DNA from: Planctomycetales bacterium
GTDB lineage: Bacteria; Planctomycetota; Planctomycetia; Planctomycetales; Planctomycetaceae
Assembly (NCBI GenBank): GCA_026400835.1
Contig: JAPLOA010000079.1
Coordinates: forward strand, 1-64,000
Direction: 5' to 3'
DNA length: 64,000 nucleotides
Shown here: piece by piece, positions 1 through 64,000 of the stretch
Numbering within the stretch: position 1 is the first letter of the stretch
How the letters are laid out: each line of letters opens with the position of its first letter
The notes under the pieces: model-generated
Databases searched by the model: none
Seen by the model: the letters and a program-made list of their open reading frames with translations, nothing else
Told to the model about the DNA's origin: nothing
Translations under genes and position numbers: made by a program

Positions 1-139
1 CTAAGTCTGTCAATTCTAAAGTCCGACACCACCATCAAAGACAACGTCCGAGGCAAACGTCTGCTTGCAGGATGGAATTTGAACAACCTCAAGAAGATTT
101 TGTCAGCTTTTCAAGCCACTTGAACGTGCGATTGCCCTG
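1..139 (+). mobile_element. 3' end of an ISAs1-family-like transposase gene and possible IS right end
   Basis: Frame 1 is open from the window edge to a TGA at 121-123 and gives about 40 residues containing GKRLLAGWNLNNLKKIL. From memory, this resembles the extreme C-terminus of ISAs1-family (H-repeat) DDE transposases, where a KRxxAGWxxxYLxxxL pattern follows the last helix. Just after the stop, bases 125-139 (CGTGCGATTGCCCTG) would read CAGGGCAATCGCACG on the other strand, a plausible outer terminal repeat. The catalytic part and the left end lie outside the window. The family call is tentative because only the tail is visible; the alternative is the end of an unrelated upstream gene. Confidence 0.4.
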
Positions 140-290
140 CTCGCTTGCATACAGAGAATCCCGACGCCACGATCCCGTTCGTTCGCGGGTTTGTTGCCTG
201 AATGCTTTGGGTGGCTCCCCAAAAGCTCGTAGTACCGGGTTCTCTCCCCGCTTAGTCAATTCCCTCAGAATTCAAAGGGTTTTTGTGTCA

Positions 291-1496
291 ATGAGTTCTC
301 AGCCAAGCCTTCCCCTCGGTTTCACAGCATCGGGAACAACTTGTGGCATTAAGGCCAGCGGAAAGCCTGATCTTGCCTTATTTGTTTCAGATCGACCGGC
401 CGCATCGGCCGGCGTTTTTACGACAAATCGTGTCTGCGGTGCGCCAGTCATTGTTTCCAAAGAGCGAGTCCCGTCGTCGGTGGCTCGTGCTGTGATCATC
501 AATTCGGGGAACTCCAATGCCGCGACCGGTGAGCCTGGAATTGCAGACGCACGAACGATGACAGCGGCAGTGGCGAAGCAACTTGACTGTCACGAGGAAG
601 CCGTCTTTGTGTGCTCGACCGGTGTAATTGGTGTTCCGCTGCCCATGGCGACCATTATGAAGGGCATCCCGAAGGGGATTGAAGCCTTAGGAGCATCTGA
701 TCAGCACTTGCGCGATGCGGCGACCTCAATGATGACCACGGACACCTTTCCGAAGCTCACATCGGTCGACGTCAGGGTCTCCGGCGGCACCGTAAGAGTC
801 TCCGGTGCCTGCAAAGGCGCTGCCATGATCGCGCCAAACATGGCGACGATGCTGGGAGTTGTCCTGACGGATGCCGCATTGACCCCGGAACAATGTGATC
901 AGGCGCTTCGGTTTGGAGTGGACCGCACATTTAACTGCATCAGTGTCGACGGACATATGAGCACTAGCGACACCGTGCTGCTGCTGGCCAACGGAGCTAA
1001 TCCCAAAGAATTGTCTCCTGAGGACTTCCTAAAGGTCCAGGCTGCCGTCCAGCAGGTTTGCCAACATCTGGCGACCAGCATTATCCGAGACGCCGAGGGG
1101 GCCGATCACTTCGTAACGGTGGATGTCCAAGGCTTAGAAAACCGTGAACAGGCCTTTCGAATCGCCAAAGAGATCGCAGAAAGCGCGCTGGTGAAAACGG
1201 CAATTGCGGGCGGCGATCCCAACTGGGGCCGAATTGTTTCTGCGGCCGGCTATGCCAATGTGGAATTTGATACGGCCTTTGCTTCACTGAAGATCAATGG
1301 GGTTCAGGTGTACCTGGCAGGCACACCTGTTCGCTTTAATGCGAGTGAGCTTTCCGCAAGCTTGAAGTCGAAACGCGATGTCACACTGGAGTATTCGATT
1401 TCTGGTGGGCCATGTTCCGGAACAGAATCGGTCCGATTCTGGACCTCGGATCTGACGCAGGAGTATGTTCGCCTGAATTCTGAATACACCACTTAG
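291..1496 (+). CDS. argJ: Bifunctional glutamate N-acetyltransferase/amino-acid acetyltransferase ArgJ
   Basis: ArgJ moves the acetyl group of N-acetylornithine onto glutamate (cyclic arginine pathway) and, in bifunctional forms, also makes N-acetylglutamate from acetyl-CoA. The product of 401 residues has the usual family length. It contains the self-cleavage motif (APNMATMLG), whose threonine becomes the N-terminal nucleophile of the beta chain, and it ends with the typical LNSEYTT tail. The frame stays open upstream to position 72, but that stretch has no family similarity and overlaps the IS tail, so I place the start at ATG 291, before SSQPSLPLGF. No other arg biosynthesis gene adjoins it; an ArgE-like M20 hydrolase lies 12 kb away, which a cyclic pathway would not need for ornithine synthesis. 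Whether it is mono- or bifunctional cannot be told from sequence. Confidence 0.95.
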   Translation: MSSQPSLPLGFTASGTTCGIKASGKPDLALFVSDRPAASAGVFTTNRVCGAPVIVSKERVPSSVARAVIINSGNSNAATGEPGIADARTMTAAVAKQLDCHEEAVFVCSTGVIGVPLPMATIMKGIPKGIEALGASDQHLRDAATSMMTTDTFPKLTSVDVRVSGGTVRVSGACKGAAMIAPNMATMLGVVLTDAALTPEQCDQALRFGVDRTFNCISVDGHMSTSDTVLLLANGANPKELSPEDFLKVQAAVQQVCQHLATSIIRDAEGADHFVTVDVQGLENREQAFRIAKEIAESALVKTAIAGGDPNWGRIVSAAGYANVEFDTAFASLKINGVQVYLAGTPVRFNASELSASLKSKRDVTLEYSISGGPCSGTESVRFWTSDLTQEYVRLNSEYTT

Positions 1497-1817
1497 TCCG
1501 AGACCGGTAATGTCGTGGGCATAAACGCTTAAAGCCCCGCCAGCAGTCAGTTTAGGTGAAATAGGTTGTCGGTTTCGACTAATCAGACTGATTAGGTTCC
1601 GGACAACGGCGATCCGGAATCTGGCGAAATGCGGAAAGAAGTTCTCGAAGTTGACGGAAAAAGGTGTAAATTCGGTGCAATCGAAATCGGGCAAGTGATC
1701 TGAGTGGTCATTTGCTCAGTTTTGAGGTCGTAAGTGGCAGATTGTCGTGGGGAACTCCTGTTCCGCGTGTGTTCTCCGACGATGCCGCTGCGTACGATTC
1801 CGCGGAGCAACTGATTC
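1497..1817. other. Intergenic region with a perfect 8-bp palindrome
   Basis: No gene is supported between argJ and the DUF309 gene. It contains a perfect inverted repeat, CTAATCAG at 1579-1586 and CTGATTAG at 1588-1595, separated by one base. No T-run follows, so it looks more like an operator than a terminator. A short CTGAG/CTCAG stem followed by TTTT around 1700-1725 could be a weak terminator for argJ. Frames open here have shadow-like composition. Confidence 0.3.
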
Positions 1818-2417
1818 ATGACCCCTAGCCAATGGAGTCGACGACACATGATTACGGCTGAAGCCGAAGCTGAGCGTTTGTACCCTTCCAGTCCACTTCC
1901 CGCCTACACCTACTATCCCGGCTCTGGGATGCCTCACCCTGTTCGTGATCCGAAGGGACACAGTCACGGTAAGAAGCATGCACCGGGACAGGGTCCTCGG
2001 GCGTTGAGCCCTGAAACGTGGGCGAATAATCGTAATTATTTGCTGGGTTTGGATTACTTCAATATGGGCTTCTATTGGGAAGCACATGAGGAGTGGGAGA
2101 AGCTGTGGCGTGTATCTGGTGCTGATACAACGGTTGGTCGGTTCCTTAAAGGACTTATCAAGTTGGCAGCCGCAGGAGTTAAGGTTCGGGAACGAAGTAT
2201 CCACGGAGTACGTCGTCATGCTGCCTCAGCCGGAGAGATGTTCGCCGATGTGGCAGCAGAAGCGGATATCGATTCGTTCTGCGGCCTTGAGTTCATCCGT
2301 CTGCAGTTTGCGGCCGACCGGGCTGCTCAACTGGCTTACAAGAAGCAACATGATCCTGGAACGGCAATCAGAGTCTTCCCATTTGTGTTGAAGCCGGAGT
2401 CTCTTCCGGTTGTGTGA
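1818..2417 (+). CDS. DUF309 domain protein
   Basis: The C-terminal two thirds carry the DUF309 pattern: a helix with [18 protein letters not shown], then [17 protein letters not shown], a small helical fold of unknown biochemical function found in many bacteria. The histidine and acidic residues of EAHEEWE are the most conserved part of the family. Before it is a His/Pro/Gly-rich stretch (residues 10-55) without recognised domain. Two starts are possible, ATG 1818 and ATG 1848; both have a GGAG about ten bases upstream, and I keep the longer. A strong intrinsic terminator follows at 2477-2507, so it is probably transcribed apart from purD. Confidence 0.8.
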
Positions 2418-2476
2418 CAGGTTTGATTGTCGATCCGAAACTCGGGACAGATAAGTGTCTGGTTCGAATTCTTCCG

Positions 2477-2507
2477 AAACTCGCGGTACTCTGCCGCGAG
2501 TTTTTTT
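2477..2507 (+). terminator. Intrinsic terminator after the DUF309 gene
   Basis: The stem AAACTCGCGG (2477-2486) pairs with CCGCGAGTTT (2494-2503) around a seven-base loop and runs into seven consecutive T. It lies between the DUF309 stop and the purD start and separates the two transcription units. Confidence 0.85.
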
Positions 2508-2537
2508 GTTTTCTCAGCACGCAGGGCAGTTGATTCG

Positions 2538-3812
2538 ATGAAGATTCTGGTTGTCGGTTCTGGGGGTCGTGAGCATGCACTGGTTTGGAAACTCGTCCAG
2601 TCGCCGCTGGTCACGAAGGTCTACTGTGCGCCGGGAAATGCAGGGACTGCGATTGATGCTGAGAACCTGAACATTGCCGCAGATGATGTGCATCGGCTCG
2701 TGAAGTTCGTGCGTGAGAACCACATCGATCTGACAGTTGTCGGGCCGGAAGCTCCACTAGTTGCAGGATTGACTGATGAGCTGCGTCGGCATGGATTGGC
2801 CGTCTTCGGTCCGTCGGCCGCGGCTGCTCGCCTGGAAGGCAGTAAAGTCTTCACCAAGAAGTTGTTGAAAAAGGCCAATATTCCCACTGCTGCATTCTCT
2901 GTGTTCAGCCGAGTTCCGGAGGCCATGCAATATCTGGATGACTGTGAAGAGCAGCCCCTCGTTGTGAAAGCTGATGGCCTTGCAGCGGGAAAAGGCGTAT
3001 TCGTCTGCGCGAACCTGGCAGAAGCTCGCACCGCTGTCAGAGCAATTCTGCAGGAGCGAGCGTTCGGAGATGCAGGGTCACAGGTTGTCATTGAGGAATG
3101 TCTGGTCGGTCAGGAAGCCAGCATTCTGGCGATCGTAGATGGCGACACGATCATGCCATTGGATGTCGCTCAGGACCATAAGCGAGCCCACGATAATGAC
3201 AAGGGTCCGAATACCGGAGGGATGGGAGCCTATTGCCCAGCGCCGGTTGTAACTACGGAAATCATGGACGAGATCGTGCGTCGAATTCTGATCCCGACAG
3301 TCCATACGATGAAAGTCGAAGGCTGCACGTTTTCCGGAGTCCTTTACGCTGGCATCATGTTAACATCGCATGGCCCGAAGGTTCTGGAATTCAATGTCCG
3401 ATTTGGCGATCCGGAAGCACAGCCGGTGTTAATGCGAATGAAGTCGGATCTGGCTCAAGTGCTGCTGATGGCGGCGACAGGGAAACTGTCAGAGCTGGAA
3501 GGAATTGAATGGGATCCTCGGCCTGCTGTCTGCGTCGTAATGGCGTCAGAGGGATATCCAGGTGATTATACCAAGGGGCATCCAATCTCTGGAATTTCTG
3601 AAGCGGACAAGGTTCCAGGTGCAAAGGTCTTTCACGCCGGGACGACGATCAATAAGTTCGGCGAGGTCGTCAATGCTGGCGGACGAGTGCTCGGTGTCAC
3701 AGCCATGGGTGACACAATTGCCGATGCGAAAAGAGCCGCTTATGAAGCCGTCGACAAGATTTCGTGGCAGGGCGGATGGTGTCGTCGTGATATTTCCGAC
3801 AAGGCACAGTAG
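2538..3812 (+). CDS. purD: Phosphoribosylamine-glycine ligase PurD
   Basis: GARS, an ATP-grasp enzyme, joins glycine to 5-phosphoribosylamine with ATP in the second step of purine synthesis. The 424-residue product has the normal length. It starts with MKILVVGSGGREHALVWKL, the signature N-terminal Rossmann segment, continues with the ATP-grasp segment VVKADGLAAGKGVFV, and carries EFNVRFGDPEAQPVL, the metal- and phosphate-binding motif. I take ATG 2538; the frame is open to 2427 but that part overlaps the terminator hairpin. It lies convergent with the YggS-like gene, 65 bases away. No other pur gene is in the window. Confidence 0.96.
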   Translation: MKILVVGSGGREHALVWKLVQSPLVTKVYCAPGNAGTAIDAENLNIAADDVHRLVKFVRENHIDLTVVGPEAPLVAGLTDELRRHGLAVFGPSAAAARLEGSKVFTKKLLKKANIPTAAFSVFSRVPEAMQYLDDCEEQPLVVKADGLAAGKGVFVCANLAEARTAVRAILQERAFGDAGSQVVIEECLVGQEASILAIVDGDTIMPLDVAQDHKRAHDNDKGPNTGGMGAYCPAPVVTTEIMDEIVRRILIPTVHTMKVEGCTFSGVLYAGIMLTSHGPKVLEFNVRFGDPEAQPVLMRMKSDLAQVLLMAATGKLSELEGIEWDPRPAVCVVMASEGYPGDYTKGHPISGISEADKVPGAKVFHAGTTINKFGEVVNAGGRVLGVTAMGDTIADAKRAAYEAVDKISWQGGWCRRDISDKAQ

Positions 3813-3877
3813 AAATCTGCAAACATTTCAGCGACTGATTTCGGGGACGAGTTTTCTGGAATTGATTCTCCCTGCGA

Positions 3878-4588
3878 TCAGGTTGGCTCCAAACCGTGGA
3901 AAAGTCTGCTGCCAATTCGGACGAGCGTTGCACCTTCTTCAATCGCTGGAATAAAGTCGCCACTCATGCCCATCGAAAGCTCAGGGAGCTGGATGCCAGC
4001 TTTCTTTGAGTCCTCTCTCGCCGCAAGTTGATCTCGTAACTGCCGGAGTTTGCGAAACGTGGGCCGAGCATGTTCTGCATTCTCTGATTCGGCGGCCATG
4101 GTCATTAAACCGTTGACGTGAGTCCTGGCACAAATCGCCATGACGGCTGGCCATTCGTTAATGATCTCTTCCGGAGTAAAGCCTGATTTGGTTGTTTCCC
4201 CTGAGGCGTTGACCTGAAGCAGCACGTGAGCATCCCTGTTGATGCTTGCGGCTGTTTTTTCGATTCGTTCCAGGAGCTTCAACGAATCAACAGAGTGAAT
4301 GAGTGTTGCGTGCTGTAATGCCAGCCGAACTTTGTTCTGCTGAAGCTGCCCAATGAGATGCCATTCGGCGTCCGGCAATATTGTCTGCCGGTCTGCGAGT
4401 TGTTGGGGACGGTTCTCTCCAAACGTTTGATGAAGAGGCCTTAGCTCCTGAACCCACGACCATTCGGCATACTTTGTTACCGCCACAAGACTTACTGAGG
4501 ACTCATTTCTGCCAGCTCGCACACAGGCCGAGCGAATTTCATCACGGATAGTCTTGATATTCTGAGACAATTTTTCGTGAACGGGCAT
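3878..4588 (-). CDS. YggS-family PLP-binding protein (pyridoxal phosphate homeostasis)
   Basis: Members of the YggS/PLPBP family are single-domain alanine-racemase-like TIM barrels that bind PLP on one lysine and buffer vitamin B6 and amino-acid pools; they have no established enzyme activity. The lysine is in SLVAVTKYAEW near residue 35. Other family signatures are HLIGQLQQNKV, LLQVNASGETTKSG and the phosphate-binding C-terminal LSMGMSGDF...VRIGSRLFHG. The common GENYVQE segment reads GENRPQQ here. The start is uncertain: ATG 4588 gives MPVHEKLSQN and fits family length (236 aa); ATG codons at 4591 and 4609 in the same frame are also possible, and none has a good ribosome binding site. Confidence 0.88.
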   Translation of the reverse strand: MPVHEKLSQNIKTIRDEIRSACVRAGRNESSVSLVAVTKYAEWSWVQELRPLHQTFGENRPQQLADRQTILPDAEWHLIGQLQQNKVRLALQHATLIHSVDSLKLLERIEKTAASINRDAHVLLQVNASGETTKSGFTPEEIINEWPAVMAICARTHVNGLMTMAAESENAEHARPTFRKLRQLRDQLAAREDSKKAGIQLPELSMGMSGDFIPAIEEGATLVRIGSRLFHGLEPT

Positions 4589-4933
4589 CATAATGATGAT
4601 CGGAAACATTTAAGGAGACTTCCGGCGTTGAGCCATGGATTTTTGCCAGACTCAGATCAGTAACAACTCTTGCAGTCAATTGTGTGAGGTTCGCCCAGTA
4701 TGTCCATGTCTCAACCGGCTGTTTCTCACCTTTTCCTGCTGGGCGAATTCGCAGAATTGAGTTACTCTGGGTCTTCATACATGTCATTAGCCGAGGCAAT
4801 ATTGGCCCAAAATGATTTGAGAAAGTGTTTGTCGTCGCTGGCCCAAAGCTGTTGTGGCGCTAACGTTGCATTATCACGTTCGTGGCAGCAAATGTTGAGT
4901 TGAACCGGCCCCTGAAGATGAGGTTACTCGGGT
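4589..4933. other. Intergenic region between divergent genes
   Basis: About 340 bases separate the YggS-like gene from the propeller/cytochrome gene, so promoters for both directions should lie here. I see no convincing -35/-10 pair and no RNA gene. The short open frames in it have unusual composition and no family motif. Confidence 0.4.
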
Positions 4934-6745
4934 ATGAATCAGCGTAGCACATCGGGATTTCTGACAGCTTCAATCTTCATGCTTGCGATGACTCCGGTCG
5001 CTTTTTGCGCAGAGCTATTGTCACCGCAACTACGCTCTTTGCCGCAATATCGGGTCCCAGTGGATCTCGTCTGTCAGAATGATTTTCTGTTTGTGGCCAA
5101 TTCTCGGACAGGCTCCGTAATCAAAATTGACGTGACGTCCAACGAACTCCTGGCGGAATGGAAGGTCGCAGAATCTCTTAGTGGGATTGCCGCGTGGCGA
5201 AACGGATTGTTGCTCCTGGACGATCATGCCCACCGACTGCTCTGGTCGACCGAAGAGCCAGGAAGTTCGCGACTTGAGCCCATTCTGAGTGTGGAGTTGC
5301 CTCAGCACCCGGTTGATGTTGCTGTCAGCGCGGACGAAACTTCGGTGGCAGTCTCATCGCTATGGTCCAGGACTGTGACCTTGTTTCGGGGACAGCGAGA
5401 TGGGCTGCAAAAAGAACGACAACTGAGCTTGTCGTTTGCACCTCGCACCATGTTGTATCTCACGGACGGCAAACTGATCGTTGCCGATTCCTTCGCGGGT
5501 CGGCTGGCTATTGTCGATACGGCAGCGGGCGCCGTCTTGAAGGAGCATAATGTTTATGGGCACAACATTCGGGGTTTGGGGCTTAATCACAAGCACGGGA
5601 AACTGCTGGTTGCCTGTCAGACGCTCGATCCAGCCACGTTCACGACTTACGAAAGAGTCTTCTGGGGAGTCCTGATGCAGAACGGACTGCATTCGATTCC
5701 GCTTGATCAGTTATTGTCATCGTCTGGTGATGCTGGCGACACAGCTCCGGGGGAAGCGGAATACTCCGGAACGTCATATGCTTCACAGCAGCGATACCCG
5801 CTGGGTACGCCATCAATTGGATCGGGTGATCCCGGCGCCATGGTCGTAACCAAAGACGATACCACGTTGATTGTGATTTCGGGCGTGAATCAAGTGGCAT
5901 TCAGAACCGCCAGTCATATGCCTTTTGAACGTTTGAAAACAGGGAAGAGGCCTCAAGCCATTTGTTTGGATCGTGAGCAGACACGGGCGTTTATTGCGAA
6001 TCGCTTTGACGATTCAATCACGGTCGTTTCTCTTGGGGGTAAGGCCCCGGTGGTCGAAACGACGATTTCGCTGGGTGATATTCGAGAACTCACATTGGCA
6101 GAGCAGGGGGAGCAAACATTCTATGACGCGTCCGTTTCATTGGATGGATGGTTCAGCTGTCATTCATGCCATACCGATGGCCATACAAATGGGCAAAGAG
6201 CAGACACGTTTGGAGATGAGGATCGCGGGGCTCCCAAGAAAGTTGTCTCATTGCGTGGCGTGGCTGATTCTGGGCCATGGGCGTGGACGGGAAGCAAGAA
6301 TAGTCTGGACGAACAAATTAAAACGTCATTGATCATTTCCATGCAGACTCAGATCCCGACAGACGAATTACCAATCGAACGACTTTCAGCGTACTTGAAA
6401 ACTCTTGCTCCGGCGCCATCGCTTCATCTCGCGCGAACAGAAATGCCGAGCCATGAAATTCTGGCGGAAGCAAGAACCGTTTTCGAAACTGCGGGGTGCC
6501 AGAATTGTCATGCAGGGTCCGCGCTGACGAGTCGCGATATGTACGATGTGGGGATCCATGATGAGCAGGGAGAAACGCTTTTCAATCCACCGTCGCTCAG
6601 AGGTGTAAGCCAGCGTGCACCCTATTTTCATGACGGTCGGGCGGCGACGCTTGCCGAAGTTCTGAAGACTTCACATCACAATTCAGAAATGGAACTATCA
6701 GAAAAGCAGATTGAACAGTTGCAGCTGCTTCTGGAAAGTCTGTGA
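4934..6745 (+). CDS. Secreted beta-propeller protein with C-terminal di-haem cytochrome c peroxidase-like domain
   Basis: A signal peptide (about residues 1-26, ending near FCA) directs export. Residues about 35-400 show YVTN/YncE-like propeller strands (DLVCQNDFLFVANSRTGSV; DREQTRAFIANRFDDSITVV). The C-terminal third has two CXXCH haem motifs, C409-H413 (CHSCH) and C522-H526 (CQNCH), followed by NPPSLRGVSQRAPYFHDGRA, the pattern of MauG/bacterial cytochrome c peroxidases. The protein should therefore be a periplasmic redox protein; the propeller may bind a substrate or partner. Peroxidase versus oxidase activity cannot be decided by sequence. Such fusions are common in planctomycetes and other metabolically versatile bacteria. 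Confidence 0.88.
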   Translation: MNQRSTSGFLTASIFMLAMTPVAFCAELLSPQLRSLPQYRVPVDLVCQNDFLFVANSRTGSVIKIDVTSNELLAEWKVAESLSGIAAWRNGLLLLDDHAHRLLWSTEEPGSSRLEPILSVELPQHPVDVAVSADETSVAVSSLWSRTVTLFRGQRDGLQKERQLSLSFAPRTMLYLTDGKLIVADSFAGRLAIVDTAAGAVLKEHNVYGHNIRGLGLNHKHGKLLVACQTLDPATFTTYERVFWGVLMQNGLHSIPLDQLLSSSGDAGDTAPGEAEYSGTSYASQQRYPLGTPSIGSGDPGAMVVTKDDTTLIVISGVNQVAFRTASHMPFERLKTGKRPQAICLDREQTRAFIANRFDDSITVVSLGGKAPVVETTISLGDIRELTLAEQGEQTFYDASVSLDGWFSCHSCHTDGHTNGQRADTFGDEDRGAPKKVVSLRGVADSGPWAWTGSKNSLDEQIKTSLIISMQTQIPTDELPIERLSAYLKTLAPAPSLHLARTEMPSHEILAEARTVFETAGCQNCHAGSALTSRDMYDVGIHDEQGETLFNPPSLRGVSQRAPYFHDGRAATLAEVLKTSHHNSEMELSEKQIEQLQLLLESL

Positions 6746-6835
6746 TCCGCTCCCCGCGCTTCTGCGTTCCCGTGATGGGTATCAGTAGAATTCTGAACAA
6801 AGTGGCCTTTTGCGATAGGGCCCCCTGGTGAAATC

Positions 6836-7480
6836 ATGAAACTGGAAATACGACGAAATCTGATCAGCGTTCTTGCGTTTGTTGGCTTTATCTGGCTCAT
6901 TTTTTTGATCAATGTGCCACTCTCGCTGACCGACTGGAATCTGGTTCAGAACTACGGGCTGAAACCAAGATCCGTATCCGGGTTGATTGGGATCTTCACG
7001 ATGCCGTTTCTGCATGATGGATTCGAGCATCTGCTGGGGAACACGATTCCTCTGGCAGTGCTGCTCTTTATGCTTTCGGTGACTCGCGATAACGCACGCC
7101 GCGTCTTAATCAGCATTACCGTTCTTGCCGGGCTTTTCACATGGGTGATCGGGTTATCCAGCCCTGTAGTCGGTGCAAGTAGTCTGGTCTATGGACTGAC
7201 GGCTTATCTGATCACAGCAGGAATCCATGAGAGAAAACTAGTTTCTGCGGGTACGGCAATTCTGGTGGTGATTCTATACGGAGGCACATTAGCTTGGGGA
7301 CTGTTGCCGTCTGCTGCTAAACGCGTCGCCTGGGACGCCCATTTACTTGGTGCGGCGGCTGGAGCTGTGTTTGCTCACTACACACTGCGTGCCAAGTCAT
7401 CGAAATCTGTCAGCAGCCCGGATACAAAGCCGGTTACTTCAACGACGGAGGTCGTTTCAGAATCTCCGGCAGTCTTTTGA
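6836..7480 (+). CDS. Rhomboid-family intramembrane serine protease
   Basis: A 214-residue polytopic membrane protein with about six hydrophobic segments. The catalytic serine is S115 in VVGASSLVYG, the rhomboid GxSx motif, and the catalytic histidine is H169 in WDAHLLGAAAG. The HLLGN segment near residue 65 matches the conserved helix-2 His/Asn region forming the oxyanion site. Rhomboids cleave transmembrane segments of membrane proteins; the substrate here is unknown. The C-terminal 25 residues are Ser/Thr-rich and probably cytosolic. It follows the propeller gene by 90 bases on the same strand. Confidence 0.9.
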   Translation: MKLEIRRNLISVLAFVGFIWLIFLINVPLSLTDWNLVQNYGLKPRSVSGLIGIFTMPFLHDGFEHLLGNTIPLAVLLFMLSVTRDNARRVLISITVLAGLFTWVIGLSSPVVGASSLVYGLTAYLITAGIHERKLVSAGTAILVVILYGGTLAWGLLPSAAKRVAWDAHLLGAAAGAVFAHYTLRAKSSKSVSSPDTKPVTSTTEVVSESPAVF

Positions 7481-7602
7481 TTCAGAAACGGGATGGCTTC
7501 CATACGCGAAAATTTATGGCCACACACCTGCCAAGGCCCTGGACTTTTTAATCGATGTTTGTCGGAATCATTGATCAAGACGCAGAAAGTGCAAATCGCT
7601 TT

Positions 7603-8583
7603 ATGACCGCATCCATTTCTCTCAATACAGGCGCTCAATTGCCTTCGGTGGGCTTTGGCTTCTGGAAAGTCGATCGTCCTCTCGCGGCTGACGTCGCTGA
7701 ACAGGCGATTCAAATTGGATACCGACATTTGGACTGTGCCTGTGATTATGAAAACGAAAGTGAAGTGGGGCAGGGGATCAAAAAGGCTCTTTCGGATGGT
7801 CTCTGTAAACGCGAAGACCTATGGGTTACTTCCAAGCTTTGGAACACCTATCACAAGGCAGAGCATGTGCGGCAGGCTTGTGAGAAATCACTGAATGATC
7901 TCGGGCTGAAACAACTCGATCTCTACCTGATCCATTTTCCGATCGCTCAGAAATACGTGCCGTTTGATCTGCGTTATCCGCCGGGATGGTTTGTGGATCC
8001 CGCGGCTGAGACACCTCGCATGGAGGAGGATAGAGTTCCGATCAGTGAAACGTGGCAGGCAATGGAAGATCTGGTCGACAGTGGACTTGTGAGGCACATC
8101 GGCATCTGCAATTTTGGCACGAGTTTGCTGCGTGATTTGCTTTCGTACGCTCGAATTCGGCCAAGTGTTCTTCAGGTCGAGTCACATCCTTTTCTTGTGC
8201 AGGCCAAGTTACTGCGATATTGCCAACAGGAGCAGATTGCGTTCACCGCATTCTCTCCTCTCGGGGCCGCCAGCTACTACAGTCTTGGGATGGCCAGCCA
8301 GTCCGAGTCTCTGCTCGACAATCCAATTATTCAGTGCATCGGTATGGAGAAAGCAAAGTCGGCAGCACAGGTTTTGCTTCGCTGGGGAGTTCAACGAGGA
8401 ACCTCAGTGATTCCCAAAACATCGACTCTGGATCGGATGGCCGAGAACCTGAACATCTTTGACTTTGAGTTATCCCAGTCGGATATGGACGCCATCAGTG
8501 GGCTTGACCGAGGTCGTCGTTTCAATGATCCCGGCGTGTTCTGTGAATCTGCCTTCAATACGTTCTGCCCGATTTATGAATAG
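7603..8583 (+). CDS. Aldo/keto reductase
   Basis: An NADPH-dependent (alpha/beta)8 barrel of 326 residues. The tetrad is visible: Asp and Tyr in HLDCACDYENE, Lys in VTSKLWNTYH, and His in LDLYLIHFPIA. The cofactor-binding end SVIPKTSTLDRMAENL is typical. The frame opens at ATG 7555, but MTASISLNTGAQLPSVGFG at ATG 7603 matches the usual AKR beginning. The PhyH-type gene starts 13 bases after the stop, so the two were probably co-transcribed. Substrate unknown; the family covers sugar, keto-acid and xenobiotic carbonyls. Confidence 0.9.
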   Translation: MTASISLNTGAQLPSVGFGFWKVDRPLAADVAEQAIQIGYRHLDCACDYENESEVGQGIKKALSDGLCKREDLWVTSKLWNTYHKAEHVRQACEKSLNDLGLKQLDLYLIHFPIAQKYVPFDLRYPPGWFVDPAAETPRMEEDRVPISETWQAMEDLVDSGLVRHIGICNFGTSLLRDLLSYARIRPSVLQVESHPFLVQAKLLRYCQQEQIAFTAFSPLGAASYYSLGMASQSESLLDNPIIQCIGMEKAKSAAQVLLRWGVQRGTSVIPKTSTLDRMAENLNIFDFELSQSDMDAISGLDRGRRFNDPGVFCESAFNTFCPIYE

Positions 8584-8596
8584 TTGACTGGAGAGG

Positions 8597-9307
8597 ATGT
8601 ATCAGGAACAGGAATTCGCAGTCGTTCCGGAGTGTCTGGACAGCGAAACTGTTGCAAGTCTGATTCATCTGACTGAGTTGGCTCGCAAGCGAAATGAGGC
8701 GGCTGAGTCGGTTTCCAGCAGCAGTAGTGGAAACGCGCTCTGAAATCTTGTTGACGTTGTTCCGGAAGTTGCTGAACTGTCGTTGAATTCGAAAGTTGCA
8801 GAGTTGGTCGAAGCAGTTCTTGGAACCGGGGCATTCATGGTTCGCTCAACGCTTTTTGACAAAACGGACGGCGCACACTGGGGAGTATTCTGGCACCAGG
8901 ATTTAGCAATCGCCGTTAAAGAGCGTCACCAGGTTGAAGGCTTTCATGCGTGGACTCGAAAAGCCGGAGTCCAGTGCGTCCAGCCTCCTGTTGAAATGAT
9001 GTCGCGGATCCTCGCCATTCGGCTTCATCTGGATGATTGCTTTGCTGCAAACGGGGCTTTGAAGGTGCTACTCGGAAGTCACCGTTCCGACGCTTTGACA
9101 TCGAATCGGATTGAAGAAATCTCCTCCAGTGCGAATAAAGTCGTTTGTGAGGTGCCCGCAGGTGGGGCAACATTGATAAGCCCTCTGCTGCTGCATGCCT
9201 CTTCGCCGATGAGCAATCCCGGGCATCGGCGAGTCATCCATTTAGAATTCACAGCACAGGAACTACCACAACCACTGGAATGGCGATATCGAATGCCTTG
9301 CGAATAG
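8597..9307 (+). pseudogene. Phytanoyl-CoA dioxygenase (PhyH)-family gene interrupted by an in-frame TGA
   Basis: From ATG 8597 (preceded by GAGAGG) the frame codes for 48 residues, meets TGA at 8741-8743, and then stays open in the same frame to 9307. Residues after the stop continue the fold: NLVDVVPEVAEL, then FWHQDLAIAV (the HxD iron ligands), LAIRLHLDDCFAANGAL, and LLLHASSP (the distal His ligand). Homologues usually have arginine before NL; CGA to TGA is a single change, so the stop is most simply a nonsense mutation or a sequencing error. The part after the stop could in principle start at 8783 but would lack the N-terminal helices. Family members are Fe(II)/2-oxoglutarate oxygenases; the substrate is unknown. 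It follows the aldo/keto reductase by 13 bases. Confidence 0.8.
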
Positions 9308-9398
9308 TAACGATGGCTGATGCGGCTTGAATTTCCGTAGAAGCAATCAATGAACGCGCTGAACGTGTTGGAATTATTCGACGCCGTTCCCGATGGCA

Positions 9399-10166
9399 CT
9401 ACCACGCCTTGAACTGGTTATAGTTGATGACACTTTGGGCACAGAGGATTCCGAAAAAGATCATCAGGAACTGAGGGTCGGGCTGAAGTCGAGCCAGAAT
9501 GCCAGCGTGGGGGGCTGGCAGAAATGAGTAAAAAATGCTTGGCAGCACATCGGCACCTGAGTTGGAACAGTAGGCACACCACAGAGCCACTCCGCCGGCC
9601 GCACCGATAGAAATCTTCAGAACCAGCTCTGATGCCTGACGGCCACGAGCGCCGTAGTGCGTTACGAGCGTGGCCATGATTTGCCCGCCATCCAGTGGAA
9701 GGGTCGGGATCAGATTCATCACATTGACAATGATGCCGCTGAATAAGAGCATAAAGAAAACGTAGTTCAAAGCGGGAAAGTCCTCGAAGGTAGCTGGCGA
9801 AGATTTCAGCAGCAGGATCATCACGCCGTACACAATCGCTGAAAAAGAAAGCCCGGCAAGTGGGCCAGCTGCCAGAGACCAAATCTGACGCCAGGTTGAA
9901 AGGCGAGTCGCGGTTGCGTATCCGCCCAAAAAATAAAGTACAATTTCGGAAGGCCATCCGTAGTGACGAAGAACCAGTGCATGACCAAGTTCATGGATCA
10001 GCACGGTTACGAAGACACAGATGACTCCCAAAACGACGAGATCCAGCCGCTCTGGATTCCATCGCATCATCGCGGCGGAAATCCAGAAGACCGGATGAAT
10101 GCGAATTGGAATTCCGAACAGGTTGAAACGCAGGTCAAATGCTGTTTCGCCAGCGATACCGAACAT
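9399..10166 (-). CDS. M50-family (site-2-protease-like) membrane zinc metalloprotease
   Basis: A 255-residue membrane protein with five or six hydrophobic segments. The zinc motif is H58-E59-L-G-H62 in VLIHELGHALVLRHYG, and the third ligand is D159 in LPTLPLDGGQIMATL. This is the compact SpoIVFB/rhomboid-neighbour type without PDZ or CBS domains. Such proteases cut transmembrane anchors, often of anti-sigma factors; nothing nearby suggests a substrate. It is divergent from the next gene, with 186 bases between, which should hold both promoters. Confidence 0.88.
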   Translation of the reverse strand: MFGIAGETAFDLRFNLFGIPIRIHPVFWISAAMMRWNPERLDLVVLGVICVFVTVLIHELGHALVLRHYGWPSEIVLYFLGGYATATRLSTWRQIWSLAAGPLAGLSFSAIVYGVMILLLKSSPATFEDFPALNYVFFMLLFSGIIVNVMNLIPTLPLDGGQIMATLVTHYGARGRQASELVLKISIGAAGGVALWCAYCSNSGADVLPSIFYSFLPAPHAGILARLQPDPQFLMIFFGILCAQSVINYNQFKAW

Positions 10167-10352
10167 GATTATTCTCGTAGCCTGATGTCAGGGGCGTCCT
10201 GCCTGAGTCCCGACATTCGACCAGTTTAGGGGTGACGGTGGAGTGAGCCGACTCGGCAGGATACAGTCTTGTCACGCGAAGTCGAATCGCCAACCTTCGC
10301 CGTGGTCACAATGTGAGTTGAACGCCTGAACTGAATTTGGAAAGAGTCGCAA

Positions 10353-11273
10353 TTGGGCAGTTTGTTTCGCATATTCATGGACCTGCCGCTGTTTCGCAGC
10401 GTACTGCGCCCTATTTCGCGTGTGCTGGTCGGGCTAATTGCGATTCCCATTTTTCGTTTCATCATGCGTAAGGTTTTTCGTCTTCAGGACCTGGACGACG
10501 AACTTGAGAAAGACCTGGAAGAGTGGTTTCGCGGGGCACTCCTTTTGCTGGCCGCTACTGCGAACATGGAGCATCTGCTGTTTGGCTGGATGCAGAAGGT
10601 CGACTGGCTTGATCGTGCCGACTGGCTGACAATGGGTTTAAGGCTTATGCTGGCCATCAGCGTGATCGAAGCCATGCCCGATCAGGAGTTGTTTGCAGTG
10701 TTGCACCCTGGGCCACCAAAGCTGGAAAAGGGAAAGAATCCTGTCGTTCAACTCTGGAAGTTGAAATGGAAATTCCTGAAGGGGTTTGTTTGTCGCCATC
10801 TAAACCGATCGTCTCCCGTGCTGGCAATGATGTGCGCAATTATTGGCTCGCAGATGCCGGTATTGAATAGTGACCAGAAGGAAATTCTTCGACGCGACAC
10901 CATCGCCTCCTGGGCTTATTGTCAGCAATGTGCCGTCGTTTGCCCCATGCAGTCCCTCGTGACACTCGATGCCCTGCAGAAGATGGTTCCGGACCTCAAG
11001 CGCGAGTCTGACCTTCTGGTTCGACACCGAGAGCGTTGGCTTGTCGGCTGGGTGTGTTATCTGATGGCGATAACTCAGTATCTGATTATTGGTCTCGTCA
11101 CATCGCGAGATCGCGCTCTGGACGTCCTGAGTGAGTTCGACCGAGCCGTGGCACGCCGCCGCAATGAACTCATTGAAGAGTTTAAACTGGAAGGAAATCT
11201 TCCGAAGGATTTTGATCCGAATGCCCCCTTACCGAAGCCTTCGGACTCTGCAGCAAAGTCAAGTCAGCTCTGA
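10353..11273 (+). CDS. Conserved membrane-associated protein of unknown function
   Basis: 306 residues with no family I can name. Hydrophobic segments lie near residues 20-38, 60-75, 95-108, 155-170 and 232-250. A cysteine cluster C190xxC193xxxC197-Pro (YCQQCAVVCPMQ) looks like a metal- or iron-sulphur-binding site or a redox motif, but only three cysteines are present. The C-terminus is charged and then Pro/Ser-rich. The start is probably TTG 10353, which has GGAAAGAG seven bases upstream; ATG 10377 lacks a binding site. I believe the family is conserved in planctomycetes, from memory only. Confidence 0.65.
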   Translation: MGSLFRIFMDLPLFRSVLRPISRVLVGLIAIPIFRFIMRKVFRLQDLDDELEKDLEEWFRGALLLLAATANMEHLLFGWMQKVDWLDRADWLTMGLRLMLAISVIEAMPDQELFAVLHPGPPKLEKGKNPVVQLWKLKWKFLKGFVCRHLNRSSPVLAMMCAIIGSQMPVLNSDQKEILRRDTIASWAYCQQCAVVCPMQSLVTLDALQKMVPDLKRESDLLVRHRERWLVGWVCYLMAITQYLIIGLVTSRDRALDVLSEFDRAVARRRNELIEEFKLEGNLPKDFDPNAPLPKPSDSAAKSSQL

Positions 11274-11395
11274 CAAAAGAGCTGTGCATTTCAGGGACAT
11301 TCAGATGTGAGTGTAAAGTATCGAGCATTGCGATAAGCTTCACCTCACACCTGAAGTTCCTGCCGTTTTTTGTCCTTCCCAAAGGAGAGCTCTTG

Positions 11396-12424
11396 ATGCT
11401 TAGATTGATCAGCGCCTGCCTGTTGTTTGTCTCTGCCGTGTTGCTCGATCCGTCGGCTGCGTTTGCTGATGAGCCAGCAAAGATGATACGGATTGGAATG
11501 ATCGGACTTGATACGTCCCACTGTCTTGCATTTGCCGACTTGCTGAACAAGGGAGGTTCCGATCCTGCACTTGCTGGCTGCAAAGTGGTTCTTGTTTATC
11601 CCAAAGGAAGCCCGGATATTGAGAGTAGTGTCAAACGTGTGCCGGAGTACACCGAGAAGATCAAGGCTATGGGTGTTGAGATCATTGAAGACCTTGATGC
11701 GATGATTTCACAGGTTGACGCCGTGCTTCTGGAAACGAATGACGGTCGGCCACATCTGGAACAGGTGCTTCCAGTACTAAAGGCTCAGAAGCCAGTCTTT
11801 ATCGATAAACCAATCGCCGGCTCTTTGGTGGACACAATTGCGATTTTTGAGCTGGCGAAGCATTACAAGACACCGGTCTTCAGCTCATCTTCGTTGAGAT
11901 TCTCGAACGGAGCTCAGGCAATCCGCGGTGGTTCAATCGGAGATGTCATGGGCTGTGACACCTATTCTCCGTGCTCACTGGAGCCAACTCACCCGGACCT
12001 CTTCTGGTACGGAATTCACGGATGCGAAACGCTGTTCACGATCATGGGGCCGGGAGTTGAGACAGTCGTTCGTACTCAAACGCCGGACTTCGATCTTGTC
12101 ACAGGAACATGGAACAAGGGAAGAATTGGTACGTTTCGAGGAATTCGGAGCGGAAGTTCGGGCTACGGCGGGACAGCTTTCGGGACCAAAGGGATCGCAC
12201 CTGCAGGTCAATACGATGGTTACAAGCCGCTGGTTGTCGAGATCGTAAAGTTCTTTCGTTCTGGCCAGCCTCCAGTGAGCGCCGAAGAAACGACGGATCT
12301 CTACGCCTTTATGGAAGCCGCAGACGAAAGCAAACGACGTGGCTTTGTGCCCGTCAAGGTCGCAGACGTGAAGGCCGTGGCTGCTGAGGCCGCAGCGAAG
12401 AAAGTGGCGGAGTTGATCAAATAG
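11396..12424 (+). CDS. Exported Gfo/Idh/MocA-family oxidoreductase
   Basis: A signal peptide (about residues 1-24, ending SAAFA) is followed by an N-terminal Rossmann-type segment with IRIGMIGLDTSHCLAFADLL and the EKP-like FIDKPIAGSL motif near residue 140 that binds the nicotinamide. The 342-residue length is normal. Substrates are usually sugars, inositols or their derivatives. The GxGxxG loop is altered (GLDTSH), so the cofactor may be tightly bound or lost. The start is ATG 11396 with AAAGGAGAG seven bases before it. A strong terminator follows, so it is a single-gene unit. Confidence 0.85.
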   Translation: MLRLISACLLFVSAVLLDPSAAFADEPAKMIRIGMIGLDTSHCLAFADLLNKGGSDPALAGCKVVLVYPKGSPDIESSVKRVPEYTEKIKAMGVEIIEDLDAMISQVDAVLLETNDGRPHLEQVLPVLKAQKPVFIDKPIAGSLVDTIAIFELAKHYKTPVFSSSSLRFSNGAQAIRGGSIGDVMGCDTYSPCSLEPTHPDLFWYGIHGCETLFTIMGPGVETVVRTQTPDFDLVTGTWNKGRIGTFRGIRSGSSGYGGTAFGTKGIAPAGQYDGYKPLVVEIVKFFRSGQPPVSAEETTDLYAFMEAADESKRRGFVPVKVADVKAVAAEAAAKKVAELIK

Positions 12425-12465
12425 CTGCAGAGGCACAGAAACACGACAGCTACTAATCTGAGTCA

Positions 12466-12504
12466 CAGCCCGGTTTTTCGGTCAGAGAAACCGGGCTGCG
12501 TTTT
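12466..12504 (+). terminator. Intrinsic terminator after the Gfo/Idh/MocA gene
   Basis: Stem CAGCCCGGTTT (12466-12476) pairs with AAACCGGGCTG (12488-12498), an 11-bp perfect stem with an 11-base loop, followed by CGTTTT. It ends the oxidoreductase transcript. Confidence 0.8.
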
Positions 12505-12552
12505 CATCGTAATCCGATGAAGGTTCCCTTCAGAATTTCAACAGAGACCTTA

Positions 12553-13299
12553 TCACTGATGCGAACTCTGTGCATGACAGCTTTCGATGGGAACTTTGGT
12601 CCGTGTCAGAACTCCATCGCGGTACTGTTCAACCACATAACATGACTCGCATCTTGGCGAGGTCGTGCAACATGGCGGAGTAATCACTGCCGCATTGTGT
12701 GAGCATTCGTCGCAACGATCACAGTTTGAACAACCGCGTTGATGCGAATTTGCTTCGCACGCTGCAGCCGGATGGAGTGGAATACCAATCGTTGCTCGGC
12801 AATCGTTATGCAGTGGATGCAACGGGATTCCGATTGTTGCAGCACAACCTCCTTGAGAGCGACCGTGCAACGGGACATCGTGATGTCCAGACTCTCTCCG
12901 GCCTCCACATCCTGAATGTTGGCAAGCACAGCAGGGGTCTTCTGCTGGCTGTGGAGAACCGCCGCAGTGCTCACAGTGATGAGCATTCACCCGTTCTGCC
13001 GCGCATCCGACCAGCACAGGCTCAGGAACCCTGACGGCCGGCGCCTGCTCTACCGGGACGCCTTTCGCCTCCCAGTCTACGAATACCGAACCTGTCGTTG
13101 ATGCAAGTCGGCTGGACATTCCGCGGTGCTGAAAGCTCTGGTCGAGGCTGCGAAAAGCTCGAGAGAGATTGAGTAACTCAGATGTCACAGAATTGGACAA
13201 TTCATCTGCCGAAGCAGATTTGGCGCCTGGCCCGAAACAGACCAGCAGCAGACAGGCAAGCCAGGACAAATGCCAGCCCGTCTTACAAGAAATACCCAT
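12553..13299 (-). CDS. Exported Cys/His-rich protein with an internal repeat
   Basis: 248 residues from ATG 13299, which has GGAG nine bases upstream; the frame runs further upstream without support. Residues 1-31 form a signal peptide (WLACLLLVCFGPGAKSASA). After a helical, Ser/Arg-rich segment (32-80), the rest is dense in cysteine and histidine in CxxC and CxxxC groups, for example HHCEHCGG, DPCCACQHSGC, CSNCDRCDEC and CCTTSPRCESC. A nine-residue unit ATIGIPLHP occurs twice about 14 residues apart, and the underlying DNA is duplicated imperfectly at about 12770-12840. No family recognised. It could bind metals or form a disulfide-rich surface protein. Confidence 0.65.
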   Translation of the reverse strand: MGISCKTGWHLSWLACLLLVCFGPGAKSASADELSNSVTSELLNLSRAFRSLDQSFQHRGMSSRLASTTGSVFVDWEAKGVPVEQAPAVRVPEPVLVGCAAERVNAHHCEHCGGSPQPAEDPCCACQHSGCGGRRESGHHDVPLHGRSQGGCAATIGIPLHPLHNDCRATIGIPLHPAAACEANSHQRGCSNCDRCDECSHNAAVITPPCCTTSPRCESCYVVEQYRDGVLTRTKVPIESCHAQSSHQ

Positions 13300-13664
13300 T
13301 GTTATCGTCTCCGAAAAAGGAGTGGACAAAACTGTGCGGAACTCTTCAGCGCTATGTGTCCTGCAACCTCTACAATTCGCACAATCGTTACTATTGGGAT
13401 AACCGGGCGCCCGCGTCGAGGGCAAACTTTCAACTTTTTTCCCTTTCTGAAGCGTCCCAGCAAGCTTCGTCTGCCATTAGCTTTTCGCCCTGTGCAATTC
13501 TGCACGACTGGTCTTGCTTGCGTTTCTGACGAGCATCGTCGATCGTTCGGAGGTTCAGGGATGCGAAGGGTTCTCGACTGAGAATGGAGTTCATTTGCAG
13601 TGAGCGAGCCGCTGTCCCGCCCCTTGATTTTTCAAACATCCTGCTTCTTCGTTGTACTCAAATC
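13300..13664. other. Intergenic region between divergent genes
   Basis: About 365 bases between the Cys-rich gene and the M20 peptidase gene. The open frames here are shadows. No clear promoter, repeat or RNA gene seen. Confidence 0.35.
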
Positions 13665-14795
13665 ATGCAAGCCGATGAATACCTGCGAGAACTGATCCCG
13701 TTCCCGTCTGTCAGTCGAGATTCGAACACCGAGATTACGGACCGCATCGACCAGTGGCTGCGAAAGCTGGATTTTGAGATCGAGCGTCTGAGTTACCAGG
13801 ACGAGAACGGCGTTTCGAAGTCTTGCCTTGTCGCCCGAAAGGGTCCTGCGACGGGAGGCGGGCTGGCCTACTTCGGGCACACGGATGTTGTGCCTGTTAA
13901 TTCCTGGAGTTTTGCGGCTTCTGGCCCATGGACTCCTCATGTCGCGGACGGGCGAATGTACGGCCGTGGATCCTGCGACATGCGAGGATCATTGGCTTGC
14001 ATGCTGACTGCGGCATGCGAACTTCGTCATGCGAAACTCAGGGCTCCCATTTTCTATGTCGTTACAGCCGACGAAGAAGTGGGCATGCATGGGGCGCGTA
14101 AGGTTGTCGAAGATTCGCAACTGTATCGTCAGATCGTTGCTTCCCAGCCAGCATCAATCGTTGGGGAACCGACATCGCTGGATGTCGTCTACGCCCACAA
14201 GGGCGGTCGTGCTGTAAGAGTCACGTCCGTCGGGCGAGCTGCTCACTCCAGTACAGGGCAGGGCGTAAATGCAAACATGGCTTTGATTCCTTTCCTCGTG
14301 GAGATTCAAGGAATCAATGAGGAGATGGAAACATCTGAGACGTGGCGCGACGACAGATTTGTGCCGCCGACACCAACCCTCAACCTGATGATTCGTGATA
14401 CCAATACAGGGATCAACATCACATCCGCTCAGTCGGAGTGTCTGGCGTACTTTCGTCCGATGCCCGGGCAGGATGCTGATGGCATGATTGAGCGACTTCG
14501 GCAGTTGGCCATGCAATACGGGCTGAAGTTTGACACGTTGTTTTCCGGTTCACCGCTTTACACGGATCCCTCTGCACCTTTCGTCAATGAACTGTTGCAA
14601 CTTGCTGGGCGTTCGTCGGCTCGCACTGCTGCCTACGGAACTGATGGGGCGATCTTCACAGAGTTGAAAAACATCGTGGTCTTCGGTCCTGGCGATATCG
14701 CTCAGGCTCACACAGATGATGAGTGGATTAGTCTGGAACAGCTTCAGCTTGGCACAGAATTGTATTCTCAGTGCATTCGAAAATGGTGTTGCTGA
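13665..14795 (+). CDS. M20-family amidohydrolase, ArgE/DapE-like
   Basis: 376 residues of the M20 di-zinc peptidase fold. Metal ligands are seen in AYFGHTDVVPVNSW (His), RGSCDMRGSLA (bridging Asp), TADEEVGMHGA (catalytic Glu and Glu ligand) and the C-terminal GPGDIAQAHTDDEWI (His). The insertion dimer domain is at about residues 180-290. The pattern YGTDGAIF...GPGDIAQAH is closest to N-acetylornithine deacetylase and succinyl-diaminopimelate desuccinylase, but substrate cannot be fixed. ArgJ is also present in this window, so an ArgE role is not required for arginine synthesis. Start ATG 13665 gives MQADEYLRELIPFPSVS; the upstream extension to 13584 is unsupported. Confidence 0.85.
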   Translation: MQADEYLRELIPFPSVSRDSNTEITDRIDQWLRKLDFEIERLSYQDENGVSKSCLVARKGPATGGGLAYFGHTDVVPVNSWSFAASGPWTPHVADGRMYGRGSCDMRGSLACMLTAACELRHAKLRAPIFYVVTADEEVGMHGARKVVEDSQLYRQIVASQPASIVGEPTSLDVVYAHKGGRAVRVTSVGRAAHSSTGQGVNANMALIPFLVEIQGINEEMETSETWRDDRFVPPTPTLNLMIRDTNTGINITSAQSECLAYFRPMPGQDADGMIERLRQLAMQYGLKFDTLFSGSPLYTDPSAPFVNELLQLAGRSSARTAAYGTDGAIFTELKNIVVFGPGDIAQAHTDDEWISLEQLQLGTELYSQCIRKWCC

Positions 14796-14818
14796 GTAAT
14801 ATTGTTCTGTGCGCGGCC

Positions 14819-14844
14819 ATGATTCACTCAATGATTTGAATCAT
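14819..14844. repeat. Inverted repeat without T-tract
   Basis: ATGATTCA (14819-14826) and TGAATCAT (14837-14844) are perfect complements around ten bases, between the M20 peptidase gene and xseA. There is no U-run after it, so it may be an operator, a weak terminator or chance. Confidence 0.3.
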
Positions 14845-14908
14845 CTACCCCGCGAATACCCGGCCTCAATTTTAGCGGCCCGAAGAACACTTGAGGAGTC
14901 ATAGTAAG

Positions 14909-16120
14909 TTGTCGGAGTTTCCTGTTGTCAGTGTTTCAGATCTCGTCAATGCCTTTAAAGAGGTGGTTGAGACCGCGTTGCCTCCCTGCACCGTTGAAGG
15001 AGAGATCTCCAATTGTCGGCGCAGTCCGGCCGGACATTGGTATTTGACTCTGAAGGATGAACAGTCCGAAATCGGTGCTGTGATCTGGCGAAGTGCTGCT
15101 CAGAAGATTCGCTTTGACCCGAAAGATGGAATGAAATGCCTCGCCACGGGGTCCTTGCAGGTCTATGTCGCCAAAGGGACTTGTCAATTTGTCATATCCC
15201 GTTTGATGCCACAGGGCATAGGGGAACTTGAGCTGGCTTTTCGACAACTTCGCGACAAACTATCAGCAGAGGGCCTGTTTGATGAGTCGCGAAAGCGAGC
15301 GATTCCGCAGATACCGCGTCGGATTGCCCTTGTGACGAGTCCGGGCAGTGCTGCCGTTCGCGATATGATTCAGGTGATTACTCGGCGATGGCCGCCAGCT
15401 CAAATCGTGGTCGTACCTGTTCGCGTTCAGGGTGATGGGGCGGCGGAAGAAATTGCGAAGGCCTTGAAACTCGTACACCGCATTCCTGATGTTGATGTTG
15501 TGATTACCGGACGAGGTGGTGGAAGTCTTGAAGATCTTTGGTGCTTCAATACCGAAGTTGTCGCAAGGGCTGTGGCTGCGTGTCGAATCCCTGTCATCGC
15601 TGCAGTGGGGCATGAAATCGATGTTTCAATTGCCGATCTGGTCGCAGATCGCCGAGCACTGACACCCAGCGAAGCTGGAGAGCTGGTTGTTCCGTCAGCT
15701 CGTGATCTTCATGATTCACTGATTCACACGGCGCACCGCATGAGGCAGACTCTGCGAGACCGTCTGGATCGGGCCAGACTTCGACTGAGTACGATTGAGG
15801 CGAGGTCTGTACTTCAGCGGCCCATGAGTCTCGTCGATCAAAAACGGCTCGATTGTGAAGCTTTCTCTGAGCGTGCAGTGAAGGCCGTTCGCTTATTGAC
15901 CGAGCGAAGAGGGCGAGATTTGTCGGAGTTTGCAGCATCACTGCAGGCAATGAGCCCACTCAGAGTCCTTTCCAGAGGGTACTCGTTGACACAAACGTCG
16001 GACGGTGCCTTATTGCGATCCGCTGAAGGGGTCGAACCCGGCGAGATTCTTACGACTCGACTTGAATCCGGACTGGTGCGTTCAGCGGTGACGGAAATCG
16101 AGATCGAACGCCCTCACTGA
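14909..16120 (+). CDS. xseA: Exodeoxyribonuclease VII large subunit XseA
   Basis: XseA forms the catalytic core of ExoVII, which degrades single-stranded DNA into oligonucleotides in repair. An N-terminal OB domain (EGEISNCRRSPAGHWYLTL) is followed by the nuclease domain with VTSPGSAAVRDMIQV, DVVITGRGGGSLEDLW and IAAVGHEIDVSIADLVAD, the most conserved family signature, then a coiled-coil region and a beta-hairpin tail (SRGYSLTQTSDG). The start codon is unusual: the best fit is TTG 14909 with GAGGAG about ten bases upstream; TTG 14891 is an alternative. xseB, often adjacent, is not downstream. The stop overlaps the convergent fmt gene by seven bases. Confidence 0.92.
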   Translation: MSEFPVVSVSDLVNAFKEVVETALPPCTVEGEISNCRRSPAGHWYLTLKDEQSEIGAVIWRSAAQKIRFDPKDGMKCLATGSLQVYVAKGTCQFVISRLMPQGIGELELAFRQLRDKLSAEGLFDESRKRAIPQIPRRIALVTSPGSAAVRDMIQVITRRWPPAQIVVVPVRVQGDGAAEEIAKALKLVHRIPDVDVVITGRGGGSLEDLWCFNTEVVARAVAACRIPVIAAVGHEIDVSIADLVADRRALTPSEAGELVVPSARDLHDSLIHTAHRMRQTLRDRLDRARLRLSTIEARSVLQRPMSLVDQKRLDCEAFSERAVKAVRLLTERRGRDLSEFAASLQAMSPLRVLSRGYSLTQTSDGALLRSAEGVEPGEILTTRLESGLVRSAVTEIEIERPH

Positions 16121-17082
16121 ATGTCGCGGACAAATCGGTCGTGCGAGGTGATTGAATGGCCATTGATAAATGAGCGGCCGTCCGTACTCTTTCGGCCGTC
16201 AGGCTGAATTCGCAGTATCTCAAGCCAGCCATCTCCAGCCGCTGCGAACAGGCGTCCGTGACATTCATGGAGGCTGCCAGCGACCGATGGCAGCGATGGA
16301 AGTGCGACGGTTGGCGAGAGACCAACTTGCTGAATCGTACAGCGGAGGGCAGGCTGACCGTCGCGTTGCAGGCTTGTTGAGGCTTTTGGCCACGGCTGCA
16401 TGGCTCGCACGTGGCAATCAATCTGGTGGCATGATTGCGACCAATCGATAGCTCCGGATTCTTTTGCGATCTTAGGCGCCAAAGTCACCTGAGAAGAATC
16501 CTGTCTCTCAAAAACAGCCGTCCCATCCGCCAGTTGTCGAACAACCCGCAATAATAGGGGAACGGAAAGCTCCGCAAGTCGCAGCATCAGTTCGCCTGAG
16601 GACTCAGATAGCCCAATAGGGGTCTCTACTTTTCCAACGACAGGACCTGAATCCAAAGCTGGCTCTATCTGAAATATTGTGACACCGGTCGTGGTATCGC
16701 CTTTCCAGATTGAATACTGAACCGGAGCTGCTCCTCGATGCCGCGGCAACAAGGAGCCATGAAGATTAAAGGCCCCTAACCGCGGGATTGCCAGTAATTC
16801 GGGCTTCAGAATCTGCCCGTAGGCTGCAACGATGAAAACGTCAGCCTTCAAAGAGCGAAGGGTGTGCAGCATTTCCGGACGATTGACTCGCTCCGGCTGA
16901 AAGACGGGAATATTGCAGGCAACCGCCATTTCCTTCACAGGATTGACGTGTTGATGGTGACCGCGCCCCGACCGATCCGGCTGCGTCAGAACTCCTACCA
17001 CAGAATGTTCCGAATCGAGCAAAGCGCGAAACGGCGGCACTGCGAATTCGCCAGTACCCATAAGAACAAGTCGAAGAGCCAT
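16114..17082 (-). CDS. fmt: Methionyl-tRNA formyltransferase Fmt
   Basis: Fmt transfers a formyl group from 10-formyl-THF to initiator Met-tRNA. The 322-residue protein begins MALRLVLMGTGEFAVPPFRAL at ATG 17082, as the family does; the frame extends to 17157 without similarity. The catalytic stretch FNLHGSLLPRHRGAAPVQ contains the essential Asn and His, and the Asp is near ALDSGP. The C-terminal OB-type domain that binds tRNA starts near APKIAKESGAIDW. The usual partner gene def is not next to it. It converges on xseA with a seven-base overlap of the two 3' ends. Confidence 0.95.
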   Translation of the reverse strand: MALRLVLMGTGEFAVPPFRALLDSEHSVVGVLTQPDRSGRGHHQHVNPVKEMAVACNIPVFQPERVNRPEMLHTLRSLKADVFIVAAYGQILKPELLAIPRLGAFNLHGSLLPRHRGAAPVQYSIWKGDTTTGVTIFQIEPALDSGPVVGKVETPIGLSESSGELMLRLAELSVPLLLRVVRQLADGTAVFERQDSSQVTLAPKIAKESGAIDWSQSCHQIDCHVRAMQPWPKASTSLQRDGQPALRCTIQQVGLSPTVALPSLPSVAGSLHECHGRLFAAAGDGWLEILRIQPDGRKSTDGRSFINGHSITSHDRFVRDIQ

Positions 17083-17356
17083 GAAAACAACTTGAAGAGA
17101 TTGGCGACAGCGTCGCACGAAATCGAAACGGGGCATGAAGCGAACTAAACTCGCCACAAGTTTTCTGTGTGGACCATGACCTTGAGCATTGCGTCAGTTC
17201 TTTAGTCTTTAGGAACAGTCCCGAAAAAACATCCGGTTTCTACTGAGGCGAGAAATTACAACCCGAAACGTGAGTGAGGGATTTTTCTACAAGACACCAA
17301 TCCTTCGCTGACGCGTCGGGTTGTGATGCAGGGAACTTTTCTCGGGACTGAGTTCT

Positions 17357-17569
17357 TCAAAGACCTGCTCGTTGCATTGCAGACTTCCACTCGTCCGGAC
17401 TAAGTTCCTTTGCCTCTTCCACCAGCAACCGAGGAATATCATCCAGGATTGGATACTTCAGACGCACATCGGGATTCGTACAAACCAGTGAATCACCGTC
17501 CTTAACGAGGTCCGAATGACACTTTGGACAAACAAGGTAGCTGCTTGATTTTTCAAAATTGAAGACCAT
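17357..17569 (-). CDS. Trm112-family small zinc-ribbon protein
   Basis: A 70-residue protein with YLVCPKCHSDLV, a single CPxC, and the family stretch KYPILDDIPRLLVEEA. Bacterial Trm112-like proteins (YcaR type) are small proteins of poorly defined role, related to the eukaryotic activator of methyltransferases. A third cysteine (LVCTNPD) is near residue 30. GAGAGG lies about ten bases before ATG 17569. It starts three bases after the stop of the upstream epimerase-like gene, so the two form an operon. Confidence 0.85.
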   Translation of the reverse strand: MVFNFEKSSSYLVCPKCHSDLVKDGDSLVCTNPDVRLKYPILDDIPRLLVEEAKELSPDEWKSAMQRAGL

Positions 17570-17572
17570 GTC

Positions 17573-18592
17573 TCAGAATCCTCTCAATTCACGAATGTCT
17601 GCAAATGTCCTTAGTCGATACCCGATTCCGGTGTAATCGAGTGCGGAGCAAAGCGATCGAACCGCGACACCCATTCCGTCCGGTCCGCTAAATCCACCAA
17701 ATTGGCCGCCGCCCTTCAGGTGTGGCTCGGTTTCAAGATAGAACCCCGGGATACCCAGTTTCTGCAGTCGCTGCTCGATAGCCGGAATCTGTTCTCGCAG
17801 GTCACGAAAAATCATTTCATGACCAGAATCGCCCTCGTCACAGGGAACAAAATTCTTCAGGCGTTCCTCATCGACAGCACCTTCCCAGACCAGACTTCGA
17901 TCAATGCGATAGTCCTTGACGTGCATCCATCCCAGCCACGGAAGAGTTGCACGATATTCCTCGAAGACCTGAATGGCGTTCTTGTTCTGAGCCGTAACAT
18001 TGCCACCGTCAAAGATCAGGACCATATTCGGATGGTCAACGCGTTTGGCAAGTTCTGCCATTAACGGACCGGTTTCGCCGACGAGATTCGGTTCAATTTC
18101 CAGCCCGTACACGAGGCCGTTTTCAGCACAAAGGTTCGTGATGCGACGAATCTGATCAGCAGCCTGATCCAGATGCTGCTCTGGCTTCGTGCCTCGCGGA
18201 TGATAGAACGAAAAACCTCGGATCAACTTCGTATCCAGCGCCTTCGCCACATTGATTGTCCGGGCCACTTCTCCAGCAAGATACTCTTCGAAAGGCACGA
18301 ACTTATTATGAGAGCCATCTTCGACATTCAGGAGTTTAACCTTGCCAACTCGAGCCCCGATGCTGGTGACTCGCACGCCGTATTCGGCATGAAATTGTCG
18401 AAGTCGCTCCAGCTTCTCCGCATTGAGTTCTGTGACGTGTTCGATTTTCCCATCGCCCGGAACGTCGATAAATCGCGGACTGTAGTTCCGAATTCCAATC
18501 GCGGCGAGTGCCGTCATTTGTTCAAGAGCAGTACGGCGATTAGCCGCTTCGTCGGCAAAAGCACTGATAATGACAGTTGGCTTGCTGGCCAT
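17573..18592 (-). CDS. Sugar phosphate isomerase/epimerase (xylose-isomerase-like TIM barrel)
   Basis: 339 residues from ATG 18592 (GAGG upstream). The family fold is visible as TIM-barrel strands: TVIISAFADEA, YGLEIEPNLVGETGP, HPNMVLIFDGGNV, WLGWMHVKDYR and GFYLETEPHLKG. The two Glu/His metal-ligand positions are in YGLEIE, MHVKD and YLETEPH. Members epimerise or isomerise keto-sugars, inositols or related compounds, with divalent metal. No transporter is adjacent, so substrate is unknown. It precedes the Trm112-like gene by three bases. Confidence 0.85.
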   Translation of the reverse strand: MASKPTVIISAFADEAANRRTALEQMTALAAIGIRNYSPRFIDVPGDGKIEHVTELNAEKLERLRQFHAEYGVRVTSIGARVGKVKLLNVEDGSHNKFVPFEEYLAGEVARTINVAKALDTKLIRGFSFYHPRGTKPEQHLDQAADQIRRITNLCAENGLVYGLEIEPNLVGETGPLMAELAKRVDHPNMVLIFDGGNVTAQNKNAIQVFEEYRATLPWLGWMHVKDYRIDRSLVWEGAVDEERLKNFVPCDEGDSGHEMIFRDLREQIPAIEQRLQKLGIPGFYLETEPHLKGGGQFGGFSGPDGMGVAVRSLCSALDYTGIGYRLRTFADIRELRGF

Positions 18593-18807
18593 GGAAACCT
18601 CAACAAAAACTGATCCGTGGATAGTCGCTCGAACCGACATTCTCATGGGTCATTCGAAAGATGACAAGTGAGTCGTTCAGATGTTTGTGTGCCAGGAAAT
18701 TCAGCAGGGAGCCCCCGGAGTCATTTATGCTCAGAAGACTGTCCGGGTAGAATACGCCGGCAGTTGCTTAGAACGACCCGTCCGGGAATTACCGAGCGTC
18801 ACCGACA

Positions 18808-19287
18808 ATGTCTACAGAAGAATCCGATCAAACTGGAGCGACAGACCTTCCCGATGTCGGTGTGTTGCTGGGAATCGATTATGGCACAAAGCGAGTTGGA
18901 GTTGCGGTTTCGGATCGCGACCAGAAGTTCTCAAGTCCACTTTACAATCATCAGCGGCAGGGGACTCAGGGGGATACTCGCTTTTTCAAGACATTAGTCG
19001 AAGAGTACCGACCTGTCGGGATGGTTGTTGGTCTGCCGATTCATCTGAGCGGAGACGAAAGCGAGAAATCTCGTGAAGCACGGAAATTTGCAGACTGGCT
19101 GTCTTCAGTAACCGGTCTTCCGTATTGTTTTCAGGATGAGCGATTCTCATCATTTCAAGCTGAGTGTCTGATGACGGATGCGGCCCTGACAAAGAAACAA
19201 CGTAAGGATCGCATCGACAAGATTGCCGCGCAGATATTGCTCCAGAACTTTCTGGAATCACGGAGAGTCCGACGCGGCGTGGACTGA
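18808..19287 (+). CDS. ruvX: Holliday-junction resolvase-like RuvX (YqgF)
   Basis: A 159-residue RNase H-fold protein. It has the N-terminal LLGIDYGTKRVGVAVSD with the first catalytic Asp, the VVGLPIHLSGDESEKS motif, the catalytic Glu of FQDERFSSFQAE and the final Asp in RIDKIAAQILLQNFLE. Family members are implicated in 16S rRNA pre-processing and anti-termination, and the Holliday-junction activity is debated. It is divergent from the epimerase gene with 215 bases between. Confidence 0.93.
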   Translation: MSTEESDQTGATDLPDVGVLLGIDYGTKRVGVAVSDRDQKFSSPLYNHQRQGTQGDTRFFKTLVEEYRPVGMVVGLPIHLSGDESEKSREARKFADWLSSVTGLPYCFQDERFSSFQAECLMTDAALTKKQRKDRIDKIAAQILLQNFLESRRVRRGVD

Positions 19288-19353
19288 GAAGCATCGTTCG
19301 TCGTGGAGATGAATCTTGCCCGTTGACCAATGTTGCTGACGACTCAACGTGGA

Positions 19354-20568
19354 TCATTTTGGGGAAGCGTCGCCCGTCAGAATCCATTCTTCGTTGAATG
19401 CAGCATGTTTCATAGTCTTACCCCCGTCAGTGAAATAGCTGTAGACCGCGTGGACCATGCCATCTTTCGTCTGGATTACGCAGGGGTAGTGGAAAGATCC
19501 TGTCGCTTTCTGCTCCAGATGCCGGGACGCTTTCCACGTCAGACCTTCGTCCGTGGAAAGGCTCACGGCGAGCTGATTTCTGCCGGAGGATGTGTCGTTA
19601 TGAACGAGCACCCAATGGCCGTTTCTGAGCCGAACACCATCCAACCCCGAGCCAGGATTCACAAGTTCGGAGACACCCACGGGGCCCCATGTGATTCCAT
19701 CATCAGTTGATTCACAGACTCGCACATGTCCGGTAAAACCATTCTCTCTCATGTAGGCAGCCAGCTTTCCATCATCGCGACGCAGCACCGCAGGCTGAAT
19801 TGCACCGAAGCCGAGCAGCGGCTTACTGGCATACCAGGTAGAACCGCCATCGTCGCTGATCGCCATAATCGAGATCGAGAACGTGTCGGTATAAAGCGGC
19901 AACAGGATTCTACCCGATGGCAGCACGGTGGGTTTGCAACGAGGCTGCCAGCCCATGCGCTGATAGAGTTTCTGGCTCAGCTTCTCCTTCGCGTCTTCAA
20001 TCTCCAGCTTTTGTTTTTCGGGAAGTGGTACAGGCAATGCGGAAAGAACCTGATCGAGAATTCGAATCGCTTCCGGCGAGAAATCATCGGGCTTCAGAAG
20101 AATCGTTTCACTGCGATTCCATTGAGGGCAACCATCACCAGCGGGATTGTCACTAACCTTGAGATGAGTCAGGCATGATTCCCAGCTATTGGCGATAACA
20201 ACCGGCCAGAAAAGCATCAGCCGTCCATTGGGGTCGGTCATCATGGCCGTGTTGCAATCAGGGAATCCCGGTGTGTCGGTCATCAGAAATTCCGGTCCCC
20301 ATTCTTTCTGGCCGGTTTTCAATCGAGATCCATAAACGGCCACATCATCGGCCGTTCGTTCGCCACTGCCACGATACCAGGAGACAATCAATTCGCCATC
20401 TGCAAGTTCCGCGATGCCCGGGGCATGATTGTGTTGCGGGTGCAATGGGAACACAAACTCCGATCGGAGTATGGGTTGAGAGGCATCTTCTGCAGCTGAC
20501 AATAATCTGCTTGCTGCAATCAGAAGCATGGAACAGAGAAACAGTGGCGAGCGAGCGTGGAAAGACAT
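19354..20568 (-). CDS. Exported sialidase-fold (BNR/Asp-box) protein
   Basis: 404 residues from ATG 20568. The signal peptide spans about residues 1-26 (LFLCSMLLIAASRLLSA). Three Asp boxes of the form SxDxGxTW are visible: SDDGGSTW, STDDGITW and STDEGLTW. An N-terminal HAPGIAELADGELIVSWYRGSG strand contains the Arg often found in exo-alpha-sialidases. The fold is a six-bladed propeller. Such planctomycete proteins are usually called sialidase or neuraminidase-like; actual sialic-acid activity is not shown. It is convergent with ruvX. Confidence 0.85.
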   Translation of the reverse strand: MSFHARSPLFLCSMLLIAASRLLSAAEDASQPILRSEFVFPLHPQHNHAPGIAELADGELIVSWYRGSGERTADDVAVYGSRLKTGQKEWGPEFLMTDTPGFPDCNTAMMTDPNGRLMLFWPVVIANSWESCLTHLKVSDNPAGDGCPQWNRSETILLKPDDFSPEAIRILDQVLSALPVPLPEKQKLEIEDAKEKLSQKLYQRMGWQPRCKPTVLPSGRILLPLYTDTFSISIMAISDDGGSTWYASKPLLGFGAIQPAVLRRDDGKLAAYMRENGFTGHVRVCESTDDGITWGPVGVSELVNPGSGLDGVRLRNGHWVLVHNDTSSGRNQLAVSLSTDEGLTWKASRHLEQKATGSFHYPCVIQTKDGMVHAVYSYFTDGGKTMKHAAFNEEWILTGDASPK

Positions 20569-20869
20569 TTCAATTCGTCTCAATGAGTTATTTGGTCGAA
20601 CGACAATTCAAGAACTCGCTCTATCGTAACCAGCGGCGGAGCTGGAAAACATTCTGCAGGAACTGTCAAGATCTGTCCGTTCCTCCGTCCAGCCTACTCG
20701 TTCGCCTTGAGCTCGCGTGTTCTGGCGGAGTTCTGCGGCGAATTGCAGATGGCTGTCGACTGAGAAATCTGATTTCGTGGTTACTGGAGCATCCACTGCC
20801 TGAATTGTTATCCTACGAAGATTGCCGGGACATTCTGTTGTCCCGCATCAGTACTAACTTGAGAGCAAA
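20569..20869. other. Intergenic region between divergent genes
   Basis: About 300 bases between the sialidase-like and ROK genes. A 96-codon frame beginning ATG 20583 ends at 20873, overlapping the ROK start by four bases (ATGA), which would be compatible with translational coupling. Its product, rich in Arg, Ser and Leu, has no recognisable motif and no good binding site, so I do not call it a gene. No other structure seen. Confidence 0.3.
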
Positions 20870-21874
20870 ATGACAGACGAGACCCCAAAACGCCGCATCT
20901 GGATCGGATTTGATCTGGGTGGCACCAAGATGATGGCTGTCGTATTTGACGACAAACTGAAGGTGCTCGCCAAGAAACGCCGGAAAACTCGTGGCAATGA
21001 AGGTGAGCAGGTTGCGTTGGAGCGACTCGCTGAAACCATCACAATGGCTCTTGAGGCGGCCGAGGTTCATCCGGATGAAGTCGCTGGAATTGGTGCTGGT
21101 GTACCTGGGCCGTTGGATCTTCAGCGAGGTGTCATTCTGGAAGCACCGAATTTGGGCTGGAAGAATGTTGCATTACAGGAGTTTCTGTCGAAAAGGTTTA
21201 AGTGTCCTGCAGCCCTCTGCAACGATGTCGATGCTGGTGTCTTCGGTGAATACAGCGCAGGAGCAGGGCAGGGGCAACGTTGTGTGCTTGGGGTGTTCCC
21301 CGGTACCGGGATCGGCGGCGGATGTGTCTACGAAGGGAAGATCTTTCGAGGCTCAAGATCATCATGCATGGAGGTTGGATATCTCCAGATGGCAACTGAA
21401 GGGGCGGCAGCCGGTGTCGGTCCGGTCGGAACACTGGAAGGTCTCGCAAGTCGTCTTGCGATTTCCGCTGAGGCTGCCAAAGCTGTGTTCCGTGGACAAG
21501 CACCTCACCTTAAAGAATTTGCGGGAACTGACATCGGAAAGATTCGTAGTTCGATTCTCGCAAAGTCTATCGACATGGGAGACAAAGCAATCGAGATGAT
21601 TGTGCGTCGAGCAGCAGAGCAGGTAGGACGTGGAATCGGCAGCCTTATCAATATCCTTGCACCTGATGTTGTGATTCTGGGAGGTGGTCTGGTAGAAGCG
21701 ATGCCAAAGTTGTATCTCGAGGGCGTTCGAGAGGGCATCAAACGCAACGTTCTACCGTCACTCGCCGATTGCGCGAAACTAAAAGTCAGTGAATTAGGTG
21801 ACTTGGCAGGGGCCGTGGGCGCTGCTGCATGGGTGCGTCAGGAGTCCGCCGTGAAGTCGGAAAAAAAAACCTAA
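20870..21874 (+). CDS. ROK-family sugar kinase lacking the zinc motif
   Basis: 334 residues with the ROK fold: IWIGFDLGGTKMMAVV (phosphate-1 loop), GIGAGVPGPLDLQRGVILEAPNLGW, the catalytic Asp in LCNDVDAGVFGEYSAGAG, and GVFPGTGIGGGCV. Typical ROK proteins carry a CxCGxxGCxE zinc motif; here the site reads AAAGVGPVGTLEGLASR, with no cysteine. The family includes glucokinases, fructokinases and transcription repressors; no DNA-binding domain is present, so a kinase is likely. The last codons contain a run of nine A (21861-21869), a slippage-prone tract. Substrate unknown. Confidence 0.85.
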   Translation: MTDETPKRRIWIGFDLGGTKMMAVVFDDKLKVLAKKRRKTRGNEGEQVALERLAETITMALEAAEVHPDEVAGIGAGVPGPLDLQRGVILEAPNLGWKNVALQEFLSKRFKCPAALCNDVDAGVFGEYSAGAGQGQRCVLGVFPGTGIGGGCVYEGKIFRGSRSSCMEVGYLQMATEGAAAGVGPVGTLEGLASRLAISAEAAKAVFRGQAPHLKEFAGTDIGKIRSSILAKSIDMGDKAIEMIVRRAAEQVGRGIGSLINILAPDVVILGGGLVEAMPKLYLEGVREGIKRNVLPSLADCAKLKVSELGDLAGAVGAAAWVRQESAVKSEKKT

Positions 21875-21931
21875 GCTCAAGACGCTTTCCCTCGAAACGG
21901 TCTCCTAATTTCCTCTGAAGCCAGTGTTGCC

Positions 21932-23566
21932 ATGAACACCCCAACTGAACCTAATCGAATTGATCAATTGGTTCGCAATGACGCCCCGCGTGCGGAAGCC
22001 CCCGTCGATTCTCAGCGAATCAAAAACACGTTTCCGCTAGCAGTTATTGAATTGGGCACATCAGCCATACGCATGGCCATAGGGGAAAGTGACGGCAGTC
22101 TTTCTGTCCGAGTTCTGGAGCAGTTAGTTCGCGGAGTCAGTCTCGGTAAGGACACTTTCACTAATGGAGAAATTCAACGGAAGACTTTGCAGGAGTGTGT
22201 GAAAGTTCTCAAGAGCTATCGGCGGAAGTTGAAGGAGTACCAATGCACCGATCCGAAGCATATCCGGATCGTCGCCACCAGTGCCGTTCGTGAAGCGACC
22301 AACCGTCTCGAGGTTCTGGACAGAATCTACATTGCCACGGGGTTCGCTGTTGAGCTGATCGACGATGCTGAGATCGCGCGTGTTACCTATCTGGGCGTTC
22401 GCCCGCTGCTGCAGAACGATACGACGCTGACAGATGCAATGACTGTGGTTGCCGAAGTCGGGGGTGGCAATACAGAAGTGCTGGTGCTGAAAGGGAAAGA
22501 CATTATTCACTCGCAACCCTATCGGCTTGGGTCGTTGCGATTGCAACAAATGGTGCTTCAATCTCAGGCAACTCGCAGTCGAGCTGGCAGTATTATGATT
22601 GGCCAGATTGATAGAACTGTTGAGCCGCTGATTGATCTTGTTCCAAAGGGGCGAGCGGCCGGGTTTGTGGCTCTGGGTGGCGATATGCGGTTTGCTGCCC
22701 GTGTGCTGGGGATCAATCTGCAAAGCTCCGGGCTGACCAAAATACCCGTTGAGGAAATAGAAAAGTTGTCCTCCCGGCTGGTCTCCATGACCGTCGATCG
22801 CATCATGCAGAAATACCATATTGAGCTCTCTCAGGCCGAGACCCTGGTTCCCGCTCTGCTGGCGAATCTGCGACTGGCTCAGTTGTTGAACTGCCAGCAC
22901 TTGCTGATCACTGGTTTCAATCTGCGTGACGCACTGCTTCAGGGAATGTTGAGATCGAATGACTGGTCTGCAGATTTCTGTGATCAGATCATTAGCTCGG
23001 CGCTTGAACTGGCTCGGAAGTATCAGGTCGACCTGCAGCACGCTCGGCACGTCGCGGATCTTGCCAGAAGGCTTTTTCGTTCATTGCAGTCCGAACATCG
23101 TATGGATATTCGTTGCGAGACACTTTTGTACGCCGCAGCCCTCTTGCATGAGACAGGGCTCTTTGTCGGGCTATCGGGCTATCACAAGCATTCGTACTAT
23201 CTCATCATGAACAGCGAACTGTTCGGGCTGAATGCTCTGGACCATCAACTGGTTGCGATGATTGCACGATACCACCGCAGAGCATCACCGAAACCAACTC
23301 ACGAGACCTTTGCCCGACTGGATCGTGACAGTCGTGTCATTGTGTCTCGTCTGGCCGGGATTTTAAGAGTCGCAGTAGCGCTGGATCATACGGGCAGTCA
23401 GCGAGTTCGAGATATCGAGTGTACGATCGAGAAAAATCGTCTGGTTGTTAACGTCACAAATTCCGCCGGTGATCTTTCACTCGAGCGCATGGAGTTGCGG
23501 CAGAAGGCGTCACTGCTTGAGGATACCTTCGGCCTCGGCGTGTTGCTGCGTGAGTCACCACGCTGA
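21932..23566 (+). CDS. Ppx/GppA-family phosphatase with C-terminal HD domain
   Basis: 544 residues. The N-terminal half has the actin-like ASKHA fold: FPLAVIELGTSAIRMAIGES, VATSAVREATNRLEVLDRI, VVAEVGGGNTEVLVLKGK and the GFVALGGDMRF segment. The C-terminal part (about 350-544) carries an HD-like helical domain with LLYAAALLHETGLFVG and HHSYYLIMNS-like positions (HKHSYYLIMNSEL). Enzymes of this family hydrolyse polyphosphate or pppGpp. The domain order with a phosphatase and a degenerate HD module (LLHET in place of LLHDI) is that of the larger Ppx proteins. No ppk gene adjoins. It starts 57 bases after the ROK gene. Confidence 0.88.
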   Translation: MNTPTEPNRIDQLVRNDAPRAEAPVDSQRIKNTFPLAVIELGTSAIRMAIGESDGSLSVRVLEQLVRGVSLGKDTFTNGEIQRKTLQECVKVLKSYRRKLKEYQCTDPKHIRIVATSAVREATNRLEVLDRIYIATGFAVELIDDAEIARVTYLGVRPLLQNDTTLTDAMTVVAEVGGGNTEVLVLKGKDIIHSQPYRLGSLRLQQMVLQSQATRSRAGSIMIGQIDRTVEPLIDLVPKGRAAGFVALGGDMRFAARVLGINLQSSGLTKIPVEEIEKLSSRLVSMTVDRIMQKYHIELSQAETLVPALLANLRLAQLLNCQHLLITGFNLRDALLQGMLRSNDWSADFCDQIISSALELARKYQVDLQHARHVADLARRLFRSLQSEHRMDIRCETLLYAAALLHETGLFVGLSGYHKHSYYLIMNSELFGLNALDHQLVAMIARYHRRASPKPTHETFARLDRDSRVIVSRLAGILRVAVALDHTGSQRVRDIECTIEKNRLVVNVTNSAGDLSLERMELRQKASLLEDTFGLGVLLRESPR

Positions 23567-23735
23567 ATGTTGCGGACGTCCGGGGCGTCCCGAAAGCATT
23601 CACGGCGCTGCTGCATGTGAATTGGCTGAGGCATGGTTTCCGGGAATTGGTTTCGCTAGAATTTCTGAGGTTCGATTAGTCTCTGGTTGTACGTAAGTTC
23701 GTTCGATCAGCCCATCAAAAATCGGGAACAATTTC

Positions 23736-24374
23736 ATGATGAAGTCTATGCACTCGTATGTTTTGGCGATGCTTGCCGCGGTTACTGTATGCTCAGGCAA
23801 CGCTGTGTTTGCGCAGGAAGAGAAATGGGTTTCTCTGTTTGATGGAAAGACGCTGGACGGCTGGGAGAAAGTTGGCAGCGACAAGAGCGTTTGGGAAGTC
23901 AAAGACGGGGCTCTTGCCGGATCCGGTGAAGCTTCGATGCTGGTAAACGTGAAAGGGCCCTTCAAAAATTTCCGTTATCGCGCTGAAGTAAAGATTAATG
24001 ATAAGGGCAATTCAGGACTTTATTTCCGGACAACTCGCAAGCCCGGCTTTACGGATGGCTATGAAGCTCAGATTGACAGCACTCACACAGATCCGATCCG
24101 AACAGGTTCACTATACGGAATGTGTCATGTCTATCAACAGCATGTGAAGCCGGATACATGGTTCACATATGACCTGGAAGTTCGTGACGATGTGTGGCGT
24201 GGGCGAGCAGTAACTCGAATCAAGATCACCGTCGACGGCAACGAACTTTACGAGTACCTCGATTTCAATCAGACGTTCAAAGAAGGTCACTTTGCTTTTC
24301 AGCAGCATGACCCGGGCAGCCACGTCTTCATTCGCAAAGTCGAAGTTATGGAACTTCCGGAAAAGAAGCAGTAA
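23736..24374 (+). CDS. Exported DUF1080 (3-keto-disaccharide hydrolase-like) protein
   Basis: 212 residues. The signal peptide ends near VFAQ (about residue 26). The single DUF1080 domain, a concanavalin-like beta-sandwich, shows WVSLFDGKTLDGWEKVG, GNSGLYFRTTR, GYEAQIDSTHTDP and FAFQQHDPGSHVFIRKVEV. In Bacteroidetes this domain is linked with hydrolysis of 3-keto-sugars; in planctomycetes it is abundant and often next to oxidoreductases that could supply keto-sugars. Here the neighbours are unrelated. A strong terminator follows. Confidence 0.88.
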   Translation: MMKSMHSYVLAMLAAVTVCSGNAVFAQEEKWVSLFDGKTLDGWEKVGSDKSVWEVKDGALAGSGEASMLVNVKGPFKNFRYRAEVKINDKGNSGLYFRTTRKPGFTDGYEAQIDSTHTDPIRTGSLYGMCHVYQQHVKPDTWFTYDLEVRDDVWRGRAVTRIKITVDGNELYEYLDFNQTFKEGHFAFQQHDPGSHVFIRKVEVMELPEKKQ

Positions 24375-24398
24375 AGCCGTACTTCAGCTACGCACTGG

Positions 24399-24436
24399 AA
24401 ACCTCGAGTCACCACATGGTGGCTCGAGGTTTTATT
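24399..24436 (+). terminator. Intrinsic terminator after the DUF1080 gene
   Basis: AACCTCGAG (24400-24408) pairs with CTCGAGGTT (24423-24431), extended inside by CACC/GGTG pairs, followed by TTTATT. It is a strong stem-loop at the DUF1080 3' end. Confidence 0.8.
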
Positions 24437-24461
24437 CATGTCGGAGATTGTGAGGTCGAAG

Positions 24462-24815
24462 TCACGTTCCAAGGTCACGATTGAATTGTTGGACACCCGT
24501 ATCTGATCCGGTGTCTTTTGGAGTCGGGACGCCACCATCTTCGCCAAAGAACTTCCCGCCAGATGTACCTTTTTCTGCGTTGAAATCGTCGGCGCGAGGA
24601 GCACTGTCATACGTGCTTCCTGGGGGGTACGGAGTTCCATTCGATGGCGGAACCACCATTGTCCCAGGCTGCACATATCCGCCAGGAGCACCATACATTT
24701 GCTGACCGTAAGGGCCGGGTTGATACATCGGCTGCTGATACATGCAGCCGCTGATTGCTGCTAACAGTGTGGGCACTTCAATAGCGATAAAGATGCGTGA
24801 TGGGAACCTGGACAT
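24462..24815 (-). CDS. Small putative lipoprotein, Pro/Gly/Tyr-rich
   Basis: 117 residues from ATG 24815. A short signal sequence ends with a lipobox-like LLAAISGC, so the cysteine would be lipidated. The following segment is a low-complexity run of Pro, Gly, Tyr and Gln (YQQPMYQPGPYGQQMYGAP), then an Asp/Gly-rich tail. No domain recognised. A similar small lipoprotein gene lies 240 bases upstream on the same strand. Confidence 0.6.
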   Translation of the reverse strand: MSRFPSRIFIAIEVPTLLAAISGCMYQQPMYQPGPYGQQMYGAPGGYVQPGTMVVPPSNGTPYPPGSTYDSAPRADDFNAEKGTSGGKFFGEDGGVPTPKDTGSDTGVQQFNRDLGT

Positions 24816-25056
24816 CCTGTCGGTTTCCTGCAAAAAAAGGCTCAATTCCAATCCTGACTGTGAACAGTCGGAGTGGAAGCGCGGAACACGTTCAGGTTTG
24901 GGAACCCGGCTGAGACCAATCCTATGGGCTCAGGCAGGAAGGAAAGTACCTTTCAAACCTGCAACTTCTGCAATTCTCGCGCACAGACCCGCAGAAATCG
25001 CCGGTGGTGTACCCAATCTGTGAAAATGTGTCCAGAGCGTTTTTTGCCGATTAAAC

Positions 25057-25347
25057 TCAGTCGATGCCGAGGTTTCGCTCGATGCTATTGGCTTTTTCTG
25101 ACATCAGATGTTTCTTGAACCAGGGGTCAGGATCCTTCTCACGGGCCTGATCACCGCGTGCTTCGTCCCCGACAAAGTCCCATTCGCCCGCGTCTTCGTC
25201 GGCACCCTTGTCCCAATCGTCCGGATTTGGCGTGAACATGCGTGTCATTCGCCGCATGGCAGATTTTGGATGCTCCACCAGGCCGCAGCCTGTGACCGCG
25301 ATGGCCAGAATTCCGAGAATAACTATTGGCATTCGAAAATGAATCAT
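25057..25347 (-). CDS. Small putative lipoprotein, acidic
   Basis: 96 residues. The N-terminal MIHFRMPIVILGILAIAVTGC has a hydrophobic segment and an AVTGC lipobox. The mature part is rich in Asp and Lys (DDWDKGADEDAGEWDF) and has an MRRMTRMF helix. No family recognised. It is divergent from the BshB1-like gene. Confidence 0.7.
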   Translation of the reverse strand: MIHFRMPIVILGILAIAVTGCGLVEHPKSAMRRMTRMFTPNPDDWDKGADEDAGEWDFVGDEARGDQAREKDPDPWFKKHLMSEKANSIERNLGID

Positions 25348-25481
25348 GGAAATCCTCGGACAATACGGTGTTCGCAGCAGTGACGGTCAACGTCACAGGA
25401 ATCAGAATTCAACACATCGCAGGTGGTGAGTCGAAATCGTTGCGAGTGTATTACACCGGTTCATTGCGCCCAGAGGATTTT

Positions 25482-26180
25482 ATGCATCCACTCGACATAC
25501 TTGTTGTATCGCCTCATCCTGATGATGCGGAAATCAGCGTAGGAGGTACCATTGCCTCTTCATTGCGGCAGAATCTGCGCGTCGGCGTTGTGGACCTGAC
25601 AACTGGCGAACCAACGCCTCATGGTTCTCTTGTCCTTCGGCAGCAGGAGACTGCAGCAGCAACTGAGATCCTCGGCCTGACCTGGAGATCTAATCTTGGG
25701 TTACCCAATCGCAGTTTGCAGCCAACGCTGGAATCTCGAAGACAACTGGCACAGGTGATCAGACTCGTGCGACCTCAGATCATCCTGGCTCCCTACTGGC
25801 AGGACGTCCATCCAGATCATGTGGCGGCCAGTAGTCTCGTGGACGATGCGAGATTCTGGGCGAAGCTAAGTCGTTCAGACATGGACGGTGATCCGTTTTG
25901 GTCCCCAATGCTGCTTCATTACTTCAGCATCCATTTGCGTATTCATCCGGTGGCATCGTTTGTGCTTGATGTTTCTTCTGATATTGAAACGAAAATGCAG
26001 GCAGTGAAGGCTTATGAGAGCCAGTTGATCAAAGGCAAACCGGAGTCGTTCCCCACCGTTATTGACGACATCCGTGATCGAGCCAGGTACTGGGGCTGGT
26101 CAATCGGGAAGGCCTTTGGGGAACCGTTCGTGAATCGCGAATCCATTGGACTGACGTCCTTGGGATCTTTGTTGCGATAA
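25482..26180 (+). CDS. PIG-L/LmbE deacetylase, BshB1-like
   Basis: 232 residues from ATG 25482; the frame runs further upstream but overlaps the divergent lipoprotein gene. Zinc and active-site motifs are SPHPDDAEISVGGT (His-Pro-Asp-Asp) and PYWQDVHPDHVAAS (His-Pro-Asp-His). The arrangement LDILVVSPHPDDAEI...DLTTGEPTPHG...RQQETAAATEILG fits BshB1, the N-acetylglucosaminyl-malate deacetylase of bacillithiol synthesis. bshA and bshC are not in the window, so the pathway assignment rests on sequence resemblance alone. A deacetylase of another GlcNAc conjugate is the alternative. Confidence 0.8.
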   Translation: MHPLDILVVSPHPDDAEISVGGTIASSLRQNLRVGVVDLTTGEPTPHGSLVLRQQETAAATEILGLTWRSNLGLPNRSLQPTLESRRQLAQVIRLVRPQIILAPYWQDVHPDHVAASSLVDDARFWAKLSRSDMDGDPFWSPMLLHYFSIHLRIHPVASFVLDVSSDIETKMQAVKAYESQLIKGKPESFPTVIDDIRDRARYWGWSIGKAFGEPFVNRESIGLTSLGSLLR

Positions 26181-26281
26181 TAGCGTCAACACTGTCGGTC
26201 ACCGGTCGTCGGTAAACGATTCAAAATCGTCTGTCTGCAAACTGCCAAGGTTGCCTGGCACAGAATGAACCTCCTGCTCCA

Positions 26282-26965
26282 TCATCGAAGCCTCGGTCGA
26301 GGGCGCGATCTTCGAGGTTGCTCATCAATGACTTCGACGTCTTCAATAACGTCGATATCCTCAACGACTTGAACGTCTTCAATAATATCGCCATCATCGA
26401 TAACTTCTACATGTTCGATGATTTCAACGTCTTCAATAATCTCCATGGCGTCAAGTATCTCGACGTCCTCAATAACTTCGGCATCGATGATTTCAGCGTC
26501 ATCGACATGGGTTCGCAGAGTGGGCATGCGACCAGGGGTTGATCCCGCTATTGGTCGACGTGGGGCAGTTGCTTCGACGACCTCCACTTCATCAACATCC
26601 AGAACCTCAATTGTTTCATCAATGAAGACTGGATTCCCTTTTGCCGGTGCTGCTTTGGCAACTCGGGCAGCAGGAAGCACGTTTTCAAGGAAAAGGAATT
26701 TCACGTCACCGATCTGGACTTCGGCACCATTCGTAAGCTTGACGTCCTTCTCAACCCTTTCGCCAGCAACGGTTACTCCGTTCAGGCTGCCAAGATCACG
26801 AATGTAGTACGCCGTATCAACCTGAACCAGAGCACAATGCATTCGAGAAATCTTTGAACTGACATCAAGGACGACATCACACTCCGGGCTGCGTCCGATA
26901 AGAACGACGGCTCGGTCGATGGGAATCTGCATTCCAGGTCCGGTTGGATGTAGAATTGCCACCAT
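26282..26965 (-). CDS. FHA-domain protein with long acidic Val/Ile repeat
   Basis: 227 residues from ATG 26965; the open frame reaches 27187 without similarity. Residues about 20-95 form an FHA domain: VVLIGRSPECDVVLD, SSKISRMHCALVQ and IRDLGSLNGVTVAGERV, with the Arg, Ser and His-Cys and Asn-Gly positions that bind phosphothreonine. From about residue 155 to the end the protein is a chain of six-residue units of the type (I/V)(I/V)(E/D)(D/H)V(E/D), about ten of them, then a basic tail (PRRSRPRPRLR). FHA proteins read Ser/Thr kinase signals; a kinase gene is 35 kb away in this window. Divergent from rarA. Confidence 0.85.
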   Translation of the reverse strand: MVAILHPTGPGMQIPIDRAVVLIGRSPECDVVLDVSSKISRMHCALVQVDTAYYIRDLGSLNGVTVAGERVEKDVKLTNGAEVQIGDVKFLFLENVLPAARVAKAAPAKGNPVFIDETIEVLDVDEVEVVEATAPRRPIAGSTPGRMPTLRTHVDDAEIIDAEVIEDVEILDAMEIIEDVEIIEHVEVIDDGDIIEDVQVVEDIDVIEDVEVIDEQPRRSRPRPRLR

Positions 26966-27240
26966 GAATTGAGTCCAAATAGCCTCTTGGCCTGGAATAT
27001 CTGAGACGAAGCTGTCCAGTTCTTTGGAATTCTGTCCGCAGGAACTCAGCCCTGCCACTGATTTCAAACCTGGGCAGCGGAAAAACATGAGATTGAGGGA
27101 TGCCTGTCGGAAAGAACATCCCAGGCAGGCCGTTACAATGCCGCTTTGTATCGTAATCAGGACCTTTTTGGCCCTGACACGTACCATGGGCGGCGATTTT
27201 CGGCTCGGTCTGCAAACTTTCGTTCTCTGAGGCCTTCATT

Positions 27241-28560
27241 ATGAATCTTTTTGCTGCGGCAGAACAAAACAATCGCGAAAGCGCTAAGCCGCTAGCCGCT
27301 CGGATGAGACCTGCGACATTGGCGGAGTTCTCCGGCCAGACCCACATTCTGGGTGACGGAAAGCTGCTTCGGAGAATGCTGGATGCAGACCGAATCGGAT
27401 CCATGATTTTTTATGGTCCGCCAGGAACAGGAAAGACAACTCTCGCGGAGCTGATAGCGAGGCAGACTCAGCGACACTTTGAACGTTTGAACGCTACGAC
27501 AGCAGGTGTGCGTGAGGTGCGCGAAGTTCTTCAGGCCGCAGCTGATCGCCTCGCAGCCGATGGAACTCAGACAATGCTTTTTATTGATGAGTTGCATCGT
27601 TTCAGTCGCAGTCAGCAGGATATCCTCTTACCGGATGTTGAGAGCGGGACGATTTCTTTGATCGGGGCAACCACTGCAAATCCATTCTTCTCTCTGGTCG
27701 CTCCGCTAATCAGTCGAAGTCAGGTTTTTGAATTCCGAGAGCTTGACAAGTCGGATCTGATCGGAATGATGCAGAGAGCACTAAGCGATGACCGTCGTGG
27801 CCTGGCGAGTCATAAAGTAAAGGTTCAACCGGAAGCCCTTGATTTTCTCGCGACGCTTTCAGATGGTGATGGTCGCCGAGCGTTAACGGCTCTGGAGATT
27901 GCCGTTCTGTCGGTCGCTCGAACAACTAAACTTGTCGATCAAGGCGTCGCTGAAGAATCAATGCAGAAGCGAGTTATTCGTTTCGACCCCAACGGGGATG
28001 ATCACTACGACGTTGCCAGTGCGTTCATCAAGAGCATTCGTGGAAGTGATCCGGATGCGGCTCTCTACTGGCTGGCGCGGATGCTGGAGTCCGGTGAGGA
28101 CCCTCGCTTCATTGCGCGGCGACTTGTGATCGCCGCTTCAGAAGACATTGGCAATGCCGATCCCATGGGACTGCCGATTGCGACTGCAGCGTGGCAGGCC
28201 ACAGAAACGATCGGCATGCCCGAATGCCGAATCAACCTTGCGCAGGCCACCACCTATCTCGCGTGTGCACAAAAATCGAATGCCTCGTATGTCGCCATTG
28301 ATGCGGCGATTGCCGATGTCAAACAAAACACACTCGTCCCGGTGCCTATGCATCTTCGGGACGGTCACTATGCCGGGGCAGCAAAAATGGGGCACGGGGT
28401 TGGTTATCAGTATGCTCACGATGGTGCTGAAGGCTGGGTCAATCAGGATTACCTCGGCGTGGATCGGCAATACTACAATCCCGTTGATCGCGGCAGGGAG
28501 GCCGAATTTCTGGTTCGTCTGACCGAGCTGCGTAATCGACGCAATTCAGGACACCACTGA
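27241..28560 (+). CDS. rarA: Replication-associated recombination protein RarA (MgsA)
   Basis: 439 residues, an AAA+ ATPase of the clamp-loader clade that acts at stalled forks and on single-stranded DNA ends. Walker A is in FYGPPGTGKTTLAELIAR, Walker B in MLFIDELHRFSRSQQD, and sensor 1 in SLIGATTANPFF, followed by SRSQVFEFRELD. The C-terminal MgsA_C domain starts near ALYWLARMLESGEDPRFIARR and continues with NADPMGLPIA and the YAHD...YLG end. Length and order are standard. ATG 27241. Confidence 0.95.
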   Translation: MNLFAAAEQNNRESAKPLAARMRPATLAEFSGQTHILGDGKLLRRMLDADRIGSMIFYGPPGTGKTTLAELIARQTQRHFERLNATTAGVREVREVLQAAADRLAADGTQTMLFIDELHRFSRSQQDILLPDVESGTISLIGATTANPFFSLVAPLISRSQVFEFRELDKSDLIGMMQRALSDDRRGLASHKVKVQPEALDFLATLSDGDGRRALTALEIAVLSVARTTKLVDQGVAEESMQKRVIRFDPNGDDHYDVASAFIKSIRGSDPDAALYWLARMLESGEDPRFIARRLVIAASEDIGNADPMGLPIATAAWQATETIGMPECRINLAQATTYLACAQKSNASYVAIDAAIADVKQNTLVPVPMHLRDGHYAGAAKMGHGVGYQYAHDGAEGWVNQDYLGVDRQYYNPVDRGREAEFLVRLTELRNRRNSGHH

Positions 28561-28612
28561 ACAATGCTGATTGCGACCTGATTTTTTTAAGAGTCTCTGA
28601 TAAAACTGCAAC

Positions 28613-29302
28613 ATGTCATCTCCCCCGTATCTGCGAATTCTCCCCTTCACTCTGTGTCTTGTTGGTCTGGCATGGGGATTCTTTGAGTTGGCCAACGCGC
28701 GATCGGATTCTGCCGACAAAGATCTGGATCATCGATTCGTAGAGGTTTTGCGGCAGCCTGACAATCCGGCCCGCATGATCGGACCTCCGCAGCTCGAAGA
28801 AGCCATGCGCGACTTTACGGCTCTGGGAGGCTATGCAGTTCTGGTGACCACATTTCTGGGCTTCTCAATATTTGCCTTCGCTGAACTCGGAACACGCACT
28901 TTTCATTTCTTCTGGCTAACCACATTCGGTGGCTTCTGGATGGGAGTACTCATGAAACGCCTGATCCAGAGAGAGCGACCCTCGATTGTACCGCATTTAT
29001 CTCACGTCTCCGGTAACACCAGCTTCCCAAGCTCCCATGCGATGATGTCCGTCGTTGTCTATGTCACGATTGGTCTGCTCCTGAGTCAAATGACCAGCAA
29101 TCGACATCTCCGTCAGTTGATGACCGGACTTCCGCTCGCCATAGCGTTGATTGTGGGTATCAGTCGTGTTTGCATGGGAGTGCATTTCCCATCGGATGTG
29201 ATGGGAGGATGGACTGGAGGCCTGCTTTGGACCTGGGCCGCATTCGTAATCCGGGGGCGATTAACTGGTACCCGGGAGATTGATCGGAAAGCTCAGGAAT
29301 AG
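28613..29302 (+). CDS. PAP2-family phosphatase
   Basis: 229 residues with several transmembrane segments. The three catalytic motifs are MKRLIQRERPS, SFPSSHAMMSVVVY and GVHFPSDVMGGW, giving the Lys/Arg, His and His of the vanadium-haloperoxidase-type active site. Such enzymes remove phosphate from phosphatidic acid or undecaprenyl pyrophosphate; which one is not clear. Follows rarA by 52 bases and probably shares its transcript. Confidence 0.9.
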   Translation: MSSPPYLRILPFTLCLVGLAWGFFELANARSDSADKDLDHRFVEVLRQPDNPARMIGPPQLEEAMRDFTALGGYAVLVTTFLGFSIFAFAELGTRTFHFFWLTTFGGFWMGVLMKRLIQRERPSIVPHLSHVSGNTSFPSSHAMMSVVVYVTIGLLLSQMTSNRHLRQLMTGLPLAIALIVGISRVCMGVHFPSDVMGGWTGGLLWTWAAFVIRGRLTGTREIDRKAQE

Positions 29303-29690
29303 TCCGACATCACGGGCTTCCACTTCGTAGATACGACTACTTCTGGTGTTGACACGATACTGATGTTCGGCAAGTCACTGAGTGCCAAAGACGGCAAAAC
29401 GACATGAATTTCCCCCAAAACATAGTGTGCGTGTCTCCGTCGTCGACTTCTCCGGAACAGCATGCCCCCCTCAGACAAAGAAGGGGGTTGGTTGACATGG
29501 GGCTTTCCGGTGTATTGAGGAATTTGCATGGTGTGGTGGCGATGTCCCATACTCCGAAAGTTTTTCGGATCCTGCTCTGCACAACCAGACGTCTCGAAGG
29601 TATCTTCCGCCAGTTCGATCTTCACAAGCCGACAGTGATCCCCAAATTTCTCTGTTTCGTTTGTCAGCACAATCTTCATGGAGGAGAGCG
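29303..29690. other. Region without a supported gene
   Basis: About 390 bases between the PAP2 gene and the small BON gene. A minus-strand open frame spans it but has poor composition and no motif. A C5/G5-type imperfect hairpin occurs near 29463-29488 and TTGACA follows at about 29492, without a convincing -10. Nothing firmer. Confidence 0.3.
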
Positions 29691-29921
29691 ATGCGACTTC
29701 AGCCCCGTACCAGCCCCGAAACAGACCGCTGCATGGATTTGATCCAGCAGTTGGCCAGCGTTGTTGTTCATGACCTTTGCGTCGATGTGGGATTTCAGTC
29801 TGTGACTTTGACCGGGCGAGCCGGGTCGTGGTATGCAAAACAAGTCGCGACAACAGCAGCCCGTCGAATGTATCCCAATCATCGAATTGAGAACCTTTTG
29901 CAGGTGACCACAATCCGCTGA
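29691..29921 (+). CDS. Small BON-domain protein
   Basis: 76 residues. GAGGAG lies four bases before ATG 29691, a strong binding site. The sequence has the single BON core: VGFQSVTLTGRAGSWYAKQVATTAA and MYPNHRIENLLQV, the beta-strand/helix/strand pattern of a BON domain, which binds lipid or other hydrophobic surfaces. No signal peptide is seen, so it would be cytosolic. A related but longer BON protein is at 42675 in this window. Small BON genes like this are, from memory, frequent in planctomycetes. Confidence 0.65.
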   Translation: MRLQPRTSPETDRCMDLIQQLASVVVHDLCVDVGFQSVTLTGRAGSWYAKQVATTAARRMYPNHRIENLLQVTTIR

Positions 29922-30097
29922 GATTTCTTCTTTGAAGTTACCGCCAGCGAACTCTGAAGCCTCAATGACTGCAGCAAATGCTCTGTCACTGGGGCTTCAG
30001 GCTTTTGTTGACTACCATCTGCGACGATCAGTGAGCAACACCCCCTCTTAGTCCTCAAAACTGATCGCTGGCATGACACTTCTGGAGAATTGAAGCG

Positions 30098-31501
30098 ATG
30101 ACTCAGGCAGGCGACTTTGGAGCGACAGGCAACGGACAAACCGATGACACCGAGGCACTACAGCACGCCATTGATGAAGGCGTCGGTGAGCTTCTGTTGC
30201 CGCGAGGGGATTACAGACTTACTCGATCGCTGATCGTTGATCTTGCTAAAGTGGGGCGCACTTCCATTCGCGGTGAAAGCGGAACAGCTCGCATTCTGAT
30301 GCACGGCAGTGGGCCCGCAATTCTGCTCAAAGGGACTCACACCACGACAGCAGCTCCGGATGGGTTCCGTGATTCCGAGTGGACTCATGAACGCATGCCA
30401 ATGATTAGTCAGCTTGAAATTGTCGGAGAACATCCCGAGGCTGACGGCATCCGAATTGAAGGTGTCATGCAGCCAACGATCACAGCCGTATTGCTTCGGA
30501 AGTTGCGACATGGCATTCAGATTGCAGGCCGAGCACGCAATGTGCTGATCAGTCACTGCCACATCTACCACAACCTTGGAGTTGGAGTCTTTCTGGATGG
30601 TGTGAACCTGCATCAGACGATCATCAGCGATTCTCATATCAGTTACTGTCGACTGGGCGGCATTCGCATTGAACGCAGTGAGATTCGTAATCTGCAAATC
30701 ACTGGCAACGATATCGAATACAACAACAATGGGGGTCACAAAGTCCCTGATGCTGATGGTGTTCCGACGGCAGAAATCTGGCTTGATGCCAGCGAGGGCA
30801 GCATTCGCGAAGGCACAATCTGCAGCAACACGATTCAAGCCACGTACAGTCCAAACGGAGCTAACCTTCGGATTATCGGTCAGCCTCAGGAGAAGAATGC
30901 CAAGGTCGGGATGCTGGCAATTACCGGCAACCTGATTGGCAGTCAGTGGAACAATATTCACATGACGGCTGCTCAGGGAGTCACGATTTCGGGGAACTCC
31001 ATCTATTCCGGCCACAATCGAAATATGCTGATTGAGGGATGTTCACAGATTGTGATGGGCGACAACTGTTTCGGCCATAATGCAGACTACGGTGTCGAAC
31101 GAGAACTCTGTACCGGTGTTACGCTGCGAAACTGCCGTGACAGCATCTTTTCGGGCAACATTCTGCAGGATTGCCTGAGTGGTCGGCATTTGTACCCCGA
31201 AGCTCCCGAACTTCAGCGAGAAGCCTTGCTGGAATTGTATGAATGCTCCAACATCATCCTCAGCAATAACCAGATTCTGGATTCCGCACCTTATGGAATC
31301 CGGCTTGCGGACTGCACCGACATCACGCTGGCGACAACGATCGTTTCTGATCGCCGAACTCCGCCGTTGCAGAAGTCTGCTGTATTCTGGACGGGTGCCA
31401 CGGGACAAAGCATTGTTACGGCTTGTCGCTTTGGCGGAACCCTTGAGCAACCGTTTATCTCCGGTGAGATCACCAGGAAAATCGGATGCATACCAGAATA
31501 A
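30098..31501 (+). CDS. Right-handed beta-helix protein (pectate-lyase superfamily)
   Basis: 467 residues. The N-terminus TQAGDFGATGNGQTDDTEALQHAI is the Pectate_lyase_3 signature that opens a parallel beta-helix. Helix rungs are visible as repeated Asn/Gly/Ile strands: GIQIAGRARNVLISHCHI, GIRIERSEIRNLQITGNDI, GVTISGNSIYSGHNRN, NIILSNNQILDS. No signal peptide is apparent, so it is either cytosolic or exported by another route. Catalytic residues of true lyases cannot be placed. GGAG lies about 11 bases before ATG 30098. Confidence 0.82.
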   Translation: MTQAGDFGATGNGQTDDTEALQHAIDEGVGELLLPRGDYRLTRSLIVDLAKVGRTSIRGESGTARILMHGSGPAILLKGTHTTTAAPDGFRDSEWTHERMPMISQLEIVGEHPEADGIRIEGVMQPTITAVLLRKLRHGIQIAGRARNVLISHCHIYHNLGVGVFLDGVNLHQTIISDSHISYCRLGGIRIERSEIRNLQITGNDIEYNNNGGHKVPDADGVPTAEIWLDASEGSIREGTICSNTIQATYSPNGANLRIIGQPQEKNAKVGMLAITGNLIGSQWNNIHMTAAQGVTISGNSIYSGHNRNMLIEGCSQIVMGDNCFGHNADYGVERELCTGVTLRNCRDSIFSGNILQDCLSGRHLYPEAPELQREALLELYECSNIILSNNQILDSAPYGIRLADCTDITLATTIVSDRRTPPLQKSAVFWTGATGQSIVTACRFGGTLEQPFISGEITRKIGCIPE

Positions 31502-31590
31502 CCTCCGGGGGGGACTTGTTGGCCGGATTCTGGATGGAATTAGTCCGGAACACAGTTTATGCCGCAAGGCTACACCAGATCTGCGCAACT

Positions 31591-32292
31591 TCATTTTCGT
31601 TTCGGTAACGGTATCGTCATCGACTCAAGCTTCTGGGTTTTCTGTTCGACTGGCTCGGCGATTGGAGTCGGATGGACAACAGGATGATTTCCAAGCTGCG
31701 ATTCACGAACGAACCCTCTGGTCAGTGAGGCTGCTTTTGTCGTTGCAGATCGAGACGGCAGCATAACCTCGACAATTTCTGAGCTGATTTTTCTGCCATC
31801 TTCGCCCGTGAACTCCACTTTGAGCCCGCAATGGACCTGATCTCTATGCCGATTCATATAGGGAATAAAACAACTGTAGGAATGCCCCAGAGTTCCTTCC
31901 GTGCGGTGAACATCCCAGGCATCCGGCTCGAAAGTGAAGGAATGCAGGGGCTCTGGTTCGTCAATGCAGTCTGACTCGTAGTTGTCATACTCGTAGATCG
32001 CCACACGTCCATGCACACGTGCGCCAGTTTCACCATTTGGCCCGAAGAACAGGATCTGGCCCGCAAAACCGCGAGCAGGTTTGTCCGCCGGATCTTTTCC
32101 CTGTGCTGCTTCCCACAGTGTTACGATCCGGGCAACATTTTTTTCGACCTTCGGACGACCAACAATTCTCCCTGGGTCCTTGAGCATAACGCCGGGATCA
32201 CGAAACAATGATCCCCCGGAGTTACAGCCCGAAAGTTGGCTGAGACAGCAGCAAATCGCTATCAGATTTGTTGAGAGACTTGAAGACTTCAT
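31591..32292 (-). CDS. Putative lipoprotein of unknown function
   Basis: 233 residues. A signal sequence ends with LSQLSGC (lipobox cysteine near residue 23). The middle has a beta-rich segment: QILFFGPNGETGARVHGRVAIYEYD, then HSYSCFIPYMNRHRDQVHCGLKVEF. The C-terminus is Ser/Pro/Lys-rich. GAGGA precedes ATG 32292 by seven bases. Fold and function not recognised. It may form a unit with the secretin gene upstream on the same strand (166 bases away) and could then be a pilotin-like partner, but there is no direct sign of this. Confidence 0.65.
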   Translation of the reverse strand: MKSSSLSTNLIAICCCLSQLSGCNSGGSLFRDPGVMLKDPGRIVGRPKVEKNVARIVTLWEAAQGKDPADKPARGFAGQILFFGPNGETGARVHGRVAIYEYDNYESDCIDEPEPLHSFTFEPDAWDVHRTEGTLGHSYSCFIPYMNRHRDQVHCGLKVEFTGEDGRKISSEIVEVMLPSRSATTKAASLTRGFVRESQLGNHPVVHPTPIAEPVEQKTQKLESMTIPLPKRK

Positions 32293-32458
32293 TGGCTATC
32301 CTCGTTCGTTATCAGCCCCGTAGTTTTGCTGCGGTACAACCAGGGTAAGGCAACGCCATCCACAACGTCGTCGTTTGGAACAGCTCTGACAGGCCATATG
32401 ATTCACGGGAACGACTTTTACGGACAAATGTTTCGTGAGAGACGTCTGTCCGAGGAGA

Positions 32459-35400
32459 CTAATCATTTTCAACGGCGTTTGGTATTGCGGGAGTCATTGG
32501 CTCTGGCTGCAGGTCCGGGTAGAGTTCATGCGGTAGCAACTCGGAACTTGTCTGTGGCACACTGTAGAGCGGACCATGAATCTCTTCGGCCTCTGATTCG
32601 ATGAAGTGAAGTCGTTCAGATTCGACCTGCTTGATCAATTCTGAATCAAGATCACTCAGCACGATTCGAGGGGTCAGAAAGATCAACAACTCCGTTCTGG
32701 ACACGGTCGTGCTGTCGTATCGAAACGCACGCCCCACAACCGGAAGATCACCCAGCCAGGGCACTTTTCGCTCAAGTGATGAGTCGCTTTTCGTAATCAT
32801 TCCACCGATGACGATCGTTTGGCCGTTAGGGACGTTGACGATCGTGTCTGCAATTGACTGATTGATGATTGGCGAAGTAATTGTGCTGCCATCGCTGTTA
32901 ACAAAGACCGGTACATCTGTGCCAGCGAGACCGCTCTTGGAGGCGAAGACATCCATTGCCACCATGCCATCGGGAGTGATACGTGGAGTCACTTCCAGAG
33001 TAATCCCGGTATCCTGCCGGACGATTTGAGGGTTCGCCTGCCCAAGCTGTGAAACGGTAACACCGTTCACCAACGGAACACTTTGACCGACATTTACACG
33101 TGCCAGGTTATTGTGAGTTGTTCGAACCTGAGGTCGGCTTAAGACATGCAGCGTACGTCGGGCTGCCAGTGCTCTCAGAAGAACGCTGACGGCATCTGAT
33201 TGAGCAGAGAAGACAAAGCCACCGAAACCAAGGTTTCCATTCTGGCGGCCCAACGAGAAGTTCGAAAGTCCCTGAGTCGCTACGTTGCCTGTATTCGGTG
33301 CCGCCGTCGTGAAATTGTTACCCAAGGCAACGCTGGTATTGTTGAAGTTAAGCCCGGGAGTTGCTGTTGTGGCTGTCGCTGCCGTCATCCCACGAGCCAG
33401 CAGGAGCGGATCCTGAAATCCCAGTTCGATTCCAAACTCATCCGTCGCATCCAGTGTGACTTCGACCAGCAGAGCCTGAATAACGACTTCTGGTGGCTGA
33501 GCATCCAGAGTCTCGATAATACCGGTGATCTGGCTGAAGTATTGCGGCGAGGCACTGACGATCAATGAGTTACTATTGACATCCGGTGCCACCAGAACCT
33601 GCTGACGAATTCGCTCAATGTTGCTGATCAGGTCTTCAGAGCTGTCCTGCAGTGCCTGCTGCTGCTCCAGAAAGTTCAGCAGGGTTTCAGCAACAAGATC
33701 CGCTGGAGCATTTCGCAACTGAAAAACCGTTGTCTCCAACTTTCGGGTATCGTCGTTATCTAAGCGAAGAAGGATTGCTTCTACAACACTCAGTGACTCA
33801 GCGCTACCAACAGCAAGAACCGTGTTGGTACGAATGTCCCCTGAGAATCGCAGCGGAATCAGACTACTGGAAGTACCCTCCGTGCCAGCCAACTGGATCC
33901 CAAGCTGATCTTCCTGATTCGTGTTATCAAATAATGTTTCCAGAAGATCGACAGACTGCTGGGCATCTGCATTTCTGAGCGTAAAGACCTTGATTTCCGA
34001 CGTGGCACCGGGTGCTCGGTCGAGTGCCTCAACGAGTGCTGTCATCAGCGTCATGCTGGCTTCAGGGGCAGAAACAATCAGGCTGTTGGAGCGGACGTCC
34101 GGGCTGATTCTGACATCTGCCAGAATACCGGAACGAATGAGATCCTGAACGCCGCCATTGGACGTCAGAAACTCAAGAGCCACTGATTTATTATCACGCA
34201 GTTCCTGAGCACCGGTATTATTGCCACCACCAAATCCGCCGCCGCCCTGAGTCGTCTGCTGCGGTGGATTAATAACAGCCTGCAACGCCTGATTGATCGT
34301 ATCACTCAGTTCCTGGGCCACAGCCTGCTTCAGAGGAATGATCTGCATTCTGACGGTTGCTGACGGATCATCCTTGTCGATTCGCTCGACAAGTTTCGTG
34401 ACTTCTGCCAATTCATTCGCGCGGCCCTGAACGATCAAAGAGTTCGTTCGAACATCGGCAAATGCTCTGACGCTGGTACCAAGTCCCGGCCGTTCTTCGT
34501 AGAAACTCTCCAGAGCTGTCACAACCTGAGACGCAATGGCGCTCTTCAGCGGGAACACCTGAAATTCCAACTCCGGACTGAGCGGTTTATCGAGCTCATC
34601 GGCCAGTTCAAGGATTGACTGACGCTCAATTTCTGAAGAGAGAATGAGAATCGCGTTCGGCTGAATCACGGGAATGAACGCAGCGGTCTTTCGGTTCTCA
34701 CTTCCGCGCTGACGAAGTTCCGTCAGCTCTTCGTAGACACTGGTTAACAATGTCGCCATGGCTTCGGAGTCAACATTCTGCAGCGTGAGAACATGAATAG
34801 CCGGGAGTGATCCGACACTCATCGTCTCCAGTCGCTGAATGATCTCTTCCACCTTCGCAACGTCGGCTTCATTTCCCTTTAGTATCAGGATGCCAAGTTC
34901 CTGCATGGCCTGAATATTGACTTCGCCACGGAGATTGATGGCGGGATCGTCTCCATTCGCGAGTTCGCCTGCAGGGCGAGTCTTCTCATCTTTTACAGCC
35001 CCTTGCGTGTCAGCACCTTCATCGGCCATGGAGACAAGCAGGTGAATCTGCTCATTCAGCTCTTTAGCCGTTTTGGCGGAGATGCCTTTGTTCTCGACAA
35101 CTTTGACCGCCGCCTCGCTGCCGAACTCGGCCGGCTTGTCGAGATCAGCAATCAGCTTCTTTAGGTGATTCATCCGCGGAGCAGGGGCCTCGAGCACGAG
35201 CTGATTTGCGTCCTGGTCGATGGCAATCCGGAACAGAGGAGACTCTTCTTTCCGTTCCGAACCATCTTCGGCTCGGTTATAGACGGCAAAGCCCGGGAGC
35301 CCATTCACACTGTTCTTTTGCAGCGCGGCACGCTTTTCGAAGACTACGTAGATTGTTCTGGCCAACTCGGACGCATTGCCATTGGTCAGGGGAATCTCTT

Positions 35401-36205
35401 CGACAGACATCGGCCCCGCAGGATCGGCTTCGGCCAATTCTTCCTGAACAACTTTGCCACCATGAGAAACCGGACGAATTGACGATTTTGAAGGAACACC
35501 ATTCCAGTCATAATCCCCCGCAGAATCAGAGCGATTCCGATTGCGTTCAGAGACACTCTTCGGTTTTTGAGCATCCGGAGAACCGGACTTGTCCCGTCTC
35601 TTCGCACTGGAAAGAACAGGGGAAAAACTCTTCTGTTTCTGGCCGTCTCCGGAGACTTCACGGGAGTCCGATGCGGAATGAATCAGGGCTTCCGTCGCAG
35701 GAGTTCGCTCCTGCTCGGTTGAGCCATCAGGTTTGATACTGGGACGCGAGTATTCAGTGCGTGCTTTATCAAGATTCAGCACGATCAGATATGACTTCTG
35801 AGCAAGAAGGCGATACCCCTGCGGTTCAAGTTCCTTGTTCAGGATACGAATCGCTGTCTCAAGATCGTATTGCTTCTTGTCACGCCGGGCAAATCGACCA
35901 GGAGGCACCGAATCCATGACAAGAGTCATCTCATGACTCTCCGCAACATCCTTCAGGACTTTAGCCCAGGTTGTATCGAAGTAATTGAGGCGAATTCCGT
36001 CCTCAACTTCTGTTGCAGCCGTCTCTTTGGTTCCCGCCAATGCTTCGCGGAATGACCGTGGTTGTTCTTCGGACGCACCGAGACCGCCGTGACGATTCAA
36101 CAACAAACATAATGCCGTTGCTGAACCCAGCAGCCCTGCTGCGAGAAAGCCTTGCCGTTTCACCTTGGTGATCCTTAAGAATGCAGGCTTAGAATCGCCC
36201 CCCAT
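32459..36205 (-). CDS. Large secretin (GspD-like) with extended periplasmic repeats
   Basis: 1248 residues from ATG 36205. A signal sequence (about 15-40) is followed by an STN-like start (VLKDVAESHEMTLVMDS), a Ser/Lys/Arg-rich disordered part (about 150-260), then about seven secretin N-domain units, recognisable by repeated (R)(T/S)N(S/T)(L)(I)V strands: FADVRTNSLIVQG, ISPDVRSNSLIVSAP, FSGDIRTNTVLAVG and VAPDVNSNSLIVSA. The C-terminal secretin domain has VLSRPQVRTTHNNLARVNVGQ, VPLVNGVTVSQ and VIGGMITKSDSSLERKVPWLGDLPVVG, the beta-barrel signature. GspD usually has three N-domains plus N0 and is about 650 residues. No gspE, F, G or other secretion genes adjoin. It should form an outer-membrane channel. 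The next gene downstream is a lipoprotein. Confidence 0.93.
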   Translation of the reverse strand: MGGDSKPAFLRITKVKRQGFLAAGLLGSATALCLLLNRHGGLGASEEQPRSFREALAGTKETAATEVEDGIRLNYFDTTWAKVLKDVAESHEMTLVMDSVPPGRFARRDKKQYDLETAIRILNKELEPQGYRLLAQKSYLIVLNLDKARTEYSRPSIKPDGSTEQERTPATEALIHSASDSREVSGDGQKQKSFSPVLSSAKRRDKSGSPDAQKPKSVSERNRNRSDSAGDYDWNGVPSKSSIRPVSHGGKVVQEELAEADPAGPMSVEEIPLTNGNASELARTIYVVFEKRAALQKNSVNGLPGFAVYNRAEDGSERKEESPLFRIAIDQDANQLVLEAPAPRMNHLKKLIADLDKPAEFGSEAAVKVVENKGISAKTAKELNEQIHLLVSMADEGADTQGAVKDEKTRPAGELANGDDPAINLRGEVNIQAMQELGILILKGNEADVAKVEEIIQRLETMSVGSLPAIHVLTLQNVDSEAMATLLTSVYEELTELRQRGSENRKTAAFIPVIQPNAILILSSEIERQSILELADELDKPLSPELEFQVFPLKSAIASQVVTALESFYEERPGLGTSVRAFADVRTNSLIVQGRANELAEVTKLVERIDKDDPSATVRMQIIPLKQAVAQELSDTINQALQAVINPPQQTTQGGGGFGGGNNTGAQELRDNKSVALEFLTSNGGVQDLIRSGILADVRISPDVRSNSLIVSAPEASMTLMTALVEALDRAPGATSEIKVFTLRNADAQQSVDLLETLFDNTNQEDQLGIQLAGTEGTSSSLIPLRFSGDIRTNTVLAVGSAESLSVVEAILLRLDNDDTRKLETTVFQLRNAPADLVAETLLNFLEQQQALQDSSEDLISNIERIRQQVLVAPDVNSNSLIVSASPQYFSQITGIIETLDAQPPEVVIQALLVEVTLDATDEFGIELGFQDPLLLARGMTAATATTATPGLNFNNTSVALGNNFTTAAPNTGNVATQGLSNFSLGRQNGNLGFGGFVFSAQSDAVSVLLRALAARRTLHVLSRPQVRTTHNNLARVNVGQSVPLVNGVTVSQLGQANPQIVRQDTGITLEVTPRITPDGMVAMDVFASKSGLAGTDVPVFVNSDGSTITSPIINQSIADTIVNVPNGQTIVIGGMITKSDSSLERKVPWLGDLPVVGRAFRYDSTTVSRTELLIFLTPRIVLSDLDSELIKQVESERLHFIESEAEEIHGPLYSVPQTSSELLPHELYPDLQPEPMTPAIPNAVEND

Positions 36206-36712
36206 TGGTTGCCATTTGTTGCCAGTGCGTCTTTGCAGGAGTTTCCAATCGCCCGCGTAACACCGGGCTTCACCAATGCGAATCGTTTGCACAAGACGCG
36301 GAGAGCCCCGACAACAAAGAGTACCAATCGCTCTCAACTATCGGACTTTGACGGTACCAACGATGAGACCGGTTGTGCTGATCGAACGAGTTTTGAGGAG
36401 AGCCGGAGCGTCCAGACCACTTAGCTGGACCCTGCAATTGGGTTCAAATCTGCCTCAGGAAAACTGCTGCGGCAACGACTGCCGGAAGATGTGACCGGAT
36501 GCCATCGAATGCTTTTTCGCTCCACCGCCAGATTAAAGGAATGCGGAATGCCGTTTGATTATTCCCCGGGAAAGCTATGTTACTTTCGTTGAATCTGAAC
36601 GAGTCAGTATTCGTCGTTCAATGAATTAACGTCTCCGTAGCCCTGTGCTTCCTATCGTACTGTGAGCGTGCCGGGAGAGCCGTCGGAGGGTTTGATTTGA
36701 AACCGACTTCGC
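36206..36712. other. Intergenic region
   Basis: About 500 bases between the secretin gene and the response regulator, both minus strand. The secretin promoter should be here. I see a possible weak stem GTCGG/CCGAC at the response regulator's 3' end near 36680-36710 but no T-run. No gene or RNA supported. Confidence 0.35.
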
Positions 36713-37390
36713 CTATCCGTTCTCCAGCAACCATTGCACGGCAGCACGGGACAGTTCGGCGGCGCTGTTGAGAGTAAGTTTGCGCTTGATGTTCTCGCGG
36801 TGCGTGTCGATCGTGTGTGTGCTGAGAAACAGGCGGTTGGCGATGATTCCGGTGGACAGGCCTTCTCCGATCATGCGAAAGACTTCCAGTTCGCGATCCG
36901 TGAGCTGTTCAATGGGCGTCTTTTTTCGGTCGGACGATCCCAGAGCCTGGCTGATCAGGCGACGACTGATCTCCGGGCTCAGGAAACGTTCCCCGCCCAG
37001 CACGGTGCGAATCGCTTCGATCATCTTCTCACTGGATTCCTGCTTGTTCAGATATCCCAGCGCACCGGCTCGACACGCGCGTTCCGCGTACAACGATTCC
37101 TGAAAGCCGGAGATGACCAGCATTCTAACGGTCGGATCCATCGAACGGATGCGTTTGATCAGTTCCAGCCCGTGGCCGCTTTTCAGTGAGATATCCACAA
37201 GCACAAGATCAGGCTTGAGTTGCTTCACAAGAGCCACGGCCTGGTCTTCGCTTTCCGCTTCGCCGCATACTTCGAGGTCAGCATGCAGCGAGATTCGCAG
37301 CGCGAGGCCTTCACGGACCGACGGGTGATCGTCCACAATCAGAATCTTCACGGGCGCCGGTGTAGTGGCTGGGGCAGGGCGTTTCGTCAT
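36713..37390 (-). CDS. NarL/FixJ (DosR-type) response regulator
   Basis: 225 residues. The receiver domain starts KILIVDDHPSVREGLALRI (acidic D20, D21), has the phospho-acceptor D66 in DLVLVDISLKSG, the Thr/Ser switch near LVISGF and the Lys in ALGYLNKQES. The C-terminal LuxR-type helix-turn-helix is ELTDRELEVFRMIGEGLS...RLFLSTHTIDTHRENIKRKL (about 160-215). It binds DNA when phosphorylated. ATG 37390 overlaps the stop of the sensor gene by four bases (ATGA), so the pair is one operon and very likely cognate. It heads a stress-gene block that includes two universal stress proteins and an ATPase. Confidence 0.93.
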   Translation of the reverse strand: MTKRPAPATTPAPVKILIVDDHPSVREGLALRISLHADLEVCGEAESEDQAVALVKQLKPDLVLVDISLKSGHGLELIKRIRSMDPTVRMLVISGFQESLYAERACRAGALGYLNKQESSEKMIEAIRTVLGGERFLSPEISRRLISQALGSSDRKKTPIEQLTDRELEVFRMIGEGLSTGIIANRLFLSTHTIDTHRENIKRKLTLNSAAELSRAAVQWLLENG

Positions 37391-39348
37391 GGCAGATCAA
37401 CTCCTCCTGCGGTCAGCGACGCGCATCTGACCAGTGTTCCGCCGGTCTCAAGACGTTCGATTTGCAGAGTACCACAGATCATACCGGCGCGGTAAAGCAT
37501 CGTTCGCAGTCCCATCCCTCTTGATTTGAGATCTGCGTTGACTTGACCGTCAGTCTCATGAGAACACTTATTCTTCGCAGTAGTCGCATCGATTCCGACG
37601 CCGTTGTCGCTGACTTCGAGAAGAATCTGATTCTGATCCTGGCTCAGGGAGATACAGATTTCGCTGGCCTGACTGTGCCGCAACGCGTTGTTCACAGCTT
37701 CCTGAGCGATGCGATACAGGTGCGTGGCGGTCGCATTACCGACAGTGAGGACAGGTTGAGAACATTCGAAGCGACAACAAACTTTGGGTGGCGTATTCGT
37801 GGAAGCCGCCAGTTCTTCCAGCGCCGACCGGAGGGCTTCGGCATCGATCTGCACCGGCATGATTCCGTGCGAGAGCTGATGCACGTGCCGATTGGCGTCG
37901 GAAATTTTATGATTGAGCTTTCTGACGATGTCACAGAGTCGAGTGAAGCTGGTCTCGTCGAGACACTTCATTGCCTGACCGTCTGATTTGTGCTCCGGCA
38001 AAGCCGTCAGTAAATTCAGCACAGTCCCCGCGACCAGCGAAAGCCCGGTCAGTTCCTGTCCGACGCCGTCATGCAGCTCAAGACCAATCCGGCGCTGTTC
38101 GTCGGCCGCGCTCTTCAGAACATGTTGCTGCAGTTCACGGCATTCTGATCGGTCACGGATGATTCCGGTGAAGTATTCCGAGTTCTCCACCTGTGTTACC
38201 GACAGATCAATGGGGAACGTAGCCCCATCTTTGCGACAAGCGACAAGTTAACGGGGCATGTTGAGAATCTTATGCTGCCCCGTCACCCGATACTGTCTCA
38301 GATAGCCATCGTGTTCTTCTCGAAACGGTGATGGCATCAGCATGCTGACGTTCTGACCAAGCATCTCTGAGGACTCGTAGCCGAACATTGTCTCGGCAGC
38401 TCGGTTTACTGTTTCGATCAGTCCCTGACTGTCGATCGTAATGATCGCGTCAAACGCCGAGTTCCAGATGGCCTGCAGATGTTCGTGTTTCTCCTGAAGA
38501 GCATGGGTTCTCTGAGTGACAACTTCTTCAAGTTCGGCGTTACGCTGACGCAACCTCGATTCTTTGATTCTGGAGTCCGTGTCGTCGTACACGTACCCTT
38601 TAATGCGGACAAGCTCCCCCTGAGCGTCGAACGTTCCTAACACGTTTTCAATCACATAACGAATCGTCCCGTCACTGTGGCGACCGGCACGTTCGTAGCG
38701 TTCAAGTGACTTGTTTTCGATGAGCAACTGAATGAAACGGGGCCACGATTGCGGTGAATCGAAGAGATTTGCGAGACTGCTGCCAACGGCTTCGTCGCGG
38801 CTGCTGAAACCAAAAATGTCGGCAAAGGCCTGATTGCAAAGCAGAATCGTTCCGTCCGGCGCGGCCAGATAATCGCCCGTCAGATCGTCTTCAAAGATCC
38901 AGCGAAAACGCTCCTCGCTTTGCCTGAGATCCTGTTCGACCTGCTTCCGATCGGTGACATCACGGAGAAGGCCATCATAGGCGATGAGCGTGCCTCGAAT
39001 GTCGTGATAGGGAACTACAGTCTTGCGCATCCAGCGAACTCTGCCATCTCGGCGACGAATGCGATATTCAATTGGTGCTGGTTCGCGGTCGGAAATCACA
39101 TCGGCAATCTGCTGTTCGATGATGGCTCGGTCTTCTTCCAGTACTATCGCCATCCACAGTGGAGGATCGGCGGCGTATTCGTCGGCCATGTATCCGGTTA
39201 CAGCCTCGCATCTTGCTCCATGGATCTTTCTGCGAATCCGCCCGTCTTCAACCTCAACGTGGTAGTGATAATCGGCAACAGCGGCCCGCAGCGAACGATA
39301 ACGTGATTCGCTTTCGGACAGGGTTTCGAATGGAGGATCGTTTGTCAT
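37387..39348 (-). pseudogene. PAS-PAS-PAS sensor histidine kinase, interrupted by an in-frame TAA
   Basis: On the minus strand the frame codes from ATG 39348 to a TAA at 38250-38248, then stays open in the same frame to 37387. The upstream part has three PAS domains (about residues 15-130, 140-265 and 290-400); the third carries the FixL-like MFGYESSEMLGQNVSMLMPSP. The stop falls inside it: HKILNMPR, stop, then LVACRKDGATFPIDLSV. Homologues usually have Glu or a similar residue here, and GAA to TAA is one change. The downstream part has HisKA_3 (IGLELHDGVGQELTG, with the His) and a HATPase (DNGVGI, MGLRTM). A GTG at 38190 could restart translation of the kinase half alone. Partner of the DosR-type regulator. 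Confidence 0.85.
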
Positions 39349-39510
39349 GTATTGAGGATACCAAACCGCCATCGACAGCGGCATGGCGGAATCCACCATG
39401 CTCGAATGGTTTCAGCTTCGATTTTCGAAGCGACGTAATCACGCGACAATGAACCGCAGGGCAGTAAGTGCAGGCTTCCAGGCACAGGCTTCATTGCGGA
39501 AGGATACTGA

Positions 39511-42306
39511 ATGGCGTCGTTCGAAAAACAGAACGCACGGGCGTGGCACGCAGAGCCGGTTGACGGAGTACTCGCCGCGTGGGAGACGACGGAGCATGGT
39601 CTGTCGCAGACGGAAGTCGAGCGTCGTCAGCAAAAGTACGGACCGAACCTGCTTCCTGAGCGAGGAGCAACGCCGGTCTGGAAGATCGTGCTGCGTCAGT
39701 TCGCCAGTCCGCTCATCTATATTCTCGTGGCCGCTGCCGTCGTTTCAGCCGTGATCGGCGACTTGAAAGACGCCTCGTTTATCGCCGCTGTGCTGATGCT
39801 CAACGCCATTATCGGAACATATCAGGAATGGCAGGCAGAACGCAGCAGCCATGCGCTCAAGAAACTGCTGCGCATGCACGCTCAGGTGGAACGAGACGGA
39901 GAAGTTCGGGAGATCATGGCCGATGAAGTGGTTCCCGGCGACGTGCTGTGGCTCGAGTCGGGCAATCGAGTTCCCGCAGATATTCGACTGCTTTCTTCTC
40001 AGGGCCTCGAGGTCGATGAATCACTGCTCACCGGAGAATCACTTGCCGTCGGTAAAGATCATGCCTCGAAGGGAGTCGAGAACGCAACGCTGGCCGATCG
40101 ACTGAACATGACATTCGCCGGGTCTCTTGTGGCCCGTGGTCGAGCCAAGGGAGTCGTCGTGGCGACCGGTTCGGCGACCAGCGTCGGACAATTAGCTTTG
40201 GATGTGTTGGGCAGCGGGGGCGGAAAGCCACCTTTGCTGGCTCGCATGGAACGATTTACAAACTACGTCGCGATCGGCACGATCGGCGCTTCTGCGATCA
40301 TCGGCGGGCTGGGGATTCTGCTGGGCGGCTACACGGTCGTCGACACAATCTTCCTTGTCGTCGCGCTGGCCGTGTCCGCGATCCCGGAAGGATTGCCAGT
40401 GGCCATCACCGTGGCCCTCGCGGTGGCGACAACACGAATGGCAAAGCGAAACGTGATCGTCCGCCAGCTCACTGCGGTTGAAGGTCTGGGAAGCTGTACG
40501 CTTATCGCAACGGACAAAACCGGCACGCTCACCTGCAATGAACTCACCGTGAGAGAAGTCTGTCTGCCCGATGGTCAGGTGTTTCCCGTGACTGGTCAGG
40601 GCTTCCTTCCTGAGGGTGAAGTGCAGCAGGCGGGAAGTCGTGCGGACCTCGCAGAGAATGCTCAATTGGCTGCGACGATTCGTGCGGTCGTTTTGTGCAA
40701 CGAGGCCGATCTGCATCATCGTAACGATGACTGGATTTGGCGCGGGGATGCTGTCGATATTGCCGCCTTGAGTCTGGGAGTGAAGTCGGATCAGCAGCGC
40801 GAACGTTTGCTTGATACCTATCCTCAGTTGAGCAGAATCCCGTTCGAACCTGAGCACCAGTTTGCAGCCTCATTTCATCAGAACGGGGAACGGGTAGAAG
40901 TCTTCGTCAAAGGCGCTCCGGAACGAGTGCTGGAGATGTGTGACGAAAAGGTGTCATGTGACGAAAAGGTGTCAGGAACCGTTTCTGCACTGAATCAGGG
41001 GTTGCAGCGAAAAACGGTGCCTGCCACCTTTTCATCTCCCTTTTCATCTCGATCGCGAGCCGAACAGATGGCGGCGGGTATGGCGGCGGGTATGGCGGCT
41101 CGCGGGCTTCGCGTGATTGCCGTGGCCAGCGGACAATTGATGGAGCCGCTTTGTCCCGAAAACGCTCCGCCGCAACCCACGAATCTCGCTCTGCATGGCT
41201 TTTTGGGCATGATCGATCCGCTCCGTACGGGAGCGCGCGAGGCTGTGGCCGATTGTCACCGGGCCGGCGTGTTGGTCTCCATGGTGACGGGCGACCATCG
41301 CGTAACGGCTCTGGCGATTGCTCGTGATCTGGGACTGGCCGATCGAGACGATCAGGTTGTGACGGCCGCCGATGTGGAAGGAAAGTCGTCGGAACAACTG
41401 GCTGAGATGGTGCAACGAATCCGTGTGTTTGCCCGCGTCACGCCGCGTCAGAAACTGCAGATTGTGGAGGCGGCTCGTAAGTCGGGACACTTTGTCGCGG
41501 TCACCGGCGATGGCGTGAACGACGCACCAGCGCTGCGAGCGGCCAACATCGGCGTGGCAATGGGCAAGGCCGGAACCGACGTGGCTCGTGAAGCGGCTGA
41601 GTTGGTCATCAGCGACGACAACTTCAGTTCCATCGTCGGTGGAATTGAAGAGGGTCGCATTGCGTATGACAACATCCGCAAGGTGATTTATCTGTTGGTC
41701 TCAATGGGTGCGGCCGAACTTCTGATGGTTCTGTTGTCGGTGATTGCCGGCCATCCGATTCCTTTGCTGCCCGTGCAGTTGTTGTGGCTGAATCTTGTGA
41801 CCAACGGCATTCAGGGAGTTGCTCTGGCCTTCGAACCGGGTGAAGGAGACAGCCTGCGAAGAAAACCGCGTCCGCCGAACGAATCCGTCTTTAACCAGCT
41901 GATGGTAGAACGAACGGTGTTGGCGATGCTGGTGGTCGGAGGTGGCGGCTTCGTGGTTTACGACATTGCTCTTCGCGTAGGCTGGTCGGTGCCGGAGGCT
42001 CGTAATCTTTTGTTGCTGACAATGGTGCTGTATGAGAATTTTCATATCGGCAACTGCCGGTCTGAGACTCGGTCTGCGTTCGCTCTGTCACCTCTTCGCA
42101 GCCCTGTGTTGTTCTTCGGCACGCTGGGCGCGTTTCTGATTCATGTCGCGGCGATGTACGTGCCTTTCCTTCAGGACGCGTTGAGCACCAGCCCCGTGGT
42201 TTCATTGTCGTGGGTGGTGGCGATTGGTGTCAGTGTGTTGATCGTTCCGGCGGTGGAACTGCATAAGTGGTGGTGGGCGAAGCGCTTCGATCAGGGTGTG
42301 GCGTGA
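39511..42306 (+). CDS. P2-type cation-transporting ATPase with a repeat-derived insertion
   Basis: 931 residues, start ATG 39511 with AAGGA upstream. Family motifs are clear: the cation ATPase N-terminal helix, LLTGES, the ion-site SAIPEGLPVAITVA in TM4, phosphorylation D335 in ATDKTGTLTCNE, KGAPE in the nucleotide domain, MVTGDHRVTA, and VTGDGVNDAPALRAANIGVAMG. TM6 reads LWLNLVTNGIQGVALAFEPG; the D of the usual NLVTDG is N here, as in many bacterial PMR/CtpF-like pumps. Substrate is likely Ca2+ or another cation. Residues about 477-514 (CDEKVSCDEKVSGTV...SPFSS) come from a palindromic repeat (see 40939-41050) inside the N-domain, and MAAGMAAGMAA follows, from a 12-base tandem repeat. Confidence 0.92.
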   Translation: MASFEKQNARAWHAEPVDGVLAAWETTEHGLSQTEVERRQQKYGPNLLPERGATPVWKIVLRQFASPLIYILVAAAVVSAVIGDLKDASFIAAVLMLNAIIGTYQEWQAERSSHALKKLLRMHAQVERDGEVREIMADEVVPGDVLWLESGNRVPADIRLLSSQGLEVDESLLTGESLAVGKDHASKGVENATLADRLNMTFAGSLVARGRAKGVVVATGSATSVGQLALDVLGSGGGKPPLLARMERFTNYVAIGTIGASAIIGGLGILLGGYTVVDTIFLVVALAVSAIPEGLPVAITVALAVATTRMAKRNVIVRQLTAVEGLGSCTLIATDKTGTLTCNELTVREVCLPDGQVFPVTGQGFLPEGEVQQAGSRADLAENAQLAATIRAVVLCNEADLHHRNDDWIWRGDAVDIAALSLGVKSDQQRERLLDTYPQLSRIPFEPEHQFAASFHQNGERVEVFVKGAPERVLEMCDEKVSCDEKVSGTVSALNQGLQRKTVPATFSSPFSSRSRAEQMAAGMAAGMAARGLRVIAVASGQLMEPLCPENAPPQPTNLALHGFLGMIDPLRTGAREAVADCHRAGVLVSMVTGDHRVTALAIARDLGLADRDDQVVTAADVEGKSSEQLAEMVQRIRVFARVTPRQKLQIVEAARKSGHFVAVTGDGVNDAPALRAANIGVAMGKAGTDVAREAAELVISDDNFSSIVGGIEEGRIAYDNIRKVIYLLVSMGAAELLMVLLSVIAGHPIPLLPVQLLWLNLVTNGIQGVALAFEPGEGDSLRRKPRPPNESVFNQLMVERTVLAMLVVGGGGFVVYDIALRVGWSVPEARNLLLLTMVLYENFHIGNCRSETRSAFALSPLRSPVLFFGTLGAFLIHVAAMYVPFLQDALSTSPVVSLSWVVAIGVSVLIVPAVELHKWWWAKRFDQGVA
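40939..41050. repeat. Palindromic REP-like repeat inserted in frame in the ATPase gene
   Basis: Arms GACGAAAAGG...ACCGTTT (40960-40984) and its near-complement (41012-41036) match in 22 of 25 bases around a 27-base centre. The left side contains an exact tandem duplication of an 18-mer (40939-40956 and 40957-40974, TGTGACGAAAAGGTGTCA). The right side has an exact tandem duplication of a 12-mer, CCTTTTCATCTC (41027-41038 and 41039-41050). The frame is kept, since 112 bases plus duplications translate without a stop. The palindrome with a GGTGTCAGGAACC core looks like REP-type or MITE-type repeats that I recall from planctomycete genomes; no second copy is evident in this window. Confidence 0.75.
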
Positions 42307-42341
42307 GCGGGAATTGTACTCATTCAAACAGGAGCTTAGTG

Positions 42342-42665
42342 ATGACCAAAACGAAAAGACACGATCGTAATGACCATTCGAAGCATGCGAACCCCGGAGA
42401 TCTGGCTGTAACAGCAGCCAGCCCCGCAGAATCGAAATCTGCAGCCTCAGTTTCCATAAGTCAGGATCATGAGACGGTGAGTGATGATCAGACAGTAAGC
42501 CAACCATCCCATGAAAATTACTCTGATGACTTCGATATGGCGGTTCGTGAGCTGGCGTATTTCAAATGGGAAGCGGCAGGATTCCCGGAAGGTGACGGTT
42601 TCGATTTCTGGCTGGAGGCTGAAAGAGAACTTCGTGTCAATCAACCACCTTCGACTCCGGAATAA
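42342..42665 (+). CDS. DUF2934 domain protein
   Basis: 107 residues; AGGAG lies seven bases before ATG 42342. The N-terminal 65 residues are low-complexity, rich in Ser, Asp and Lys. The C-terminal VRELAYFKWEAAGFPEGDGFDFWLEAEREL is a DUF2934 module, a short helical domain of unknown function often found near stress genes. It follows the ATPase gene by 35 bases, in the stress block. Confidence 0.82.
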   Translation: MTKTKRHDRNDHSKHANPGDLAVTAASPAESKSAASVSISQDHETVSDDQTVSQPSHENYSDDFDMAVRELAYFKWEAAGFPEGDGFDFWLEAERELRVNQPPSTPE

Positions 42666-42674
42666 AAACGTCAG

Positions 42675-43043
42675 ATGCCGAACTGCAGAATCATCGTTGA
42701 CGACAAGGGAGACATTTCCGTGCAAGCCAATACCGATTCGCTTTCAGCATCGTTTGCAAACGACCTGTGCGAAACCGTGGTGAATTCACTCGGCCAGACG
42801 GGCTACGTGCACCATCGATCACTGAAAATCAGAGCTGATGAAGGCATTGTATTTGTTGAGGGGATACTGCCCACCTGGTTTATGCGTCAAGTCGCACTGG
42901 AGTGCATTAAACGTGTTGCAGGTGTGAACGGAGTTATCGATCGAATTCAGGTGAGAACTTATCTGCAACACAATGCCGAACCGCATTTCTCCGCAGCAGT
43001 CTTCGTGCCGACGGCAGAAGACGACGGACTTGAAACGAAGTAA
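42675..43043 (+). CDS. BON-domain protein
   Basis: 122 residues. Residues about 35-100 form a BON domain: SLKIRADEGIVFVEGILPTWFMRQVALEC and VAGVNGVIDRIQV. BON domains bind lipid or hydrophobic surfaces; in osmotically inducible proteins they occur in stress regulons. There is no signal peptide. It follows the DUF2934 gene by nine bases, so it is co-transcribed. The ribosome binding site is weak. The flanking N-terminal strand is short and acidic. Confidence 0.8.
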   Translation: MPNCRIIVDDKGDISVQANTDSLSASFANDLCETVVNSLGQTGYVHHRSLKIRADEGIVFVEGILPTWFMRQVALECIKRVAGVNGVIDRIQVRTYLQHNAEPHFSAAVFVPTAEDDGLETK

Positions 43044-43085
43044 TTCCGGTGATGGATGATTCACGTTCTTCAAGGAGATAAACAG

Positions 43086-43910
43086 ATGCTAAAGCGAATC
43101 CTCGTGGGACTTGGGGGCAGTGACTACACCACAGCGGCTATCAATCAAGCCGTTGCTTTGGCGATAGCTCATAATGCCGAATTGACTGGGGTCAGCGTTA
43201 TTGATCCTGCGCGGGTTACTCCATTCATGGCGATGCCGATTGGCGACGGACCAATGGCCTATCCGGAGACCGCAAGCTCTCTGGCCAAAGCACGTGAAAA
43301 AGTCGAGTGGGCAACTCGCGAGTTTACGGAGGCATGCAAGGCTGTAGGTGTCAGACATCGCGTCGTTCAGGAAGTCGGTGAACCATTTTCACTGATGACG
43401 GATGAAGCGAGATACCACGATCTGATGGTCTTCGGTTTGAAGAGCCTCTTTGAAACTGATCTTGTTGCCGATCCACACGATGCACTGGTGCGATTGGTGC
43501 AAACCGGGGTCCGGCCGCTTCTGGCTGTCTCGAAACAGGTCCGACCTGTCAACAAGGTACTGATTGCCTATAGCGGCTCAATGGAGTCCGCAAAAGCCAT
43601 GAAGAATTTTGTCCAGATGCAACTCTGGCCAATAAAAGAACTGCGAATCGTTTCTTTCGACGATGGAACCGGACACGCAAAAGGTCTCATTGCAGAGGCC
43701 GCTGACTACTGTCGAGCTCATGGTCTTGAGACGGAAACTGAGTGCATCACCGGATCTCCCAAAGAACATTTGTTGCTTTATTTGCAAAACTGGGGTGCGG
43801 ATCTTACGGTGGTTGGAAAGAGCGCACAAAATCTCCTGCTGAGACGCATCTTCGGAGAAACTGCATTGCACATCATACGGAACACTGATAAGCCTCTGTT
43901 CCTTTCCTAA
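43086..43910 (+). CDS. Universal stress protein, two UspA domains
   Basis: 274 residues from ATG 43086, with AAGGAG eight bases upstream. Two UspA-like domains: MLKRILVGLGGSDYTTAAINQAVALA (1-140) and VNKVLIAYSGSMESAKAM (150-274). The second domain has the GxS-type nucleotide loop VVGKSAQNLLLRRIFGETA; the first lacks a clear ATP-binding G-2x-G-9x-G(S/T) signature and may be degenerate. Tandem Usp proteins act in hypoxia, starvation and stasis. It is the first of a Usp, LdhA, Usp cluster. Confidence 0.9.
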   Translation: MLKRILVGLGGSDYTTAAINQAVALAIAHNAELTGVSVIDPARVTPFMAMPIGDGPMAYPETASSLAKAREKVEWATREFTEACKAVGVRHRVVQEVGEPFSLMTDEARYHDLMVFGLKSLFETDLVADPHDALVRLVQTGVRPLLAVSKQVRPVNKVLIAYSGSMESAKAMKNFVQMQLWPIKELRIVSFDDGTGHAKGLIAEAADYCRAHGLETETECITGSPKEHLLLYLQNWGADLTVVGKSAQNLLLRRIFGETALHIIRNTDKPLFLS

Positions 43911-43975
43911 TGACCACATCAACGTGTGGCTGACAACAGCAGTGCGTTTGTCCAGAACTTGAAAGACACAAGAAG

Positions 43976-44974
43976 ATGATTGAAGTGGCCGTCTATGACG
44001 CGAAGTCCTACGACCGGGAGTATCTCAGCAAGGCTGCCGGCGCTCAGAACATCAGATGGCGTTTCCACGAATTCCGTCTGAGCGAGGAAACAGCAGCAGC
44101 GGCCAGCGGCGCGCAGGCGGTGTGCATCTTTGTCAACGACCATGCTGACCGTGCGTGCCTGGAACAGTTGTCGGCAATGGGGGTCAAGCTGATTGCCCTC
44201 CGATGTGCGGGTCATAACAACGTGGATCTGGTGGCAGCGCGAGAGCTTGGTCTGCCTGTGGTTCGTGTGCCAGCCTATTCGCCTCACGCAGTCGCCGAAC
44301 ACACTGTGGGATTATTACTGACACTGAACCGTAAAATTCATCGTGCCTACAACCGGGTACGTGAGTTGAATTTTTCGCTGAGCGGTCTTGTGGGCTTCGA
44401 CATTCAGGGCAGGACCGTTGGTATCATCGGGACAGGAAAGATCGGTCGTATCACCGCGCAGATCTTTCGAGGTTTTGAAGCCAACGTCCTGGCGTATGAC
44501 CCGTTTCCTTCAACTGACTGGGCCAACTCGCACGGAATCAAATATACCGATATGGACAATCTGCTGGCAGCCAGTGATATCGTCTCGCTGCATCTGCCCC
44601 TTACTCCAGACACGCTGCATCTGCTGAATGCTCAGACAATCGCTCGCACGAAACCGGGCGTATTCATTCTGAACACCAGTCGCGGCAAACTGGTTGATAC
44701 AGCAGCGCTGATTGCCGCGTTGAAGTCAGGGCACATCGGCGGTGTTGCGCTGGATGTCTATGAGGAGGAAGAAGGGATCTTCTTCCATGACCTTTCCGGC
44801 CAAGTGCTGTTGGACGACGAACTGTCACACCTGCTGATGTTTCCCAACGTGTTGATCACATCACACCAGGCATTCCTCACCAACGAAGCGCTCAGTGAGA
44901 TTGCCCGCGTGACGACATCGAATATTCTTAACCTCGAAACCCATACCGCATTCCTGGAAGGAACTTCGTTATGA
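43976..44974 (+). CDS. ldhA: D-lactate dehydrogenase, LdhA type
   Basis: 332 residues of the D-2-hydroxyacid dehydrogenase family. The NAD loop is GTGKIG (152-157), catalytic R236 is in NTSRGKLVD, the glutamate is around E263-E265 in DVYEEEEGIFF, and H297 is in ITSHQAFLTNEA. The stretch DVYEEEEGIFFHD and the HQAFLT ending match the fermentative E. coli LdhA group, which reduces pyruvate to D-lactate and regenerates NAD+ without oxygen. It lies between two Usp genes, and its stop overlaps the second by four bases, so it is part of the stress operon and probably expressed under low oxygen. Confidence 0.88.
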   Translation: MIEVAVYDAKSYDREYLSKAAGAQNIRWRFHEFRLSEETAAAASGAQAVCIFVNDHADRACLEQLSAMGVKLIALRCAGHNNVDLVAARELGLPVVRVPAYSPHAVAEHTVGLLLTLNRKIHRAYNRVRELNFSLSGLVGFDIQGRTVGIIGTGKIGRITAQIFRGFEANVLAYDPFPSTDWANSHGIKYTDMDNLLAASDIVSLHLPLTPDTLHLLNAQTIARTKPGVFILNTSRGKLVDTAALIAALKSGHIGGVALDVYEEEEGIFFHDLSGQVLLDDELSHLLMFPNVLITSHQAFLTNEALSEIARVTTSNILNLETHTAFLEGTSL

Positions 44975-45897
44975 GTCACCCCCTGAACTCAAAACCGATT
45001 CTGGTAGCAATGGATTTTTCGCCCTATTCAGCGGCGGCACTGAAGCAGGCCGTATGGCTGGCTCGCAGGACCGGCACTCCGATCGTTCTGACCCATTCGA
45101 TACCCGATTTCAGCAAGTCGGTCCACTGGGGACCGTATGAACGAGAAGTCAACCAGCGCGAGCTGCATGACAGATCCGAGACTGCGATGCGCCGTGTCAT
45201 CGGGGATCTGAATGCGATGGATCTGGACGTGACGTTTCGGACGCTCGTGGGTGAACCGTTCGTCGAGATTACTCGGGCCGTTCAGGCCGAGGGCTATGGC
45301 ATGGTGCTTGCGGGAACACGTGGTGCGGGAAAACTTGAACAGTTCTTTGTCGGCAGCACGGCGAAGCGGCTGATTCGAAAGTGTCCGGCCTCGGTCTGGA
45401 TTGTGAAGGCCGAACATCTCGTACCGCCCAAAGTTATCCTTGCAGCGACAGACTTTTCTGAGGTGAGCTTCAAGGCTGTCAAGGAAGGTTTGAAGATTGC
45501 TCAACAGGCGGACGCGGAGTTTCATCTGCTGCATATCATTGATTCGAAAGATGTGCCCGAAGATCTGATTTCCAGAGTTCCTGAAGGCAGTACTCTTCGA
45601 CAGGAAATCAACGACGAAGCCACAAAACGTCTGGATACATTCGTCGCTTCACTTAGCGTTGATCGCACTCAGATTCAGTCGCATCTGTCGTGGGGAACGC
45701 CATGGCAGGAAATTCGACGCATCGCAAAACATCAGGCGGCAGAACTGATTGTGATTGGAACCGTCGGCCGCAGCGGAATTCAGGGGCTACTGCTGGGAAA
45801 CACCGCAGACAAAGTGCTGGATACCTGCGACTGCAGTATTCTGACAATCAAGCCGGATGACTTCGTGTCGCCGATTGAGCCGATCGCCAATTTATGA
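44971..45897 (+). CDS. Universal stress protein, two UspA domains
   Basis: 308 residues. The ATG overlaps the ldhA stop (ATGA). Two Usp domains: KPILVAMDFSPYSAAALKQAVWLA (about 1-150) and PKVILAATDFSEVSFKAVKEG (about 155-300). Both carry ATP-loop-like stretches, VLAGTRGAGKLEQFFVGSTAKRL and VIGTVGRSGIQGLLLGNTA (G-2x-G-9x-G(S/N)). These loops suggest the nucleotide-binding type. It is the last clear member of the operon that begins with the Usp at 43086. Confidence 0.92.
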   Translation: MSHPLNSKPILVAMDFSPYSAAALKQAVWLARRTGTPIVLTHSIPDFSKSVHWGPYEREVNQRELHDRSETAMRRVIGDLNAMDLDVTFRTLVGEPFVEITRAVQAEGYGMVLAGTRGAGKLEQFFVGSTAKRLIRKCPASVWIVKAEHLVPPKVILAATDFSEVSFKAVKEGLKIAQQADAEFHLLHIIDSKDVPEDLISRVPEGSTLRQEINDEATKRLDTFVASLSVDRTQIQSHLSWGTPWQEIRRIAKHQAAELIVIGTVGRSGIQGLLLGNTADKVLDTCDCSILTIKPDDFVSPIEPIANL

Positions 45898-46152
45898 AAA
45901 GCGTCGTATGAATTGACCCGGACAGAGGCGTTGACAGGTCGTTATCGCCCGTCTGATTGACCTTTGAAGGAGCGTTTTACAGCCAGTGTTTTCTGCCGAT
46001 TCTGTGTGGTGGCGCAGAGAATTCCCCACGCAGCGAAATCCATCATCCGGAAAAGGTTTGAGATTCGATTCTTGAGGAGCGGGTTGCTGCCCAGAGTCTG
46101 AAAGACAATGATTCCGTATGAACGATGATTCCTCATGTGAAATGGCACGGCC

Positions 46153-47379
46153 ATGATTGCCTCTCCGGTGGCGACTTTAACGGGCAAGTCCGGCTTTGTT
46201 CCGGGCAATCAGGTGACTCTGTTACAAAACGGTGAAGCGTTCTTTCCTGCTATCGAACAGTCGTTTGATCGAGCCAGATTTGAAATCTATCTGGTGACCT
46301 ATATCTACAAAGATGACTCTACCGGTCAAAGGATTGCGGCCGCGTTAAAGCGTGCGGTGTTGCGTGGAGTTCGAGTCTATGTGGTCGTTGACGGATACGG
46401 GGCCAGCGATTTGCCGGACGCCCTGCGAGACCAGATGCGACAGGACGGCATCGAGCTGCGCATCTTTCGGCCCGGAATATCACCGTGGACTTTGCGACGT
46501 AAACGTCTCCGGCGAATGCATCGGAAAATTGTTATCGTCGACCGGGAGATAGCCTTTGTCGGCGGGATCAATATCGTCGACGACAGAGCTGCCGCGAGCG
46601 AAATGGCGCCCCGTTATGACTACGCTGTCGCGGTCGAGGGGCCGTTGGTGGATACCATCCGTAATTCTGCCGTGCAGTTGTGGTCATTAGTGGCTGCAGG
46701 CACGTTTCGCCGACGCGTGCGTCGCGTTTCAGAGCTGCCTGCAACAACGTTCTGCGGGGGATCAACGCGGGCCGCATTTCTTTTGAGAGACAATTTTCGC
46801 CATCGCCGAGATATTGAATCGGCCTATCTGCAGGCGATTGGTCAGGCAAAAAGGGAAGTCATTCTGGCTCAGGCGTATTTCCTGCCGGGTTTTAAGTTTC
46901 GCCATGCGTTGATTGACGCTGCACGACGTGGGGTCAAAGTGGTCCTTCTGCTGCAGGGAAAGGTGGAGAAATTCATCGAACATCATGCGCGGCGAGCGAT
47001 CTATGGCAATCTTCTTGATGCGGGAATTGAAATCCACGAATACCAAAGAAGTTATCTCCACGCCAAAGTGGGCGTGATTGATGGCCATTGGGCAACCGTG
47101 GGATCGTCAAACATCGATCCGTTCAGCCTGCTGCTTTCGTACGAAGCGAACCTTGTTGTCGACGACGAGATTTTTGGTGCGGTTCTGGCAGAAAGTCTCA
47201 AAGTCAGCATAACATCGGATAGTCAGCAGATTCTCAAGTCCAACTGGGAACAGCAGCCGTTAGCCATCCGGTTCGTAAACTGGCTGTGTTATGGACTGCT
47301 GCGTCTGATGACAGAAATCAGCGGTTACGACTCAGAAAACAGCCAAACCCATGACCTGACCGACTTTAAGGATCCGTAA
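46153..47379 (+). CDS. Phospholipase D/cardiolipin-synthase-like protein
   Basis: 408 residues with two PLD motifs: H123-R-K125 with D130 in RMHRKIVIVD, and H303-A-K305 with D310 in YLHAKVGVID, each followed by the GG or GSSN element (FVGGINI, VGSSNID). The layout matches ClsB-type cardiolipin synthases without N-terminal membrane helices. The first motif has HRK instead of HxK with a Lys two residues after the His, which still fits HxK. The role could be cardiolipin formation in membrane remodelling under stress, or another phosphodiesterase. Starts 255 bases after the Usp gene; no clear terminator between. Confidence 0.9.
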   Translation: MIASPVATLTGKSGFVPGNQVTLLQNGEAFFPAIEQSFDRARFEIYLVTYIYKDDSTGQRIAAALKRAVLRGVRVYVVVDGYGASDLPDALRDQMRQDGIELRIFRPGISPWTLRRKRLRRMHRKIVIVDREIAFVGGINIVDDRAAASEMAPRYDYAVAVEGPLVDTIRNSAVQLWSLVAAGTFRRRVRRVSELPATTFCGGSTRAAFLLRDNFRHRRDIESAYLQAIGQAKREVILAQAYFLPGFKFRHALIDAARRGVKVVLLLQGKVEKFIEHHARRAIYGNLLDAGIEIHEYQRSYLHAKVGVIDGHWATVGSSNIDPFSLLLSYEANLVVDDEIFGAVLAESLKVSITSDSQQILKSNWEQQPLAIRFVNWLCYGLLRLMTEISGYDSENSQTHDLTDFKDP

Positions 47380-47464
47380 CACCATTGATTATTTCACGAT
47401 TTCGCGGGCGACTCGCTCGGCCGACATCCATCAGAGCTTTGTTGAGTGACACGGGACTGACAAC

Positions 47465-48175
47465 ATGACGACCGGACTCTTTCTCTCTGACCTGCATTTA
47501 TTCAGCCGCCGTTCCATTGGTCAGCGGCATTGGGAGCAGAACACCGATGCGATTGCCGCTGCAAAGTCGATCGTTCTGGGCGGAGATATGTTCGATTTTC
47601 GCTGGAGTCAGCTTGGCAGTCTTGAGGCCTCGCTTGATGCGGCGGCCGCATGGCTGGAGAAAGCAATTGCCTTGAATCCGTCGGCATCGTGGGTGTATCT
47701 GCTGGGAAACCACGATTGCCATCCTCGCATGCAGGCTCTATTGAAGTCTATTAGCGACCGTCATACCACCTTTAACTGGAGCCCGACGTTTTGGCGTATT
47801 GGCAGCAATGTGTTCCTGCATGGAGATGTGCTGGACGGGATCAGGCATGTCGGTGGTCTGGAGCGTTATCGAGAGCGTTTCCACGACGAGAAGGCGAAAG
47901 GGCAGTTGAGTAATCTAATGTATTCCGCCGTTGTGCAGACTCGATTGCACAGTCTTGTTCCACGAGTGCGGCATACGCGACAGCAGACTTGTCGCACTCT
48001 GCTTGAGTATCTGAAGGGCTGCGAGACCGCTCTGCTTCCAGAAGTCCAGAACATCTATTTTGGACACACACATATTCCGATGCTGGGTTACCGGTTTGAC
48101 CGTTTCAGCTTTCATAACGCCGGTTCGGGAATTCGATATTCTACCTTCAAGCCCGCCTCGTTCGATGTTTCGTAA
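47465..48175 (+). CDS. Metallophosphatase, LpxH-like
   Basis: 236 residues with the calcineurin-fold motifs in order: LFLSDLHLFS (DxH), VLGGDMFDFRW (GD), LLGNHDCHPR (GNHD), VFLHGDVLDG (H-G-D) and NIYFGHTHIPM (GHTH). LpxH-type enzymes hydrolyse UDP-2,3-diacylglucosamine in lipid A synthesis; the match is by fold and size only, as planctomycete LpxH assignments are uncertain. It lies after the PLD-like gene by 85 bases and may be in the same stress unit or independent. Confidence 0.82.
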   Translation: MTTGLFLSDLHLFSRRSIGQRHWEQNTDAIAAAKSIVLGGDMFDFRWSQLGSLEASLDAAAAWLEKAIALNPSASWVYLLGNHDCHPRMQALLKSISDRHTTFNWSPTFWRIGSNVFLHGDVLDGIRHVGGLERYRERFHDEKAKGQLSNLMYSAVVQTRLHSLVPRVRHTRQQTCRTLLEYLKGCETALLPEVQNIYFGHTHIPMLGYRFDRFSFHNAGSGIRYSTFKPASFDVS

Positions 48176-48544
48176 GTGGCGTGAATCACCACGCTCGAAA
48201 CAGGCCCGCTGCGAGGCCTGATCATCGCCCCACAAGAGATGATTGCAGGTTAGTGGCCTTGAGGGCAATCCGTTTTCCAAACATCAAGTCATGATGAACT
48301 CTTTATGAAAACCGAGGATCTGCAAATCACCTAAACATCTACAGCAGGATCCGTTTAGGCATCTGTTTCTCTCGCAAGTTGATCCGAATCAGCACCGCGT
48401 TGAGCACATGGCCATCTCATGTACCTATGGTCTTCTCGAGGCAGACAGGGACATCTTTTAGGGATGTACTCACGCCTGTTTTCTATTCCAGAGGCAAAGA
48501 GCGCCAGTTTGAGTTGATTCGCGAGAAGTCTATTGACAGGACTG
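48176..48544. other. Region without a supported gene
   Basis: About 370 bases between the metallophosphatase and a conserved hypothetical. Open frames here have shadow-like composition. No repeat or promoter I can defend. Confidence 0.3.
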
Positions 48545-49060
48545 ATGAAAGGACGATTCTTCGAATCATTGTCTCGCCGAGCCCGCGTTTTGCTCTTCAA
48601 GTTTTCAGCACTGAGAGGTCTTGTTTTGCCGGAATCATTTTTCACGAAGTTGTTGCGCTTGTTTACGCCGCGTCTTTCCGAGGCGAATCTGCTGCGTCGT
48701 TTCGAGATGGAGCGGAATCGGCTGCAATCGACGTTTCTTCAGAAGGCGCGGGAGGCCGGGATTCCCAGGGGGTTGCGGTGGACGCAATGTGAGTGGCTGC
48801 CAATAATGATCCTGCTGAAGGATCGACAGACCAATGAGATCTGTCTGCTGGCTGGTGTCAATATTTCGTTCGAAGCGATCGAAGGCGGCGACATGGAGAA
48901 TGTTGCCGCCGTTTCAATGTTGCGAGATGCCTGTGCTGTATTTCAGCTAACGCCATCCGGCTGGCAAACGAGTGGTCGAGCATTGTTTAATATGAATCCA
49001 GTGGAAGCGGCGGAAAGGCTTCGCGACTCATATGCACCTTACGCTGAAGCGAAGCCGTGA
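48545..49060 (+). CDS. Conserved hypothetical protein
   Basis: 171 residues. N-terminal basic helical segment (MKGRFFESLSRRARVLLFKF), then a helix NLLRRFEMERNRLQSTFLQKAREAGIP and the motif RWTQCEWLP, followed by strands KDRQTNEICLLAGVNISFEAIEGGD and a C-terminal part GRALFNMNPVEAAERL. I recognise the pattern as one seen in other planctomycetes but no named family. ATG 48545 follows an ACAGG; TTG 48533 in frame is the alternative. No catalytic motif. Confidence 0.6.
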   Translation: MKGRFFESLSRRARVLLFKFSALRGLVLPESFFTKLLRLFTPRLSEANLLRRFEMERNRLQSTFLQKAREAGIPRGLRWTQCEWLPIMILLKDRQTNEICLLAGVNISFEAIEGGDMENVAAVSMLRDACAVFQLTPSGWQTSGRALFNMNPVEAAERLRDSYAPYAEAKP

Positions 49061-49120
49061 TTAGCGAATGATGGATCTGGATGTTCGGCCAATAACAAAG
49101 TCGATCGAGGGCACATGCAA

Positions 49121-51064
49121 CTATTCTGACTCATCACGGAAAGGGTTGAACCGGACGTATTCCCAGTGGCGATATAGCTCACTGGTTCGCACCAGTTGTT
49201 CGTGAACTCCGTCGACCGCAACACGTCCTTCGTGGATCAAGACGATACGCTGACATTTCTTGACCGTCGAAAGCCGAAACGGCAGAAAGACAACCGTACG
49301 GTTGGCTGAGAGTCGCTGATAAGCGTCATCCAGCATGGCCTTTGTTTCTGAGTCCAGCGTGGTCTGAGGCTCTTCAATAATCAGAAGGGCAGGGGACCTG
49401 ACGGCGGCTCTTGCCAGACTCAGCCGAAAGATCTGTCCAGGATCAAGTGCGGCCCCATGTTCCCCCAATGGGGTTTCGTAACCGCGCGGCAAGCTGCGGA
49501 TAAAGTGATCTGCATGAACGAGCTTAGCAGCATCCATGGCCTGTTGGCGGCTAATGTCGGTCTGCCCACAAGTGATGTTGTCGAGGACGGATGCATTGAA
49601 AACCGGATCCTGACCACCGATCAACATGGCTTCTGCACGCAGTGATTCCAGAGTGCCCTGTCGAATATCTTTCCCGTCGATCAATACCTGGCCGGAATCA
49701 GGGTCAACGAAACGAGGAACCATGCTGGCCAGTGCATGCGCCGCACCAGGCTGCAATGACAGTAAAGCCACTGTTTCACCAAAACCGATTCGCAGATCCA
49801 GTCCATTTAATAATCGTGGAAGCTGAGGAGTCTGGAAGGAGATCTGAGTAAACGTCAGAGTTTTGGCCATGGGCTCCAGAAACCCAGCTCCGGGTGCCTG
49901 GCTGACGCCAGGAATGCGATTGATATAGGAAGAAACTTCATCTGCCTTTTCACTGCCGACTGAAATCAGATCTGTTTTCTCTTCGAGAAGTCCCAGTCTT
50001 TGGAAGATGACATAGAGACAACTCGCAAGGAGCACGCTTACCGCAGGGTGATATCCCTGAAGAATTCCTGCTGAAAGGATCGCAAACGGAATCATGAACA
50101 CGATAAGGAAGATAGCCTTTCGGATTCCCGTCCCGAAGCGTTGCTGACGATGAAACTGACGGCATCGTTTCTGGTAGTCTCTGAGGTGATTTTCAAATTG
50201 CTGTTGTTCGGTTTTCTCCATTCCAAAACTGGTCACGATTCTCGTTTTCTTCAGGCTCTCTGCCATTCTCGCAAGTCCTCGAGAGACCTGTTCAGACAGC
50301 AATCGCAGCGAGTTATCACTGCGCTGTGATTCTGCACGAAGTGCCATTCTCCCAAGAAGAACCGGGATCACGGTCTGAAGAAAAACGCGCCAGTCGGTAA
50401 GCCATGCTGCGAAACTCACTGCAACCAGATCGGGAATGACAGACAGAGAAATGGCTCCGCAGCGAGTTGCAGCGTTCTCCAGTGTTACTGTCGCATTCTG
50501 AAACAATTGATCAGTCGCGCGTGTTTGGTCACCAGTCAGATCCGCAGGCTCCAGCCGTAAGGACTTGCGATGAATATGTTGACGAAGCCGAAGTATCTCG
50601 GCGGCGATATCCTGTTCCAGAAGATCATTGGCCGCAGTTCGAAGTCCAGAGCGAAGTACGAGCAGGACGAAACACGTCATACTCATTGAAATCACTGCGG
50701 ATGACGAATGATGAAGTATGGGCAGGGCTGTGATCGCTTTGCTTATCGTTCGATCAGCAAAACCGTGCTTCAGGTGTGAGGCCAGCGGCAATAGGCCCCG
50801 GCTTGGAGTCGAGCTGATTGCCCTGGGCTGCGTAAGCACCCACGCAATACCGCCGGAAATAACAATCACCGAAGCTAGACATACGCTGGCAATCACACTG
50901 ATACCAGAAGCCAGCAACCGCCTTCGGCCGAGAAGACTCTGAGCGGAAACGAGACGATGAAACTCTGGTGACACAGACACGGCAGAATCCTCCAGAAGAG
51001 CTGAGTTGTCAGCCTGTATTGAACAGTCTGTCACTCCAGATTCAAAACCCTGAAGCGGAAACAT
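49121..51064 (-). CDS. ABC exporter with degenerate ATP-binding domain
   Basis: 647 residues: transmembrane segments near 52-76, 120-138, 205-240, 315-355 (ABC-exporter type), then an NBD from about 400. Key motifs are altered: Walker A reads SLQPGAAH (436-443) instead of GxxGxGKS; the signature is LDPGQ (540-544); Walker B is LLIIEEP (560-566) with Glu for Asp; the H-loop position is F596 in FLPFRLSTV. Only the signature Gln and the D-loop LDSETK look normal. An active ATPase is unlikely unless paired with an intact partner. No partner is in the window. It follows an ABC-2 permease gene on the same strand, but of a different class. Confidence 0.85.
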   Translation of the reverse strand: MFPLQGFESGVTDCSIQADNSALLEDSAVSVSPEFHRLVSAQSLLGRRRLLASGISVIASVCLASVIVISGGIAWVLTQPRAISSTPSRGLLPLASHLKHGFADRTISKAITALPILHHSSSAVISMSMTCFVLLVLRSGLRTAANDLLEQDIAAEILRLRQHIHRKSLRLEPADLTGDQTRATDQLFQNATVTLENAATRCGAISLSVIPDLVAVSFAAWLTDWRVFLQTVIPVLLGRMALRAESQRSDNSLRLLSEQVSRGLARMAESLKKTRIVTSFGMEKTEQQQFENHLRDYQKRCRQFHRQQRFGTGIRKAIFLIVFMIPFAILSAGILQGYHPAVSVLLASCLYVIFQRLGLLEEKTDLISVGSEKADEVSSYINRIPGVSQAPGAGFLEPMAKTLTFTQISFQTPQLPRLLNGLDLRIGFGETVALLSLQPGAAHALASMVPRFVDPDSGQVLIDGKDIRQGTLESLRAEAMLIGGQDPVFNASVLDNITCGQTDISRQQAMDAAKLVHADHFIRSLPRGYETPLGEHGAALDPGQIFRLSLARAAVRSPALLIIEEPQTTLDSETKAMLDDAYQRLSANRTVVFLPFRLSTVKKCQRIVLIHEGRVAVDGVHEQLVRTSELYRHWEYVRFNPFRDESE

Positions 51065-51177
51065 TGCAAATCCAACACCAATGTGTCAGTGGATTTGCAA
51101 GACTGGCGACTTCTGGAGGAATTTACTGAATGGAGCGTATCGTGACACAAGCTTTTGTATCCGTACGCCAACCAGCC

Positions 51178-52164
51178 TTAGGCAAGGTCTCGATCTTCGA
51201 AAAGGAGGAATCCAAGCAGCAACATGGCAGCGATGTAGGTTGTAGCATACACAAGGCTCAACCCGAGATAATCCTGAGGGACAACTCGTCCGGTGGCCAC
51301 GGCAGATGAAACATTGAATGTTGAAAGTGATGGCACGACCATCGAAATCAATCGAGCCGTGAACGTAACGGACTCATTCGCCTGCCCCGCGACACTTTGG
51401 TTAACAATGATCTCCGTCAGATTCCCAATCACAAATACGGCAAAGCAAACGACCAGATTCATCACCATAGGCATTCGCGTTGCCACAGTGACACTGATTG
51501 CTCCGAGAACGCAAACCTGAAGAAATGACAAAGCAACCCCAGGCAGAATCTGAGCAATAACACGCACTCGATCCGGATGCGGCGAAGGAATCTCCACGTT
51601 CGATACCTTGTGCCATTGCCACATTGGCGTCACTTCCTCGGAACGCTCTCTTTGGTCGTAACCTACTTTGAAGAAAATCAGTACCGAAAACAACGCAGTC
51701 AGGATGACGAAGAGCCAAATGACCGACTGAACGATTCCAATGTACTTTCCCAGAATAAACTGGCGACGATCAATCGGCTTGCTCAGAAGAGTCATCGCCG
51801 TCTTGCCCTCAATTTCACTGGTAATGCTGGTCCCCGCAGTCCAAACAGCAAGAAGTGCACCAGAAATTAGAAGCGTCGCCAAACCGCACTCGTTCAACAT
51901 CTTTACGTCATCTTCAAGAGTAAAGAATGGCATAACAGAGTTGAGCAACAACACGATCGACGATATTGCGATCAACAGCAGGAACAAAGGCTGACGAATG
52001 GCCTCCTTCGTCGTAGCCCGAGCAATGACTCCGACGCGTGTTCCGTATGAAACAGCCACAAGAGCCGCAGCCAGCCCAAACACGGATAACCATGTCAGAG
52101 TCCAGTCTGTCTGGACCGGTGGAGCAACAGGAATGCCTTCAGCGAAAGTCAATAATCTGTTCAT
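51178..52164 (-). CDS. ABC-2-type permease
   Basis: 328 residues from ATG 52164; the frame runs open to 52335, but that 57-residue extension is not hydrophobic and has no match pattern. The protein has a first helix near 28-45, one near 62-80, then a long loop and four more helices. AGTSITSEIEGKTAMTLLSKPIDRRQFILGKY is the amphipathic segment typical of ABC-2 (NatB/CcmB-like) permeases. The substrate is unknown. The acylphosphatase gene is upstream by 183 bases and the degenerate exporter gene downstream by 113 bases. Confidence 0.8.
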   Translation of the reverse strand: MNRLLTFAEGIPVAPPVQTDWTLTWLSVFGLAAALVAVSYGTRVGVIARATTKEAIRQPLFLLLIAISSIVLLLNSVMPFFTLEDDVKMLNECGLATLLISGALLAVWTAGTSITSEIEGKTAMTLLSKPIDRRQFILGKYIGIVQSVIWLFVILTALFSVLIFFKVGYDQRERSEEVTPMWQWHKVSNVEIPSPHPDRVRVIAQILPGVALSFLQVCVLGAISVTVATRMPMVMNLVVCFAVFVIGNLTEIIVNQSVAGQANESVTFTARLISMVVPSLSTFNVSSAVATGRVVPQDYLGLSLVYATTYIAAMLLLGFLLFEDRDLA

Positions 52165-52347
52165 TACAGAGAAAATCCCGGATGCGGAGCCAGAAAACGG
52201 GCTCAATTTGGCCTGTACAAGTCTGTTACGTTGCTCCAGATCATACCGTTGGGGAAATCTGCCAAAGGCGGCCTGTAGCACCAATTGCCACTCTAGCAGC
52301 GTTTTCGATAGCTCCAAGCGAAAACATTGCCACATTGGCCTCTGCGC

Positions 52348-52623
52348 TTAACGACGTATGCCAAATCCGGAAAACTCCTCCACGCCAATTCTGGGCAGTC
52401 GTTGAACGTCTGAAATTCCATCCCCGAAAAGCCCCTTCAGCCGCACAATTAATCGGTCAATCGACGCCGCCTCAGCAGTTGCAAACACTTCAACCCGACC
52501 ATCCGTCAAATTCTGAACATAACCGCAAACTCCGGAGCCTCTGGCGAGCCGTTGGGTTGCCGCACGAAACCCAACCCCCTGAACACGCCCGGAAAAGTAA
52601 ATGATTTCAGAGATGTATTTCAT
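52348..52623 (-). CDS. Acylphosphatase
   Basis: 91 residues. The active-site motif SGRVQGVGFRAAT contains the catalytic Arg, and YVQNLTDGRVEV the Asn. The alpha/beta sandwich is complete. It hydrolyses acyl phosphates such as acetyl phosphate and carbamoyl phosphate. Starts 27 bases after the DUF4091 stop, so the two are probably co-transcribed. Confidence 0.92.
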   Translation of the reverse strand: MKYISEIIYFSGRVQGVGFRAATQRLARGSGVCGYVQNLTDGRVEVFATAEAASIDRLIVRLKGLFGDGISDVQRLPRIGVEEFSGFGIRR

Positions 52624-52650
52624 GGTTCTGTTAAAGCCTGAATGGAGGGC

Positions 52651-55317
52651 CTATCGGATCGGTCTGCCAATCAGCACTTCAATCGTAGCCGTCCTTAATG
52701 CCTCAAGATCCATCGCCGAAAGCTGGCTGAAAGTCGTTGTACCAGCGTCGTCGTCATTGGCTTTTTCCACGAGTGCATCCACCTTAACATAGTGGCCGAT
52801 GAAGTCCTGCATCTGACTCTGTGTCCAGTTTTGGTGCTTCTTCAGGAGAGTCAGATATTCTATCAATTGCTGTGCATCCCGATATGCCTTGAGCCGCATC
52901 GAATGCCGGATCGAAATTTCTCCACTGGGGGCCGTGTCAAAGATGAAGAGTCCAAGTTGATCGGCTTCGGTCAAAGCACTGCCGGTCTTATTGACCGTTT
53001 GCCACGGCACGATCCCCCCTGCACCATGTTGCCAAGAATCAACAGCCCATGCCTGAATACTCCGATTCGTCTCATGAACATGATTCGACGTACCGTAAAT
53101 CCAGACTCGAAGTCGATCACGCTCAATCCGATCAGTGATCAGTCGGCGGTAGTTTTGAAATGCAGAAGTTGCCACGACCCAGAGATCGCTTCGACCGTCG
53201 AGCTGCGCTCGGCAGTATTCTGGACGTGAGATATCTACGCGGTATTGGATCTTTACATTCGGTCTGCTCTCGTGCCCCTGATCTGTGAGCGCTCCATAAA
53301 ACTGAAGAGCCCGATAGTCCCAGAAACTTGAGGGTTCATCCAGAATCCATGGGGCCTTCGACTTCTCTGCAAGAGAGCCTTTGTTGTTAAAATAAACCTG
53401 AAAGCCAGCTTTGTTCCATCCTCTCGCATCTGCAACCTGAACGAAATCGCGAAGGATATTCACGTAAGTCTCTGCATAGGCCGGATGCTCAGTAAAGGCT
53501 TGATATGCATCAGCATTGCCATTGAAAAAAGCTCGGCAATTCAGAGGCCAGCTTTCGTGAAAAGACAGATAGAAACCCGGGGCGGGAATTGGCCCTCGAT
53601 GGCTATCCTTGAACAGAGATCCATCAAGGTAAGGTCCAAAGGCCTCCGCGAAGTCATCCCAATAGCCCGAAACGTCACCTGGCTGAATATTGTCGTACCT
53701 CTTGTTATCCATACGGCGGCCAGAGCGAAGCCTCATATCCAGATTAGTTTTTCTGGATCCCGGTGTGGCCGTGTTGTGAGAGTAATGCAGGATATTGCAA
53801 TGGACTCGATGATCGTAAGCGATCTGCTGGAGTGCGTAATATTCGTTAACATTATCTGGCAGCCCATAACTGTTCATCTCGCAGAAGAAGGTCGCCTCTC
53901 GGGGCAGAGCAAAGGGCAATACCACAACCTCGAGAGGCAGACGACGTCCGTCAGAGATACTGATGGAGCCTGTTCGAAGAGCCGCAATTGAGTCGAAGGG
54001 AATAAAGAAATCGGCAATGATCGCCTGGTCGGTACTTTCGTTGAGATCAATTGACTGCGGCAGCGGCAACAGGGGATCGGGAATCCGACGTCCCTGTGAC
54101 GGTACATACACGGCTTGATAGAGATTGATGCGGATTCGGGGATCATTAAGTTCAATCCTGACCGAAGCGTTCGCATCACGTTCCTTTTTTAATAGAAGCT
54201 GGAAGCTGACGACCTCACCTGCAGCGGCAGTCAGGCGAACTTTTTGACCGTCAAACAATGAATTGTGACCACGGTAATCGTCTGGCAGCGTTCCCACTGA
54301 ACGGCCGGTGGAGTCATACTTATCTGTGACGGGAATTACGCTGAGGCCAGAGCTCAACAATGGGCGTTTCTCAGGAATTCTGGCTTCCGGAGTGATCACC
54401 GGCTTTGTACTCAAGATGACATTGCGGATGACCGCAGGGGCTGATCTTTGCCCCCAACGGTTCAGAGTCACCACTTTGATTTCACAGGGCTGGCCAGGAT
54501 TGATGTCTGCGGGCAGATCTCGCAGAGGAATCGATTGTCGCTGGTTGTTCAATATGAGAGGGACATTGTGTCGCCCAAGAGGCCGGTCATTGACCGTGAT
54601 GTCATAAGCAAATCCATTTTGGGGTGACGTAAGAAGCAGCTTTGCGGAATCGACATCAGATGCCATCACCATCAGATCGGCTGCTGTTTCGGGAGCGGGA
54701 TCATGATGATCCTCGAGTTCAACAATCAAGAGGGGACGGTTGCCCGATTGTTCTTTGGAGAAGATCGTTGGGTTACGACCATAGTCGGCATCATGTTCGT
54801 GGATTGCGAGGCCGTAAGCGACGCCGGTCGACATCGCATGAATCATGTCGGGAGGTATGCCCCAATGATACTTGCCATCCTTCAGTTCAGACGGCGATTG
54901 GTAAGCGAGGGTAAAGCTGTTTCCGCCACAGACAGCGGGAAATCTGGCCTCCGGGTACCCCCAGTTCTGGATGCCGTCGATTCCGGCCGAAATTCCGTTC
55001 GAGCGATTTTCATCCCACTGAGATGCAATCGTCGAAACTGTAATTCCACTGATGTTCTGTTCGCCTCGCGTGCAAACGAGGGTCGCTTTCCTGATCTGCT
55101 TGCCCTGAATTGCTGATGTGTCGAATGCCATTGCAACCATATGCTGGTTGCCTTTCACTCGAATTCTTCCCTGTTGCCCCGCGTTCTGTTCCCACTCACC
55201 GTCGACCATTACGATTGAGTTGTCTTTCGTAACGGGCAAATCAATTGAATCAAACGCAGCACACTCACTTGCCCGGATGAGGGATGTCAACAGAAGCAGT
55301 ACGAGAAAGAATCGCAT
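52651..55317 (-). CDS. Large exported DUF4091 (GH123-like) protein
   Basis: 888 residues from ATG 55317; the extension to 55530 is unsupported. The signal peptide is about residues 1-19 (RFFLVLLLLTSLIRASECA). The N-terminal part (about 20-190) looks like a DNRLRE-type beta-sandwich: VNDGEWEQ-like strands and IRKATLVCTRGEQNISG. It is followed by a fibronectin-like part (about 210-300) and the DUF4091 module, a GH123-related TIM-barrel with RRMDNKRYDN, LSFHESWPLNCRAFF and LDEPSSFWDYRALQFYG. The ending GGIVPWQTVNKTGSAL fits DUF4091. GH123 enzymes release beta-N-acetylgalactosamine; activity here is unproven, and the catalytic Asp/Glu pair cannot be assigned safely. Confidence 0.82.
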   Translation of the reverse strand: MRFFLVLLLLTSLIRASECAAFDSIDLPVTKDNSIVMVDGEWEQNAGQQGRIRVKGNQHMVAMAFDTSAIQGKQIRKATLVCTRGEQNISGITVSTIASQWDENRSNGISAGIDGIQNWGYPEARFPAVCGGNSFTLAYQSPSELKDGKYHWGIPPDMIHAMSTGVAYGLAIHEHDADYGRNPTIFSKEQSGNRPLLIVELEDHHDPAPETAADLMVMASDVDSAKLLLTSPQNGFAYDITVNDRPLGRHNVPLILNNQRQSIPLRDLPADINPGQPCEIKVVTLNRWGQRSAPAVIRNVILSTKPVITPEARIPEKRPLLSSGLSVIPVTDKYDSTGRSVGTLPDDYRGHNSLFDGQKVRLTAAAGEVVSFQLLLKKERDANASVRIELNDPRIRINLYQAVYVPSQGRRIPDPLLPLPQSIDLNESTDQAIIADFFIPFDSIAALRTGSISISDGRRLPLEVVVLPFALPREATFFCEMNSYGLPDNVNEYYALQQIAYDHRVHCNILHYSHNTATPGSRKTNLDMRLRSGRRMDNKRYDNIQPGDVSGYWDDFAEAFGPYLDGSLFKDSHRGPIPAPGFYLSFHESWPLNCRAFFNGNADAYQAFTEHPAYAETYVNILRDFVQVADARGWNKAGFQVYFNNKGSLAEKSKAPWILDEPSSFWDYRALQFYGALTDQGHESRPNVKIQYRVDISRPEYCRAQLDGRSDLWVVATSAFQNYRRLITDRIERDRLRVWIYGTSNHVHETNRSIQAWAVDSWQHGAGGIVPWQTVNKTGSALTEADQLGLFIFDTAPSGEISIRHSMRLKAYRDAQQLIEYLTLLKKHQNWTQSQMQDFIGHYVKVDALVEKANDDDAGTTTFSQLSAMDLEALRTATIEVLIGRPIR

Positions 55318-55548
55318 TGGGAATCTCGCTGATGGAACGACTCGTGATGTTCGCATATCCGTATTCGAAACATGCCATTGAATTGGTGCAACCCCTGGCA
55401 GCAAAACATTTCGAACAGGAGTTCTGCCCACGAACACTTCAGACGGGAGTGTAGTGAAACGGCGAACACCAATTGAAGTCCTGCGCGTATAAAGTCGCTG
55501 TGCGCAGCTAAACCGTGATGCAGGAATCATCGACAGGAACGTTCAGAA

Positions 55549-57144
55549 TCAGCAGGCGAGGTTCTGCAGGCGATTTTCCAGCTCGTCAATGAGTTCCCCG
55601 ATTGTTCGTCCCGAGCATGAGGTCGGAAGGCCAATCGGTTCGCCGATTGTCACCCACTCCGCAACTTTGCGTTCAGCGGCCACGACAGTGCTATGATCTC
55701 GTCCACCGAAATACATGCCAATTTCTCGATAGGCGGACTTCGTCATTCGTCGTGACATAAACATCGCAACTGCACGGGGCAGGGCGATCGCTTTGCGCCG
55801 CGATGCCGATCGAAGATCAGCGACTGTTACGCCAAAAATTTCACACACGACTTTCTCAACGTCGCTTATTCGGACAAGTCGACGGCATTCCTCTGCCATC
55901 TCGCCAAGAATTTCACGAGAAACAGCCAGCGTAATTCGTCGACCATTTAATGCGAACTGTCCTTCAAGCTGGTTCAGGGCACCCTGGAGTTCACGGACAT
56001 TCCGACGACATCGTCGAACGACATATTCAAGGGCATCGTCGGCAAAAACAGCCCTCATGCCCGCAGTCAGAGATCTGGCAAGTTTGTGCCTTGTGGTTTC
56101 GTCAGGGGATTCGATTCGACAGACGAGTCCACTCATGAATCGGGTCGTCAATTCTTCACGATGTTTCGTGAGCAATCGAGGATGTCGATCCGAAGAGATC
56201 ACGACCTGGCCACCATGGTCAATCAACTGGGTAATCGTGTGAAGGAATTCCTCCTGAGTGGCTCTTTTGTTGTCCAGAAACTCAATGTTGTCGATCAGCA
56301 GGACTTCGACATTCCGAAATCGCTGACGAAACGATGGCACAGTTCGTGAACTGAGGGCAGAGGTGAAATAGTTAGTGAAGGCCTCGCAGGTCAGGTACAT
56401 CACATTCTTTTCAGAATGCTTTCCACGGACTTCAGTATAAATCGCCTCCAGCAGATGAGTCTTCCCAGTGCCTGTTCCACCGTAGATGAACAACGGGTTG
56501 TATCTCTCTCCCGGAGTTGCGGATACCTGACGGGCTGCCAGAACTGCCAGGTCGTTACACTCCCCTGAGATGAACGAGTCGAAACGTCGGAAGCGTCGGC
56601 GATTTCCCGGGAGGCTCAGGGAGCCCGGTCGATCAAACTCAGAGGGAAGGGCTGGAAGCGGTTGAAGATTCTTTGTTGTTTTAAGAGGACCATTTCCCGG
56701 GTCTCGGCGTAGTTTCACATCATTGTCGATGGCCCCGGAAACAACAGGCCCGGAAACCGGCGTGGAGATGGCACTGAAAGCCCCAGCAACCTCCAGCATA
56801 AGAGACTCGTCAACCTCAAGCTGCGATGTTGCTGACGGACCAAGAACCAACTGTGCAGCCTGATTGAGCGACGTTCTGAAACGTCGCAACAACCAACCCA
56901 GAATAAATGGATTCGGAACGCGCACGATTAGTCTATCGCCAGAGATCTCGAATCGCGTACGCTTATGAAACCAGTGCTGGAAATTCTGCTCACCAACGGC
57001 GTCACGGACCGAATGTGTAATTCGATCGAGCTCAGAAGATATGACCGAAGATTGCGCATATACAGAACTGGAAACCGAAGTTCGCGCGGAGATGCTCAAA
57101 GCATCGAACGTCGGTTTGTCGTCTTGACGTGCGGGCTGCGTCAT
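55549..57144 (-). CDS. dnaA: Chromosomal replication initiator DnaA
   Basis: 531 residues from ATG 57144, preceded by GGGAGGGG. Domain I has QNFQHWFHKRTRFEISG. Domain III has Walker A FIYGGTGTGKTHLLEAIY, Walker B VLLIDNIEFLDNKRATQEEF and sensor SDRHPRLL. Domain IV has YREIGMYFGGRDHSTVVAAERKV, the DnaA-box helix-turn-helix. Domain II is long and variable (about 130-215). dnaN and recF, which often follow, are not next to it; the neighbours are a DUF4091 protein gene downstream and a glutaredoxin-like gene divergent upstream. The frame upstream to 57276 is not part of the protein. Confidence 0.95.
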   Translation of the reverse strand: MTQPARQDDKPTFDALSISARTSVSSSVYAQSSVISSELDRITHSVRDAVGEQNFQHWFHKRTRFEISGDRLIVRVPNPFILGWLLRRFRTSLNQAAQLVLGPSATSQLEVDESLMLEVAGAFSAISTPVSGPVVSGAIDNDVKLRRDPGNGPLKTTKNLQPLPALPSEFDRPGSLSLPGNRRRFRRFDSFISGECNDLAVLAARQVSATPGERYNPLFIYGGTGTGKTHLLEAIYTEVRGKHSEKNVMYLTCEAFTNYFTSALSSRTVPSFRQRFRNVEVLLIDNIEFLDNKRATQEEFLHTITQLIDHGGQVVISSDRHPRLLTKHREELTTRFMSGLVCRIESPDETTRHKLARSLTAGMRAVFADDALEYVVRRCRRNVRELQGALNQLEGQFALNGRRITLAVSREILGEMAEECRRLVRISDVEKVVCEIFGVTVADLRSASRRKAIALPRAVAMFMSRRMTKSAYREIGMYFGGRDHSTVVAAERKVAEWVTIGEPIGLPTSCSGRTIGELIDELENRLQNLAC

Positions 57145-57715
57145 GCGCCCCTCCCTCTTTCGCCATCGCGCAGCATCACCTCCGACAAAGACGGGGCAAT
57201 TCGCGAAAGCAAGCAGCTTGCGCGGCACTCCATCGCCTGTCGCCTCAAGGGCAGGGCGGTGCTTTAGGACTGGCATTTTGACAGGTTATACTCGACGACG
57301 AGTGCAGATTCGTCTTCGAGCGCTTACTCACTCAACGGCGGCGATGTTAACCAGACATGAAGAACTGTCAAATGAGCTCACGTGAATTCCATTCATAGTT
57401 TGTTGAGAGAATTTCGTAAGTGTATCAGTACGAAGACTCTCCGAATTCAGACGATTCTGACTGCGACTTTCTCAGTTCAAAATGACTGTCTATCGTTGAC
57501 AAATCAGAATCAACCAAAGCGCCCGCCAAATCGCGCCCTCGGGACAACTCGTCGCCGTGATTCCAAACGGCTCTCTGCAGAGATTGCGGGATTTGTTAGG
57601 CTTCCCCTCTCTCGGAATTCTTGTTCCTTTCCAACCTATCTACAGAGGCGCTTGAGATGTTTTCCGAGAACAGCGTTGTGAGAAGTGGGAATGGTGATCA
57701 CGGGAGTGCGTCGCA
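57145..57715. other. Intergenic region upstream of dnaA
   Basis: About 570 bases between dnaA and the divergent glutaredoxin-like gene. No TTATCCACA-type DnaA box or AT-rich 13-mer was found by eye, so oriC is not evident. The promoters of both genes should be here. Confidence 0.4.
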
Positions 57716-58270
57716 ATGAATTCGCATGAGTTGGAGCTTAATGATCGTGTTCGAGTCATTCTTGGCTCAGGATTGATGGTCTTGTCCTCGCTTTTCGCGG
57801 TGTTCATTTTCTCTGATCGAATGGATATGCGACCTTTTGAGTTTCCAACGGTCTGGTATTCCACCCGATCCTTACACCTGCTCTTGTGTGGAGTCATGTT
57901 GTTTTGCGCTGCAATGATGCTTAAGTCGCCTCACAACCGCACGCAGACTCGTGCTCGCCCCTTGTTTTCCAGTTGCCGGCTCTTCACTCGCAAACATTGC
58001 CCACTGTGTGACGATGCAATTGCTGTTCTGGCGGGTTTTCAGGGAGCACTACCCACAATTGAGATGATCGATATTGATGATTCTCGTGAACTCATGAGGC
58101 AGTTCGGCGAGTCTGTGCCGGTTGTGGAAATCGACGGGAAGGTGCGATTTCGCGGTGGCATCAGTGCCCACTTGTTGCAGCGACTGATCAATGCTGCGGA
58201 AAGACGAGCCGAAGTGGCTGGTTTTGATGCGGACGCTCGCGGCCATGGAATTGCTGATTCGGCTCTATGA
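57716..58270 (+). CDS. Membrane-anchored glutaredoxin-like protein
   Basis: 184 residues. Hydrophobic segments near 15-33 and 53-70 could anchor it. The C-terminal half is glutaredoxin/DUF836-like: SCRLFTRKHCPLCDDAIAVL with C95-x-x-C98, ESVPVVEIDGKVRFRG with the cis-Pro, and an ISAHLLQRLI helix. A redox role near the membrane is likely. A fusion of two TM segments to a glutaredoxin fold is not usual. Confidence 0.78.
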   Translation: MNSHELELNDRVRVILGSGLMVLSSLFAVFIFSDRMDMRPFEFPTVWYSTRSLHLLLCGVMLFCAAMMLKSPHNRTQTRARPLFSSCRLFTRKHCPLCDDAIAVLAGFQGALPTIEMIDIDDSRELMRQFGESVPVVEIDGKVRFRGGISAHLLQRLINAAERRAEVAGFDADARGHGIADSAL

Positions 58271-58303
58271 TTGGCGTCGATTTTGCCCTTGAGCAACATC
58301 GTT

Positions 58304-58330
58304 TTGCAGTTTCCTGCGATCCCCTATAAT
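58304..58330 (+). promoter_or_regulatory. Possible sigma-70-type promoter
   Basis: TATAAT at 58325-58330 is a perfect -10 box. TTGCAG at 58304-58309 would be a poor -35 with a short 15-base spacer. It lies about 120 bases before the stand-alone receiver gene. Confidence 0.3.
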
Positions 58331-58450
58331 CTCGGCAATCCAGCTGTTTGGGCCTTTAGGGCAGGGCGGCAGGATTGCTAAGGGTTTTGTTCGTTTGGCG
58401 CCAATCTGACTCAGCGTTGGCGCGTTCTCCGGTTTCGGATTCAATGAACT

Positions 58451-58918
58451 ATGCAGACTTCGGATATCGATATTTCATCGTCATGTGTCCTGATTGCTGA
58501 CGATATTCAGCAGAACCGTGAATTACTTGAGGCATACCTCGCGGATGAGGGCTACGAGATACTGATGGCCGCTGATGGTCACCAGACAATGCAAATGGTC
58601 GAGAATCGTCAGCCCGATCTAATCCTGCTCGACATCATGATGCCGCGAATGAGCGGATATGAGGTTTGCTCGCAGATTAAAGGTGATCCTGCCAAGCGAG
58701 GAATTCCTGTCCTGATGGTAACCGCGCTAAATGAGGCGGGCGATATCGAGAAGGCAGTCAATGCGGGCTGTGATGACTTTTTGACTAAACCGGTCAATCG
58801 ACTGGAACTCAGGACTCGAGTGCGATCGCTCTTGCGGGTTCGTCACTTGTCGAATCAACGAGATCGATTGCTGGCCTATCTGGAAGAGATGGAGCATCGA
58901 GTCCTCCGAGGTGACTGA
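58451..58918 (+). CDS. Stand-alone receiver-domain response regulator
   Basis: 155 residues. A CheY-like domain: CVLIADDIQQNRELLEAYL (acidic pair), LILLDIMMPRMSGYEV with the phospho-acceptor Asp, VLMVTAL (switch Thr), and DFLTKPVNRLEL (Lys). A C-terminal coiled-coil helix (LRVRHLSNQRDRLLAYLEEME) follows, as in receivers that pair with a kinase or output partner such as PleD-type proteins. No output domain is attached. No kinase gene adjoins. Confidence 0.9.
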   Translation: MQTSDIDISSSCVLIADDIQQNRELLEAYLADEGYEILMAADGHQTMQMVENRQPDLILLDIMMPRMSGYEVCSQIKGDPAKRGIPVLMVTALNEAGDIEKAVNAGCDDFLTKPVNRLELRTRVRSLLRVRHLSNQRDRLLAYLEEMEHRVLRGD

Positions 58919-58975
58919 CCAATTCACGTGTGCTGAGTTTTCTTTGTCCGTCGCTTATGAAGGCTGTTTTCAAAG

Positions 58976-60274
58976 ATGTCCGAGCCAGAATCATTCATGT
59001 CGTCCGATCGCAGCGAACCTGTTCAGGAGAACCGAGAGGTAGACGTTGCATCTGGAGCGGCGGATGTCACGGCCATCGACGTTGTGATTCGCAATCGCAG
59101 GGCTCAGCCATTCTTTGGCCGGCATCCCTGGGTTTTTGCGGGAGCAGTTGACCATGTCAAAGGGGCAATGCCTGATCAGATCCCACCAGGAACAGTGGTT
59201 CGTCTGATCAATTCCGAAGGGCGATTTATTGCCTGGGGACTCTATAACTCCAAAAGCCGAATTGTTGTTCGTCTCTATTCCTGGAGGCCCGATCTTCTGT
59301 TGACGAGCGATTTCTGGCAGCCGTTGATTCAACAGGCTGTTGCGTCCCGAAGATCACTTTTTCAGCTCGACGACTCCAGAACAGCATGCAGATTGATCTT
59401 CAGTGAGTCCGATGGGCTCTCGGGACTGACGGTGGATCTTTATGCCGGATACCTGCTCGTACAGTTCACCAGCTTGGCGCTGTTTCAGCATCGTGAGCCA
59501 ATCCTGACGGCCCTACAGGCTGAGCTACACCCCAAAGGAATTTGGCTACGCACTGAGAAGGGGATGCGCGAAGCGGAAGGTTTGGATGTTGTCGACGGAC
59601 TAATTGCTGGCCAGGAACCGCCTCGCCCGTTGTTCATCGAGGAGCACGGGGTCCGCTACGGTGTCGATGTACAGCAGGGTCAGAAAACCGGGTGTTACCT
59701 TGACCAGCGTGACAACCGTCTTGCAGCGAGTCGTTACCTGAAGGGGCTCGATGTCCTTGATGCCTTTTGTTTTTCAGGTGGATTTGGAATCACAGCCGCA
59801 AAGTTTGGTGGTGCAGCTTCAGTGCTGGGAATCGACTCCTCTGAGTCTGCTCTGGTGCTTGCAAAAGCAAATGCAGAATTAAATGGCGTTGCTGATCGGT
59901 GCCGCTGGAAGAAAGATGACGTTCGCCCGGCCCTGGAGGGAATGGCAGGGCAGGGCAGGACATTTGATGCCGTCATACTGGATCCACCCCGCATGGCCAG
60001 GACTCGCGGAGGCACAGATCGAGCCGTCACGGGATATTCTCGCCTGAATCAACTGGCTGTTGAGATCCTGAAGCCCGGCGGCATCCTGGTGACCTGCAGT
60101 TGCTCAGGACTTGTGACTCGCGCTGAGTTTCAGGAAATGCTGGGAGAGGTTGCGCGAGTTACAGGGAGAGACATTCAGATTCTTGAAAACCGTGGCCAAC
60201 CATCCGATCATCCGGTCAGCGTAACGTGCCCCGAGACCGAGTATCTGAAAGTCATGATTTGTCGAGTTAATTGA
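58976..60274 (+). CDS. Class I SAM-dependent rRNA methyltransferase, RlmI-like
   Basis: 432 residues. The N-terminal PUA-like domain has RRAQPFFGRHPWVFAGAVDHVKG. The catalytic part has GCYLDQRDNR, DAFCFSGGFGITAAKFGG (SAM loop), VLGIDSSESALVLAKANAELNG, and VILDPPRMARTRGG. The NPPY-like site is DPPR, and the Cys of TCSCSGLVTRAEF is the catalytic nucleophile of 5-methylcytosine enzymes of the RlmI type. RlmI methylates C1962 of 23S rRNA in E. coli; the exact base here is not known. Starts 57 bases after the receiver gene. Confidence 0.9.
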   Translation: MSEPESFMSSDRSEPVQENREVDVASGAADVTAIDVVIRNRRAQPFFGRHPWVFAGAVDHVKGAMPDQIPPGTVVRLINSEGRFIAWGLYNSKSRIVVRLYSWRPDLLLTSDFWQPLIQQAVASRRSLFQLDDSRTACRLIFSESDGLSGLTVDLYAGYLLVQFTSLALFQHREPILTALQAELHPKGIWLRTEKGMREAEGLDVVDGLIAGQEPPRPLFIEEHGVRYGVDVQQGQKTGCYLDQRDNRLAASRYLKGLDVLDAFCFSGGFGITAAKFGGAASVLGIDSSESALVLAKANAELNGVADRCRWKKDDVRPALEGMAGQGRTFDAVILDPPRMARTRGGTDRAVTGYSRLNQLAVEILKPGGILVTCSCSGLVTRAEFQEMLGEVARVTGRDIQILENRGQPSDHPVSVTCPETEYLKVMICRVN

Positions 60275-60278
60275 TTGG

Positions 60279-61652
60279 CTACTTTCGAAGCAGTTCTGAC
60301 AAGACCGCTTCAAGCTCTTTCAATCCCTGCGAAGCATCGACCTCATAAAAGCCCGCGTGATAGTGTGCGACTTTGCCGTCCGGAGCCAGGACGATCCAAA
60401 GTGGAAGTTGTCCTTTGGAGTCTCGCGGATCTCCAAAAGATTTTATCAAGGCTCCATCGTCGTGTCCGATCGGATAAGTGAGGTTCATAAATTCTGACAG
60501 CTTGCGTGCTGATCGCCTGCCTCTGCCAATGTTCTCCGCGGTCTGAAGATCAGGATTTGTGCTGACGCCGACAACTTGGACGTTCAGTTTTTTCTTTTGA
60601 TTGAATAAAAACTCAAGATACCCAGTTTGGCCATAGGGCTCAGATAACGGAGCGTCTCGATAATCCCAAAAGTGCAGGACCACAGTCTTTCCCTTCAGCG
60701 AAGCGGAGTCCATTTTTGTTCCGCTAACGAGATCCAGCACGAACGCCGGCGAGTCTGAATTCATGAGTTCGTTAGCCCTGCTGGCAGCAGAGGCGAGTCG
60801 CTTTTGCTGCTGTTCGGCATCGGCTCGCATTCTTCGAACGAGATCTTCGAGCGGCGTACCCTTTGAGAGTCGCGTCGTTTGCTCAATCCCTGCCAGCACA
60901 TCGTCTACCTGCCTCTGGGATAACTCATAACCATGAGAGTCCGGACGTCTCTTCAAGGCGGCTTGAAGCGAAAGAAGTTGGCCTTTCAGTTCAGAAAGCT
61001 GTGTCCCCACGGGAGGTTCCAGTTGCTTTGATGAAGCTCTTGCGAGCGTGAGTCGAAACTGGTCGCCCTGGCCCATGAAGACATCCGCCTCTGCTCTCAG
61101 AGTAACCCCCGAAGATGCCTCGACTGTGAGTGTTTGCTGACGGCCTCGGCGTTCCCGAGCATCGACGATCCATACGCTAACGCCATCAAGCGTTTGTTCC
61201 TCTACTGCCGTCATTTGCCAACCAGCGTGCTCCCAGGTGGTGTCCGGTGCGATTGCAGCGGGCAGGGCTGTCACAAGTGGGGGCAGGTTGATCAGATAAA
61301 TCGTACCATCGTAGTTGTAGACAAGGTGAGGTTGAACTTTGTCTCCAGGTACCGCGGGACCTGTCAGGCCAAAGCTGTCTGGCCACGGGCAACCTGCTCG
61401 AAGGTCGTCCGACACCGTGAAAAAGTGTTCGCTGCCAATTGTGTAGAGGTCTGCTTCAAACCGACGCAGAATCTCTCCATCGCCCTCTCCTGGCTGTATC
61501 AGCGATCCAGAAAAGGTTGAGTGCTGTGTGTGCCCATCTGGCATGATACCGGTGACAACCTGCTGAATTAATACGACGACAACAAAAACTGTTAGTCGAG
61601 TAGAGGTCAATCCGGGAGTACGCAGAAACGATATCAAATTTGAAAACATCAA
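60279..61652 (-). CDS. Exported TlpA-like thioredoxin-fold protein lacking CxxC
   Basis: 457 residues. An N-terminal hydrophobic segment (TRLTVFVVVVLIQQVVTG) anchors it or is a signal. Residues about 40-190 resemble an outer beta domain like those of lipoprotein-type LolA/YvaI sensors; the middle is charged helices with coiled-coil look (about 215-290). The C-terminal thioredoxin-like domain (about 300-457) has ASLKGKTVVLHFWDYRDAPLSEPYG, VVGVSTNPD, LPLWIVLAPDGKVAHYHAG. The usual WCxxC is missing (WDYRDAPL). The stop is four bases from the convergent RlmI gene. Not a thiol-disulfide oxidoreductase in the normal sense. Confidence 0.8.
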   Translation of the reverse strand: MMFSNLISFLRTPGLTSTRLTVFVVVVLIQQVVTGIMPDGHTQHSTFSGSLIQPGEGDGEILRRFEADLYTIGSEHFFTVSDDLRAGCPWPDSFGLTGPAVPGDKVQPHLVYNYDGTIYLINLPPLVTALPAAIAPDTTWEHAGWQMTAVEEQTLDGVSVWIVDARERRGRQQTLTVEASSGVTLRAEADVFMGQGDQFRLTLARASSKQLEPPVGTQLSELKGQLLSLQAALKRRPDSHGYELSQRQVDDVLAGIEQTTRLSKGTPLEDLVRRMRADAEQQQKRLASAASRANELMNSDSPAFVLDLVSGTKMDSASLKGKTVVLHFWDYRDAPLSEPYGQTGYLEFLFNQKKKLNVQVVGVSTNPDLQTAENIGRGRRSARKLSEFMNLTYPIGHDDGALIKSFGDPRDSKGQLPLWIVLAPDGKVAHYHAGFYEVDASQGLKELEAVLSELLRK

Positions 61653-62034
61653 ACCGGGCCTTCATACGCAGCGGTAAGGTGATGACCACAAACAAATTGG
61701 GCGATTAATTGAAGCAAAATCGCAACAAGTCGTTGCGACCCACAGTCAAAACGGACAACGGAGACAAATTCGCCAGTTCCGAAATATGTCAGATCGAAGC
61801 AGGAACCACAATTCAGAAGCTTGGCAGGACTTTAAGTTGTGGTTTTTGTGGGACTTCCTGACTGGGAGCCACATGTTGCGACTTTCGACTTCCAACTGCC
61901 TCGCTGGTCACTGGTATACTGGGCTTTTGCCGGTGAAGTCGCAGAAATCGGGGTGGTTTTCTATGATCCCGGCAGACTCTGTGACAAAAGTCACAACTGT
62001 TCATATATCGGTCATGCCAGACCCGGAGAGATCC
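61653..62034. other. Intergenic region
   Basis: About 380 bases between the divergent TlpA-like and kinase genes. The kinase frame runs open upstream through part of it, but that segment lacks family similarity. No promoter I can defend and no RNA. Confidence 0.3.
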
Positions 62035-63504
62035 ATGAGCGAAAATCAGAACGTTGTCGGGGGATACGAGCTGAAGAACTGTGTCGCAAGCGGCGCTTCG
62101 ACACAGATTTGGGAAGTTGCGCAGCAAGGAGCGACCACTCCATTTGCCATGAAACTGCTCCTGCCGGATGCATTTAAAGACCCGGAAGCCAAGGCTGTTC
62201 TCAAGCACGAATACAAGGTTGGATCGACCTTTGAGCATCCAAGTCTCGTGCGATTGCATAAGCTGGAAGTGACCCGGGACCACGGCTTCTACATTATGGA
62301 CTACTTCCGTGCCCCCAGCTTGAAAGCCCAGATCTCCGCAAATCTGGCCGAGACACAGAGTCGATTCAAAAAAATTGCCGAAGCGGTGTGTCAGGCTCTG
62401 GTTCACATGAATGAAAAGGGCTGGCTACATCGCGATATTAAGCCCGATAATATTCTTGTCAATAAGACGGGTGAAGTAAGGGTGATCGACTTTTCCCTGT
62501 CGACGAAACTAGCCACGGGCCTGATGAAGCTGCTCTCTGGCAAGCAAAAGGCAATTATGGGAACGCGAACTTATATCGCGCCGGAGATTATTCTGAAGAA
62601 CCCTCCGACTGCACAGTCTGATATTTATAGTTTAGGGGTGACGTTTTATGAAATTGTTACGGGAAATCCACCATTTGCGGGAATGAGCCCCAGCGATCTC
62701 CTCAAAAAGCACATCAGCGAATCGCCAGCTCCGCCCTCTCTTGCTAATCCTAATGTAACGCCCGAGCTGGATGCTGTAATCCTTAGAATGCTGTCTAAGA
62801 AACCTAAAGATCGTTATGCGGAAATGCGCGAAGTTATGTCTGCGCTTCGTAACGTGAAGTGCTTTAAGGAGGATCCGTTCGAACTGTATGAACGCAAAGT
62901 AAAGGAGGCGAAGGCGAACGAGAGTTTGAGTGTCGACAAGCGACTCGATAGTCGCGCTGACGCCGACCGTGTTTCTCGCGGGATCGCGGCTCCGGCAAAG
63001 CCAACAAAGGGCAAACGCATGACGGCGCCGATTGGTGAAATGGAAGCTGTAAAGAAGATTGGGGCGGGGAAAAACGTGGCTCCTGCAGCACAACCGCAAC
63101 CTGCTGCCATACCAATGATGCCTGCCATGATGCCCGGTATGGTCCCTCAAATGCCATACGGGATGCCGCCACAAGGAATGCCGGGAATGATGTATCCGGG
63201 AATGATGCAGCCGATGATGCCCCAGGTTCCAATGATGCAGCAGCCATTTCCTCCTGCAATGGCGGCCCAACAGCCTGTAAGCCCTCCGGGAATGACGCAG
63301 TCTCCGCCGAATTCTGTGGTTGCACATGCTAGTTCGCAACCAGTCCCGGCGGGAGTACTCACAGGGCAGCTTGCCGCCACTCCGCCGAAAGAGAACGGCG
63401 TAAAGAATGTGCAACTTCCATTGGATCGCAGATCGGCAAAGTCTTCACCGCCGGAAGTTGCAGAAGATCTTGACTTTATGACAGACCTTCCTGATATCTC
63501 GTAG
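62035..63504 (+). CDS. Serine/threonine protein kinase with Met/Pro-rich tail
   Basis: 489 residues from ATG 62035 (GGAGAG upstream). Kinase domain about 1-290: Lys K40 in FAMKLLLPD, HRD at H132-D134 in WLHRDIKPDNILV, the metal motif IDFSLS (152-154 has Ser for Gly of DFG), GTRTYIAPEIIL, and DIYSLGVTFYEIVTGNPPF. The DFS change is unusual but Asp is kept. From about residue 340 the protein is a Lys/Ala segment, then a Met/Pro/Gln/Gly tail (about 375-440) with repeats of MP and GM (GMVPQMPYGMPPQGMPGMM). No transmembrane helix or PASTA is seen. Likely partner for FHA proteins. Confidence 0.9.
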   Translation: MSENQNVVGGYELKNCVASGASTQIWEVAQQGATTPFAMKLLLPDAFKDPEAKAVLKHEYKVGSTFEHPSLVRLHKLEVTRDHGFYIMDYFRAPSLKAQISANLAETQSRFKKIAEAVCQALVHMNEKGWLHRDIKPDNILVNKTGEVRVIDFSLSTKLATGLMKLLSGKQKAIMGTRTYIAPEIILKNPPTAQSDIYSLGVTFYEIVTGNPPFAGMSPSDLLKKHISESPAPPSLANPNVTPELDAVILRMLSKKPKDRYAEMREVMSALRNVKCFKEDPFELYERKVKEAKANESLSVDKRLDSRADADRVSRGIAAPAKPTKGKRMTAPIGEMEAVKKIGAGKNVAPAAQPQPAAIPMMPAMMPGMVPQMPYGMPPQGMPGMMYPGMMQPMMPQVPMMQQPFPPAMAAQQPVSPPGMTQSPPNSVVAHASSQPVPAGVLTGQLAATPPKENGVKNVQLPLDRRSAKSSPPEVAEDLDFMTDLPDIS

Positions 63505-63583
63505 ATTTCCCGATCATCATATTTTACCTTTAATCACCATGATTCCCGGACTTGTTCTTTGTCAAATTCATTAGCATTTTCAT

Positions 63584-64000
63584 ATGGCGGCAAATTCCCT
63601 AAACTCCCTGCAAGCCGCCTCGATGGATGGCGTCAATCTTGGGGTTCTCACTGCGGGAATGGTTGTATTCATGGCTGTGCTGCATCAATTGTCCTTCGAA
63701 AAACCACTCTACGAACTCGAAGAGCGCCTTTTAAAGCTCGAATCTCAGCCAGATCCCTCGCCAGCCGAAAAAGAGAGCATGCGGAGGATGCGAGTCGAGC
63801 TTACGCAGATGACGCGCGAGCGTTACTCAAATCTCGATCCTTGGCAGACTGTTCAGGTTTCGCGCCATCCGGACCGCCCTCAAACGCCAGATTATCTGGA
63901 ACTCGTGTTCGATGAATTTGTCGAGTTGCATGGGGACAAGGCTTTTGGTGACGATCGAGCGCTTATCACCGGGTTTGCCCGGTTGGCTGGCCGGAAGGTC
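63584..64000 (+). CDS. accA: Acetyl-CoA carboxylase carboxyltransferase subunit alpha, 5' part only
   Basis: 139 codons seen, then the window ends. The alpha-subunit signature SNLDPWQTVQVSRHPDRPQ, YLELVFDEFVELHGDKAFGDD and ALITGFARLAGRK is present. The start is unclear: ATG 63584 gives an extra MAANSLNSLQAASMDG... segment; ATG 63671 gives MAVLHQLSFEKPLYELEERL, closer to usual AccA N-termini; neither has a strong binding site. AccA with AccD transfers the carboxyl group to acetyl-CoA in fatty-acid synthesis. Confidence 0.88.
   Translation, partial: MAANSLNSLQAASMDGVNLGVLTAGMVVFMAVLHQLSFEKPLYELEERLLKLESQPDPSPAEKESMRRMRVELTQMTRERYSNLDPWQTVQVSRHPDRPQTPDYLELVFDEFVELHGDKAFGDDRALITGFARLAGRKV

Follow-up and report, generated by a model that had tools for sequence, protein, structure and literature searches.

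A copy of a dispersed palindromic repeat family within the open reading frame of a planctomycete P-type ATPase gene

How does a palindromic repeat come to lie inside the gene for a conserved cation pump, and what does it add to the protein? The question is raised by a 64-kb stretch of planctomycete DNA (here called the window), in which a preliminary description had placed a palindrome at 40939–41091, within the N-domain of a P-type ATPase, and had proposed that a repeat element was taken into a working protein and then reshaped by slippage. We consider it very likely that a non-autonomous doublet of TIRYT/RAYT-type terminal repeats, similar in form to a REPIN, entered the N-domain and became coding. 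In such a reading the locus clearly exemplifies how mobile DNA can in nature turn into part of a conserved enzyme.

The ATPase gene and its lengthened loop

The gene occupies 39511–42306 on the + strand and encodes a cation P-type ATPase of 931 residues, which was classed as type II (PMR1/SPCA/SERCA-like) from its ORF, its Pfam and NCBIfam matches and the nearest solved chains. Five Pfam domains were found above cut-off (PF00690, PF00122, PF13246, PF00702 and PF00689), and the nearest solved chains by sequence are those of SPCA1. The best NCBIfam match, TIGR01522, scored 579 bits against a cut-off of 798, so the ion was not assigned from it. The translation contains DKTGT, KGAPE and TGDGVND, which we take to be motifs of such pumps. 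As had been claimed, the frame is unbroken through the insert over all 931 codons, and the insert region was correctly positioned at residues 477–514.

The palindrome is composed of several nested features. The full inverted repeat, which includes part of a variable outer stem, spans 40960–41036 (no strand assigned), and its 25-nt arms (40960–40984 and 41012–41036) are complementary at 22 of 25 positions (88%) and lie 27 nt apart. Within it is a 67-bp inverted doublet at 40965–41031, made of a left core on the + strand (40965–40980), a 35-nt centre and a right core on the − strand (41016–41031). Three exact tandem duplications, all on the + strand, accompany the doublet: an 18-mer at 40939–40974, in which 8 nt of outer flank and the first 10 nt of the core are present twice, a 12-mer at 41027–41050, in which the core end and its outer flank are present twice, and two copies of the 12-nt unit ATGGCGGCGGGT at 41068–41091. 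The arms, the two end duplications and the repeated downstream unit all agree with the preliminary description. No other inverted repeat in the window has at least 22 of 25 complementary positions and a loop of at most 60 nt, and none of that quality was present in five mononucleotide shuffles. Single-strand folding of 40939–41050 gave z = −5.4 as DNA and z = −4.7 as RNA, with none of 200 shuffles folding as well in either form.

In order to determine how much the insert adds, the numbers of residues between KGAPE and RGLRV were compared across 32 aligned orthologue rows, which were reduced to 26 distinct sequences when identical stretches were merged. There are 64 residues in the window protein, 45 in a sister orthologue that is 89% identical to it (L059, the same as L113, from G012, the MAG HKST-UBA72), and 29–33 in the 24 other distinct sequences (48–82% identical), which are thus 31–35 residues shorter than the window protein in this stretch. 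The expectation that relatives would be found without the insertion was therefore correct for these 24, with the sister as the exception. The three closest insert-free orthologues (L114, L117 and L127; 81–82% identical) have 32 residues, and relative to them the net gain is 32 residues, of which 28 are at the element and four come from the ATGGCGGCGGGT duplication, rather than the approximately 38 residues first proposed for the element. This extra four-codon unit (MAAG) relative to the orthologues is a duplication separate from the mobile element. It lies in the helix that follows the insert, where the orthologues have one degenerate unit. L117 was not picked up by the motif search and is missing from the structure alignment, and an 84% identical sequence (L060, from G022) begins after the insert region and is uninformative. 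Three sequences of 39–44% identity (L123, L125 and L126) were left out of the orthologue alignment; in the structure alignment, L123 of this group has no insert. Among the matches listed, a clear orthologue was present in one of the 17 other genus genomes (G012), and the best matches in the rest were paralogue-like and at most 41% identical. Paralogues at 34–38% identity have 28–41 residues at the loop site, and none reaches 45; because they span this range, the loop is taken to be naturally variable in length.

The N-domain was modelled with AlphaFold2 from 13 sequences, and the best of five models, whose mean pLDDT ranged from 60 to 78, was kept (78). Among solved structures, SPCA1 and other P-type ATPases come closest to it in fold. 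Most of the domain was modelled confidently, and pLDDT fell below 50 in two places, the cut N-terminal end and model residues 152–184; the latter correspond to ATPase residues 481–513 and lie between the helices at 141–149 and 187–201 of the model. The insert is thus predicted to be a disordered loop of about 28 residues.

The first proposal spoke of a working protein, and this part of it rests on conservation and on the pattern of substitutions, both of which suggest that the ATPase is active. Between the window and sister genes dN was 0.061 and dS 0.696 before the insert, and 0.044 and 0.679 after it, with 175 of 229 changes before the insert and 132 of 178 after it falling at third positions. 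Substitutions on either side of the insert are therefore mostly synonymous. Three frame-neutral expansions in one loop might instead be taken as a sign of a gene in decay or without function whose frame simply has not yet been closed. We regard this as improbable given the dominance of third-position changes on both sides, a dN/dS of ~0.06–0.09 (an average over both lineages that includes the time before insertion), and the retention of the three motifs.

A dispersed repeat family and its Y1 transposases

The window palindrome belongs to a repeat family that is found in this planctomycete genus. It was expected from the outset that further copies would exist, and the 16-nt core AAAGGTGTCAGGNACC was found in the window's own genome (7.58 Mb, 112 contigs) 20 times exactly and 97 times at up to two mismatches, versus 18 in a reversed control; the whole 153-base region had 12 matches there, itself included. 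The own-genome cores often occur as inverted pairs with 52-nt spacing (68 bp overall), and 24 inverted doublets were present among the fetched own-genome loci, which are a part of the 97 core matches. The window doublet likewise consists of two inverted 16-nt cores of the AAAGGTGTCAGGAACC type, and measures 67 bp where the other genus copies are mostly 68 bp. Its centre also differs: the 68-bp copies mostly have AATAG beside the core (an AATAG...CTATT centre), whereas in the window element CGTTT adjoins the left core, as it does at several transposase-flanking ends.

Across the 18 genus genomes, with no more than one mismatch allowed, matches to AAAGGNGTCAGGNACC were most numerous in G003 (275), followed by G016 (80), G014 (75), G001 and the own genome (74 each), G012 (72), G008 (29), G004 (23) and G015 (17). 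The remaining nine genomes had 0–6 matches, which is the background level (reversed controls gave 1–6 per genome). A search for exact-pattern doublets, which covered five genomes and counted each doublet once per strand, identified 59 in G003, 21 in G014, 17 in G016, 16 in G001 and 4 in G012, and 0 in the reversed control. Many of the listed copies in G012, G016 and G003 lie within 100 bases of contig starts, so these repeats probably break assemblies and the copy counts for draft genomes may be lower bounds.

The association of the family with a transposase, which the preliminary description had suggested looking for, was found in the own genome, in which 19 matches to Y1_Tnp (PF01797) were identified and several core matches flank Y1 transposase genes. 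On contigs C67 and C74, inverted AAAGGTGTCAGG ends enclose a Y1 match in elements of 747 and 748 bp, respectively, as measured between the outer core ends. The C74 protein has a 233-codon frame with HWH and Tyr (YVERNA) motifs and exceeded the Y1_Tnp cut-off; against the NCBIfam family REP_Tyr_transpos it scored 65 bits, below the cut-off of 80, and the C72 protein scored 68 bits against the same cut-off. The C67 copy is probably broken, since its frame is shorter (149 codons) and did not pass a motif filter. A second type of end, AAAGGGGTCAGGTCTC, flanks two closely similar Y1 genes, on C72 (L043, 1392–2143) and on C30 (L044, 1407–2143).

Several details of these elements were observed in passing. 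In the C74 element (L005, 773–1520) the transposase frame stops at a TGA inside the terminal core GGTTCCTGACACC, such that the repeat supplies the stop codon. The left end of the C72 copy is tandemly doubled. At C53:237314–237562 (L050), a degraded Y1 transposase match with two internal TAG stops has a tandemly doubled end on one side and, on the other, a second pair of cores that point in the same direction.

The left 16-nt core of the window copy has exactly the sequence of dispersed copies and of transposon ends, which bears directly on how the palindrome originated. Birth in place by slippage and template switching, with no mobile family involved, would account for tandem repeats at both ends, but in view of this identity we consider it extremely improbable. 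De novo origin by slippage alone was ruled out by the exact core copies and transposon ends elsewhere.

Copies within other genes were also sought. Three of the 24 own-genome doublets from the fetched loci are within open frames of at least 300 codons, the window copy being one; in the other two, the element lies ahead of the probable start of the protein, at codons 18–49 (L034) and 12–43 (L130) of the stop-to-stop frame. Those two proteins are presumably a DnaG primase and a PRPP synthetase. In a second set of 23 doublets, which came mostly from relatives and included one own-genome locus (L174), three were again within frames of that length: in L185 the doublet precedes the probable start, and the frames of L162 and L183 look non-coding by eye. 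A second clear internal in-gene copy was thus not found in this partial sample of doublets, for which frames without gene calls were used.

History of the insert and duplication of element ends

The sequence of events that we favor is as follows. The doublet would have inserted into the loop between the two N-domain helices at some time later than the split from the insert-free orthologues. It counts against this reading that the closest of these are only 81–82% identical to the window gene, no empty allele of the same species being known, and so do the unusual centre of the window copy, the one-base departure of its core from the published TIRYT motif and the presence of end duplications at a minority of core ends. 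With the reading frame kept, the DNA of the element would have become coding and added a disordered loop, its left end would have been duplicated as the 18-mer and its right end as the 12-mer, and selection on the frame would have filtered the outcomes. Duplications of 18, 12 and 12 nt, all multiples of three, are what would be expected if there was such a filter. We infer both this order and that a transposase mobilised the window copy.

The history is complicated by the sister gene, which has a 39-nt insert at about the same place. We lean slightly towards a single insertion that predates the split of the window species from G012, of which the sister would hold a shortened and decayed 39-nt remnant, while on the window side the doublet would have been kept and the host flank lost and remodelled. 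Supporting a common insertion is that the sister's insert is a palindrome too (equalled by 30 of 5000 mononucleotide shuffles) and agrees with a core variant at 14 of 18 positions (2 of 5000 shuffles did as well), that both inserts have the same codon phase at both ends (D-E-[KN]... / ...TFS), and that no other orthologue compared has an insert. Conversely, the sister retains ~15 nt of host flank, GGTCATCCGCTTTCT, which is missing from the window, and the window flanks GACGA / TCATC also fit a site ~10–15 nt upstream, by eye, as in L114 (GGCGA / TCAGC). Two independent insertions of the family in sister species, within ~15 bp of each other in a loop that is tolerant or at a site that is attractive, are a realistic alternative that we think falls somewhat short of probable: the apparent left junctions differ and both genomes hold many copies of the family, but the inserts agree in codon phase and in part of their end sequence, and this, together with the 24 other orthologue sequences without an insert, speaks against it. 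We judge one insertion, remodelled later, to be somewhat more probable than two. Since some orthologues are free of the insert and the sister may represent an intermediate, the steps from selfish DNA to protein sequence can be traced.

The preliminary interpretation is supported as a whole, since neither of the conditions that it named as refuting came true, and needs correction as to slippage. The duplications are real, and the window 18-mer, rather than being a local accident, is of a kind seen again at further family members, so slippage specific to this gene is not needed. A tandem duplication over the junction was present at 14 of 80 core ends, a minority (13 are separate, because two flagged ends at L043 represent one duplication), versus 57 of 5000 random positions, in a scan that was not tied to one breakpoint and in which the 80 ends include chance matches. 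In eight of the 14 flagged rows the duplicated unit stops after AAAGGNGTCA or AAAGGNGTCAG, which is the centre of the core. The pattern of a duplicated half-core was found at 27 places in six of the 18 genus genomes (own genome included, with 10) and 0 times in the reversed control. At 18 of the 27 the flank was also repeated to at least 80% (wholly in 12), with a period of 17–21 nt in 17 of the 18, the pattern itself admitting periods of 15–24. The duplicated flank mostly differs between sites. The nine with a flank match below 80% may have another origin, for example insertions next to each other. The window 18-mer ranks among the clean cases, with 8 of 8 flank bases repeated, and units of 17, 19 and 20 nt also occur at sites other than the ATPase.

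A second feature of the family lies just outside the cores. At positions 3–8 outside the core, 199 of 294 cells formed Watson–Crick pairs, compared with 119 on average and 147 at most when right flanks were reshuffled among elements 2000 times. The 49 doublets were a convenience sample of fetched loci from the own genome and relatives, from which one chance match of 50 (L008 at 256) had been dropped and in which a 58-bp row that is possibly chance (L138) was kept; related copies are not independent, and the evidence for pairing is thereby overstated. The outer stems seen differ between copies (CTCAGA, GGCAGA, ATCGGA and TTTAAA, among others). Either the outer stem is a part of the element that varies with its pairing kept, or the element prefers to insert at small palindromes.

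To our knowledge, how TIRYT-type elements move has not been worked out, and recurrent end duplication offers a testable handle on how they cut and rejoin DNA. We speculate, tentatively and as a less than likely possibility, that two features of the elements described here are signatures of a distinct mechanism acting on single strands: their outer stem, ~8 bp long, varies in sequence with its pairing kept, and a recurrent tandem duplication, mostly of 17–21 bp, reaches from that stem to the middle of the core palindrome. A transposase or hairpin nuclease would cut an extruded hairpin at its foot and tip, and the gap would be filled in; the predicted cuts are ~8 nt outside the core and near the core centre, after AAAGGTGTCA. 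If this were true, the ATPase copy would record such a cut-and-fill event in coding DNA, filtered for frame.

Comparison with known repeat systems

The nearest known kinds are the dimers of terminal inverted repeats (TIRs) associated with TIRYTs, REPINs, and in-frame REPs and Rickettsia palindromic elements (RPEs). In the TIRYT/TIRtron families, Y1 transposase genes are flanked by TIRs that are also dispersed as singles and dimers (PMC3733652, Di Nocera et al. 2013), and subclass 2.1 of TnpA (TnpAY1) has been discussed for transposases of this type (PMC6006769). The family described here resembles them in that its Y1 genes are flanked by non-GTAG terminal inverted repeats which are likewise scattered singly and as dimers. 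The published TIRYT motif, GGGG[AT][CG]A[CG] (PMC3733652), is present in the AAAGGGGTCAGG subfamily (as GGGGTCAG), whereas the window core reads GGTGTCAG, one base off. A further difference is that the intragenic repeats given in the sections of that report compared here are GTAG and CGTC repeats, rather than TIR dimers.

The likeness to REPINs (PMC3116915, Bertels and Rainey 2011) is in the two inverted short palindromic units with a short centre, the many copies, and an identical repeat beside a RAYT-type gene. Unlike REPINs as described there, the window element lacks the GTAG tetranucleotide, and it is intragenic, where the populations in the compared parts of that study were analysed in extragenic space. 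Neither GTAG nor CTAC is present within 40939–41050, and a classical GTAG REP was ruled out for that reason. The earlier identification of a REP-type element thus stands as to a mobile palindromic repeat, which is a doublet of the TIR type instead of a classical GTAG REP.

As in Rickettsia palindromic elements, a palindrome lies in frame in a protein gene and is absent from orthologues (PMC3733652); by comparison of descriptions only, the present family differs from these in phylum and in having an associated transposase, CGTC repeats, including RPEs of the RPE-4/RPE-6 type, being said in that report to be without a dedicated one. GACG (CGTC on the other strand) is present in the left flank of the window copy, and beside the core in none of the others among 50 flank pairs. 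The enterobacterial RU elements (Delihas 2007, PMC2759123) are similarly small non-autonomous repeats that can be read as part of a protein, and differ, again as described, in being MITE-like units of 103–168 bp from enterobacteria.

Among the compared sections of the TIRYT and REPIN literature (PMC3733652, PMC3116915), we found no description of the end duplication. In-frame dimers or groups of GTAG and CGTC REPs that encode 20 to 30 residues are described (PMC3733652), and a palindromic dimer inside a gene is therefore not new in kind; the less expected parts of the finding are the end duplication and the covarying outer stem.
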